A stretch of 41,399 nucleotides of DNA from Streptomyces somaliensis DSM 40738. GTDB lineage: Bacteria; Actinomycetota; Actinomycetes; Streptomycetales; Streptomycetaceae. Location: positions 1 to 41,399 of the forward strand of contig JAAXOU010000010.1 of NCBI GenBank assembly GCA_012396115.1, read 5' to 3'. Positions 1 through 41,399 of this stretch are shown piece by piece. The translations under genes were made by a program, and so were the position numbers. Position 1 is the first letter of the stretch; each line of letters begins with the position of its first letter. The notes below the pieces were generated by a model. The model saw only the letters and a list, made by a program, of their open reading frames with translations, had not been told where the DNA came from and ran no database searches.

Positions 1-2
1 CG

Positions 3-326
3 GCCCGCGCCCTGCGCCGCGCCGAGGCCGCCCGCACGGGCCTGACCCGGCACCGGCCGGGCGGCCTGGACGCCCTGGTGGACCCGGCCGAGGCGGACGC
101 CCACGCCCGCACCCTGCTGGGCCCGCTGCTGGACAGGCCGGTGCTGGTGGAGACCCTGCGGGTGTGGCTGTCCCTGCACGGCGGCTGGGACCGCACGGCC
201 ACCGCGCTGGACGTGCACCGCAACACGGTCCGGCAGCGGATCGCCCGGTGCGCGGCGCTGCTCGACGCCGACCTGGAGGACGCCGGGACGCGCATGGAGC
301 TGTGGTTCGCGCTGCGCCGCCTGTGA
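3..326 (+). CDS. PucR-family regulator, C-terminal part (5' end outside window)
   Basis: The reading frame is open from base 3 and closes with TGA at 326, so only the last ~107 residues of a larger protein are here. The end has the layout of the PucR C-terminal helix-turn-helix: a helix with VETLRVWLSLHGGWDRTA, then a recognition-type segment LDVHRNTVRQRIARC and a short closing helix. In PucR/CdaR-type proteins this domain binds DNA and the missing N-terminal part senses a ligand. The GTG at 78 is internal and not a real start. No target can be inferred, because the likely regulated genes lie to the left. Family call is good; function unknown. Confidence 0.8.
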   Translation, partial: ARALRRAEAARTGLTRHRPGGLDALVDPAEADAHARTLLGPLLDRPVLVETLRVWLSLHGGWDRTATALDVHRNTVRQRIARCAALLDADLEDAGTRMELWFALRRL

Positions 327-544
327 GGCGGTGCCCGCCGCGGGGCCGGTGGGGCGCCGCGGCGGGGGTACCCGCCCCGGCGGCGCTGCACGCGGGGCCG
401 GTGGGGGCCGCCGGAGGCCCGGTGACGCACCGGAACCTCCTGCGACGTGCCGAAGGGCCCGGTTGCGCGGCGGAGTTCCCGGTTCCCCCCACCGCCGCGA
501 CCCGCTCGGGCAACCGACCGGCGGCACCGGTACGTCCTCGGGGT

Positions 545-2356
545 ATGACGCCCGCCGCACCCGAACCGCCGTCCAGCCCCCCGTCACCGTGGCAGCCCTG
601 CGGCTTCGGCGCCGCGCCGGCCGATCCGGTCCGCTGCCGCGGCGTCCGCGTCGGCTCCCGCACCGCCTGCCTGGCCCACCTGGACGAAGCCGACCGCGCC
701 GCCCACCTCGCGGCGCTGTCCCCCGGTACCGACGTCGACCACCGCGACACCCCCTTCACCGCCGAGCTGCTGGGCCGGCTGCTCACCGCCCTGCGCGACC
801 CCGCGACCGGTGGTCCCCGCGTCGGCGCCGCCCGGTTCGACGGAGCCGCCTTCTCCAGCGCCGCCGATTTCAACGGGGCGGTCTTCTCCGGACCCGCCCG
901 GTTCGACGGGGCCGCCTTCTCCGGCAGCGCCTGGTTCAACGAGGCCGCCTTCTCCGGACCCGCCCGGTTCGACGGGGCCGCCTTCTCCGGCGCCGCCGGG
1001 TTCGACGGGGCCGCCTTCTCCGGCGCCGCCTGGTTCGGCGGGGCGGTCTTCTCCGGCAGCGCCTGGTTCGACGGGGCCGCCTTCTCCGGGGAGGCCGATT
1101 TCAACGGGGCCGCCTTCTCCGGGGACGCCTGGTTCGACGGGGCCGCCTTCTCCGGGGAGGCCCGGTTCGACGGGGCGGCCTTCTCCGGCAGCGCCCGGTT
1201 CGACGGGGCGCGGTTCGAGGCGGCGCCGCACCTGGGGCCGCTGGTGTGCGGCGAGCGGGTGGTGCTGGACGCCGCGGTGTTCCAGCAGCCGGTGACGCTG
1301 GAGATCGCCGCCCGTGCGGTGAGCTGCGCACGCACCCGGTGGGCGTCGACCGCCACGCTGCACCTGCGCTACGCGGAGCTGGACCTGAGGGACGCGGTCC
1401 TGGAGTACCCGGTCCTGGTCGCCACCCGCCCCACCCCTTTCGCCCCGTCCGGCCCGACCGCCCCGACCGCCCCGACCGGCCTGTCGGAGACGGGGCTGCC
1501 GGAGACGGGGCCCGGTGTGCGGCTGGCGTCGGTGGGCGGGGTGGACGCCGCGCACCTGGCGCTGCACGACGTCGACCTGAGCGGGTGCCGGTTCGCCGGC
1601 GCCGTCCACCTCGACCAGATGAGGGTCGACGGCTGGTGCGCCTTCGCCACCACCCCCGCCGGCTGGAGCCTGCGCTTCCCCTGGCGGTGGAGCCGGCGCA
1701 ACACCCTGGCCGAGGAGCACCACTGGCGGGTGCGCACCGCCCGCGGCCCCGGCCGGGCCGCCGCCCGGGGCTGGACGCCCCCGCCGCCCGACGCGCCCGC
1801 GCTGAGGCCGGCGGCGGTGGCGGCGCTGTACCGGCAGCTGCGCAAGTCGCTGGAGGACGGCAAGAACGAGCCGGACGCCGCCGACTTCTACTACGGCGAG
1901 TGCGAGATGCGCCGCCACGACCCCGGCCGGCCCCGGGGCGAGCGCGCGCTGCTGACCGCCTACTGGCTCCTGTCCGGCTACGGGCTGCGCGCCACCCGGG
2001 CGCTGGCCTGGCTGGCGGCGGCCATGGCCGTCACGGTCGCGGTGATGGTGCTGTGGGGCCTGCCCGCCGAGGACCCGAAGCCGACCACCACCGGACGGCA
2101 GGTCGCCGTCGGGCAGGAGGTCGTCCTCACCACCGGCACCCCCGCCCCGGTCAACCCCACCGGTCCGCTGACCGGACGCGTCACCGCCGAGCGGGTGGAG
2201 AAGGCCCTGCGGGTGGTGGTCAACTCGGTGGTGTTCCGCTCCTCCGGACAGGACCTCACCACCACCGGCACCTACACCGAGATGGTCTCCCGGCTGACCG
2301 AACCCGTCCTCCTCGGCCTGGCCGTCCTCGCCGTCCGCAGCCGCGTCAGACGCTGA
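545..2356 (+). CDS. Membrane-anchored pentapeptide-repeat protein
   Basis: A 603-residue protein if it starts at ATG 545; the frame is open further upstream, but the repeats and flanks fit this start. Residues ~95-226 hold twelve tandem 11-residue units of the type xxFDGAAFSGx, with Phe spaced alternately 5 and 6 apart, as in the Pentapeptide_3 kind of repeat rather than a strict five-residue ladder. A linker rich in Pro and Thr and a basic, Trp-rich segment follow. Two hydrophobic stretches near the C-terminus (LAWLAAAMAVTVAVMVLWGL, and VLLGLAVLAV at the end) suggest membrane anchoring with ~70 residues between them. Substrate and role are unknown; such proteins are usually scaffolds or binding surfaces. 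It converges on the copper ATPase gene with a hairpin between. Confidence 0.8.
   Translation: MTPAAPEPPSSPPSPWQPCGFGAAPADPVRCRGVRVGSRTACLAHLDEADRAAHLAALSPGTDVDHRDTPFTAELLGRLLTALRDPATGGPRVGAARFDGAAFSSAADFNGAVFSGPARFDGAAFSGSAWFNEAAFSGPARFDGAAFSGAAGFDGAAFSGAAWFGGAVFSGSAWFDGAAFSGEADFNGAAFSGDAWFDGAAFSGEARFDGAAFSGSARFDGARFEAAPHLGPLVCGERVVLDAAVFQQPVTLEIAARAVSCARTRWASTATLHLRYAELDLRDAVLEYPVLVATRPTPFAPSGPTAPTAPTGLSETGLPETGPGVRLASVGGVDAAHLALHDVDLSGCRFAGAVHLDQMRVDGWCAFATTPAGWSLRFPWRWSRRNTLAEEHHWRVRTARGPGRAAARGWTPPPPDAPALRPAAVAALYRQLRKSLEDGKNEPDAADFYYGECEMRRHDPGRPRGERALLTAYWLLSGYGLRATRALAWLAAAMAVTVAVMVLWGLPAEDPKPTTTGRQVAVGQEVVLTTGTPAPVNPTGPLTGRVTAERVEKALRVVVNSVVFRSSGQDLTTTGTYTEMVSRLTEPVLLGLAVLAVRSRVRR
827..1222 (+). 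repeat. Twelve tandem 33-bp coding repeats
   Basis: Units of 33 bp, core GGTTCGACGGGGCCGCC then TTCTCCGG, are repeated about twelve times inside the pentapeptide-repeat gene. Several units are nearly identical at DNA level including synonymous sites, which fits recent expansion or homogenisation by slipped pairing or unequal recombination. Confidence 0.85.
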
Positions 2357-2397
2357 CCGCCGCCCCCGCCCGGCGTACGGCCGGACGGGGGCGGCGG
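2357..2397. terminator. Two-way hairpin terminator
   Basis: Perfect 12-bp stem CCGCCGCCCCCG (2357-2368) with its complement at 2386-2397; the 17-nt loop can form an inner 5-bp stem (2370-2374 with 2380-2384). It starts directly after the TGA of the repeat protein and lies between two convergent genes. No T tract on either strand. Confidence 0.7.
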
Positions 2398-2420
2398 GGG
2401 CGGCGGGGGCGGCGGGGCGG

Positions 2421-4682
2421 TCAGCCGGTGGGCCGGAAGGAGCGCAGGCGCAGGGAGTTGCCGACGACGAAGACCGAGGAGAACGCCATGGCGGCCCCGG
2501 CGATCATCGGGTTGAGCAGTCCGGCCGCGGCCAGCGGGAGGGCGGCGACGTTGTAGGCGAAGGCCCAGAACAGGTTGGACCGGATGGTCCCGAGGGTCCT
2601 GCGGGACAGGCGGATGGCGTCCGCCGCCGCCCGCAGGTCGCCGCGGACCAGGGTCAGGTCGCCGGCCTCGATGGCGGCGTCGGTGCCGGTGCCCATCGCG
2701 AGCCCGAGGTCGGCCTGGGCGAGGGCGGCGGCGTCGTTGACGCCGTCCCCGACCATGGCGACCGAGCGGCCCTCCGCCTGGAGGCGCCTGACCACGTCGA
2801 CCTTGTCCTCGGGCATGACCTCGGCGATCACCCGCCCGATGCCGACCTCGGCCGCCACCGCCTCGGCGACGGCCCTGTTGTCGCCGGTCAGCAGGATCGG
2901 CGTCAGGCCCAGGTCCTCGAGCCGGCGGACCGCCTCGGCGCTGGTGTCCTTCACCGCGTCGGCGACCTCCAGCACGGCCCGCGCCTCACCGTCCCAGGCG
3001 ACCGCGATCACGGTCCGTCCGGCCGCCTCGGCCCGGTCCTCGGCCTCCTTCAGGGCGGCGGGCAGTTCGATCGCCCACTCGGCGAGCAGCCTCTCGCGGC
3101 CGACCAGCACCGCGTGCCCGTCGACGACGCCCTGGACGCCGAGCCCGGGGACGTTCGCGAAGTCCTCCGGTACCGGCAGGTCGCCGAGGCGCTCGGTGGC
3201 GGCGGCGGCCACGGCCCGGGCGACGGGGTGCTCGGAGGCGTTCTCCAGCGCGCCCGCCAGGCGCAGTACCTCGGTCTCGTCGGTGCGGTCCGCGGTGCGC
3301 ACGGCGAGGAGGGTCATGCGGCCGGTGGTGACGGTGCCGGTCTTGTCGAGGACGACCGTGTCGACCCTGCGGGTGTTCTCCAGGACCTCCGGGCCCTTGA
3401 TGAGGATGCCGAGCTGGGCGCCCCGGCCGGTGCCGACCATCAGCGCGGTCGGGGTGGCGAGGCCGAGGGCGCAGGGGCAGGCGATGATCAGGACGGCGAC
3501 GGCGGCGGTGAACGCGGCGGTCGGCCCCGAGCCTCCGCCCAGCCAGAAGCCGAGCGTGCCCACGGCCAGGGCGATGACCACGGGCACGAACACCGCGGAG
3601 ATCCGGTCGGCCAGGCGCTGGACGGCGGCCTTGCCGTTCTGCGCGTCCTCGACCAGCTTCGCCATCCGTGCCAGCCGGGTGTCCGCCCCGACCCGGGTGG
3701 CCTCGACGACCAGGCGGCCCCCGGCGTTGATCGTCGCCCCGGTGACCGCGTCGCCGGCGGCCACCTCCACGGGCACGGACTCGCCGGTCAGCATCGAGGC
3801 GTCCACGGCGGAGGTGCCCTCCACGACCGTGCCGTCGGTGGCGATCTTCTCGCCCGGCCGCACCAGGAACCGGTCCCCCACCCGCAGTTCGTCCGTCGGT
3901 ACGCGTTCCTCGCGGCCGGCGCGCAGGACCGTGACCTCCTTCGCGCCGAGTTCCATCAGCGCCCTCAGCGCGGCGCCGGCCTTCCGCTTGGAGCGGGCCT
4001 CGAAGTACCGGCCGGCGAGGATGAAGGCGGTCACCCCGGCGGCGGCCTCCAGGTAGATGTTCCCTGTCCCGTCGCCGCGCGCGACGGTCAGTTCGAAGGG
4101 GTGTGTCATGCCGGGCGTGCCCGCGGTACCGAGGAACAGCGCCCACAGGGACCACAGAAACGCGGCGGAGGTGCCGAGCGAGATGAGCGTGTCCATGGTG
4201 GCGGCGCCGTGCCGGGCGTTGGCGAGGGCGGCCCGGTGGAAGGGCCAGGCGGCGTAGGTGACGACCGGGCCGGTCAGGGCCAGGGAGAGCCACTGCCAGT
4301 GGTCGAACTGCAGGGCCGGGACCATCGCCATCGCGACGACCGGCACCGCCAGCGCCACCGCGGTGGTCAGCCGCTGGCGCAGCGGCCGCAGCTCGTCCGC
4401 CCCGTCTGCCTCCGCCCCGTCGCGCACGGCCCCGTCCGGTCCGCGGCGGGGCGGGGCGGGTTCGCGGGCGGTGTAGCCGATCGCCTCGACCGTGCCGATC
4501 AGGTCCTCGACCGAGACGCCCCCCTCGAAGGTGACCTTCGCCTTCTCGGTGGCGTAGTTGACGGTCGCCGTCACGCCGTCCATGCGGTTGAGCTTCTTCT
4601 CGATCCGGGCGGCGCACGAGGCGCAGGTCATGCCGCCGATGGCGAGTTCGACCCCGGTGGCGCCGGAGGTGGTGGTGGTCAT
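2421..4682 (-). CDS. copA: Copper-exporting P1B-type ATPase
   Basis: A 753-residue heavy-metal P-type ATPase that should export Cu(I) across the plasma membrane using ATP. One N-terminal HMA domain carries the metal-binding MTCASC (Cys20, Cys23). Then come the TGES actuator motif, the transmembrane CPC metal site (near residue 400, followed by ALGLATP), the phosphorylated Asp in DKTGT (near 445), the SEHP motif of the nucleotide-binding domain and the GDGVND hinge (near 647). CPC plus MTCASC and the context favour copper or silver over zinc. ATG 4682 was chosen because it is preceded by GAGGAG at proper distance and begins directly before the HMA domain; the frame stays open to 4862 but only gives low-complexity sequence. 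CsoR-like palindromes in the shared upstream region suggest copper induction. Confidence 0.95.
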
Positions 4683-4861
4683 GCGTGCTCCTCGTGCTGG
4701 TGGGGCGGGCGGGGCCCGGCGGCCCCGGCGGGGCGGGAGGGGGTCAGGCGGTTCGGGTGCCTCCGGTCGCGGCCGGCCGACCGGAGGGGCGGCTGCGGCC
4801 CGGGGTGCGGCGGGGCGGGGACACGGGTTCCTCCGAGAGCGGGTGGCGAACCCTTCCGGCA

Positions 4862-4876
4862 TACCCTAGGGGGGTA
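4862..4876. promoter_or_regulatory. CsoR-like operator, copy 1
   Basis: TACCCTAGGGGGGTA: TACCC and GGGTA arms around a 5-bp centre, as in CsoR operators of actinobacteria (TACCC-G/C-GGGTA type). It lies ~180 bp upstream of the copA start. Assigned by pattern only. Confidence 0.6.
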
Positions 4877-4894
4877 AGGAGGGCCGCTTTCATG

Positions 4895-4914
4895 TATACC
4901 CCCACCCCGTAGGG
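4895..4914. promoter_or_regulatory. Possible degenerate CsoR-like element
   Basis: TATACCCCC followed by ACCCCGTAGGG. It has a good left arm but an imperfect right arm, and lies between the two better palindromes. It could be a weak site or a promoter element instead. Confidence 0.35.
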
Positions 4915-4941
4915 AAAACAAGTCGGGACGTCCTTGTTTCT

Positions 4942-4958
4942 ATACCTCCCGGGGGTAT
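4942..4958. promoter_or_regulatory. CsoR-like operator, copy 2
   Basis: ATACCTCCCGGGGGTAT is a near-perfect 17-bp palindrome with TACC/GGTA ends and a C/G core, ~52 bp upstream of the ATG at 5010, where it would overlap a promoter for the secreted metal-binding protein. No csoR gene is in the window, so the regulator would be encoded elsewhere. Confidence 0.7.
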
Positions 4959-5009
4959 TGTGTGCTGCGACGACGGCCCCGCGTCCCCCGCCCGTTCGAA
5001 GGAGAGACC

Positions 5010-6029
5010 ATGAACACCGCAGTCAGGAACGGCCTCTACGGCGCCGCCCTCGTGACCACGTTCGCCGCCGCCTACGGCCTGGGCGTGGCCGCCGGCCCCC
5101 TCGGCGGCGGGGCCGACACGCCGCGGCACGGCACGCACCAGGGGAAGACGGTGACGGACCACGACGGCCGGCACACCGCCCGCACGCCCGCCCTCCCCGG
5201 GGGGTTGCAGGTCTCCCAGGACGGCTACACCCTCGACCTGAGGACGCCCCGCGTCACGGCCGGCCGGGAGAGCCCGCTGCGCTTCGTCATCCGGGACGCC
5301 GCGGGGAAGGCCGTCACCGACTACACCGAGGCGCACGACAAGGACCTGCACCTCGTCCTCGCCTCACGCGACCTGAACACCTTCCGCCACCTGCACCCCG
5401 CCCTCGGGGCCGACGGGACCTGGAGCGTCCCCGTGAACCTGCCCGCGGCGGGCGACTACCGCGTCTTCGCCGACTTCACCCCGGCCCGGAAGGGCGCCGG
5501 GGCCCTGACCCTCGGCGCCGACCTCGCCGTGACCGGCCCCTACCGGCCCCGGGCCCTGCCCCCGCAGAGGAGCACGGCCGAGGTCGACGGGTACACCGTC
5601 ACCCTGAAGGGCCGGCTCACCCCCGGGAACGCGGGCGGCCTCAGGCTGACGGTGGCGAAGGACGGCAGACCCGTCACGGACCTGGAGCCCTACCTCGGCG
5701 CCTACGGCCACCTCGTCGCCCTGCGGTCCGGGGACCTGGCCTACCTCCACGTCCACCCCGAGGGCGAGCCCGGCGACGGCACCACCCGGCCCGGCCCCGG
5801 CGTCTCCTTCACGGCCACCGCCCCCAGCCACGGCGCCTACCGGCTCTTCCTCGACTTCAAGCACCGGGGCACCGTCCGCACCGCCGCCTTCACCGTCCAC
5901 ACCTCCCCGACCGGAGCGGCCACCGGACACCCCGAGCCCCACGCGACCGGCGGAACCGGCGGAACCGGCGGACACGGACACACCGAGCCCGGCGGACACA
6001 CCGGCTCCGGCCACGGCGGGCACCCCTGA
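5010..6029 (+). CDS. Secreted or anchored His-rich protein of the copper module
   Basis: A 339-residue protein starting at ATG 5010 after AAGGAGAG. A hydrophobic N-terminal segment (residues ~8-28, no lipobox) suggests export or an N-terminal anchor. The body looks like an internal duplication of a beta-rich domain: the first half has DLHLVLASRDLNTFRHLHP and a later DYRVFADF, the second half has HLVALRSGDLAYLHVHP and AYRLFLDF. The paired HLHP/HVHP motifs could bind metal. The last ~35 residues are Gly/His-rich (GHGH, GGH, GHGGHP), a typical soft metal-binding tail. Divergent placement from copA around shared CsoR-like sites suggests copper binding or buffering outside the membrane. I do not recognise a named family. 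Confidence 0.8.
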   Translation: MNTAVRNGLYGAALVTTFAAAYGLGVAAGPLGGGADTPRHGTHQGKTVTDHDGRHTARTPALPGGLQVSQDGYTLDLRTPRVTAGRESPLRFVIRDAAGKAVTDYTEAHDKDLHLVLASRDLNTFRHLHPALGADGTWSVPVNLPAAGDYRVFADFTPARKGAGALTLGADLAVTGPYRPRALPPQRSTAEVDGYTVTLKGRLTPGNAGGLRLTVAKDGRPVTDLEPYLGAYGHLVALRSGDLAYLHVHPEGEPGDGTTRPGPGVSFTATAPSHGAYRLFLDFKHRGTVRTAAFTVHTSPTGAATGHPEPHATGGTGGTGGHGHTEPGGHTGSGHGGHP

Positions 6030-6602
6030 CCCGGCCGGGACCGGCCCGCACGGTCACACCCCGCCCGGATCGCCCCTCACCACGGACGCGGCAGCCCCCG
6101 GCCGTACGGGACCACGACGACCCCCGGCCGTACGGGACCGATCGCGCGCCGGGCCGCGACCGGGACCGGGACCGCGACAGCCCCCCCGCCCGCTCGCCGA
6201 CGACGGGGCCGCACCGAGGACAGCGGCCCGGTGCGGCGCCCACCCCGGACGGCCCCGGCCCGCTGCGCGCACCCGTACGGGACACCGTGGACACCGGCCC
6301 GACCGGGGACGGCGGTGGAACCCTCGGGGCCGCCCCGCCCGGCGCCGGGGCGCGTTTCGGCCCCGGTGACCTGCATTCACCGGCTCGCGGCCTGATCCGG
6401 CCGGTGGTATGCGGCGGGTCGTACGCCGGTGCCCGTGCCGGGCAGCGGGCTCGTGGCGGAGGGGTTCGGCGCTCGCGCGCGGCGGGTTCCGGGAGGCGCC
6501 TCCGCACGCCCGGTCCGGTCCCTTGTCCCCCGTACGGCCCAGGCAGCAGCCTCGTGGTGCTCCACCGCTCCGTCACCACTCCCCACTCCTCAGGAGGTGC
6601 TC
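6030..6602. other. Intergenic region, no convincing gene
   Basis: 573 bp with no frame that looks protein-coding; the long minus-strand frames are Arg/Gly/Pro-rich, as expected of antisense or random high-GC DNA. It contains a 19-bp direct repeat (CCCCCGGCCGTACGGGACC at 6095-6113 and 6121-6139, 26-bp period). A GGAGG ribosome-binding site precedes the ATG at 6603. No clear promoter boxes. Confidence 0.5.
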
Positions 6603-7205
6603 ATGGTGGTTTCCCGCTCCCTGGCCGCCGTCGCCACGGCCGGACTGCTCGCGACCGGGACGGTCGTGGCTCTGGCCGCTCCGGCCGCCGCGGCCGCCAG
6701 CCGGTTCGACGACGGCAGCTTCGAATACCCGACCGCCCCGGCGAACGCGTTCACCACCCTCTCGGCCGGCCAGTCCATCGGGCCGTGGAAGGTCGCCAGC
6801 GGGGCGGTCGACCTCATCGGCGCCGGCTTCTGGCAGGCCGCCGAGGGCGCCCAGTCCGTCGACCTCAACGCCACCCAGCCCGGGACGGTGTCGCAGACCT
6901 TCACGACCACCGCGGGCAGGAAGTACACCGTCACCTACTCCCTGGCGGCGAACCCGGAGGGCGGGCCGGCCGTGAAGACGGGCCGCGTCCTGGTCGACGG
7001 CCAGAACTTCCAGGACTTCTCCTTCGACTCCACGGGCAAGACGCGCGCCTCGATGGGCTACGTCACCCGCCAGGTCACGTTCGTCGCCAACGGGCCGACC
7101 ACGACGCTCGCCTTCACCAGCACCGTGGCGGGCGCGTACGGCCCGGTCGTCGACGACGTGCGCGTCGACTCGTGCTGCAACTGCGGCTGCGGCGGCGGCT
7201 GCTAG
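6603..7205 (+). CDS. Secreted choice-of-anchor C family protein
   Basis: 200 residues, starting at ATG 6603 behind a strong AGGAGG. Residues 1-~33 form a Sec signal peptide ending in APAAAAA. The mature part starts SRFDDGSFEYP and shows the galactose-binding-like beta-sandwich pattern of choice-of-anchor C/DUF642-type proteins (GPWKVASGAVDLIG, QSVDLNATQPG, VVDDVRVD). The extreme C-terminus is SCCNCGCGGGC, six Cys in eleven residues, in place of a hydrophobic anchor helix. The function is likely extracellular or surface binding; the ligand is unknown. A perfect 18-bp hairpin follows 13 bases after the stop codon, so it is probably a single-gene unit. Confidence 0.8.
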   Translation: MVVSRSLAAVATAGLLATGTVVALAAPAAAAASRFDDGSFEYPTAPANAFTTLSAGQSIGPWKVASGAVDLIGAGFWQAAEGAQSVDLNATQPGTVSQTFTTTAGRKYTVTYSLAANPEGGPAVKTGRVLVDGQNFQDFSFDSTGKTRASMGYVTRQVTFVANGPTTTLAFTSTVAGAYGPVVDDVRVDSCCNCGCGGGC

Positions 7206-7594
7206 GTCCGCCGTGGGAGTGCCGGCCGCAGCCGTCCGCCGACGGCTGCGGCCGGCACGGCCGTTTCCGGCGGGCGGCGGGGGCTGAAGCCGATCCCCCG
7301 GCTGGGCCCCGCCGCGCAGGGCTTCGTGACCCCACCGGTGTTCTGGCGCGAGCGCGAGGCCCACCGTGTTCTGATCCGCCGTGCTCCGGCGGGACCCCCG
7401 GCGGAGGAGGTTGCCCGCCGACCCGGTCAGCGCGTCCGGGCGACCCGTGGGGCACCCGTGGAAGTCCGCCCGGAACCGTGACGACGTGACCGACCCCGTC
7501 CAGGCTCCGGGCGGAGGGCCCACCCCGCGCCGCTTCCACCACTCCCGCGCCACCGGAGCGGCGGTCCGGGCTCTCGCCTCGTCCGACGACGGGC
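7206..7594. other. Intergenic region between convergent genes
   Basis: 389 bp. Apart from the 7219-7258 hairpin I see only a weak 7-bp inverted repeat (7528-7534 with 7557-7563) that could serve the leftward metallopeptidase operon. No plausible coding sequence. Confidence 0.5.
7219..7258. terminator. Perfect 18-bp stem terminator
   Basis: GTGCCGGCCGCAGCCGTC (7219-7236) pairs perfectly with 7241-7258 around a 4-nt loop, just after the choice-of-anchor gene. No T tract follows on the + strand. Confidence 0.8.
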
Positions 7595-8380
7595 TCAGGC
7601 GATGTCCCCCATCCACATGCGCCGCCCCAGCTCGTCGAGTTCGGCCCTGCGCTCCTCGTACTCGGGGAGGGCCCGGCCGAGCAGCGCCCAGAAGTCCGGG
7701 CCGTGGCCGTGGACCCTCACGTGGGCGAGCTCGTGGGCGATGACGTAGTCCACGAGGTGCATGGGGAGCTGGAACAGCGGCCAGCCGAGCCTCATCCGCC
7801 CCTTCTCCCGGTTGTCGGGGGAAGGCCGGTAACTCCCCCAGCGTCCCCCGAGGTCGGACACCTCCAGGGCGGGCTCGGGCACTCCCATGCGGGCGGCCCA
7901 CGGCTGGAGGCGCCCCACGGCCCACCGGCGGCCGGATCGGCAGTACCAGGCCGTGAGCGCCGCCCGTCCCAAGGTGGTCTCGGCGGCCTGCGCCGCGCTG
8001 AGCACGAGCCGGCCCGCGACCGCCCGCACGGGGGCCCCGGCCGGGCGCTCGTGGTCGACGGTGAGCCGGTACGTACGCCCCAGGTACCGGAAGACCTCGC
8101 CCTCCACCAGGCGCTTGGGCGGAGTCAGCGGACGGGTCCGCTCCCGGAGCGCGACCTTGTCCGCCACCCAGGCGCGGTGTGCGCGGACGAAGTCCACGGC
8201 GTCGGCCGCCGAGCGTCCCCGGGGCGCGTGCAGGGTGACCGCGGCGTCCAGTTCCACCGTGAGCGCGAACCGTTTGCGCCGCGGGCTGACACGCACCTCC
8301 AGCGTGAGACCGTCCACGGCGAGCAGGCCGCCCTGGACGGGGGCGGCCGGCGTTGCGGAGTCGAGGATCGAGGCGGTCAC
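7595..8380 (-). CDS. YgjP-like (DUF45, M48-type) zinc metallopeptidase
   Basis: 261 residues from GTG 8380. The zinc-binding motif HELAH followed by HGHGPDFW (near residue 213) and the WGSY segment are typical of the YgjP/WLM metallopeptidase family (PF01863). The family is often found next to type I restriction genes, but its role there is not established. The GTG start lies 5 bp after the hsdR stop, so translation is probably coupled and the gene is the last one of the hsdR transcript. A longer frame reading back inside hsdR is rejected as start because it would overlap by more than 200 bp. Confidence 0.88.
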   Translation of the reverse strand: MTASILDSATPAAPVQGGLLAVDGLTLEVRVSPRRKRFALTVELDAAVTLHAPRGRSAADAVDFVRAHRAWVADKVALRERTRPLTPPKRLVEGEVFRYLGRTYRLTVDHERPAGAPVRAVAGRLVLSAAQAAETTLGRAALTAWYCRSGRRWAVGRLQPWAARMGVPEPALEVSDLGGRWGSYRPSPDNREKGRMRLGWPLFQLPMHLVDYVIAHELAHVRVHGHGPDFWALLGRALPEYEERRAELDELGRRMWMGDIA

Positions 8381-8385
8381 CCCGC

Positions 8386-11300
8386 CTATTGTCCCCTTCC
8401 CCTCGCCAGGAACGACTTCCGGTTGTGGTTGGCGTGGGCGGCGAGTCCTTCCGCGAGCACGCGAAGAGGCCCCCAGTCCGTCCCGGCGGGAAACACCTTC
8501 CCCCGGGTCAGCTCCGTCTCGATCCTGTCGGCGAGGAGGCCGATGTCCTGCCCCTGTCCCTGGTACGAGGTCTTGGACATGGTGCGGGTCGCCGTCTCGC
8601 ACACCGCTTCGGCCAGCTCCCGCAGGTTCACCCGGCTCGTGTCGAGATCCGGGTTCTCCACCGCGTCCTTGTCCAGCATGCGGTACACCACCTGCTCCAG
8701 CGGCGTGAGTCCCGCCAGCCGCGGGTCCTCCTCGGTCTGGCGGCGCGCCTGCTCCAGCAGCGGCCCGAACGCCTGGAGCTGCTCCTCGAACCGGCCGGGC
8801 ATCTCCCGCAGGATCTCCTCCAGCCGCTGCGAGAGCCGGGTGTACTTCTCCGGGTCCTCCCGCTTCACCCGCTCCTCCAGGTGGAAGCGCAGGGCGTGCC
8901 CCATCTCGGCCGCGGCCTCGCGCGCGGGCATGGCCCGCACCCGCTCGTCGAACAGCGGCGACGCCAGCGACACGGGCGCGATCACCTGGTCGATCTCCGG
9001 GCCCTCCAGGTGCTCGGCGATCAGCGAGCGCACCTTGCGCCCGTACAGCCGCATCGTGAAGGTCCCGCCCGGAGCGTCGCGGTGGAGCGTACGGATGCGC
9101 TTCTGCAGCAGGCCCCAGCGGCGGGCCTCGCCCACGTAGTCCAGGCCGCGCTCGTGCGGCAGCACCCGCTCCAGCGTGGCGAGGAACCCGTGCAGGACCC
9201 GGTCGAAGCCCCTGCGGACGGTCTCGTCCTCGAAGGCCAGGGCGGCGGACCGCACGGCGGCGAAGTCGACGAGATCGGCGTCGACGACACCGGTGTGCTC
9301 GCGCAGGTACCGGCGCACCTCCTCCGCCGCCGGTCCCAGGGCGTCGAGCTCCACGGACATGCTGAGCATCGTGTCGTCGACGTCCGCCGCCCGGTAGTCG
9401 GCGAGCGCGCCGCTCAGGTGCTCGAAGACCCCGTAGTAGTCGACGACGTACCCGATCTCCTTGCCCGGCATGGGCCGGTTCACCCGGGCGACGGCCTGGA
9501 GCAGTTCGGCGTCCCGGATCGGCCGGTCCAGGTACAGCACCTGCTCGCGCGGGGCGTCGAAGCCGGTGAGCAGCATGGACTTGACGATCAGGAAGGCGAT
9601 GGGGCTCTCGGGGTGCACGGGGTCGGGTTCGGCCTCCGGCTTACCAGGCTGGTCCGTTCCTTCCCGGGACCACGGGTTGCCGCCGGCCCCGGCCGGGGCC
9701 CGGGGCTCGTTCACCGGGGCGCGGAAGGGCGTGGCGAGGACCCAGTCCGCTTCCGGCGGCAGGACGGGGAACGCCTGGTGGAACCGCTCGATGTACGCGG
9801 CCTGCCGCACCGGGTCCGTCCAGTTGAGCCACTCGCGCCGCTTGCGCTCCTGCCCCGGCGAGACGACCGGTACGAAGTCGATCCGGCGCAGCAGCGACCG
9901 GAAGGGGTGGGCCTGGAAGAGGTACCGGGTCCGCCGGTCCATCGCCTCGACCGGCGTCCCGGCGACCGCCTCCGGCCGGAACGCGGCGAGATCCTCCAGC
10001 AGGGCGTCCCGCGCCGCCCGCAGCGCGTGGTGGTACTCGACGGCCGCCTTCCGGCTGACCGCCGCCACCTGCGCCTTGAACCCGCCGCCCGGCAGCACCG
10101 TCGTCACCCAGTGCTCCAGCATGTCCTCGGCCTTGGCCCGGATCATCCGCGTCGACTCGGCGACGTCCCTCTCGGTGGGCCACCGGTGGAGGAGCCGGCG
10201 CCGCTCCTCGTCGGTGCGGTCGCGGACGAGGTCCTCGAAGCGCCGGTCCAGGCCCCGCTGGTCGTGAACCGTCCCCTCACCGGTGCGGCCCTCGTAGCGG
10301 ATGCGGACGACCACGCCGTCGCGCTCGGCGTCCGCCATCCGGTACTCGTCCAGGAACCCCCGGTCGGGACCGCCGCTGAAGATCCGGCGCGTGTCCCCCG
10401 CCTTGCCGGTCACGATGGGGGTGCCGGTGAAGCCGATCTTCGCCGCATTGGGGATCGCCTTGCGCAGGGCGGCGTGCAGCAGGCTCGTGTGGGACCGGTG
10501 CGCCTCGTCGACGAGGACGAGGATGTCCGGGGAGGTGTTGCACTCGGGGAAGTTCGGCACCGGGGGCAGCTTCGCCGCACGCCGCTCCCGCCTGGCCTGC
10601 TCCGCCTCGTCGTACTCGGCGGGCAGGTCCCGGTCGTCGCCGTCGTCCTCCGCCTCGGCCGCGAAGGCGAACCCGCCGGCCCCGTACTTCTGGATCATCG
10701 CGAAGACGACCCGCCGGCCGCCGTCCCGCAGCAGCCCCGCCATCTGGTCCGCGGTCTCGGCGGTCTCCACCTCGACCTCGCTCAGCCGCAGGGTGCCTGC
10801 GAGCTGTTCCTGCAGCTGGGTGCGGTCGGTGACCACCACCACCATGAAGTTGTTCAACCGGTGGTGGTGGTGCATCCGGCGGACGAGGAACGTCATGGTG
10901 AGGCTTTTGCCGGAACCCTGGGTGTGCCAGATGACACCCCCTCGCTCGTCCTCGAGGACCGAACTGCCGCGCGCCCTGCCGGTGAGCAGCTTGCGGACCG
11001 CCTTCTCGGCCGCCCGGTACTGCTGGTGCCGTGCGACGGCCTTGACCGTCCGGGCGCCGCCCGACTCGGTCGGGACGGTCATCGGGATGACGTAGTGCCG
11101 GACGACCCTGAGCAGCGCCTCGGGGCGCAGGACGACGCCCACCAGCTTGTGCCGCTCGTTGAGCCTGCCCGCACCGCCCGGCAGTTCGGCGGTGAGTGTC
11201 GCCGGGTCCTCCGGCTCGACGCTCCGCCAGGGGTGGAAGTGCTCCGGGGTGGAGGTGACCGTGCCGAGGTAGGCGGTCCCCGCCGTCGCGGCCACGAGCA

Positions 11301-11940
11301 GCTGCACCGTACGGAACAGCTCCGGGACCCCGGCGGGCAGCGGCAGACCGCCGCCGTCCCGTTCGTCGTCGGGCAGCGGCGATCCGGCGTAGTGCCGCAG
11401 GTCGAGGACGGCGCTGCGGATCGGGTCGGCGAGGTCCGGGCTCTTGCACTCGACGGCGACGAGCGGGATGCCGTTCACAAACAGGACGATGTCGAGGACC
11501 GACACCTCACCGGACCGGCTGCGGACCCGGAGCTGGTCGACGACGGTGAACTCGTTGCGGCTGACGTGCTCCTCGTGCCACTCGATGTACTGGACGACGG
11601 CGGACGGCCCGCCGTGCGCGGCGGACGGCCCGGCCAGCAGGTGGCCGTTGAGGAGGAGGTCGGTGGCGGCGAGGTTGGCCCGGTCGACGCCCTCGCCGAC
11701 GGAGACGGCGGCCAGGGCGGCGATCGACCGCTTGACGTCGTCCGCGTCCATCCACGCCCGGCCGTCGTCGGCACGGAGGTTGATACGCCGCAGCGCCCTG
11801 GAAAGCTGGTCGGTGAGGAACGGGACGCCGGCGTCGAGCGTGCCGACGTCCTTGCCGGGGACGTGCTTCCAGCCCATCGCCTCAAGCTGCGCGACGGTCG
11901 GCCGCTCCACCTCGTCCCGCTCGACCTGCAAAACCGCCAT
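8386..11940 (-). CDS. hsdR: Type I restriction endonuclease, R (motor/nuclease) subunit
   Basis: 1184 residues, full length for HsdR. The N-terminal PD-(D/E)xK nuclease has Asp150 in LDIVLFVNG and Glu164-Cys-Lys166 in VECK. The SF2 translocase follows with Walker A HTQGSGKS (near 343), DEAH box VDEAH (near 478), GFTGTP motif III and later RVNRP (motif VI region). With HsdM and HsdS it should cut unmethylated DNA after ATP-driven translocation in the cytoplasm. The gene is separated from hsdS by four small or regulatory genes. It is followed 5 bp later by the YgjP-like metallopeptidase. A decayed fragment similar to residues ~613-765 lies at 21590-22047. Confidence 0.96.
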   Translation of the reverse strand: MAVLQVERDEVERPTVAQLEAMGWKHVPGKDVGTLDAGVPFLTDQLSRALRRINLRADDGRAWMDADDVKRSIAALAAVSVGEGVDRANLAATDLLLNGHLLAGPSAAHGGPSAVVQYIEWHEEHVSRNEFTVVDQLRVRSRSGEVSVLDIVLFVNGIPLVAVECKSPDLADPIRSAVLDLRHYAGSPLPDDERDGGGLPLPAGVPELFRTVQLLVAATAGTAYLGTVTSTPEHFHPWRSVEPEDPATLTAELPGGAGRLNERHKLVGVVLRPEALLRVVRHYVIPMTVPTESGGARTVKAVARHQQYRAAEKAVRKLLTGRARGSSVLEDERGGVIWHTQGSGKSLTMTFLVRRMHHHHRLNNFMVVVVTDRTQLQEQLAGTLRLSEVEVETAETADQMAGLLRDGGRRVVFAMIQKYGAGGFAFAAEAEDDGDDRDLPAEYDEAEQARRERRAAKLPPVPNFPECNTSPDILVLVDEAHRSHTSLLHAALRKAIPNAAKIGFTGTPIVTGKAGDTRRIFSGGPDRGFLDEYRMADAERDGVVVRIRYEGRTGEGTVHDQRGLDRRFEDLVRDRTDEERRRLLHRWPTERDVAESTRMIRAKAEDMLEHWVTTVLPGGGFKAQVAAVSRKAAVEYHHALRAARDALLEDLAAFRPEAVAGTPVEAMDRRTRYLFQAHPFRSLLRRIDFVPVVSPGQERKRREWLNWTDPVRQAAYIERFHQAFPVLPPEADWVLATPFRAPVNEPRAPAGAGGNPWSREGTDQPGKPEAEPDPVHPESPIAFLIVKSMLLTGFDAPREQVLYLDRPIRDAELLQAVARVNRPMPGKEIGYVVDYYGVFEHLSGALADYRAADVDDTMLSMSVELDALGPAAEEVRRYLREHTGVVDADLVDFAAVRSAALAFEDETVRRGFDRVLHGFLATLERVLPHERGLDYVGEARRWGLLQKRIRTLHRDAPGGTFTMRLYGRKVRSLIAEHLEGPEIDQVIAPVSLASPLFDERVRAMPAREAAAEMGHALRFHLEERVKREDPEKYTRLSQRLEEILREMPGRFEEQLQAFGPLLEQARRQTEEDPRLAGLTPLEQVVYRMLDKDAVENPDLDTSRVNLRELAEAVCETATRTMSKTSYQGQGQDIGLLADRIETELTRGKVFPAGTDWGPLRVLAEGLAAHANHNRKSFLARGRGQ

Positions 11941-12039
11941 GCCCCCACGCCCCTCGCCCGCTCAAACACCCGTGCAGGCGATCCATTCTGCGCCATGACA
12001 GGTGCTGCGGAGGGGAGTTCAGGCCGCCGGAGGGTGGGG

Positions 12040-12354
12040 CTATCCGGGGTGACCGGCGCGAGCGGCGACCCCCTCCAGCCGCGCGCCCCGGCTCCGCGCG
12101 ATGCGGTGCACGTCGCGCAGGGACTCCGACAGACGGGCGACGACGTAACGGAGCTGCTCGGGCGTCGCCGAACGGTCGTCCAGCAGGTCCTCGACGTGGC
12201 CGAGGAGATCATCGGCCATGCCGAGCTGCACGCTCTCAACGTTGTCGGCGACGCGGGACACGTACCCCTCGCCGTCCCCGATGAGGTAGCAGGGCTGGCC
12301 CTCGGCACCGGTCCAGGGGAGCAGCCGGGCGGCGTCGGTGGTGTACCGGGTCAC
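12040..12354 (-). CDS. Small conserved actinobacterial protein of unknown function
   Basis: 104 residues starting at GTG 12354 behind GGGAGG. The start overlaps the stop of the upstream small gene by 4 bp (GTGA), so the two are translationally coupled. The sequence begins TRYTTDAARLLPW, then has a Gly-rich turn (LIGDGEGYVSRVADNVE) and a C-terminal helical stretch with many acidic residues (LGHVEDLLDDR, VARLSESLRDVHRIAR). No catalytic motif or membrane segment. Its partner and the neighbouring HTH/DUF397 pair suggest a regulatory cassette, and it ends 99 bp before hsdR on the same strand, so it may share transcription with hsdR. Confidence 0.75.
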   Translation of the reverse strand: MTRYTTDAARLLPWTGAEGQPCYLIGDGEGYVSRVADNVESVQLGMADDLLGHVEDLLDDRSATPEQLRYVVARLSESLRDVHRIARSRGARLEGVAARAGHPG

Positions 12355-12665
12355 GGCGTGACCTCCCTTCCGTGGATGACGCGGGGTCCGATGTCGATGC
12401 CGTGCGCAGCGAGCCAGAGGGCGCGGCGGCGGCCCCGCTGACGTCGGGCCTCGTCCTGAAGGCGCTCGTGGGCGAGCAGGTAGGGCCGGACGAGCGGGCT
12501 GTCCTCTCCCCGGAAGTACGGCTCGGGCGCGGGAGCGGGTGCGGGATCGGGTCCGGGCACATGCGGTACGGGGCGGGTACGGGTGCACGGCTGACGGTGG
12601 CGTCCGGGCGGCGGCCACAAGAGCCGCAGCAGCGGGTCGAGCACCCGGGCGATACAGTGCAACAC
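12351..12665 (-). CDS. Small conserved actinobacterial protein of unknown function, partner of the next gene
   Basis: 104 residues if it starts at GTG 12665, preceded by ACGGAG; TTG 12662 and GTG 12695 are alternatives. The N-terminus is a short hydrophobic helix (CIARVLDPLLRLLW), followed by Pro-rich linkers (PGPDPAPAPAPEPYF) and a basic helical segment ending LWLAAHGIDIGPRVIHG. I recognise the layout from Streptomyces proteins near HTH regulators but know no function. It shares the upstream region with the HTH gene on the opposite strand; a TCAACT-N7-AGTTGA repeat lies right at its start. Confidence 0.65.
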   Translation of the reverse strand: MLHCIARVLDPLLRLLWPPPGRHRQPCTRTRPVPHVPGPDPAPAPAPEPYFRGEDSPLVRPYLLAHERLQDEARRQRGRRRALWLAAHGIDIGPRVIHGREVTP

Positions 12666-12669
12666 GTCG

Positions 12670-12688
12670 TCAACTCCGTTGTAGTTGA
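12670..12688. promoter_or_regulatory. Inverted repeat TCAACT-N7-AGTTGA
   Basis: Perfect 6-bp arms (12670-12675, 12683-12688) with a 7-bp spacer, directly upstream of the chosen start of the leftward small gene. It has the same 6-7-6 geometry as the palindrome before the HTH gene but different bases. Could be an operator or an RNA hairpin covering the ribosome-binding site. Confidence 0.45.
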
Positions 12689-12834
12689 GGGCCACGCCCC
12701 CGGACCGTTCACCTCGGTCGCGGGGGTCTCGCGCGTTCGGCTCCGCCGGGCTCGTCCGCCCGCCGGAACTTCGCTCCGTAGCGATTCCCTCACAGCCTGG
12801 GACCGACAGGGCTACGCTGACCAGGGGGTTCGAG

Positions 12835-12853
12835 GTGACAGAGCTTTTGTCAC
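12835..12853. promoter_or_regulatory. Putative operator GTGACA-N7-TGTCAC of the HTH gene
   Basis: Perfect inverted repeat: arms 12835-12840 and 12848-12853, spacer GAGCTTT. It ends 13 bp before the ATG at 12867, a position where a bound protein would block transcription or translation start. A second copy with the same spacing lies at 13237-13255 inside the gene. Confidence 0.6.
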
Positions 12854-12866
12854 GAAGGGGTTGACG

Positions 12867-13661
12867 ATGACGAACGTCTACGGGGAGTGGCTGAAGGCGC
12901 AGCGGGAGGTGTCCGGCCTCACCCAGCAGGAGCTGGCCGACCTCGCGATCATGACGCGCTCCCACATCGCCCACATCGAGGCGGGCCGCCGGATCCCGTC
13001 GGCGGAGGACGCACGGCGGCTGGACGCGGCGCTGGGCACGGGGAACGTCCTGCAGAGCTTCCTGCCGAAGCAGGACGTGGCGGTCGCGGACTACTTCGAG
13101 ACGGCGCTTGAACTGGAGCAGCAGGCGACGGTGATCCAGGAGTTCGCGCTGTCCCTCGTGCCTGGCGTCCTCCAGACGGAGGGGTACGCCCGTGCGGTTC
13201 TGCGGCCGAGTGTCACCCCCCGGAGTGAAGAGGAACGTGACAGGCTCCTTGTCACACGGCTGAGGCGAGGAACGATCCTCTCCGACCCGGCCACTCCGTT
13301 ATTCTGCGCCCTCCTGGACGAGGCGGTACTACGCCGCCACGTCGGGAGCCCAGAGGTCATGGCGGAGCAACTGACCCACATCGTCGGCTTGGTGGAGGCC
13401 GATCGGGTTCGTGTGCACGTACTCCCCTTCGGGGCGGGCTATCACCCGCTACTGCAAGGGATGCTGTCGCTGATGATGTTCGATGACCAGCCTCCGGTCG
13501 CCTACGGCGAGGGAGTGCTCATGGGCAAGCTGCACGACTCGCCCGCCATGGTCGAGACGTTGCAGCGCACCTACACTCTCGCCTTGGGCGACGCGCTCCC
13601 CCGCAAGGAGTCGCTCGCCCTACTGAGGGCGACTGCGGAGGAATACGAGCACGATGACTGA
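12867..13661 (+). CDS. Scr1-type helix-turn-helix regulator (XRE HTH plus DUF5753)
   Basis: 264 residues from ATG 12867, behind GAAGGGG. Residues ~8-60 are an XRE-type HTH (LTQQELADLAIMTRSHIAHIEAGRR). The rest is the DUF5753 domain with its characteristic LVPGVLQTEGYARAVL segment. These proteins pair with DUF397 proteins in Streptomyces; the S. coelicolor Scr1/Scr2 and WhiJ-type pairs affect development and antibiotic production and have been described as toxin-antitoxin-like. It overlaps the DUF397 gene by 8 bp. The pair sits on the strand opposite to the restriction genes, between hsdS and hsdR, which may make it a local controller. Palindromes before and inside the gene suggest autoregulation. 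Confidence 0.92.
   Translation: MTNVYGEWLKAQREVSGLTQQELADLAIMTRSHIAHIEAGRRIPSAEDARRLDAALGTGNVLQSFLPKQDVAVADYFETALELEQQATVIQEFALSLVPGVLQTEGYARAVLRPSVTPRSEEERDRLLVTRLRRGTILSDPATPLFCALLDEAVLRRHVGSPEVMAEQLTHIVGLVEADRVRVHVLPFGAGYHPLLQGMLSLMMFDDQPPVAYGEGVLMGKLHDSPAMVETLQRTYTLALGDALPRKESLALLRATAEEYEHDD
13237..13255. promoter_or_regulatory. Second GTGACA-N7-TGTCAC repeat, inside the HTH gene
   Basis: Perfect arms 13237-13242 and 13250-13255, spacer GGCTCCT. Same arms and same spacing as 12835-12853, 402 bp downstream. It might allow looping or roadblock repression; chance cannot be excluded. Confidence 0.5.
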
Positions 13662-13863
13662 GCGCACCATCCCGAACGCGGCCATATTGAGCGGCTGGCG
13701 CAAATCTTCGTACAGCAGCGGGGACGGCGGCAGCTGCGTAGAGGTGTTGGACGACCACCCCTCGGGGGTTCCGGTCCGTGACTCGAAGATTCCTAATGGC
13801 CCAGCTTTGGTCTTCCGCAACTCCAACTGGTCGTCTTTCGTCGCCGCCGTTAAAGACACCTAG
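13654..13863 (+). CDS. DUF397-domain protein
   Basis: 69 residues, starting at ATG 13654 inside the end of the HTH gene (8-bp overlap), with GGAGG upstream. It has the DUF397 signature: GWRKSSYSSGDGGSCVEV, then VPVRDSK and a C-terminal WSSFVAAVK. DUF397 proteins act together with the adjacent DUF5753-HTH protein, probably by direct binding; the biochemical activity is unknown. The gene stops 6 bp before the convergent hsdS stop. GTCCTGATCAGGAC, a perfect 14-bp palindrome at 13863-13876, covers this junction and both stop codons or their edges. Confidence 0.95.
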   Translation: MTERTIPNAAILSGWRKSSYSSGDGGSCVEVLDDHPSGVPVRDSKIPNGPALVFRNSNWSSFVAAVKDT

Positions 13864-13869
13864 TCCTGA

Positions 13870-15063
13870 TCAGGACCTGCCGCTCAGCAGATCGTCCACG
13901 AGCCCTTGCTTCATGTTCCTCAGCTTCACAAGCTCGGCCTCTTCTAGGCGCTGCTGTACAGTCACGGCTGCCAAGCGGTCAAGGATTGCGCGCTGTTCCC
14001 GTACCTCGATGCAAGGGAACGGGCAGTCGCGGACGTCGTCGCCGTTGATACTGGCTTGAGAAATAGCACTCTTGGCGCGCACCCTAAAGTACTTCTTAGG
14101 CAATACACTACCCAGCCACATTTCGACAAATGCTGGCACAGCTCGGTCAGATCGAACCTTACACCGCATCATGTTCGACTCAAAGATGGTCGGCTCAGTC
14201 AGTTCACGAACTGCCGTGGATTTTCCAACCAGTTCCGGCGTGTTCACTCGATTGATGACAATGTCACCGACAGCGAGTCCATAAGAGGACGCCTCCGATT
14301 CGGTCACCGAGACCCTTAGGAGGTTCCGAGTGAAGTCCGACGGGCCTCCTTTGAAGCTGTCAATGCGAACAATGGGTGTCCCCTCGACACCATACGAAGA
14401 AGCCTGTTTGTAGATCCCGTTCTGCGGTCCATACTCGATAACGTCCTCAAAACGGCCAAGCTCGACACCGCCGAGTTGCGCGGACGCCACGCCGTCCCCG
14501 ACCTTCTGCAGCTTGGCAACGGACCGCGCAATGGCACCTTCTTGCGCCGCCACCGCGTCGATCACCTCGACGATCCGCCGCTGCTCGGGCAGAGGCCGTA
14601 GAGGAAAGAGCAAGGCCCCGAAACGGTCCCCGCCAAGGTGGGCGATGCTCGTCGTCTGCTTTGCAACAGCGGCGAACACACCGGTAGCTAGCCACCGCTC
14701 AAAAATGATCTGCGCATACGCGGGAAGGACTTCACCACCAGGACGAAATCGCACAAGCGTATTTTGGAAGCAGTAATCACCCGCAGCACCTTCATAGATC
14801 GCGCTACGCCCAACAAGTTCCAGACTCTGCCCCTCGTTCAACAAGATATCGCCCGGCTTGAGTCCATAGATTCTCCGCTCGTCAGAACTGAATCCCATGA
14901 AGTTCACGTCGGAGTAGTCGATGCGCCCCAGAAGAACGTTCGCGACCCGTAGGTACGGAAATTTCCCGGTGGCTTCCCTGCTGCTCGGCGAGAGCTGCTT
15001 GCCCATGCGGACCTCGCCGACCTCCCGCACGGGAACCCAACGGATCTCGGCGTCACTCGACAT
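13870..15063 (-). CDS. hsdS: Type I restriction-modification DNA specificity subunit
   Basis: 397 residues. The usual two halves are seen: target-recognition domain 1 ([26 protein letters not shown]), a central conserved helix after [15 protein letters not shown], then domain 2 ([31 protein letters not shown]) and a closing helix with [10 protein letters not shown] and [13 protein letters not shown]. HsdS sets the bipartite sequence recognised by both the methylase and nuclease complexes. ATG 15063 overlaps the hsdM stop by 11 bp, so expression is coupled. Base composition is clearly lower in GC and codon use more mixed than in hsdM, mainly in the recognition domains, as expected of exchanged specificity domains. 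The target sequence cannot be read from the protein. Confidence 0.95.
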
Positions 15064-17653
15064 AGCCCAGCTCCTTCAGGAACCCGTCCAGCGTCGCCGC
15101 CGCGCGCTCGCGCTCCGCGCGGATCTCCCGCAGCGAGACCGCGTACTTGTCCGTCCACACCGTGTACGCGTCGACCAACTCCCGTCGGCGCCGCACCACA
15201 TGGCCCTCCAGCTTGCCCGCCAGGTCGTCCCGCAGCAGGTTGAGTACCACGCGGCGCTCGCCCTCCGGGTCCTGCGCGTACCGCTTCCGCGCGGCGATCA
15301 GCCTCGGCGGGTCCTCGGCCAGCTTGGACGGGTCCGGCCAGGGGAACCAGAACTCCGCCTCAAGCTTCTTGATGCGCGCCGCGGCTTTGGTGCGTTCCCT
15401 CTTCACGTGCGCCAGCTCCGCCAGCTGCTCCACGCTCAGCTCGACCTGTTCCCGTGTGACAGCGTCCTCGTCACCTTCGGTCTCGCCGTCCTCCGAAGCC
15501 TCCGGCTCGGCGTTGAGTTCCTTCCAGCGGGCGTCCAGCTCCGCCTTGCGGGCGTCCGCCTCGGCCAGTTCCGCCAGGAACTCCGGGACGATCGCCGCGA
15601 CCACCTTGTGGTCGTAGGCCTGGCGCCGCTCCGCCGCCGTGCGCTTGCGCAGCTTCCGCGTCTTGGGGTCCTGTTCGGGTGCGAGCATCGTCTCGACGTT
15701 CTCGACCCAGCCGTCGAGGACCCCGGCGAAGCCGTTCTCGGACAGGGCCAGCAGGTCGTACTTGGCCTCGTACCACCAGCCGGCCACCGCGCCCGCGAGC
15801 GCGTACCGGTCGAGCAGGCCGATCCCGCCGAGCCGTTCGACGAAGGAGTCGATGAGCGAGCTCCGTACGGTCATCAGCGCCGCCTTGCGCTCCGGGGCCG
15901 TCAGGTCGGCCAGGCGCTCGTCGGTGGCGGCCACGGCCTCCAGGTGGCGGGCCTCCTCGTCCCACCACTTGGCGAAGGCCCGCCGCAGTTCCTCCTCGCG
16001 GGGCCGCGTCAGCTCCGCCAGCCGGGCCGCGTCCGGGCGCTCGTCCTCCGGGAGGAAGTCCACGTACGCCGGGTCGACCGGGTCCCGCTCGGCGAACAGG
16101 TCTTCCGGCCGGATCCCGTAGGCGTCGAGCAGGTTTCGCTTGGCCTCGACCTCCGCGCGCGGCATGCCGCCCGTCAGGTGGGCCCGCACGTCCTGCGGCT
16201 CGGGCGGGGGCGTGTTGTCCACGTACCGGCGGATGTTGAGGTTGTAGTCGTTCTTCCGCAGTTCCTCGCGCGCGACCACCCGGGCGAAGCCGGGTACGTC
16301 CTCGTACGCGCGGAACGTGGTGACGATCTTCTCCGCGTGCTCGGGCAGGAGCACGTTCTGCGCCCGCTCCGCGTGGTACTCGCGGTCGGCGTTGACGAAG
16401 AGGATCCGGCCCTCCCGCTCGCGGTCCTTCTTGCCGGGCGGGCGGAGGACCAGGATGCAGGCGGGGATGCCGGTGCCGTAGAAGAGGTTCGGGGCGAGGC
16501 CGATGACCGCCTCAATGGCGTCCTTCTCGATCAGCTCGGCGCGGATGTCCCGCTCGCCGCCGCCCCGGAAGAGCACGCCGTGCGGCATGACCGTGATGAC
16601 CATGCCGCCGCGTCCCTCCTGCTTGGTCATCCAGAGCATGTGCTGGAGGAACATCAGGTCGGCCTTGCCGCGCTCGCTCGTCGCGCCGTACTTCGCCCGC
16701 TCGGCCTTGTGCGGGTAGTTCGCGTACGAGTAGTCCATGGAGAACGGCGGGTTGCTGAGCACGCCGTCGTACCGGTCGTCGTCGGACTTCGGGACGTGCG
16801 CCGGCTCCGACAGGGTGTCGCCGGTGCGCAGGTCGAAGCGGGTGCTGACGCCGTGGAGCACCATGTTCATCGTGGACATGATCCAGGAGCCGCTGTTGGC
16901 GTCCTGTCCGGCGAAGAACATGTTCTCGGTGTCCCCGCCGTGCTCCTCCACGTACTCCTTGGCGTGGATGAGCATGCCGCCCGAGCCGACGCAGGGGTCG
17001 TAGATGCGCGTGCCGTCCTCGGGGTCGAGCAGCTCGACCATCATCCGGACCACGGCGCGCGGGGTGTAGAACTCTCCGCCCTTCCGGCCGGCCGAGTCCG
17101 CGAACTCCTTGATCAGATACTCGTACGCGGCACCGATCAGGTCCGGGAACTCGAAGTCCTCCGTCCGCAGCCGTACCCGCCCGAAGTGGGCGATCAGCAG
17201 CTTCAGCCGCTGGTCGGCGAGCTTGGCGGCACCCGCCGTGGCACCCGAGCCGCCGATGCGGTTGAAGTCGAGCTGGTCGAAGAGGCCCCTGAGCTTGGTG
17301 TTCTGCCCTTCGAGGGCCTGGAGGGCGGGCCTCAGCCGCGTCTCGTTGACGTTGTGGGTGCCGGACGCGATCCTGGCCCAGCGCGCCTCCTTCGGGACGA
17401 AGAGGACTCCGCGGTCGCTGTACGGCGCCGGGCGTTCCAGGTAGCCCTCCAGCCGCTCCCCGGTCATGCCCGGCACGGTCTTCGCGTGCTCTCTGATCCG
17501 CTCGCGTGCCGCCTCGAACTCGTCGTTGGCCCGCTTCAGGAACAGCAGGCCGAAGATGTAGTCCTTGTACTCGGAGGCGTCCATCGTCCCGCGGAGGATG
17601 TCCGCGGCGGCGAACAGATGCCGCTCCAGCTGCGCGAGCGTGAGCTTGGCCAC
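15053..17653 (-). CDS. hsdM: Type I restriction-modification DNA methyltransferase subunit
   Basis: 866 residues from GTG 17653. The N-terminal helical HsdM domain starts [19 protein letters not shown]. The adenine-N6 methylase core has the SAM-binding [10 protein letters not shown] (near 221) and catalytic NPPF (near 301). Together with HsdS it methylates the host's own target sites in the cytoplasm. The core ends near residue 500; the remaining ~350 residues are charged and helical, including probable coiled coil ([20 protein letters not shown]), so the protein is much longer than the ~500-residue classical HsdM. Similar long forms exist in actinobacteria. The gene overlaps hsdS by 11 bp; the RloAB pair lies upstream on the same strand. 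Confidence 0.95.
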
Positions 17654-17745
17654 GTCACCGTCTTCCCTACGACCCGATACGACGAGGGAACCCTACGGCG
17701 ACTCGGAGCAGAGGCGAAAACGGCGGGCCCCACCGGTCATCAGCC

Positions 17746-18405
17746 TCAGTAACCGGCGACCCTCAGGCCCTTCTCCACGAAGACGTACACGTCCGTGTAC
17801 GGGTCGCGCCGGTCCTTCGGCACGTGGGCGGGGTGCTGGGCGTTGATCTTCTGCGCCCGCTTCTTCGCCTCGGCGAAGCTCCCCTCCGGGAGCTCGTCCG
17901 GCCGCATGTGCTTGAGCTCCTGCGGCGTCCCCGCGAGGGGGAGCTGTCTCACGGCCTCCCCGCACACGCCGCTGAACCTGCCGTGTACCGGCTTGTGGTG
18001 GAGCAGCCGCCACAGCTCGAAGCAGGGGTGTGAGAAGGCGACCTGCACCCCCGTCTCGTCGGCGAGCCGCAGGGCCGCCGGAATCTGCTGGTGCTCGTCG
18101 CGGTCGAAGAGGCACCAGACCTCCGGCCACAACTTCTCGTCCAGCTTCGCCTTCTTCGCGGCGCGTGTCTCCTCGCGCATCAGCCGTGCCGCCGCCTCGA
18201 CCAGCGTGATCGGCTTGCGCTGTGAGCCCGGCGCGGACGCGTTCGCGATCCGCACCTCGACACCCGTGTCGGCGGGTCTGCCGCGCACGATCTCGATGTA
18301 CCGCGGCTCGGTCACCAGGCCCTCGGTGAAGACGTGGACGATCTTGTAGCGCCGTTGCCCCCTCTTCGCGGGCCCCAGCGAGTCCTTCCCCCTCGTACGC
18401 GCCAT
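17746..18405 (-). CDS. rloB: RloB-family protein (TOPRIM-like)
   Basis: 219 residues from ATG 18405, which shares one base with the stop of the upstream ATPase gene (TGATG), so the two are coupled. The N-terminal HVFTEGLVTEPRYIE matches the RloB motif EGxxTExxY; Glu28 and the later CLFDRDEH (Asp101-x-Asp103) give the E...DxD pattern of TOPRIM-type metal sites. FSHPCFELW and YVFVEKGL near the end are also family-like. RloB was named as a restriction-linked ORF in type I loci; paired with an AAA ATPase it resembles two-gene abortive-infection systems (AbiL-like). A nucleic-acid or tRNA target is likely but unproven. It ends 92 bp upstream of hsdM. Confidence 0.85.
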   Translation of the reverse strand: MARTRGKDSLGPAKRGQRRYKIVHVFTEGLVTEPRYIEIVRGRPADTGVEVRIANASAPGSQRKPITLVEAAARLMREETRAAKKAKLDEKLWPEVWCLFDRDEHQQIPAALRLADETGVQVAFSHPCFELWRLLHHKPVHGRFSGVCGEAVRQLPLAGTPQELKHMRPDELPEGSFAEAKKRAQKINAQHPAHVPKDRRDPYTDVYVFVEKGLRVAGY

Positions 18406-19664
18406 CAGCTGCCGCTCCGCTCCGCCCCGGGTTCGCGTTCCCGCTCGTACACCGCCAGCAGCCGCCGGGCGATCTGACCCTCCAGCAGCGCGGGGACCGC
18501 TCCGAAAGCGCCGGCCAGGTACGACTTCATCAGGTCCTCGTCCTCCCCCGGGGAGGCCGCGGTCAGCGGGTACAGCTCGGTCGCGCCGTCCTCGTCCTTC
18601 TCGGTGAGCCACACCTGGGCGGGCTCCAGCAGGCGGCCCCCGCTCGGCGTGGTGAGCACGGACGGGTCGTGCGAGGTGAAGACGAGCTGCGCCCCCCTGG
18701 CGTTGGCCTGGGGGTCGTGGAACAGGCGGATGACCTCGGCGGCGAAGCGGGGGTGGAGACTGGCGTCGAGTTCGTCGACGAGCAGGACCGCCCCTTCGTC
18801 CAGGGCCAGCAGCAGCGGCCCGAGGAGGGCGAACCAGGAGCGGGTTCCGTAGGACTCGTCCCGCCAGTCGAGGGCGACGTCACCCGTGGCGGACCGGTGG
18901 GTGAGCCGGGCCTCCGGGCGGCCCCGGGGGCCCTCCACGGCGTGCGCGCCGGTGATGCCGAGGTCGGCGACCCTCAGCAGCTCGTTGATGCGGCGCGCGC
19001 GCCTGCCGGTCAGTTCACGCGTCGTGAACGTCTCCCGTTCCTCCCGTTCGACCTCGGGGTTGACCAGCCAGAGGTTGCGGAGGAACCAGTGGAAGAGGGG
19101 GGTGAGCTGCGGGTGGTTGTCCGTGCCGGCGGTGGAGAGCACCAGGGCGTTCGGCCGGGTGCGGCGCTCCAGGCCCGCCCGGTCCCGCACGCGTGCGCCC
19201 GGCCAGTCGTAGACCTTGGCGCGCGAGGCGTCCCGGTCGAGCCACACCTGACGGTGCCCGCGCGGATAGCAGTGCAGCCATTCGGCTTCCACCCGGTCCG
19301 GGCCCAGCTCGAAGCCGTACGTCCAGCGCACGCCGTCGAGGACGAGGTCCACCTCGTAGAAGCTGGGCTCCCCACCGGCCTTGCCGTCCAGCGCGAAGGG
19401 GGTCCGGTCGGTGCCGTCGTAGGCGGCCCAGCGGGCGTAGGAGTTCTGGACCGCGCCGCTCATGTCGGTCATCGCGGCGAGGACGTTCGACTTGCCCGAG
19501 GCGTTGGCGCCGAAGACGCCCACGAGGGGGAGTACGCCGACCGCGCCTCCCGCCAGCTCGACGCGCCGCGCCGCGGCGCTCGGCTCGTCCCCGGGCACGA
19601 CGAAGGTCAGCTCCTGCTCGTCGCGTAGTGACCGCACGTTGGCCGTGCGAAATCTCAGCAGCAT
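18405..19664 (-). CDS. rloA: AAA-family ATPase partner of RloB (RloA-like)
   Basis: 419 residues from ATG 19664; the frame is open further upstream but MLLRFRTANVRSL is the normal start of this ATPase type. It has an ABC/SMC-like Walker A GANASGKSN (residues 52-60), a long middle insertion, then Walker B LLVDELDASLHP (near 295) and a TSHDP switch motif. Members of this AAA_15/AAA_21 group serve as sensor or regulatory subunits in OLD-like, Septu-like and AbiL-like defence systems, controlling an effector such as the adjacent RloB. Coupled translation with rloB and position next to hsdM support a defence role. Confidence 0.88.
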   Translation of the reverse strand: MLLRFRTANVRSLRDEQELTFVVPGDEPSAAARRVELAGGAVGVLPLVGVFGANASGKSNVLAAMTDMSGAVQNSYARWAAYDGTDRTPFALDGKAGGEPSFYEVDLVLDGVRWTYGFELGPDRVEAEWLHCYPRGHRQVWLDRDASRAKVYDWPGARVRDRAGLERRTRPNALVLSTAGTDNHPQLTPLFHWFLRNLWLVNPEVEREERETFTTRELTGRRARRINELLRVADLGITGAHAVEGPRGRPEARLTHRSATGDVALDWRDESYGTRSWFALLGPLLLALDEGAVLLVDELDASLHPRFAAEVIRLFHDPQANARGAQLVFTSHDPSVLTTPSGGRLLEPAQVWLTEKDEDGATELYPLTAASPGEDEDLMKSYLAGAFGAVPALLEGQIARRLLAVYEREREPGAERSGS

Positions 19665-19899
19665 GCCGGCCCCTCTCCGCCGCCAGCGTAGTGGCTGGGG
19701 TGGCGGCGGGTACCGCCGAGACAAGCCCGGAAGGGGCCCAGGACCGCCCCTGAGGCCTGAGCGCCCGCCTCCCACCGTTCGGCGCAGGGCCACCGGCGGT
19801 GATGCCGGGCTGCCGCCCCGGGCCCGAGGCTCCCGCTCCGGTGCCGGACCCGTGGCCGCCCGTACCGCCCGGAGCCGCCGACCGGGTGCGGGCGGGGCG

Positions 19900-20811
19900 T
19901 CAGTCGACGGAGGCCATGAAGTCCAGCATCCGGCGGTTGACTTCGTCCGCCTGGTCGATCTGGGGACCGTGGCCGGTACCGGAGACGATCTCGGCCCGGG
20001 CGCCTGCTATCAGGCGCGGGACGCGCTCGGCCTGCCTGCGCGGGTTCACCAGGAGACTCCGCTTACCGAGCACCAGGTAGAGCGGGGTGCGGATGGTGGA
20101 CAGTTCGTCGTCGGACAGGGGCAGCGGGGCGGGGCGGCATACCCGGTAGGCGCGGATCCCCTCCCTGACCATGGTGCGCAGCTCCGGTACGACGAGGACC
20201 GGCTGCTCCAGCCAGGCCGCCAGCCGCGGACGCAGCGCCCGGGGGGCGAAGGTCGCGAAGAGGCTGGCGAATATCCAGGCGAAGAAGCGCAGCCCCACCT
20301 TCTCCAGGCCGCCGGGGTCGAGCAGGGTGACCGAGGCGAGGCGGCCGGGCCTGCGGTGCGCCTGGTTCAGGGCGAGCCACCCGCCGTAGGAGGCGCCGAC
20401 CAGGTGCACGCGGTCGAGGCCGAGCCCGGCGAGCGTCTCGTCCAGCCATCGCGCGGCGTCCTCGGGCCGGTCGACGGGGGCACGCTGGACGCTGCGGCCC
20501 GGGTCGCCCGGGGTGTCGACGGCGTAGACCGGGCGGGCCGCGCTGAGGGCGGGGGTGTTGGGGTACCACATGGCGGAGCAGGTGCCGGCGCCGTGGAGCA
20601 GGACGACGGGGACGCGCGACCGGGCGGCCGGGTCCTCGGGGCCGTACGCGTAGACGTGCGTGGTGCCGAAGCACGTCTCCACGTCCGTCTCCGCGTGGGC
20701 GGGGGCGCCCAGCGCGTGGACCGCGTCGCAGGCCGCGAAGTAGCGGTCGCGCCGGGCGTCGTCGACGAATCGGCCGATGCCTGCCCGGTTTCGGGCGGGG
20801 GTCCTGGACAC
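19900..20811 (-). CDS. Alpha/beta hydrolase
   Basis: 303 residues. GTG 20811 was chosen because GGAGGTGACC lies directly upstream and a start further back would run into the palindromic operators. The fold markers are the oxyanion-hole LLHGAGTCSAMW, the nucleophile elbow GASYGGW with its Ser, and a late GTGHGPQID with the catalytic His. There is no signal peptide, so it should act in the cytoplasm. Substrate unknown; an ester, lactone or epoxide is possible. It is divergent from a TetR gene with two tandem operators between, so it is probably induced by a small molecule that the repressor senses and the hydrolase may destroy. Confidence 0.85.
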   Translation of the reverse strand: MSRTPARNRAGIGRFVDDARRDRYFAACDAVHALGAPAHAETDVETCFGTTHVYAYGPEDPAARSRVPVVLLHGAGTCSAMWYPNTPALSAARPVYAVDTPGDPGRSVQRAPVDRPEDAARWLDETLAGLGLDRVHLVGASYGGWLALNQAHRRPGRLASVTLLDPGGLEKVGLRFFAWIFASLFATFAPRALRPRLAAWLEQPVLVVPELRTMVREGIRAYRVCRPAPLPLSDDELSTIRTPLYLVLGKRSLLVNPRRQAERVPRLIAGARAEIVSGTGHGPQIDQADEVNRRMLDFMASVD

Positions 20812-20836
20812 GGTCACCTCCGGGTGCGGTTTTTGA

Positions 20837-20852
20837 TGGTACGAACGTACCA
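20837..20852. promoter_or_regulatory. TetR-type operator, copy 1
   Basis: TGGTACGAACGTACCA: perfect 7-bp arms around AA, in the divergent region between the hydrolase and the TetR gene. Confidence 0.75.
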
Positions 20853-20858
20853 CTGAAT

Positions 20859-20874
20859 TGGTACGGATGTATCA
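20859..20874. promoter_or_regulatory. TetR-type operator, copy 2
   Basis: TGGTACGGATGTATCA: same left arm as copy 1, right arm matching at 5 of 7 positions, centre 22 bp away, about two helical turns. Two dimers on one face of the DNA would fit a TetR regulator. Confidence 0.65.
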
Positions 20875-20922
20875 TCAAGGTGGGGTGAGCCCCCTGCGGA
20901 CGACGGACGGGAGGAACGGCCG

Positions 20923-21552
20923 ATGCCCAAACGGGTGGACCACGAGGAGCGGCGCGCCGAGATCGCCGAGGCCCTCCTGCGCGTGGCGGCGCGGCGCGGG
21001 CTGCACGCCGTCAGCATGCGTGACGTGGCGGCGGAGGCGGGCGTGTCGCTGCGGCTGGTGCAGTACTACTTCGAGACCAAGGAGAAACTGCTGCTCCACG
21101 GGTTGCGGCACCTGGCCGGGAGGTTCGGGGAGCGGGTCCGCGCCCGGGTCCGGGCCGCCGGCCCCGATCCGGGGCCGCGCGCGGTGGTCGTGGCGATGCT
21201 GACGGCGGCGCTGCCGACGGACGAGGAGAGCCGCGTCTTCCACCTCGTCTACACCTCGTACGCGGTGCTGTCGGTCACCGACCGGGCCCTCGCCGCCCAG
21301 CCCTTCGTCAGGGACCCCGACGCGGCGGAGGGCGCGCTGCTCGGGCTGCTCCGGCGGGCGGAGGAGGACGGCCTCGTCCGGCCCGGCGTGGACGTGCGGG
21401 TGGAGGCCGTCAGCCTGCTCGCCCTGTCCGCGGGGCTCGGCACCGGCGTGCTCGTCGGGCAGCGCGACCCGGAGGGGGCCGCCGCGGTCCTCGACCACCA
21501 CCTGGACCGGATCTTCCGGGACGGCCCCGCCGGTGTGGGGCCGCGGGGGTGA
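20923..21552 (+). CDS. TetR-family transcriptional regulator
   Basis: 209 residues from ATG 20923, with GGAGGAAC upstream. The N-terminal DNA-binding domain is clear: RRAEIAEALLRVAARRG, then MRDVAAEAGVSLRLVQYYFETKEKLL. The C-terminal part is a helical ligand and dimer domain (LPTDEESRVFHLVYTSYAVL). It most likely represses itself and the divergent hydrolase through the palindromes at 20837-20874. The inducer is not evident. Confidence 0.92.
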   Translation: MPKRVDHEERRAEIAEALLRVAARRGLHAVSMRDVAAEAGVSLRLVQYYFETKEKLLLHGLRHLAGRFGERVRARVRAAGPDPGPRAVVVAMLTAALPTDEESRVFHLVYTSYAVLSVTDRALAAQPFVRDPDAAEGALLGLLRRAEEDGLVRPGVDVRVEAVSLLALSAGLGTGVLVGQRDPEGAAAVLDHHLDRIFRDGPAGVGPRG

Positions 21553-21589
21553 CCCCGGCCCCGGTGGACGCGGCCCCCTCCGCGGGGCG

Positions 21590-22047
21590 GCACCGCGCGG
21601 TTCCCCCGGACCACCGGTCGCCGCCGGTCCCGGCCGGGGTCCGGGGCGGGGTCACCGGGGCGCGGAAGGGCGTGGCGAGGACCCGGTCCGGTTCCGGAGG
21701 CAGGGCGGGGAGGGTCTGTGGGAACCGCCCGGTGTGCACGGCCCGCCGCACCGGGTCCGTCCCATGCGGCCATTCGCGCCGCCCGCGCTCCCGACCGGGC
21801 GAGACGACCGGCACGAAGTCGATCCGGCGCGGCGGCGACCGGAACGGGTGCGCCTGGAAGGGGTACCGGGTCCGCCGGCCCGTCCCCTCCACGGGCTTTC
21901 CGCCGACGGACTCCGGGCGGAACCTCCGCGAGCTCCGCCGGCAGGACGCCCCGCGCCCCCCGCAACGCGTGGTGGTACTCCACGGCCGCCTCCCGACCGG
22001 CCGCCGCGACCCGCGACCTGAACCCCCCGCCCGGCGGTACCGTCCAC
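21590..22047 (-). pseudogene. Decayed internal fragment of an hsdR gene
   Basis: Reading leftwards, translated segments match HsdR residues ~613-765: PPGGGFRSRV and VEYHHALRGAR in one frame, then FRPESVGGKPVE, RRTRYPFQAHPFRS and RRIDFVPVVSPG in another. By hand, about 74 of 105 residues are identical in the second part. A one-base difference near 21935 changes the frame, there is no start, no nuclease, no Walker motif and no end. Many changes are to Pro, Gly or Arg codons, as expected of drift in high-GC DNA. It is a relic of a second type I locus or of a partial duplication of 9645-10100. Confidence 0.88.
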
Positions 22048-22118
22048 GTCGGAGCGGGGGGCCGGAGGGGAGTTCGGGCTGCCCGTGGTCGAACGGTGAA
22101 AGGCGCGCGGGGACGACC

Positions 22119-23132
22119 ATGATCAAGCGAGTGGGGTTCTTTCGCGAGTTCGCGCCGCAGGATGCGGACGGTTCCGCCCCGTCCCTCCGTGACGCGGTCC
22201 GGCCCTCCGGGCCGGGGGACGAGTACCGCGTCCTGGCGTACCTCGACTCCGGGACCGAGATCTTCAGCGCGATGGGAGCGGAGCGCGACGCGATCTCCGG
22301 CGACGAGTGGATCGTCGGAGCCGGCTCCCTGGTCACCGACGGCACGTGGCTGTGGCCGGCGGAGCTGCGCCATTACGTGGAGCGGTACCACGTCGAGCTA
22401 CCGGAGGACTTCCTGGCGACGATCCGCGCCGCCCGGTACACGGCCGCACCGGTGTCGCGACGACGCACTGAGGAGATCGTCCTCGAGGTCTTCGGGCGGT
22501 CGTCCTTCGCGGACCGGGTGACCGGGGAACCGGGGGCCGACGGGTTCTTCGCCTGGTACATGTCGGATCTGACCCGGCAGAGCTGCGAGCGGATGCTCGA
22601 CCACCTCGACCGTGCCGGGCTGAAGACGCGCCATCCCCTCACGGACGACATCTCGCTCTTCGTCACCGGCGCGGGAGGCGACGGCCCGCGGCCCCTGCGC
22701 GACGGCCGGGACCCCGCCGGCGTGCTGGCGGAGACGGTGGACGAGGAGGTCGCCCTCCATCTCTGGTTCGCCTCGGACACCTTCTCAACGGTCACCGTCC
22801 GCAGGCTGGAGGGGGCGACGGCGGCCGTCGTCCACTCCCTCTCCGGCCTGCAGGAGCCGGAACGCGAGCAGGTGGTGGCGGCGCTCGTGCGGGTCCTCGA
22901 CCAGCACCGCGCCCAGTGCCTGGGCTTCGTACTCGACCGGGCCGGCCGGAGCCCCGTGACCGCCTGGGACGCCGTGGTGTGCGACGGTGCGTCGCCGCGC
23001 GTGGCGCTGCCCGACAGTGTCGCCGTCGACACCTCCCGGTCCGCCCCGGCCTCGGCGTTCGGCGGTGCGCACGGTACGCCGTACGGCCACCTCACGGTGT
23101 TCGGCAGGGGTCCGGCGGACCCGGGGCGCTGA
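22119..23132 (+). CDS. Conserved actinobacterial protein of unknown function
   Basis: 337 residues from ATG 22119; the ribosome-binding site is weak (GGGGAC), and the upstream open frame belongs to the hsdR relic, so this start is preferred. The first ~110 residues look like a small soluble domain I have seen in Streptomyces proteins (MIKRVGFFREF, VLAYLDSGTEIF, WIVGAGSLVTDGTWLWPAEL, HYVERYHVELP). Residues ~125-337 are less familiar, acidic and without membrane segments, signal peptide or obvious catalytic motif. No partner is evident: upstream is the relic, downstream a convergent secreted-protein gene. Confidence 0.8.
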   Translation: MIKRVGFFREFAPQDADGSAPSLRDAVRPSGPGDEYRVLAYLDSGTEIFSAMGAERDAISGDEWIVGAGSLVTDGTWLWPAELRHYVERYHVELPEDFLATIRAARYTAAPVSRRRTEEIVLEVFGRSSFADRVTGEPGADGFFAWYMSDLTRQSCERMLDHLDRAGLKTRHPLTDDISLFVTGAGGDGPRPLRDGRDPAGVLAETVDEEVALHLWFASDTFSTVTVRRLEGATAAVVHSLSGLQEPEREQVVAALVRVLDQHRAQCLGFVLDRAGRSPVTAWDAVVCDGASPRVALPDSVAVDTSRSAPASAFGGAHGTPYGHLTVFGRGPADPGR

Positions 23133-23291
23133 CTCCCTCGCGGCGGGGCGCAGGCGACTGGACGCTTGACAGCGACATGCTCACGTAGGCGCACGCCAGC
23201 GAAAGGCAAGACCTGTGGAGGGGCCTGCCGGGCCCGCTGCTCGACGCCCGCCCTGGCGGGGTGGACTTGGCTCCCCGCGCCCCGGACCAGG

Positions 23292-23336
23292 GCTCGGCAG
23301 CGGCGCGACCGGGTTCCGGCCTCGCCGCTGCCGAGC
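23292..23336. terminator. Two-way hairpin terminator
   Basis: GCTCGGCAGCGGCG (23292-23305) pairs perfectly with 23323-23336, loop 17 nt. It lies between the convergent stops at 23132 and 23367. No T tract. Confidence 0.75.
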
Positions 23337-23366
23337 TGTGGTCAGCTCCCGGGGGAGCCCCCCGGG

Positions 23367-23972
23367 TCAGTGGAGCTTGTTGACGGCGGTCTTCGTCGTG
23401 GTGCGGAAGGCGGTCAGCGGGGCGTCCTCGAGGTCGCCCATCTGGCCCCAGCGGACGAGGGTGACGGTGCGGCCGTCGCGGCCGACGGCGAACAGGTGGA
23501 TGTCGCTGTTGCCGATCTGCGGGTCGGCGGTGTCCAGGCTGTAGACCCAGGCGCCCTCCTCGACGGCGAGGCTGCCGTGGGAGCCGCTGACGGCCTGCAG
23601 GCCCGGGTTCTGCTGCTCCAGCAGGGGGCCGCAGCCGGCGAGGGACTTGCGCAGGGTGTCGACCAGCTTCACGGCGTCGGCCTCGGTGCGGGCGACGTTG
23701 GTGATCTGGACGCCGTTGGTGTCGAGCTCGGTGTTGAACTCGCGATAGCGGCTGTTCTGCGCCGGGATCTTGTACGGGGCGCAGAGGGCGCCGCCGTTCT
23801 CCGGAACGCCGGCGAAGACCTGGGAGGCGGTCCACGGCGTGGACGACTTCGGCATCTCGGAGGCGGAGAGGAAGGCAGGCTGGGCGGCGGCCTGCGCCGG
23901 GGCCGTGGCGAGGGCCGCGAGGCCCAGGGCGGCAGCGGCGGCGGTGGCGAGTGCGGTACGGAGCTTGTTCAC
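23367..23972 (-). CDS. Secreted protein of unknown function, possibly a sensor-like extracellular domain
   Basis: 201 residues from GTG 23972, with a GGGGGA box upstream. Residues 1-~29 are a clean Sec signal peptide ending APAQA-AA. The mature chain has two Cys (in GGALCAPYK and LAGCGPLL) that could form a disulfide, and a pattern (SEMPKSSTPW near the start, VYSLDTADPQIGNSDIHLFAVGRDGRTVTLVRWGQ near the end) that recalls PknH-type extracellular sensor domains. No lipobox or sorting signal. Probably released outside the cell. It is convergent with the preceding gene across a strong hairpin. Confidence 0.75.
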   Translation of the reverse strand: MNKLRTALATAAAAALGLAALATAPAQAAAQPAFLSASEMPKSSTPWTASQVFAGVPENGGALCAPYKIPAQNSRYREFNTELDTNGVQITNVARTEADAVKLVDTLRKSLAGCGPLLEQQNPGLQAVSGSHGSLAVEEGAWVYSLDTADPQIGNSDIHLFAVGRDGRTVTLVRWGQMGDLEDAPLTAFRTTTKTAVNKLH

Positions 23973-24140
23973 GGTGGTGGATCCCCCGTCGGGTCGTTCG
24001 TTCGGTCAGTGCTCAACCAGCGTGGGGCCAGCGCCCGCCGCCTGCAACGATCACGCGCCCACCATCCGTCCCGGAACCATTCCACCCCCGCTGACGTGCA
24101 AGAACGTGAAGGGTGGGACGCGGGGGTCGAGGGGGATGGA

Positions 24141-25373
24141 ATGCCGAAGGACGCAGCCGTCGAGGAGTTCGCGGGGCTCGTGCGGGCGCTGAAGGCGCGG
24201 GACGGGCGGAGTTACGAGGCGCTGGGCCGGCGGCTGAGCGTCAGCGCGTCCACCCTCCACCGCTACTGCTCCGGCGCGACCGTCCCGGAGGAGTTCGCTG
24301 TGGTCGACCGCCTCGCCCTGCTGTGCGGAGCGGACGAGGAGGAACGGCGGATCCTGGAGGCGGCCTGGACGGAGGCGGACCGCACCCGCCGCCGAACGGC
24401 CTCCCTCGCGCCCTCGCCCACGCCCGAGCCCTCTGCGCCGGGACCGAACCCGGAACCGGCCTCGCCGGGACCCGCACCGGCCTCGCCGGAACCGAACCCG
24501 GAACGGGCCGCGCCCGAAGCGGGACCCGGCCCCGCCCCGGACCCGGCCGCGCCGGAGGCGCCCCGCCCCCGTGCCCGTCGTGCCGCCCCCGCTCCCCTCG
24601 TCGTCGCCGCCGTCACCCTCGTCGTGCTCGCCCTCGCCGCCGCCCTGCTCGGCCACCGCGCCCGTACGGCTTCCGCCCCCGCTCCCGCTCCCGCTTCCAC
24701 CCCTCCGGGGCGGACCGCGGCCCCCCTCCCCTTCACCTGGACCGTCGGCTCCCAGCTCTGGCAGGGCGGCTGCGGGCACACCTACATCGTGGACCGGGCC
24801 CCCCGCGCGGTCGCCCCGCCGCCGGTCGCGGCCGACTCCGGGGCGTGGGCCCGGAGGCACGGTGCCGTGCACGGCGGGGAGGCGCTGGTGCGGATCACGC
24901 TCCAGGGCCGGTCGCCCTCCGACGCCGTCGTCCTCCAGGCCCTGCACGTGCGCGTGGTCGACCGGGCCGCGCCGCTGCCGTGGAACGCGTACCGGATGGA
25001 CGACGGCTGTGGCGGCGCCGTCACACCGCGCCACTTCGCCGTGGACCTCGACCGGCCGCGGCCGTTCGCGAGGCCCGTCGACGGCCTCGACGCCTCCGGC
25101 GCCGAGGTCCGGACGATCCCGGCCGTCTCCTTCCCGTACAAGGTCACCTCCTCCGACCCCGAGGAGCTGCTCGTCTCCGCCCGGACGGCGGGGTGCGACT
25201 GCCGCTGGTACCTGGAGCTGGAGTGGAGCGCCGGGGGCCGTTCGGGGACGGTGCGGATCACCGACGGCGGGAAGCCCTTCCGCACGAGCGGGACCCGGGG
25301 GAGACCGGCGTACGTGTACGACTCCGTCGAGGGGCTCTGGATCACGGACGCGGAGTCTGGACAGACCGGGTGA
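24141..25373 (+). CDS. Membrane-tethered helix-turn-helix protein
   Basis: 410 residues from ATG 24141. Residues ~5-80 form a cytoplasmic HTH of the Streptomyces SYEALGRRLSVSASTLHRYCSG type. A long Pro/Ala/Glu linker (~90-150) leads to one transmembrane helix (~152-171, VVAAVTLVVLALAAALL) preceded by Arg residues. The outer domain (~190-410) begins TWTVGSQLWQGGCGHTY, which looks like a conserved start, and has Cys pairs (GGC, DGCGG, GCDC) suited to disulfides. The layout is a one-component transmembrane regulator, with an outside signal and DNA binding inside; whether this HTH binds DNA or another protein is open. The acyl-CoA dehydrogenase follows 104 bp later on the same strand. Confidence 0.8.
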   Translation: MPKDAAVEEFAGLVRALKARDGRSYEALGRRLSVSASTLHRYCSGATVPEEFAVVDRLALLCGADEEERRILEAAWTEADRTRRRTASLAPSPTPEPSAPGPNPEPASPGPAPASPEPNPERAAPEAGPGPAPDPAAPEAPRPRARRAAPAPLVVAAVTLVVLALAAALLGHRARTASAPAPAPASTPPGRTAAPLPFTWTVGSQLWQGGCGHTYIVDRAPRAVAPPPVAADSGAWARRHGAVHGGEALVRITLQGRSPSDAVVLQALHVRVVDRAAPLPWNAYRMDDGCGGAVTPRHFAVDLDRPRPFARPVDGLDASGAEVRTIPAVSFPYKVTSSDPEELLVSARTAGCDCRWYLELEWSAGGRSGTVRITDGGKPFRTSGTRGRPAYVYDSVEGLWITDAESGQTG

Positions 25374-25477
25374 CTGGTAAGTAACTTCGACTGACACAGG
25401 ATGAGCAAGCGCTTAGGCACATGCCGGAGCGTCGGAGCACCCGGCCGGACCAGGACGGGAACCGAAGGAGGCGGCTC

Positions 25478-26635
25478 GTGCGCCGTACCGTATTCAACGA
25501 GGACCACGAGGCGTTCCGGGACACCCTCCGCGCCTTCATCGAAGCCGAGGTCGTGCCCGTCTACGACGAGTGGTTCGCCGCCGGCCAGGCGCCGCGCGAC
25601 TTCTACTACAAGCTCGGCGAGCTGGGCATCTTCGGCATCAACGTCCCCGAGGAGTTCGGCGGGGCGGGCCTGGACACCCACAAGTTCGAGGCCGTGCTGT
25701 GCGAGGAGACCGCCCGCGCGGGCGTCATCTTCGGCGGCTCCGGCGTCCACGTGCTGCTGGCGCTCCCCTACATCAAGATGCTCGCCACCGAGGAGCAGAA
25801 GCGGCGCTACCTGCCGAAGTTCGTCACCGGCGAGGAGATGTGGGCGCTGGCGATGACCGAGCCGGGCACCGGCTCCGACGTCGCGGGCATGAAGACCACC
25901 GCCAGGCTCTCCGAGGACGGCACGCACTACGTCCTCAACGGCGCCAAGACCTTCATCACCGGCGGTGTCCACGCCGACCGGGTCATCGTCTGCGCCCGCA
26001 CCTCGCCCCCGAGCGAGGAGGACCGCCGCTTCGGGATCTCCCTGTTCGCGGTGGACACCAAGTCCGAGGGGTACTCCGTCGGCCGCAAGCTGGACAAGCT
26101 GGGCCTGCGCACCTCCGACACGGCCGAGCTGGCCTTCGTCGACGTGAAGGTCCCGGCCGAGGACCTGCTCGGCGAGGAGGGCAAGGGCTTCTCCTACCTC
26201 GGCCACAACCTGGCCTCCGAGCGCTGGGGCATCGCCTTCGGCGCGTACGCCCAGGCCAAGGCCGCCGTCCGGTTCGCCCAGCAGTACGTGCAGGAGCGCA
26301 CCGTCTTCGGCAAGCCGGTCGCGCACTTCCAGAACACCAAGTTCGAGCTGGCCGCCTGCCAGGCCGAGGTGGACGCCGCCGAGGCCGTCGCCGACCGCGC
26401 CCTGGAGGCCCTGGACGCCGGGGAGCTGACCCCCGCCGAGGCCGCGTCCGCCAAGCTGTTCTGCACCGAGGTGGCGCACCGCGTCATCGACCGCTGCCTC
26501 CAGCTCCACGGCGGCTACGGCTACATGAACGAGTACCCCATCGCCCGCCTGTACGCGGACAACCGCGTCAACCGCATCTACGGCGGCACCAGCGAGATCA
26601 TGAAGTCGATCATCGCCAAGTCGATGGGGCTGTGA
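25478..26635 (+). CDS. Acyl-CoA dehydrogenase, LCAD/IVD-type catalytic layout
   Basis: 385 residues from GTG 25478 behind AAGGAGG. An FAD flavoprotein that makes the 2,3-double bond in acyl-CoA. Family marks are MTEPGTGSD, FITGG, QERTVFGKPV, QLHGGYGYMNEYP and a C-terminal IYGGTSEIMK. In the common short-chain type the catalytic Glu is in YEGT; here that position is Gly. A Glu is instead found in LASERWGIA, the position used by long-chain and isovaleryl-CoA dehydrogenases. So long-chain or branched acyl-CoA is favoured as substrate. An upstream in-frame ATG at 25421 lacks a good ribosome-binding site. A perfect 20-bp hairpin follows the gene. Confidence 0.92.
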   Translation: MRRTVFNEDHEAFRDTLRAFIEAEVVPVYDEWFAAGQAPRDFYYKLGELGIFGINVPEEFGGAGLDTHKFEAVLCEETARAGVIFGGSGVHVLLALPYIKMLATEEQKRRYLPKFVTGEEMWALAMTEPGTGSDVAGMKTTARLSEDGTHYVLNGAKTFITGGVHADRVIVCARTSPPSEEDRRFGISLFAVDTKSEGYSVGRKLDKLGLRTSDTAELAFVDVKVPAEDLLGEEGKGFSYLGHNLASERWGIAFGAYAQAKAAVRFAQQYVQERTVFGKPVAHFQNTKFELAACQAEVDAAEAVADRALEALDAGELTPAEAASAKLFCTEVAHRVIDRCLQLHGGYGYMNEYPIARLYADNRVNRIYGGTSEIMKSIIAKSMGL

Positions 26636-26658
26636 CCGCGGCCGGACCGCGTGACCGT

Positions 26659-26706
26659 GACGCCCTCCCCGGGCCGCTCGTGACAAAGCGGCCCGGGGAG
26701 GGCGTC
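26659..26706. terminator. Perfect 20-bp stem, two-way terminator
   Basis: 26659-26678 pairs perfectly with 26687-26706 around CGTGACAA. It lies between the convergent acyl-CoA dehydrogenase and phosphatase-family genes. No long T tract. Confidence 0.85.
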
Positions 26707-26744
26707 CGCGTGCGGCCCCGCGCGGCCCCGGACGGCCGCCGCGG

Positions 26745-27524
26745 TCACAGCAGCCCGGCGGCGTCCAGCAGGTAGGCGGTCATCGGCTCGTAGGAGCGGG
26801 GGTCCAGGACGTGGTCGTCGAGGGGGACGACCACCTGGAGGACGCCCTCGGCCTCGCCGACGAAGAGGGCCGGGTCGTTGCAGTCCGCGTAGCCCACCGT
26901 GTCGATGCCGCGCTGCGCGGCGCGGCCCGCCCAGCCGTGGTCGGCGACGACGAGGTCCGGAAGGGCCTCGCCCGCGGCGCGCAGGCCGTCCAGGATCGCG
27001 CTCATCGGCTCCGGGGAGTGGGTGTGCCACAGCGTGGCGCCCCGTTCGAACACCGCCACGTCGGCGAACTGCACCACGTACCCCTCGTCGGCGGTGAGCC
27101 CGCCGGGGATGCGGACGACGTCGCAGCCGGCGGCGCGCAGCGCGGCGGCGGTGCGGCCGTGCACGTCCAGGAGCGCGCCGGGGTGGCCGGTCGCCAGGAG
27201 CACCCGCTGCCGGGCGTCGGCGGCCTTGCGGAGGCGGACGGCCATCCGGTCCAGGGCGTCGACGGTGAGTTCCGGGTCGATGGTGTCCCGGCCGGTGCGG
27301 TGCTCGGGGTCGTCGTCGACGCCGCACCGCTCGGCCATCACCGCGAGCACGTCCTGCTCGTCGGTCCAGCGGTCGCCCAGCTCCAGGCCCAGCCAGTAGT
27401 GGCGGTCGCCGTTCGCGAGCCCGCGGTAGTGGGCGAGGTTGTTGTCGCGGGGGGTGGCGACGTCCCCCGCGATGCGCGTGCGGACGAGGTGCTCGACGAG
27501 GGCGGCGCGGCTGGGTATCGGCAT
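26745..27524 (-). CDS. Actinobacterial phosphatase-family protein
   Basis: 259 residues from ATG 27524. The sequence matches the family I know from Streptomyces annotation as 'phosphatase': MPIPSRAALVEHLVRTRIAG, NNLAHYRGLANGDRHYWLGLE, then LLATGHPGALLDVH, GATLWHTHS, VVADHGWAG, IGYADCNDPA-like YADCNDPALF and VPLDDHV. Several conserved His and Asp residues (GHPG, HTHS, DHGW, DDH) could form a metal site. The real substrate is not known to me. Soluble, single-gene unit, convergent with the dehydrogenase and divergent from the lamin-tail gene. Confidence 0.82.
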   Translation of the reverse strand: MPIPSRAALVEHLVRTRIAGDVATPRDNNLAHYRGLANGDRHYWLGLELGDRWTDEQDVLAVMAERCGVDDDPEHRTGRDTIDPELTVDALDRMAVRLRKAADARQRVLLATGHPGALLDVHGRTAAALRAAGCDVVRIPGGLTADEGYVVQFADVAVFERGATLWHTHSPEPMSAILDGLRAAGEALPDLVVADHGWAGRAAQRGIDTVGYADCNDPALFVGEAEGVLQVVVPLDDHVLDPRSYEPMTAYLLDAAGLL

Positions 27525-27744
27525 TCCCCCATTGTGCCGCCCGCCTCCGGCGGCGGCCGGGGCGTCCGGCGGCGCGTCCGCGGCGTGTCCGGGGCGGGAC
27601 CTTCGGCCCTACCGGCGGGAAACCCGCCCGCAACCTCCGCTTGGCCCGGCAGACTGGCGCCCGCCACCCCACCCCGCCCGGGACGCGGACGTCCCCGAAC
27701 GGCCGGGCCGCCCGTGCCCGGCACCGCTGGAGAAAGGCACCTCC

Positions 27745-28275
27745 TTGAACCGTGCGATACGCGCCGCCGCCCTGTCGACGGCCGTCCTGTCCCTCGCCGC
27801 GCTGTCCCCCGCCGCGCTGTCCGCGGACGCCCGGGCCGCGTCCACGACGGGCGCCCTGATGATCACCCACGTGCGGCCCAACACCTCGGGCGCGGACGTC
27901 CGGGACGGCCGTCAGCTCAACCTGAACGGCGAGTACTTCCTCATCAGGAACGTCACCACGCGGACGGTGAACACGGGCGGGTACGTCCCCGACATCACCT
28001 CCAACACCTACGGCCGCGTGCTGCCCTCGTACAACCTGCCCGCCGGCGCCAAGGCGTACGTGCACACCGGCAGCGGCACCAACCACCGGGACGGCAGCGG
28101 CTGGCACCACCTCTACCGGGGCTACGGGCGGCACGTCCTGCCCAACGACGCCCGGTCCCGCACCCCCGACCTGCGGCTGAAGAAGCCGGGGAGCCCGGAC
28201 GACAACACGTCCACCGGCTCCATCAGCTCCTGCAACTGGAACCTCGCGGCGGACGGCACGACGTACGCCTGCTGA
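27745..28275 (+). CDS. Secreted lamin-tail domain protein
   Basis: 176 residues. TTG 27745 was chosen: GGAGAAAGG stands 7 bp upstream and the frame then starts LNRAIRAAALSTAVLSLAALS, a signal peptide with cleavage near ADARA-AS. The mature part (~37-176) has lamin-tail (LTD) features: IRNVTTRTVNTGGYVPDI, LPAGAKAYVHTGSGT and a closing SSCNWNLAADGTTYAC with two Cys. Such domains are found on secreted nucleases and surface proteins; here there is no catalytic domain. Function outside the cell unknown. Confidence 0.85.
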   Translation: MNRAIRAAALSTAVLSLAALSPAALSADARAASTTGALMITHVRPNTSGADVRDGRQLNLNGEYFLIRNVTTRTVNTGGYVPDITSNTYGRVLPSYNLPAGAKAYVHTGSGTNHRDGSGWHHLYRGYGRHVLPNDARSRTPDLRLKKPGSPDDNTSTGSISSCNWNLAADGTTYAC

Positions 28276-28613
28276 GATCGGGGGGCGTGAACGGGCCGTC
28301 CGAGGTGGCACCCGCCCCCCGGGCGGCCCTTCGCTTGCCGTCCGGGTGGCGGCGCGGCCGCCGGGGCCGTGCGTGCGGCTCGATCCACGGGCACGCCGTC
28401 GGGAGCTGCTGCCGCGAAGGCACCGCGGGCGAGACGGTGGAGCAGGGCGTCCGTGGTGGAGCGGCGGATCAGGCGGCGATGGCCAAGGGAACTCGGCACA
28501 TGAGGGTGGTTCCTCGACGGCAAGGCGGAGTGAGTACGAGATGTTGCGGGGGTGAGGGTCCGCGAGCTCGGAGCGGAGGGAGGGGCATTCCGGGCTCGCG
28601 GGTCTCTGCGGAG
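28276..28613. other. Intergenic region with a possible hairpin and a gene relic
   Basis: 338 bp between convergent genes. A GGGGGGCG (28280-28287) / CGCCCCCC (28313-28320) repeat may end the lamin-tail transcript. 28405-28476 resembles the 3' end of a TetR gene. I see no intact gene. Confidence 0.6.
28405..28476 (-). pseudogene. Relic of the 3' end of a TetR gene
   Basis: Read leftwards it gives RSTTDALLHRLARGAFAAAAPDG, against RPSTGPLLHRLARGALAAAAPRD at the end of the intact TetR at 34911-35513. The DNA also aligns well (for example CCGCGGGCGAG and CGGTGGAGCAGGG). Only ~70 bp are left, with no upstream part. Confidence 0.6.
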
Positions 28614-29351
28614 CTACTTCGTGGCGACGACGTAGACGCTGCCCCAGCGGCGCTTCGGGTTGGCCATGGTGGGGTCGAACGTCCAGGGCTCGACGGTGGT
28701 GAAGCCGGCCTCGGTGAAGAGCTGGACGAGCTTCTCGTGGTCGTACGCCCACAGGTGCGGGGTGTAGGTGGGGTCGTCGTCCTGGTCGCGGAAGACGAGG
28801 TTCACGAGGTCGAGTCGCGTATTGATGTCGCCGCGGCAGTCGCGCTTGGCGTACCAGCGCTCGATCGTCTCGTCAGAGGTGTCCAGGGGGCCGGGGTACT
28901 GGCTCAGGGCGAAAGCGGCGTCGGGAACGCCGGTGATGACTCGGCCGCCCGGCATGAGGGCGCGGTGGGCCTCGCGGACGTAGTGCTTGGCCGAGCGCGG
29001 GTAGTCGATGTGCTCCAGGAAGTGCTCGGAGAAGATCTCGTCGGTGCTGTCGTCCTGGAGGGGGATGCCCTCGCGGATGTCCCAGAGGAGGTCGGCCGGC
29101 GGAACGAGGTCGATGTTGAAAAAGCCGTCGATGCGGTGGGCTCCGCCGCCGATCTGCACTTTGCCGGGCTTGTCGTCGATGCGGCCGTTGGGCCAGGCCC
29201 GGCGGCTGGCGTGGTGGTAGCGGTGGAGTTCGATCTCCTTGGCGGCGGCCCGGAGGGTGCGGGCGAGGCCGTGGGGAGTGGCGGGGTCGGTGAGCACCGA
29301 GGCGATCTGTTCGCCGAGGAGGTCGACGGAGGGCATGCCGGAGGGACTCAT
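28614..29351 (-). CDS. SAM-dependent class I methyltransferase
   Basis: 245 residues from ATG 29351; a GTG directly before it gives one extra codon, but TAGGAG spacing favours the ATG. The SAM site is KVQIGGG (68-70), then an acidic loop end NIDL (Asp81), IPLQDDSTDEIFSEHFLEHI and a GGRVITGVPD strand, as in Methyltransf_11 proteins. The C-terminal LFTEAGF is also typical. Acceptor unknown. It is the last gene of the leftward six-gene set, 60 bp after the 464-aa gene, so it probably modifies a product or substrate of that set. Confidence 0.88.
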   Translation of the reverse strand: MSPSGMPSVDLLGEQIASVLTDPATPHGLARTLRAAAKEIELHRYHHASRRAWPNGRIDDKPGKVQIGGGAHRIDGFFNIDLVPPADLLWDIREGIPLQDDSTDEIFSEHFLEHIDYPRSAKHYVREAHRALMPGGRVITGVPDAAFALSQYPGPLDTSDETIERWYAKRDCRGDINTRLDLVNLVFRDQDDDPTYTPHLWAYDHEKLVQLFTEAGFTTVEPWTFDPTMANPKRRWGSVYVVATK

Positions 29352-29411
29352 CACGGATCTCCTACGTGTGAGGTTGCTCGGGGTGAGGTGGGCCGCGAAT
29401 GGCGGTGATGG

Positions 29412-30806
29412 TCAGGCGGCACTGGGTGCGGGGGCGGTCCACTGGTTGTTGCGCATGAGGGTGTACTTGATGTCCACCAGTCGCGGGGCGATGGTCAGCG
29501 CGAACTCTTCGGCCGGGTGGAGGTGACCGGTGTCGTCCTGCTCGGCGCGCCAGACGCGGTAGTCGAGGTTGGGGTAGGCCGGGTTGATGCCGATCTCGCC
29601 CTTGGGCATCGTGCCGTTGAACGGGGTGACGATGTCCATGTGGTTCCAGTAGTTCCAGGCTTGCAGCGCCTTGTGCTGGTCGAAGTAGAAGTAGAAGTCG
29701 GGGTAGCGGCCGAAGGTGCGCAGTTCCCGGTGGATGAGGTGACCGAGCAGCGGTCCGAGCTGGGCGGTCAGGGAGTCGAACTCCCAGCGCGTGTGGTGCC
29801 AGGCTCCGGGGGCGTCGCCGGGCGCGAAGAGGCGGGCGGCGACGAGGTAGCTGATCCGCTCGACCAGGTACGCGCTCGCGTGGCTGGTGTCGATAGTCGG
29901 GTCGACTCGGTGGATGAGCACGGCCAGCTGCTTCGGACGGGGACGGAACCGCGCGAGGTCGAACTTGCCGGCCATGGCGGGGAAGGAGGCGAACAGCATC
30001 TCCTTGTACAGCCAGTTGTTCAGCTCGCCGAGTTCGGCCAGGCGCCGGGTGTGGGGAGACGTCGAGTGGAGCATCAGGTACTCGGCGACCGCTTCGAAGT
30101 ACAGGTAGCCCAGGATCGGCAGCCGAGGGATCGTCTCGTCGAGCAGCTTGAGGAACGGCTCGGCGTCGACCAGGCTGCCCTGGTAGGCGACAGCGGCAGC
30201 AGTAGCGAGGAACGCGGCCGAGTTCTTGACCCGGCTCACGACGGTCTCGCGCAGCTGGTGCCGTTCGTTCTTGCTCAGCAGGTATTCGAGGTGGCTGTAG
30301 ATCTGCAGGTGGATGAGGCCCAGTCGCAGGTAATCCACGCCGGCGAGTCCGCGATACGCCTGCGGCGGAGTGCCGATCTCGAAGATCAGCGGGGTGGGGA
30401 CGCGATCGGTGACGCCGAGCTTGGCCAGGAAGGCCGGCGCTTCCTTGGTCAGGACGTAGGCGCCGAGGTTGTGCATGCGGAAGCCCTGGTCGGTTGCGGT
30501 GAGCGGTGCGCAGTAGATGCTTCCGACGAGGCAACCGCCCGACGGGTAGAGCACTCCCTGCCGGCTGATCTCCTCCAGGGCGTGGGTGACGTGCAGCAGG
30601 TACAGCTTGCCGCTGACGCTCAGGGCCTCGAAGAGGGCGTTCTGCCGCAGCAGGTGGCCGTTCGGGGTTTCCTCGGCGAGCCGTCGCTCCCAGTCCGCGG
30701 CCTGGACGGCGAGCGGGTCGAAACGGTCGACCGAGGCAGGGATGAGCGTGGAGTCGAAGAAGGCGTGGGCGTCGGCCCACAGGTGGTAGGCGTCGAGGAA
30801 GTCCAT
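29412..30806 (-). CDS. Unrecognised 464-aa protein of the nucleotide-type cluster
   Basis: ATG 30806 lies 2 bp after the stop of the HD-domain gene, so the two are coupled; the upstream frame inside the HD gene is not used. The protein is soluble, mostly helical, rich in aromatic residues (FYFYFDQ, WNYWNH) and His (HHTRWEF, HLIHREL). The N-terminal half has LLHVTHALEEISR, a Gly/Cys-rich YPSGGCLVGSIYC and LRLGLIHLQIYSHLEYLL. The C-terminal part has GTMPKGEIGINPAYPN and VDIKYTLMRNNQW. I know no family and see no standard catalytic motif. The adjacent HD, CYTH and NDK genes suggest a job with nucleotides or phosphorylated compounds. Good candidate for structure prediction. Confidence 0.85.
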   Translation of the reverse strand: MDFLDAYHLWADAHAFFDSTLIPASVDRFDPLAVQAADWERRLAEETPNGHLLRQNALFEALSVSGKLYLLHVTHALEEISRQGVLYPSGGCLVGSIYCAPLTATDQGFRMHNLGAYVLTKEAPAFLAKLGVTDRVPTPLIFEIGTPPQAYRGLAGVDYLRLGLIHLQIYSHLEYLLSKNERHQLRETVVSRVKNSAAFLATAAAVAYQGSLVDAEPFLKLLDETIPRLPILGYLYFEAVAEYLMLHSTSPHTRRLAELGELNNWLYKEMLFASFPAMAGKFDLARFRPRPKQLAVLIHRVDPTIDTSHASAYLVERISYLVAARLFAPGDAPGAWHHTRWEFDSLTAQLGPLLGHLIHRELRTFGRYPDFYFYFDQHKALQAWNYWNHMDIVTPFNGTMPKGEIGINPAYPNLDYRVWRAEQDDTGHLHPAEEFALTIAPRLVDIKYTLMRNNQWTAPAPSAA

Positions 30807-30808
30807 GG

Positions 30809-31573
30809 TCAGACCAGGCCCTTCTCGGCGAGCGCGTAGCGGACGGCCGCACTGCCGCTGGCCCCGGCGAGGTAGGCCCGCTCCGAGACCAGGACCAGGT
30901 CGAAGGCGAGGCCACGCAGCTGGTCGAAGGCCGGCTCGCGAACGTACCGAGACTCCGGCCACCACTTCAGCTTCGGCAGGCGGTACCGGTCCAGGGCATC
31001 GGCGGCCTTCACCACGTCGGTGATGCGCTCGGCCCGGGCGTGGTCACGCTGGTCGTCTGCGGTGAACGCCTCGTACGGGACATCGTGCAGCCGGACGGCG
31101 GTAGCCGCCTGAATGATCCGCCGTGGACTTGCGGTGAGCCCGAAGTGCTCCCAGACGGTGTCGGCGTTTGCGGCGAGCCAGATGGCCGCGCGAGCGCCAT
31201 GTCCGCGATCGTCCTGGTCGTGGCGCCGCTGGCAGTCGTGTACGGCGGCGGCCAGGATCACCGTAGCGGCATCGGCGTCGCCGAGGCCGTTCACCTCAGC
31301 GAGGACAGCGGCGAGTGCCGCCGTCCTCATGGCGTGCCGGACGCCGTGAAGCGACGTGTACAGGCGGGGGTCCGCCCACCATCTGGTGGGCAGTCCGCCG
31401 TTCGCGAGCAGCTCCTTCGACTGCGGGCGCAAGACCGGTGCCTGCGTCGGCGGAAGGCTGGTCCTGTGATCGCTGATCCACGCGATGGTGGCGTGGTCCA
31501 TGTGCTGGTGGAGCGGGAGCTGCCCTCGGGCAGCCAGGTCGATCAGACTTGTGGTCAACGGGGTCGTGCTCAC
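30809..31573 (-). CDS. HD-domain protein (putative phosphohydrolase)
   Basis: 254 residues from GTG 31573. HD-type metal residues can be seen: LHGVRH (His76, His80), AAAVHDCQ (His112-Asp113), then an acidic-His stretch RRHDQDDRGHGARAA, and a later KAADALDRY with an Asp that often completes the site. Family members hydrolyse phosphate esters of nucleotides, including cyclic and hyperphosphorylated ones. The 464-aa gene starts 2 bp downstream; the CYTH-like gene ends 39 bp upstream. A pair of nucleotide-making and nucleotide-hydrolysing enzymes is possible here (inference). Confidence 0.82.
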   Translation of the reverse strand: MSTTPLTTSLIDLAARGQLPLHQHMDHATIAWISDHRTSLPPTQAPVLRPQSKELLANGGLPTRWWADPRLYTSLHGVRHAMRTAALAAVLAEVNGLGDADAATVILAAAVHDCQRRHDQDDRGHGARAAIWLAANADTVWEHFGLTASPRRIIQAATAVRLHDVPYEAFTADDQRDHARAERITDVVKAADALDRYRLPKLKWWPESRYVREPAFDQLRGLAFDLVLVSERAYLAGASGSAAVRYALAEKGLV

Positions 31574-31612
31574 TCGTGCCCACCCCCTTGGTGGTGTCCG
31601 CGGTGAAGTTCC

Positions 31613-32197
31613 CTACCGGATCGGCGCAGCCTGCTGCTCGCGCTCCTTGCGCTCCTTCTCGGCCGCCTCGAAGGCAGCGGTGAAGTCGGCCAGCTCCTGC
31701 TCCGTCATCAAGGCCACGCCGAGTGCCATGGCGACATCCGTGATCTTGGCCTCCGCCTCGGCGCGAGCGGCGTCCGAGGCCCCGTCCTCCAGCAGAACTT
31801 CGAACTCCGCGTGGTAGCCCCACGCCTCACTCCACTTGACCGCGATCTCGACGCCGTCGAAGCGGAAGTTATGACGGAAGTTGAACGCCTCGTGCATCGC
31901 CGCCTCGAAGCCGAGGGCGTTGAACACCTTCACCGCGGCGGGAACGTCGGTGGGGGCGATGGCGAACTCAGTCTCCGTGAAGGCCGCGCCCTGCCCGATC
32001 TTGCTCCCCTTCAGGGTGATCTTGGCGGTGCCGGCGGCGGTGTTGTCGGTGACCTTCAGGAGCTGGTCGGGCAGCACGTAGAAGTAGATGTGCTTGTCGT
32101 CGGGGCCCAGGTCCTCGCCGTCCGCCTTCAGGCGGGTGACGAGCCGGTCGTGGACCTCCTTGGTGAAGCGGGCGCGCATCTCGATTTCGACGGCCAC
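31613..32197 (-). CDS. CYTH-like protein
   Basis: 194 residues from GTG 32197, with GAGGAGG upstream. The start VEIEMRARF gives Glu4-x-Glu6-x-Arg8, the ExExK motif of CYTH proteins with Lys changed to Arg. Alternating charged strands follow (LLKVTD, AKITLKGSK, TETEFAI, NFRHNF, EIAVKW, AEFEVLL), which would line the tunnel, ending in a charged helix (EAAEKERKEREQQ). CYTH enzymes are triphosphatases or class IV adenylate cyclases. The Arg change and low similarity leave the activity open. The gene lies downstream of a strong hairpin and 39 bp before the HD-domain gene. Confidence 0.72.
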   Translation of the reverse strand: MAVEIEMRARFTKEVHDRLVTRLKADGEDLGPDDKHIYFYVLPDQLLKVTDNTAAGTAKITLKGSKIGQGAAFTETEFAIAPTDVPAAVKVFNALGFEAAMHEAFNFRHNFRFDGVEIAVKWSEAWGYHAEFEVLLEDGASDAARAEAEAKITDVAMALGVALMTEQELADFTAAFEAAEKERKEREQQAAPIR

Positions 32198-32302
32198 GGG
32201 GCTGCTGCCTCCTCGTTTCAGGCATGGCGAAGCCAGCCGGCCCCTGCCGTTCGGGGGCTGTCCGGTCGGGCGATCGCTATGGGATTGGTGGTCGAGCGCG
32301 GA

Positions 32303-32336
32303 GTGATGCGGCCGATGCGGGTGCCGGCCGCATCAC
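32303..32336. terminator. Intra-cluster hairpin (attenuator or terminator)
   Basis: GTGATGCGGCCG (32303-32314) pairs perfectly with 32325-32336, loop 10 nt. On the leftward strand it comes ~20 nt after the stop of the 99-aa gene and ~105 nt before the CYTH-like gene, so it could reduce expression of the downstream genes relative to ndk. Confidence 0.65.
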
Positions 32337-32355
32337 CCCGGTGGATCGGCGGGTG

Positions 32356-32655
32356 TCAGCCGAAGGTGCCGAAGCGCTCCTCAACAACTCCCGAGTGCAG
32401 GTAGGTCGGCAACGGGACGCCTCCCACCGACGAACGGCTGGTGGCGACCTGCTCCTCCGTCTCGCTGGGGAAGCCCTCCAGCAGCCGCAGGCACTGCTGG
32501 GCCCATTCCTGCGACGCGGGCCAGTCACCCAGGTCACGGTGGCGCACGGCCAGGGCGTACGCGGTCTCGGTGGCGGCCCACCGGTCGGTCACCAGCTCAC
32601 GCTGGAAGATCGACTCCAGCTCGTCGGTGGAGGCCGGGCGGGTCTGGTTGGTCAT
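32356..32655 (-). CDS. Small TPR-like protein
   Basis: 99 residues from ATG 32655, preceded by GAGAGGG. The middle has one TPR-like helical pair: AYALAVRHRDLGDWPASQEWAQ and the following LRLLEGF. The rest is short and polar (THR/SER-rich, GVPLPTYLHSG). Similar short repeats occur in Streptomyces proteins of unknown role. Likely a protein-binding partner of the cluster. It is 80 bp downstream of the NDK-like gene and followed by a hairpin. Confidence 0.75.
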   Translation of the reverse strand: MTNQTRPASTDELESIFQRELVTDRWAATETAYALAVRHRDLGDWPASQEWAQQCLRLLEGFPSETEEQVATSRSSVGGVPLPTYLHSGVVEERFGTFG

Positions 32656-32735
32656 GGTGCCCTCTCGGTTCAAACGGTCGTGCCCCAGTGGTGATCAACG
32701 CCCCGGCGTCTTCGCGGTGACGCCATGACCCGCCG

Positions 32736-33245
32736 CTAGTACGTGTAGATCTCGGCCAGCGTCTGGTAGTCCTGCAGCTCATCCTTGTCGAACCACAGCT
32801 CCACCTCCTGCTTAGCCTCCTCCACGTTGCCGGAGGCGTGCACGAGGTTGGCGACCGCCTTGCCGGAGGCGATGCTGGCCGCAGCGCTGTAGTGCGAGAA
32901 GTCACCCCGCACCGTGCCGGCCGGAGCCTGATTCGGGTACGTGCTGCCGACGATCTTGCGGACGGTGGCAATGGCGTCGAAGCCCTCCAGCACCAGGGCG
33001 ATGACCGGCCCCTGCTGCATGAACGTCGCCGTGAGGCTGTAGACCTCCGAACCCAGCCGCTCTTCCAGGTCGAAGTAGTGCTTGCGGGTGAACTCCTCGT
33101 CCATCCACTTCATCTTGGTGCCGACGATCTTCAGTGCGGCGTCTTCGAATCGAGTGATAATCCTTCCTGCCAGGCCACGCGCCAGCGCATCGGGCTTGAG
33201 CAGGACGAGCGTGCGCTCGACAGTGTGTGCCTGAACCTCGGCCAT
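32736..33245 (-). CDS. Nucleoside diphosphate kinase-like protein
   Basis: 169 residues from ATG 33245 behind AAAGGGAG. NDK moves the gamma phosphate of ATP to NDPs through a phospho-His. The key parts are present: LVLLKPDAL (Lys17), GTVRGDFSHYS and NLVHASGN with catalytic His136. It is ~30 residues longer than the housekeeping ~137-residue enzyme, with extra residues in the N-terminal half and at both ends, and has TYP where TNP is usual. It therefore looks like a specialised second NDK rather than the core ndk gene. First gene of the leftward set; a perfect 8-6-8 palindrome stands 32-53 bp upstream of its start. Confidence 0.92.
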   Translation of the reverse strand: MAEVQAHTVERTLVLLKPDALARGLAGRIITRFEDAALKIVGTKMKWMDEEFTRKHYFDLEERLGSEVYSLTATFMQQGPVIALVLEGFDAIATVRKIVGSTYPNQAPAGTVRGDFSHYSAAASIASGKAVANLVHASGNVEEAKQEVELWFDKDELQDYQTLAEIYTY

Positions 33246-33276
33246 TGACTCCCTTTCGCCTTGCTAGCAACCGAAC

Positions 33277-33298
33277 ATGACGGACAATCATCCGTCAT
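33277..33298. promoter_or_regulatory. Operator-like palindrome ATGACGGA-N6-TCCGTCAT
   Basis: Perfect 8-bp arms (33277-33284, 33291-33298) with spacer CAATCA. It is ~32 bp upstream of the ndk-like start and ~355 bp from the HTH-NUDIX start. A dimeric HTH protein is the likely ligand, the HTH-NUDIX protein being the nearest candidate. Confidence 0.7.
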
Positions 33299-33449
33299 CC
33301 GCTGAGGTTACCGGCGCTGACAGGACGGTTCGGGCGTGCGGGCAATGCCCCGGACGGGCGAATGCTGGCGGAGGCACGACCGATCGGCCGACTGAGAGGA
33401 CCGATTCGGCCAAGTTCCCTCTTTCCGCTATCCGCTGGGGGTGCGCACC

Positions 33450-33455
33450 TAGAAT
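33450..33455 (+). promoter_or_regulatory. -10 box for the NUDIX pair
   Basis: TAGAAT, one base from the TATAAT consensus and AT-rich against its surroundings, ~200 bp upstream of the GTG. The -35 region is not recognisable, so this may be an activator-dependent promoter. Confidence 0.4.
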
Positions 33456-33653
33456 CTCCCTGTGGTCGTCTGGCGCTCCCGCGCCTCTCATACGCCTTCC
33501 AGGGACTGAGCCTTCGGTAGGTGGCTCCTTGGCCCCTGGTGACTCCGATTCTTCCGGGGCTCTTCCCACGTGACCATGAAGTGCCAGTGCAGTGGGAGTG
33601 CACTTCCGGCGCGCGGATTCCTGCACGGAGGCGGCGACGAAGGGGGCAGTCTT

Positions 33654-34313
33654 GTGGACGTCATCGAGCGCTGGAGCGGCCGGTACGCCTGCCTGCTGCA
33701 GTCCGCCCTACGGCTCGGCAACGAACAGTTTGCCGCCCACCTGGGCATCGCCGTGAGGACGGTGGCCGCTTGGCACTCCGACGCGTCCGTCGTGCCTCGC
33801 AGGGAGATGCAGCAGCTCCTCGACACGGCCCATGAGCAGGCTCCTCCGGCTGCGCGACAGCGCTTCGCGCTCCTGCTGGCGAAGGAACGGGCCCCGGTGG
33901 ACTCGACGCCGCCCGGCGCGCAGGCGCTGCGGGTGGCCATCGCGGTGGTCGCCCGCGACAGCGATGTCCTCCTGGTGTGCCGGCGGGACGATAACGCCGC
34001 TGGAATCACGTGGCAGTTCCCGGCCGGTGTCATCAAGCCGGGCGGCAAGGCGGAGACCACCACCGTGCGGGAGACCTTGGACGAGACGGGTGTGCACTGC
34101 GCGGTCCGGCAGCACCTCGGGAACCGCCTCCACCCCGTGACCGGCGTGCTCTGCGAATACTTCCTGTGCGAGTACCTGGCCGGCGAGGCCACCAACAGCG
34201 ACACGGCCGAGAACATCGACGTCATGTGGGTCCCCGGAGACGCGGTGCCCCGCTTCATCCCCGTCGATACGATCTTCCCACCCATCCTGGCGGCCCTGGA
34301 GGAGCAGACGTGA
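33654..34313 (+). CDS. HTH-NUDIX protein with degenerate Nudix box
   Basis: 219 residues from GTG 33654, with AAGGGGG 7 bp upstream. The N-terminal ~60 residues form a helix-turn-helix: LLQSALRLGNEQFAAHLG then IAVRTVAAWHS. Residues ~92-215 are a NUDIX fold with WQFPAGVIKPGG and VRETLDETGV. Against Gx5Ex7REUxEExGU the seventh position is Gly131 instead of Glu, and EE is Asp143-Glu144, so hydrolysis may be weak or absent. HTH plus NUDIX without activity is the logic of NrtR-type sensors, though in reverse domain order. It overlaps the next NUDIX gene by 4 bp (GTGA). Likely a nucleotide-sensing regulator for the locus (inference); a working hydrolase is the alternative. Confidence 0.85.
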   Translation: MDVIERWSGRYACLLQSALRLGNEQFAAHLGIAVRTVAAWHSDASVVPRREMQQLLDTAHEQAPPAARQRFALLLAKERAPVDSTPPGAQALRVAIAVVARDSDVLLVCRRDDNAAGITWQFPAGVIKPGGKAETTTVRETLDETGVHCAVRQHLGNRLHPVTGVLCEYFLCEYLAGEATNSDTAENIDVMWVPGDAVPRFIPVDTIFPPILAALEEQT

Positions 34314-34723
34314 CGAACCAGAACACGGACGAGCGACCGGGCATCGCCGCAGCCATCGTCGTGAACGAGGGACGCGTGCTGATGGTGCGCCGCCGGGTCA
34401 GTGAGGGACAGCTCTCCTGGCAGTTCCCAGCCGGAGAGGTCGAGCCCGACGAGACCCGCGAGGACGCCGCCGTGCGGGAGACCCGGGAGGAGACAGGGCT
34501 GACCGTGGCGGCCGTGAAGCTGCTCGGCGAGCGCGTCCACCCGAAGACGGGCCGGCTGATGTCGTACACCGCCTGTGAGGTACTGGACGGCACGGCCCAT
34601 GTCGCGGACATGGAGGAACTGGCCGAACTGGCCTGGGTCGCCCACGGCGAGATCCCGCAGTACGTGCCGTACGGACTCTTCGAGCCGGTGCAGGACTACC
34701 TGGACGAAGCCCTGGGCTTGTAA
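34310..34723 (+). CDS. NUDIX hydrolase
   Basis: 137 residues from GTG 34310, overlapping the stop of the HTH-NUDIX gene. The Nudix box is complete: Gly42, Glu48, Arg56-Glu57, Glu60-Glu61, Gly63. SWQFPAGEVEPDE is shared in form with TWQFPAGVIKPGG of the upstream protein, so the two domains may be old duplicates. It should cleave a nucleoside diphosphate linked to another moiety; substrate unknown. Cytoplasmic. Together with the degenerate partner it makes an enzyme-plus-sensor pair. A GC-rich hairpin follows before the convergent TetR gene. Confidence 0.92.
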   Translation: MTNQNTDERPGIAAAIVVNEGRVLMVRRRVSEGQLSWQFPAGEVEPDETREDAAVRETREETGLTVAAVKLLGERVHPKTGRLMSYTACEVLDGTAHVADMEELAELAWVAHGEIPQYVPYGLFEPVQDYLDEALGL

Positions 34724-34873
34724 AACAGGACGAATCCAACCCGGTGCGTCTGCGGCCGGTAGAGCCGGACGCGTTCGCTGGTGACGCGGGCCGGGGTGGT
34801 GAGCGCCACAGCCGGCCCCATGCCGCCCCCGTACGGCTTAGTCCGCCGGGGTTCCCGAGTCCGCCGGGGCCTT

Positions 34874-34905
34874 CCGCCCGCGCGGGCGTGCGCCCGCGCG
34901 GGCGG
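34874..34905. terminator. Two-way GC-rich hairpin
   Basis: CCGCCCGCGCGGGCG (34874-34888) pairs with 34891-34905; a practical loop would open the inner bases. Each half is also self-complementary. It is between the stops of the NUDIX gene (34723) and the convergent TetR gene (34911). Confidence 0.65.
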
Positions 34906-34910
34906 CGGGT

Positions 34911-35513
34911 TCAGCGGCCCTCCGGGTCCCGGGGGGCCGCCGCCGCGAGGGCGCCGCGGGCGAGGCGGTGGAGCAGGGGGCCCGTGGAGGGGCGGCCGGT
35001 GAGGGCGCCGGCGAGGTGCGGGGTGGAGTTGAGCAGGCCGAACACCGCGTGGACGGCCGCCCGGGCGTCGGCCTCGTCCAGCGTCGGGTACGCCTCGCGC
35101 ACCGCGTCGACCCACAGCTCGACGTACTGGCGCTGCAACTGGCGGACGCGCTTGCGGTCGGCGTCGCGCAGGCGGTCCAGCTCGCGGTCGTGGAGGGTGA
35201 TGAGCGACCGGTCGTTGAGCGCGAAGTCGATGTGGCCGTCGATCAGGGCGGCCAGCAGCGCCTCGGGGTCGCCGCCGGACTCGGCGACGCGGCGGCGGCC
35301 GCCGTCGAGGAGGCGCTCGCTGATCCCGACGAGCAGCTCGGCGAGCATGGCGTCCTTGCCCGCGAAGTGCCGGTACAGGCCCGGACCGCTGATGCCGACC
35401 GCCGCGCCTATCTCGTCGACGCCCACGCCGTGGAAACCGCGCTCGGCGAAGAGGCGGGCGGCCTCCCGCAGGATCTGCTCGCGCCGGGTCGGGGCGTCGG
35501 TCCTGGTCGTCAT
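34911..35513 (-). CDS. TetR-family repressor of the acyl-CoA operon
   Basis: 200 residues from ATG 35513. The N-terminal HTH is typical: RREQILREAARLFAERGFHGVGVDEIGAAVGISGPGLYRHFAGKD. The remaining helices (ALIDGHIDFALNDRSLITLHDREL) form the ligand domain, as in TetR proteins that control actinobacterial acyl-CoA catabolism. It is divergent from the carboxylase gene with two matching palindromes in the 96-bp gap, so it probably represses that operon and itself. An acyl-CoA intermediate of the pathway is the likely inducer (inference). A relic of a related TetR end is at 28405-28476. Confidence 0.92.
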   Translation of the reverse strand: MTTRTDAPTRREQILREAARLFAERGFHGVGVDEIGAAVGISGPGLYRHFAGKDAMLAELLVGISERLLDGGRRRVAESGGDPEALLAALIDGHIDFALNDRSLITLHDRELDRLRDADRKRVRQLQRQYVELWVDAVREAYPTLDEADARAAVHAVFGLLNSTPHLAGALTGRPSTGPLLHRLARGALAAAAPRDPEGR

Positions 35514-35534
35514 GGACCGATTCTAGACAAGGCG

Positions 35535-35550
35535 GTTAGCGCTCGTTAAC
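35535..35550. promoter_or_regulatory. TetR operator, copy 1
   Basis: GTTAGCGCTCGTTAAC: GTTAxCG arms around CT with one mismatch. Located 22 bp before the tetR start. Confidence 0.75.
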
Positions 35551-35563
35551 CTTGGCGATGCAC

Positions 35564-35579
35564 GTTAACGCTCATTAAC
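35564..35579. promoter_or_regulatory. TetR operator, copy 2
   Basis: GTTAACGCTCATTAAC, the same 16-bp design as copy 1 with centre CT, 29 bp away and ~31 bp upstream of the carboxylase start. Both sites share the core GTTAnCGCTCnTTAAC. Confidence 0.75.
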
Positions 35580-35609
35580 GCTCTCGTACGGGCAAGGGGA
35601 CTCGACACG

Positions 35610-37241
35610 ATGCAGCAGGCACCTGTGCTGACGAGCGCGGCGGATCCCGCGTCGGCGGCCTGGCGGGCCAACGAGACGGCGCACCGGGAACTGTCCGACG
35701 ACCTCCGGGCGCGGCTCGCCGCCGTCCGGCTCGGCGGCGGCGAGAAGGCGCGCGCCCGGCACACCGCGCGCGGCAAGCTGCTGCCGCGCGACCGCGTCGA
35801 CACGCTCCTGGATCCGGGCTCGCCCTTCCTGGAGCTGGCACCGCTCGCGGCGAACGGCATGTACGACGACCAGGCCCCCGCCGCCGGGGTGATCGCCGGC
35901 ATCGGACGGGTCGGCGGCCGCGAGGTGGTCGTCGTCGCCAACGACGCCACCGTCAAGGGCGGCACGTACTACCCGATGACCGTCAAGAAGCACCTGCGCG
36001 CGCAGGAGGTGGCCCTGGAGAACCGGCTGCCCTGCGTGTACCTGGTGGACTCGGGCGGCGCGTTCCTGCCGATGCAGGACGAGGTGTTCCCCGACCGGGA
36101 CCACTTCGGGCGGATCTTCTACAACCAGGCCCGCATGTCGGGCGCGGGCATCCCGCAGATCGCGGCCGTCCTCGGCTCGTGCACGGCCGGCGGGGCGTAC
36201 GTGCCGGCGATGAGCGACGAGGCCGTCATCGTCCGGAACCAGGGCACGATCTTCCTGGGCGGCCCGCCGCTGGTGAAGGCCGCCACGGGCGAGGTCGTCA
36301 CCGCCGAGGAGCTGGGCGGCGGCGAGGTCCACTCCCGCACCTCCGGCGTGACCGACCACCTGGCCGAGGACGACGCGCACGCCCTGCGGATCGTGCGGAA
36401 CATCGTGGGGACCCTGCCCGCGCGCGGGCCGCTGCCGTGGACGGTCGAGCCGGTCGAGGAGCCGAAGGTCGACCCGGCGGGGCTGTACGGGGCGGTGCCG
36501 GTCGACCCGCGCACGCCGTACGACGTGCGGGAGGTCATCGCGCGGATCACGGACGGCTCGCGGTTCGCCGAGTTCAAGTCCGAGTACGGGCAGACGCTGG
36601 TGACGGGCTTCGCCCGGATCCACGGGCACCCGGTGGGGATCGTCGCCAACAACGGCATCCTCTTCGCCGAGTCCGCCCAGAAGGGCGCCCACTTCATCGA
36701 GCTGTGCGACCAGCGCGGCATCCCGCTGCTGTTCCTCCAGAACATCTCGGGCTTCATGGTGGGCCGGGACTACGAGGCGGGCGGCATCGCCAAGCACGGC
36801 GCGAAGATGGTCACGGCCGTGGCCTGCACCCGGGTGCCGAAGCTGACGGTCGTCGTCGGCGGCTCCTACGGCGCGGGCAACTACTCGATGTGCGGCCGGG
36901 CCTACAGCCCCCGCTTCCTGTGGATGTGGCCCAACGCCAAGATCTCCGTCATGGGCGGTGAGCAGGCCGCGTCCGTGCTGGCCACCGTCAGGCGCGACCA
37001 GATGGAGGCGCGCGGCGAGGAGTGGCCCGCGGAGGCGGAGGAGGAGTTCAAGGCCCCGATCCGCGCCCAGTACGAGCGGCAGGGCAGCGCGTACTACGCG
37101 TCGGCCCGGCTGTGGGACGACGGGGTCATCGACCCGCTCGACACCCGCCAGGTGGTGGGACTGGCCCTGACCGCCTGTGCCAACGCCCCCCTCCCCCAGC
37201 GGGAGCCCGGGGCGCCCGCCTTCGGCGTCTTCCGGATGTGA
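35610..37241 (+). CDS. Acyl-CoA carboxylase beta (carboxyltransferase) subunit, methylcrotonyl-CoA type
   Basis: 543 residues from ATG 35610, with AAGGGG upstream. It transfers the carboxyl group from biotin to the acyl-CoA. The two crotonase-like halves are visible: the first with [31 protein letters not shown] and [13 protein letters not shown], the second with GNPVG-like [23 protein letters not shown] and [16 protein letters not shown]. The latter two are typical of 3-methylcrotonyl-CoA or geranyl-CoA carboxylases. With the alpha subunit, HMG-CoA lyase and acyl-CoA dehydrogenase downstream, methylcrotonyl-CoA is the most likely substrate (leucine breakdown). First gene of the operon. Confidence 0.92.
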
Positions 37242-37255
37242 GGGACCTGACGACC

Positions 37256-39214
37256 ATGACGATGTTCGACACTGTCCTCGTCGCCAACCGCGGCGAGATC
37301 GCGGTACGCGTCATCCGGACGCTGCGCGCCCTCGGGGTGCGCTCGGTCGCCGTGTTCAGCGACGCCGACGCCGGGGCGCGGCACGTGCGGGAGGCCGACA
37401 CGGCCGTCCGGATCGGCCCTCCGGCGGCCACCGAGAGCTATCTGCGCGTCGACCGGCTGCTGGAGGCCGCCGCCCGCACGGGCGCGCAGGCCGTCCACCC
37501 CGGGTACGGCTTCCTCGCGGAGAACGCCGCGTTCGCGCGGGCCTGCGCCGAGGCCGGGCTGGTCTTCATCGGGCCGCCCGCCGACGCGATCGCCCTGATG
37601 GGCGACAAGATCCGGGCCAAGGAGACCGTGCGGGCGGCGGGCGTGCCCGTCGTGCCGGGCTCCTCCGGCAGCGGCCTGTCCGACGCGGAGCTGGCGGCGG
37701 CCGCCCGCGAGATCGGCACTCCGGTGCTGCTGAAGCCCTCGGCGGGCGGCGGCGGCAAGGGCATGCGCCTGGTGCGGGACGAGGCCGCGCTGGCGGACGA
37801 GATCGCGGCGGCCCGCCGGGAGGCCCGTGCCTCCTTCGGCGACGACACGCTGCTGGTGGAGCGGTGGATCGACCGGCCCCGGCACATCGAGATCCAGGTC
37901 CTCGCCGACGGCCACGGCAACGTGGTGCACCTCGGGGAGCGCGAGTGCTCCCTCCAGCGCCGCCACCAGAAGATCATCGAGGAGGCGCCGTCGGTCCTGC
38001 TGGACGCGGCGACGCGGGCCGCGATGGGCGAGGCGGCCGTCCAGGCGGCCCGCTCCTGCGGCTACCGGGGCGCGGGGACGGTGGAGTTCATCGTCCCGGG
38101 CGGCGACCCCTCGCAGTACTACTTCATGGAGATGAACACCCGCCTCCAGGTGGAGCACCCGGTGACCGAGCTGGTCACCGGCCTGGACCTGGTGGAGTGG
38201 CAGCTGCGCGTCGCGGCCGGCGAGGAGCTGGCGTTCCGGCAGGAGGACGTCACCCTCACCGGGCACGCGGTGGAGGCCCGTCTGTGCGCCGAGGACCCGG
38301 CCCGCGGCTTCCTCCCCTCCGGCGGCACGGTCCTCGCGCTGCGCGAACCGCAGGGCGAGGGGGTGCGGACGGACTCCGGGCTCAGCGAGGGCACCGAGGT
38401 GTCCAGCCTGTACGACCCGATGCTGTCGAAGGTCATCGTCCACGGCCCCGACCGGGCCACCGCCCTGCGCCGGCTGCGCGCCGCCCTCGCCGACACGGTC
38501 ACGCTCGGCGTGCCGACGAACGCCGGGTTCCTGCGCCGCCTGCTGGCCCACCCGGTCGTCGTGTCGGGCGACATGGACACGGGCCTGGTGGAGCGGGAGG
38601 CCGACGCGCTGATCCCGGACGGGGTGCCGGAGGAGGTGTACGAGGCGGCCGCGGCCGTGCGCGAGGAGGCGCTCGCCGCGCGGCCCGACGGGCGCGGCTG
38701 GACCGACCCGTTCTCCGTGCCGAGCGGCTGGCGGATCGGCGGCGAGCGGCTGCCGGTCACCCACCACCTGCGGATCCCGGGCCTCGACCCCGTCGCCCAC
38801 CGCGTGCGGGCGACCGACCGCGCCGTCACCGCCGACCGGGTGACGGTCACGCTGGACGGCGTCACCCACACCTTCCACCGCGCCGGCACCTGGCTCGGCC
38901 GGGACGGGGACGCTTGGAACGTCCTGGACCACGACCCGGTCGCGGCCTCCCTCACCGGTTCGGCGCACGCCGGGGCGGACTCGCTGACCGCGCCGATGCC
39001 CGGCACGGTCACGGTGGTGAAGGTGGCCGTGGGCGACGAGGTCGCGGCCGGGCAGGGGCTGCTCGTGGTGGAGGCGATGAAGATGGAGCACGTCATCTCC
39101 GCGCCGCACGACGGCACGGTCGTCGAGCTGGACGTCACGCCCGGCACGACGGTCGCCATGGACCAGGTGCTCGCCGTGGTCGAGCCGCACGCACCGCAGG
39201 AGGACGCGAAGTGA
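37256..39214 (+). CDS. Acyl-CoA carboxylase alpha subunit (biotin carboxylase plus BCCP), methylcrotonyl-CoA type
   Basis: 652 residues from ATG 37256, 14 bp after the beta gene; the ATG six bases later is also possible. Biotin carboxylase comes first ([15 protein letters not shown], the Gly-rich ATP loop [12 protein letters not shown], then [15 protein letters not shown]), next a linker domain and last a biotin carrier domain with VEAMKMEHV, where Lys609 takes biotin. It carboxylates biotin with ATP and bicarbonate and hands it to the beta subunit. The length and layout match MccA. The stop overlaps the HMG-CoA lyase start by 4 bp. Confidence 0.94.
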
Positions 39215-40146
39215 CCGGCGGACTGCCGATGACCGTGCCCGCGCCGGGGCTCCCCGCGCGGGTGCGGATCCACGAGGTCGGCCCGCGCGACGGCCTGCAG
39301 AACGAGCAGGGCGTCGTGCCGACCGAGGTGAAGGCCGAGTTCATCCGCCGCCTCGCCGGCGCCGGCCTGGACACGGTGGAGGCGACCAGCTTCGTCCACC
39401 CGAAGTGGGTGCCGCAGCTCGCCGACGCCGAGAGGCTGTTCCCGCTCGTGAGCGACCTGGACGTACGGCTGCCGGTGCTGGTGCCGAACGAGCGCGGGCT
39501 GGACCGGGCGCTGGCGCTCGGGGCCCGCGAGGTCGCCGTGTTCGCCAGCGCGACCGAGTCGTTCGCCAAGGCCAACCTGAACCGCACGGTCGACGAGTCG
39601 CTCGCCATGTTCGAGCCGGTCGTCGCCCGCGCGAAGGCCGAGGGGCTGGGCGTGCGCGGGTACCTGTCGATGTGCTTCGGCGACCCCTGGGAGGGCCCCG
39701 TCCCCGTCGCGCAGGTCGTCGGCGTGGTGCGCCGCCTGGCCGACCTGGGGTGCGACGAGCTGAGCCTCGGCGACACCATCGGAGTGGCCACGCCCGGCCA
39801 CGTGGAGGCCCTGCTGGGGGCGCTCGGCGAGGCCGGCGTGCCGGCGTCCCGGCTCGCCGTGCACTTCCACGACACCTACGGGCAGGCCCTCGCCAACACG
39901 TTCGCCGCGCTCCGGCACGGCGTGACCACCGTCGACGCCTCCGCGGGCGGGCTCGGCGGCTGCCCCTACGCCAAGTCCGCGACCGGGAACCTCGCCACCG
40001 AGGACCTCGTGTGGATGCTCCAGGGCCTCGGCATCGAAACCGGGGTCGACCTGGGCCGGCTGACCGCCACGAGCGCGTGGCTGGCCGAGGAGCTGGGCCG
40101 CCCGAGCCCGTCCCGTACCGTCCGCGCCCTCTCCCACAAGGAGTGA
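39211..40146 (+). CDS. Hydroxymethylglutaryl-CoA lyase
   Basis: 311 residues from GTG 39211 (GTGA overlap with the alpha subunit; AGGAGG upstream); ATG 39229 is an alternative. It splits HMG-CoA into acetyl-CoA and acetoacetate, the last step of leucine degradation. Visible are [11 protein letters not shown] at the start of the barrel, [34 protein letters not shown] (metal-binding His pair) and the catalytic Cys in [15 protein letters not shown]. All key residues appear present. Next gene starts 6 bp downstream. Confidence 0.95.
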
Positions 40147-40152
40147 CCCCCC

Positions 40153-41313
40153 ATGTCCCTGGACCACCGGCTCTCCGCCGAGCACGAGGAACTGCGCCGC
40201 ACCGTCGAGGAGTTCGCCCACGACGTGGTCGCCCCGAAGATCGGCGACCTCTACGAGCGCCACGAGTTCCCGTACGAGATCGTGCGGGAGATGGGCCGCA
40301 TGGGCCTGTTCGGCCTGCCGTTCCCGGAGGAGTACGGCGGGATGGGCGGCGACTACCTGGCGCTGGGCATCGCCCTGGAGGAGCTGGCCCGCGTCGACTC
40401 GTCGGTGGCCATCACCCTGGAGGCGGGCGTCTCGCTGGGCGCGATGCCGGTCTACCGGTTCGGCACCGAGGAGCAGAAGCGCCAGTGGCTGCCGAAGCTG
40501 TGCTCCGGCGAGATGCTGGGCGCCTTCGGCCTGACCGAGCCGGACTGCGGCTCCGACGCGGGCGGGACGCGCACCACGGCCGTGCGGGACGGCGACGAGT
40601 GGGTGATCAACGGCACCAAGTGCTTCATCACCAACTCCGGCACGGACATCACGGGCCTGGTCACGGTGACCGCCGTGACGGGCCGCAAGCCGGACGGGCG
40701 CCCGGAGATCTCCTCCATCATCGTCCCCTCGGGCACGCCGGGCTTCACGGTCGCCGCGCCGTACTCGAAGGTCGGCTGGAACGCCTCGGACACCCGTGAG
40801 CTGTCGTTCTCCGACGTCCGCGTGCCCGCGGCGAACCTGCTGGGCGAGGAGGGCCGCGGGTACGCGCAGTTCCTCCGCATCCTGGACGAGGGCCGGATCG
40901 CCATCGCGGCGCTGGCCACCGGCCTGGCCCAGGGCTGCGTCGACGAGTCGGTGAGGTACGCGAAGGAGCGCCACGCCTTCGGCCGGCCCATCGGCGACAA
41001 CCAGGCCGTCCAGTTCATGCTGGCCGACATGGAGACGCGGGCGCACATGGCCCGCATCGGCTGGCGGGACGCGGCGTCGCGGCTGGTGCTGGGCGAGCCG
41101 TTCAAGAAGGAGGCGGCGGTGGCGAAGCTGTACTCGTCGACCGTCGCCGTCGACAACGCCCGCGACGCGACGCAGATCCACGGCGGGTACGGCTTCATGA
41201 ACGAGTACCCGGTCGCGCGGATGTGGCGGGACTCCAAGATCCTGGAGATCGGGGAGGGCACCAGCGAGGTGCAGCGGATGCTCATCGCCCGCGAACTGGG
41301 CTTCTCCGCCTAG
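40153..41313 (+). CDS. Acyl-CoA dehydrogenase, SCAD-type catalytic layout (AcdH-like)
   Basis: 386 residues from ATG 40153. FAD-dependent oxidation of an acyl-CoA; in this operon isovaleryl-CoA or a related branched substrate would feed the carboxylase. Marks are LTEPDCGSDAGG, CFITNSG, KERHAFGRPIG, QIHGGYGFMNEYP and EIGEGTSEVQR. The Glu of GEGT is at the usual catalytic position, and the position used by true isovaleryl-CoA dehydrogenases is Gly here (LDEGRIAI). So it is AcdH-like, not classical IVD; substrate range may be broad. Last gene of the operon within the window. Confidence 0.94.
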   Translation: MSLDHRLSAEHEELRRTVEEFAHDVVAPKIGDLYERHEFPYEIVREMGRMGLFGLPFPEEYGGMGGDYLALGIALEELARVDSSVAITLEAGVSLGAMPVYRFGTEEQKRQWLPKLCSGEMLGAFGLTEPDCGSDAGGTRTTAVRDGDEWVINGTKCFITNSGTDITGLVTVTAVTGRKPDGRPEISSIIVPSGTPGFTVAAPYSKVGWNASDTRELSFSDVRVPAANLLGEEGRGYAQFLRILDEGRIAIAALATGLAQGCVDESVRYAKERHAFGRPIGDNQAVQFMLADMETRAHMARIGWRDAASRLVLGEPFKKEAAVAKLYSSTVAVDNARDATQIHGGYGFMNEYPVARMWRDSKILEIGEGTSEVQRMLIARELGFSA

Positions 41314-41332
41314 GACCCGGCCGGCCGGCTGA

Positions 41333-41380
41333 CCGCCCCGCCCCGTCCCGGGCCGCCGACGCGGTCGCGGAGCGGGGCGG
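41333..41380. terminator. Possible terminator after the catabolic operon
   Basis: CCGCCCCG (41333-41340) pairs with CGGGGCGG (41373-41380), with a 32-nt loop that can fold further. Weak because the region is all G/C and the window ends here. Confidence 0.4.
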
Positions 41381-41399
41381 CGGCGGTTGCCGGGCGGCA

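What the first reader, a model, noticed from the sequence alone, without database searches (positions are those of the whole stretch)
28614..34723. Candidate new nucleotide-type locus: NDK, TPR, CYTH, HD, unknown protein and methyltransferase, divergent from two NUDIX genes
Seen: six genes in one direction and a GTGA-coupled pair in the other, with one perfect palindrome between. Known: NDK, CYTH, HD and NUDIX families all act on nucleotides or phosphorylated compounds. Inference: the set could make, sense and remove a modified nucleotide, or salvage one, with the 464-aa protein as the unknown key part and the methyltransferase modifying the product. The extra, elongated NDK argues against housekeeping. 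I cannot tell apart signalling, biosynthesis and phage defence.
Basis: partly seen in the sequence, partly recalled or inferred. Interest (0 to 1): 0.75.

Follow-up and report, generated by a model that had tools for sequence, protein, structure and literature searches.

The report
Mobile nucleotide operon with hidden ART
A small mobile cluster of genes, kept together in many Streptomyces and in a few tiny-genome bacteria and archaea, seems to make or process an unusual nucleotide, and its unknown central protein looks like a new kind of enzyme of the ADP-ribosyltransferase (NAD-using) fold.

Summary
In detail: a conserved, mobile operon, not a chance assembly. In 46 of 55 fetched loci with enough DNA, CYTH is present in 37/39 Streptomycetaceae, 3/3 Micromonosporaceae and 4/4 CPR/DPANN; HD in 38/39, 3/3, 4/4; the methyltransferase in 39/39, 3/3, 3/4; NDK in 37/39, 3/3, 0/4. 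Other lineages add further nucleotide enzymes: a thymidylate-synthase homologue, a cytidine deaminase, P-loop kinases.

NUD1 joins an HTH-like region to a NUDIX domain with a degenerate box (0 of 24 canonical); NUD2's is intact (32 of 32). A 14-nt element before NDK occurs once in this genome. Here the operon is inserted beside a TetR gene.

Best reading: a transferable, self-regulated nucleotide-modification pathway using NAD. Its product is unknown; defence remains possible.

The parts
28401..28473 (.). left copy of a 73-nt direct repeat, a copy of the 3' end of the TetR gene
   Evidence: 82% identical to 34932-35004; 65 bp, 84.6%
28614..29354 (-). SAM-dependent methyltransferase, 246 aa
   Evidence: Pfam Methyltransf_11 6e-6, above cut-off; present in 39/39, 3/3 and 3/4 judged loci
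29412..30806 (-). P464, 464 aa, no Pfam family; predicted ADP-ribosyltransferase-like core with a large helical insertion; candidate H72-Y98-E404
30809..31573 (-). HD phosphohydrolase-like, 254 aa, ends 2 nt before P464
   Evidence: invariant H80, H112-D113, D192 and others in 21 sequences; weak HD profile hits in PDB, E 0.0035 and 0.0042
31613..32197 (-). CYTH / triphosphate tunnel metalloenzyme-like protein, 194 aa
   Evidence: profile hits 1yem 3.5e-9, 2een, 2dc4; invariant E4, E6, R8, K48, K63, E75, R108, K121, E131, E133 in 23 sequences
32299..32340 (-). conserved RNA hairpin between the TPR and CYTH genes
   Evidence: inverted repeat I15; 12 pairs, 93.1% of cells paired in 17 loci, 16 cells changed on both sides against a shuffled mean of 4.6
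32356..32673 (-). small TPR-like protein, 105 aa, found only in the Actinomycetota loci
   Evidence: weak TPR hits; 37/39 and 3/3, but 0/4 in CPR/DPANN
32736..33245 (-). second nucleoside diphosphate kinase, 169 aa
   Evidence: Pfam NDK 1.9e-38; other copy at G000:C525
33277..33298 (.). perfect palindrome with 8-bp arms, imperfect in most relatives
33304..33317 (-). conserved 14-nt element GCGCnGGTAAnCTC before NDK, the only exact copy in the genome; likely promoter or operator
   Evidence: 29 of 35 upstream regions; single site in G000
33570..34313 (+). NUD1: HTH-like N-terminal region plus NUDIX domain with a degenerate Nudix box; likely sensor-regulator
   Evidence: Pfam NUDIX 7.1e-14; box not canonical in 24 of 24 assigned copies; conserved N-terminus
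34310..34723 (+). NUD2: NUDIX hydrolase with an intact Nudix box
   Evidence: Pfam NUDIX 3.1e-22; canonical box in 32 of 32 assigned copies
34932..35004 (.). right copy of the direct repeat, in the 3' end of the TetR gene (34911-35513, minus strand)

Best explanation
This is a self-contained, horizontally transferred operon that makes (or remakes) a modified nucleotide inside the cell. P464 is an enzyme of the ADP-ribosyltransferase (ART) fold that most likely uses NAD+ to transfer or exchange a ribosyl or ADP-ribosyl group on a nucleotide-like acceptor. NDK and the lineage-specific kinases, deaminase or thymidylate-synthase homologue supply the nucleotide. CYTH handles a triphosphate and HD removes phosphate. 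The methyltransferase decorates the product. NUD2 hydrolyses the product or a harmful by-product. NUD1, an HTH-like region on a catalytically degenerate NUDIX domain, senses the nucleotide or ADP-ribose and switches the divergent operon through the conserved upstream element. Shown: gene content, conservation, mobility, Nudix boxes, the upstream element. Likely but not proven: the ART fold. Inferred: NAD use, order of steps, product, role of NUD1 and of the element.
For: Core CYTH-HD-P464-MT conserved from Streptomyces to CPR/DPANN. Independent nucleotide enzymes near P464: thymidylate-synthase homologue (2.2e-10) and P-loop kinase (2.2e-7) in L040, cytidine deaminase (3.8e-8) in L045 and its homologue in L044; weaker P-loop hits, below Pfam's cut-offs, in L034 and L039; Ham1 (4e-20) downstream in L036; thymidylate kinase (3.6e-24) 6-7 kb from P464 on a plasmid, L082. 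Pairwise identities of P464, HD and CYTH correlate at 0.97-0.98 over 42 loci; P464 with HD 0.93 and with CYTH 0.96 within Streptomycetaceae. ART fold: top 7 of the 50 VIA rows shown, and 14 of the 19 rows spanning the core (9 different proteins), for the L040 homologue; 4 of 5 spanning rows for the window protein; H72, T74, Y98, E404 invariant in 23 sequences down to 39% identity. NUD1 box degenerate, NUD2 box intact. Element GCGCnGGTAAnCTC found at the operon in 10 of 12 operon-bearing genomes.
Confidence: 0.45

Rival explanations
1. Anti-phage or conflict module: the ART-fold protein produces a toxic or signalling ADP-ribose derivative (or a chain-terminating nucleotide) on infection, and HD, NUDIX and CYTH control or clear it.
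For: Patchy (P464 in 32 of 295 genomes) and mobile. pPIWI-RE pairs lie next to the operon in L008 and L020 and next to a P464 homologue in L059; a type I restriction gene beside L009. Some copies lie beside phage-tail genes. HTH-Nudix regulators, and HD among the phosphatases, are predicted in ADP-ribose conflict systems (PMC9503650, section 3.8).
Against: No operon protein but the generic NUDIX and methyltransferase domains hits PADLOC. No genome-level link of P464 with pPIWI-RE: 11 of 32 carriers against 74 of 263 others, Fisher p 0.54. Arbitrary chromosome pieces also gave PADLOC hits, one of them a DpdF at 6.3e-292: 41 families from 103 proteins against 72 from 114 flank proteins. No ARG glycohydrolase, which defines the published systems, is among the operon's Pfam hits.
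Confidence: 0.22
2. Salvage or sanitation: the operon cleans up or recycles damaged or non-canonical nucleotides.
For: MutT-like NUDIX, Ham1 near L036, deaminase, kinases, NDK.
Against: Housekeeping copies would suffice; P464 is absent from 263 of 295 sampled Streptomyces genomes; a methyltransferase and an ART fold are not expected.
Confidence: 0.15
3. RNA-end chemistry: CYTH as RNA triphosphatase, the ART-fold protein as an ADP-ribosyl (NAD-like) capping or Tpt1-like enzyme, the methyltransferase as cap modifier, NUD2 as decapping enzyme.
For: Best VIA row for the L040 model is Tpt1, tied with others. NUD2's NCBIfam hits include RNA pyrophosphohydrolases (8.4e-12), among many other NUDIX families.
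Against: NDK, thymidylate-synthase homologue, deaminase and small-molecule kinases point to free nucleotides; none of NUD2's NCBIfam hits shown reaches its cut-off.
Confidence: 0.08
4. P464 is not an ART; the weak structural rows reflect a common alpha/beta arrangement, and the operon's chemistry does not use NAD.
Against: ART proteins fill the top of the list for one model and lead it for the other, two homologues at about 45% identity, and the invariant residues lie in the order of an H-Y-E triad.
Confidence: 0.25

Closest known systems
ADP-ribosyltransferase superfamily (Tpt1, RES, diphtheria and pertussis toxins, SPN NADase, PARP)
   Same: predicted core fold; H-x-T, Tyr and Glu in the same order (the triad is recalled knowledge)
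   Different: about 240-residue helical insertion inside the core, no detectable sequence similarity, found in metabolic-looking operons
Nucleoside antibiotic operons (puromycin pur, ADG adgB-E; PMC9239236 section 6)
   Same: small operon proposed to start from a nucleoside triphosphate, with dephosphorylating enzymes
   Different: no oxidase, aminotransferase or transporter among the eight genes; CYTH, HD, NDK and an ART-like protein instead
ARG-centred ADP-ribose countering systems with HTH-Nudix regulators (PMC9503650 section 3.8)
   Same: regulator with NUDIX sensor plus HTH, HD phosphatase in some, patchy
   Different: no ARG, Macro or chaperone hit; contains a candidate transferase, NDK, CYTH and methyltransferase
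NrtR regulators (recalled; mentioned in PMC9503650)
   Same: NUDIX domain used as a sensor in a DNA-binding protein
   Different: HTH-like region is N-terminal to the NUDIX domain; ligand and binding not tested

Membership tests
ADP-ribosyltransferase superfamily (P464) | ART fold | tested here: inconclusive
ADP-ribosyltransferase superfamily (P464) | conserved catalytic motif of the H-Y-E type (recalled) | tested here: inconclusive
   H72-x-T74, Y98 and E404 invariant in 23 sequences; their closeness in space was not measured, no coordinates at hand
ADP-ribosyltransferase superfamily (P464) | NAD+ binding or turnover | not testable with these tools
   needs protein
CYTH / triphosphate tunnel metalloenzyme | profile similarity to solved CYTH proteins | tested here: met
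   1yem 3.5e-9, 2een 2.3e-8, 2dc4 5.4e-8 (that these three are CYTH proteins is recalled), 7ns8 triphosphate tunnel metalloenzyme 0.035
CYTH / triphosphate tunnel metalloenzyme | ExExK signature (recalled) | tested here: inconclusive
   E4-x-E6-x-R8 invariant, Arg in place of Lys; other charged residues invariant
HD phosphohydrolase | H...HD...D metal ligands | tested here: met
   H80, H112, D113 and D192 (also D186, D195) invariant in 21 sequences; Pfam cut-off itself not reached
Nudix hydrolase, NUD2 | Nudix box Gx5Ex7REUxEExGU | tested here: met
   32 of 32 NUD2 copies assigned by anchor
Nudix hydrolase, NUD1 | Nudix box Gx5Ex7REUxEExGU | tested here: not met
   0 of 24 NUD1 copies assigned by anchor; 10 unassigned boxes that also fail are of NUD1 type by eye. 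NUDIX domain by Pfam, catalysis doubtful
HTH-Nudix transcription regulator (NUD1) | DNA-binding HTH region | tested here: inconclusive
   conserved N-terminus; of six NUD1 proteins scanned, Pfam HTH_3 only in the L034 version, 7.5e-4, below cut-off
Known anti-phage defence system | match to a PADLOC system | tested here: not met
   only generic hits: PDC-S07 to the NUDIX domains and mad2, weak, to the methyltransferase
ARG-centred ADPr countering system | ADP-ribosylglycohydrolase (ARG) gene | tested here: not met
   no ARG hit among the eight proteins

The most novel reading that the evidence does not exclude
P464 founds a new family of NAD+-using ART enzymes dedicated to small-molecule nucleotides: it swaps or adds an (ADP-)ribosyl group on a nucleotide or base, and the operon matures this into a methylated, phosphorylated nucleotide not known from any cell, kept under control by a pseudo-Nudix sensor and carried as one cassette in Streptomyces, candidate phyla and DPANN archaea.
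Probability: 0.25. Interest if true: 0.85.

Novelty: new variant of a known kind. Interest (0 to 1): 0.62.

Why it matters
An ART-fold enzyme at the centre of a nucleotide-processing operon would extend NAD chemistry from toxins, RNA repair and protein modification into nucleotide biosynthesis. The cassette is compact, conserved and can be moved into a laboratory Streptomyces, so the question 'what does it make?' can be answered by mass spectrometry. The family also links divergent Streptomyces sugar-nucleotide clusters of unknown product.

Tried and rejected
Pfam (to E 10 on 25 members), NCBIfam, PHROGs, PADLOC and PDB sequence searches for P464 gave no family. Foldseek gave nothing significant (window model against PDB; L040 model against BFVD). 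Profile-profile comparison with RES (six sequences) and DarT (two) was not significant; RES did no better than the two unrelated controls, and the best DarT alignment falls on the H-x-T motif but its P-value is 0.1; the profiles are too shallow to decide. Rfam found no family at its gathering scores in 28000-35600. P464 had no match in 50,697 phage records. A pPIWI-RE link looked attractive, but genome-level co-occurrence is not significant; three direct neighbours remain unexplained. The control for defence flanks is small, its places were chosen by me, and it counts families, not proteins (25 of 72 and 25 of 41 families were shown), so enrichment is left open; only 10 of the 114 flank proteins were looked at one by one. 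The perfect palindrome was considered as the operator, but its perfection is not conserved; the 14-nt element is the better candidate. Eight paper searches showed no listing that describes the operon; the library is open-access only, so this is weak evidence of novelty.

Rows dropped: one search set aside 9 of 55 loci as too short (L004, L013, L018, L021, L030, L031, L039, L047, L048). The 46 kept include two near-copies (L008/L014, 98.9% over 7.6 kb), and L073-L078 come from a second collection that may overlap in species. All loci were found through P464, so its own 100% presence is by construction. The tree and the correlations left out L001 and L029. In the NUD1/NUD2 box count 13 boxes were not assigned by the rule. 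Open frames over 1200 aa were left out of the flank set and of the control set.
Full report
Observation. Pfam supports NDK, both NUDIX domains and the methyltransferase. HD and CYTH become clear only from alignments of relatives. The 464-aa protein (P464) has no family in Pfam, NCBIfam, PHROGs or PADLOC and no significant PDB sequence relative. The locus has a lower G+C (0.66-0.69 for 29001-34000) than most of the window.

Conservation. A scan of one genome per species found 47 loci with a P464 relative. With two viral contigs and six operon-clade loci among the 20 regions, 55 loci were tabulated; 46 had enough DNA. In Streptomycetaceae (n 39) NDK 37, TPR 37, CYTH 37, HD 38, MT 39, NUD1 32 and NUD2 32 are within 7 kb of P464. 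In Micromonosporaceae (n 3) NDK, TPR, CYTH, HD and MT are in 3 and the NUDIX pair in 2. In CPR/DPANN (n 4) CYTH is in 4, HD in 4, MT in 3, NDK, TPR and NUD1 in 0, a NUD2 relative in 1. Two copies look decayed: L042 lacks NDK, TPR, CYTH and most of HD, and in L043 P464 matches only in pieces. Pairwise identities of P464, HD and CYTH run in parallel (r 0.97-0.98 over 42 loci; P464 with HD 0.93 and with CYTH 0.96 within Streptomycetaceae), so the core travels as a unit.

Distribution. P464 is in 32 of 295 Streptomyces genomes: 16 above 800 bits (the operon clade), one at 622 bits (G206), one partial (G092), 13 at 348-406 bits (a divergent clade), and one fragment (G175). In samples of other groups it was found only in the centre genome or nearly so: 1 of 346 in the phylum sample (own genome), 2 of 379 around a Parcubacteria genome (one is the centre), 1 of 279 around a Nanoarchaeota genome (the centre). 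It is in 6 plasmid records, all divergent (40-50% identical), and in no phage record. The CPR and DPANN sources are metagenome bins by their titles, so their taxonomy is only as good as the binning.

Nucleotide context elsewhere. In L040 (Woesebacteria) P464 is followed by a thymidylate-synthase homologue (2.2e-10), a second CYTH, a P-loop kinase (2.2e-7), a NUDIX-like gene by eye and a NUD2 relative. In L044 and L045 a cytidine deaminase lies between CYTH and HD. In L034 a P-loop gene (best Pfam hits 1.3e-5, below cut-off; ADK 0.0027) follows P464, and in L036 a Ham1 gene (4e-20) lies downstream. The divergent clade instead sits with NAD-dependent epimerases, sugar-nucleotide dehydrogenases, glycosyltransferases, aminotransferase-like and TauD-like genes (by eye or by the plasmid records' annotation), in five loci (L061, L063, L064, L071, L072) with the HD gene beside it and without a CYTH hit; one plasmid copy has a thymidylate kinase, a radical SAM gene and a NUDIX gene some 6-9 kb away.

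Other parts. CYTH keeps E4, E6, R8, K48, K63, E75, R108, K121, E131 and E133 in 23 sequences. NUD2 has a perfect Nudix box in 32 of 32 copies assigned; NUD1 in 0 of 24, with another residue (mostly Gly, Ala or Val) where the first Glu belongs and Asp, Asn or Ala for the first Glu of the EE pair. Thirteen boxes were not assigned by the anchor rule; by eye ten are NUD1-type (none canonical, one read through a stop) and three NUD2-type (all canonical). NUD1's N-terminus is conserved in 12 sequences and HTH-like by eye, but of six NUD1 proteins scanned Pfam sees an HTH only in L034. This is why NUD1 is read as a sensor.

Control region. Upstream of NDK the block GCGCnGGTAAnCTC is in 29 of 35 regions (window and 34 loci); in the 34 loci it occurs 28 times on both strands together, which are the 28 upstream copies. 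In 20 whole genomes it gave 14 places: 10 at the operon (10 of 12 operon carriers) and 4 elsewhere (G289, G265, and 2 of 8 non-carriers), against 3 for the reversed control pattern, so the places away from the operon are at background. In the window's genome it is unique, at 33304-33317. The palindrome at 33277-33298 is perfect only here and, slightly different, in L012. Between TPR and CYTH a hairpin is conserved in 17 loci: 93.1% of cells paired (at most 60.0% when slid), 16 cells with compensatory changes in 3 pairs (shuffled mean 4.6, 0 of 500 as high; the number of such pairs, 3, is reached by 133 of 500 shuffles). Its fold energy in the window alone is only mildly low (z -1.77).

Mobility. 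The operon lies between two copies of the TetR 3' end (73 nt, 82%). In all 150 Streptomyces genomes searched, own included, there is a match to this TetR DNA, weak in two (G099, G102). Of the 29 relatives' loci fetched (1.5 kb on each side), none has the operon there; in 15 the matched TetR end is followed, in 13 of them after 31-282 nt and in two after 801 and 1066 nt, by the gene that in the window lies at 26744-27541; in 11 others only the acyl-CoA dehydrogenase end is seen downstream, and in 3 nothing more of the window matches. So about 7.4 kb is extra in the window, of which 6.6 kb lie within the repeats. Direct repeats flank the operon in 4 further loci at other targets (L007 126 bp, right copy 2.6 kb away; L008 231 bp; L012 532 bp; L019 115 bp): 5 of 34 with the window, several with short flanks; L010 and L022 have only short chance-like repeats. 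Four operon loci (L023, L027, L049, L050) and two divergent ones (L066, L068) lie beside a shared set of genes read as phage-tail genes, distantly like Streptomyces phage ZL12 (67.5% over 14% of the query) and a Tsukamurella phage tape-measure gene.

Defence question. Among 114 flank proteins of 29 loci PADLOC (E 1e-20) lists 72 families, against 41 for 103 proteins from 20 arbitrary chromosome pieces; many in both are generic kinases, and the control includes a DpdF. pPIWI-RE pairs adjoin the operon in L008 and L020 and P464 in L059, yet 85 of 295 genomes have pPIWI-RE and P464 carriers overlap no more than expected (11 of 32; p 0.54). Defence is possible but not favoured.

Literature. Read: section 3.8 and passages of PMC9503650, section 6 and passages of PMC9239236, passages of PMC12691670; others only as search listings. 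None describes this operon in what I read.

Verdict. A real, conserved, mobile operon; nucleotide chemistry well supported by gene content; an ART-like P464 likely; product and purpose open.

Noticed in passing
window 28401-28473 and 34932-35004: The operon is bracketed by two copies of a TetR gene's 3' end, although none of the eight genes between them is an integrase by Pfam; other copies of the operon have different flanking repeats (L007, L008, L012, L019).
   Followed up: partly
L023, L027, L049, L050; L066, L068: P464 modules of both clades lie next to the same set of phage-tail-like genes, distantly like Streptomyces phage ZL12.
   Followed up: partly
L059 9037-10482; L008; L020: A 56% P464 homologue overlaps the end of a pPIWI-RE defence gene; two operon copies also adjoin pPIWI-RE pairs.
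   Followed up: partly
window 32299-32340: Conserved hairpin with compensatory changes between the TPR and CYTH genes, without a run of T after it; perhaps mRNA processing or attenuation.
   Followed up: partly
L061, L063, L064, L072, L082, L083, L084, L086: Divergent P464 proteins sit in unexplained Streptomyces and Nonomuraea clusters with sugar-nucleotide enzymes and glycosyltransferases, some on linear plasmids.
   Followed up: partly
L012 and L020: S. zagrosensis carries two different copies of the operon on two contigs. The two S. ipomoeae copies (L031, L032) are identical over 11 kb and may be one region assembled twice.
   Followed up: no
window 13001-15000: G+C falls to 0.65 and 0.57 in a window otherwise at 0.66-0.79, as if something foreign lies there.
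   Followed up: no
L003, L011, L032, L037, right of the operon: An ATPase-like gene (Pfam HATPase_c_2 in 11 of 114 flank proteins) may often lie just beyond the methyltransferase; assignment to these loci is by position and size only.
   Followed up: no
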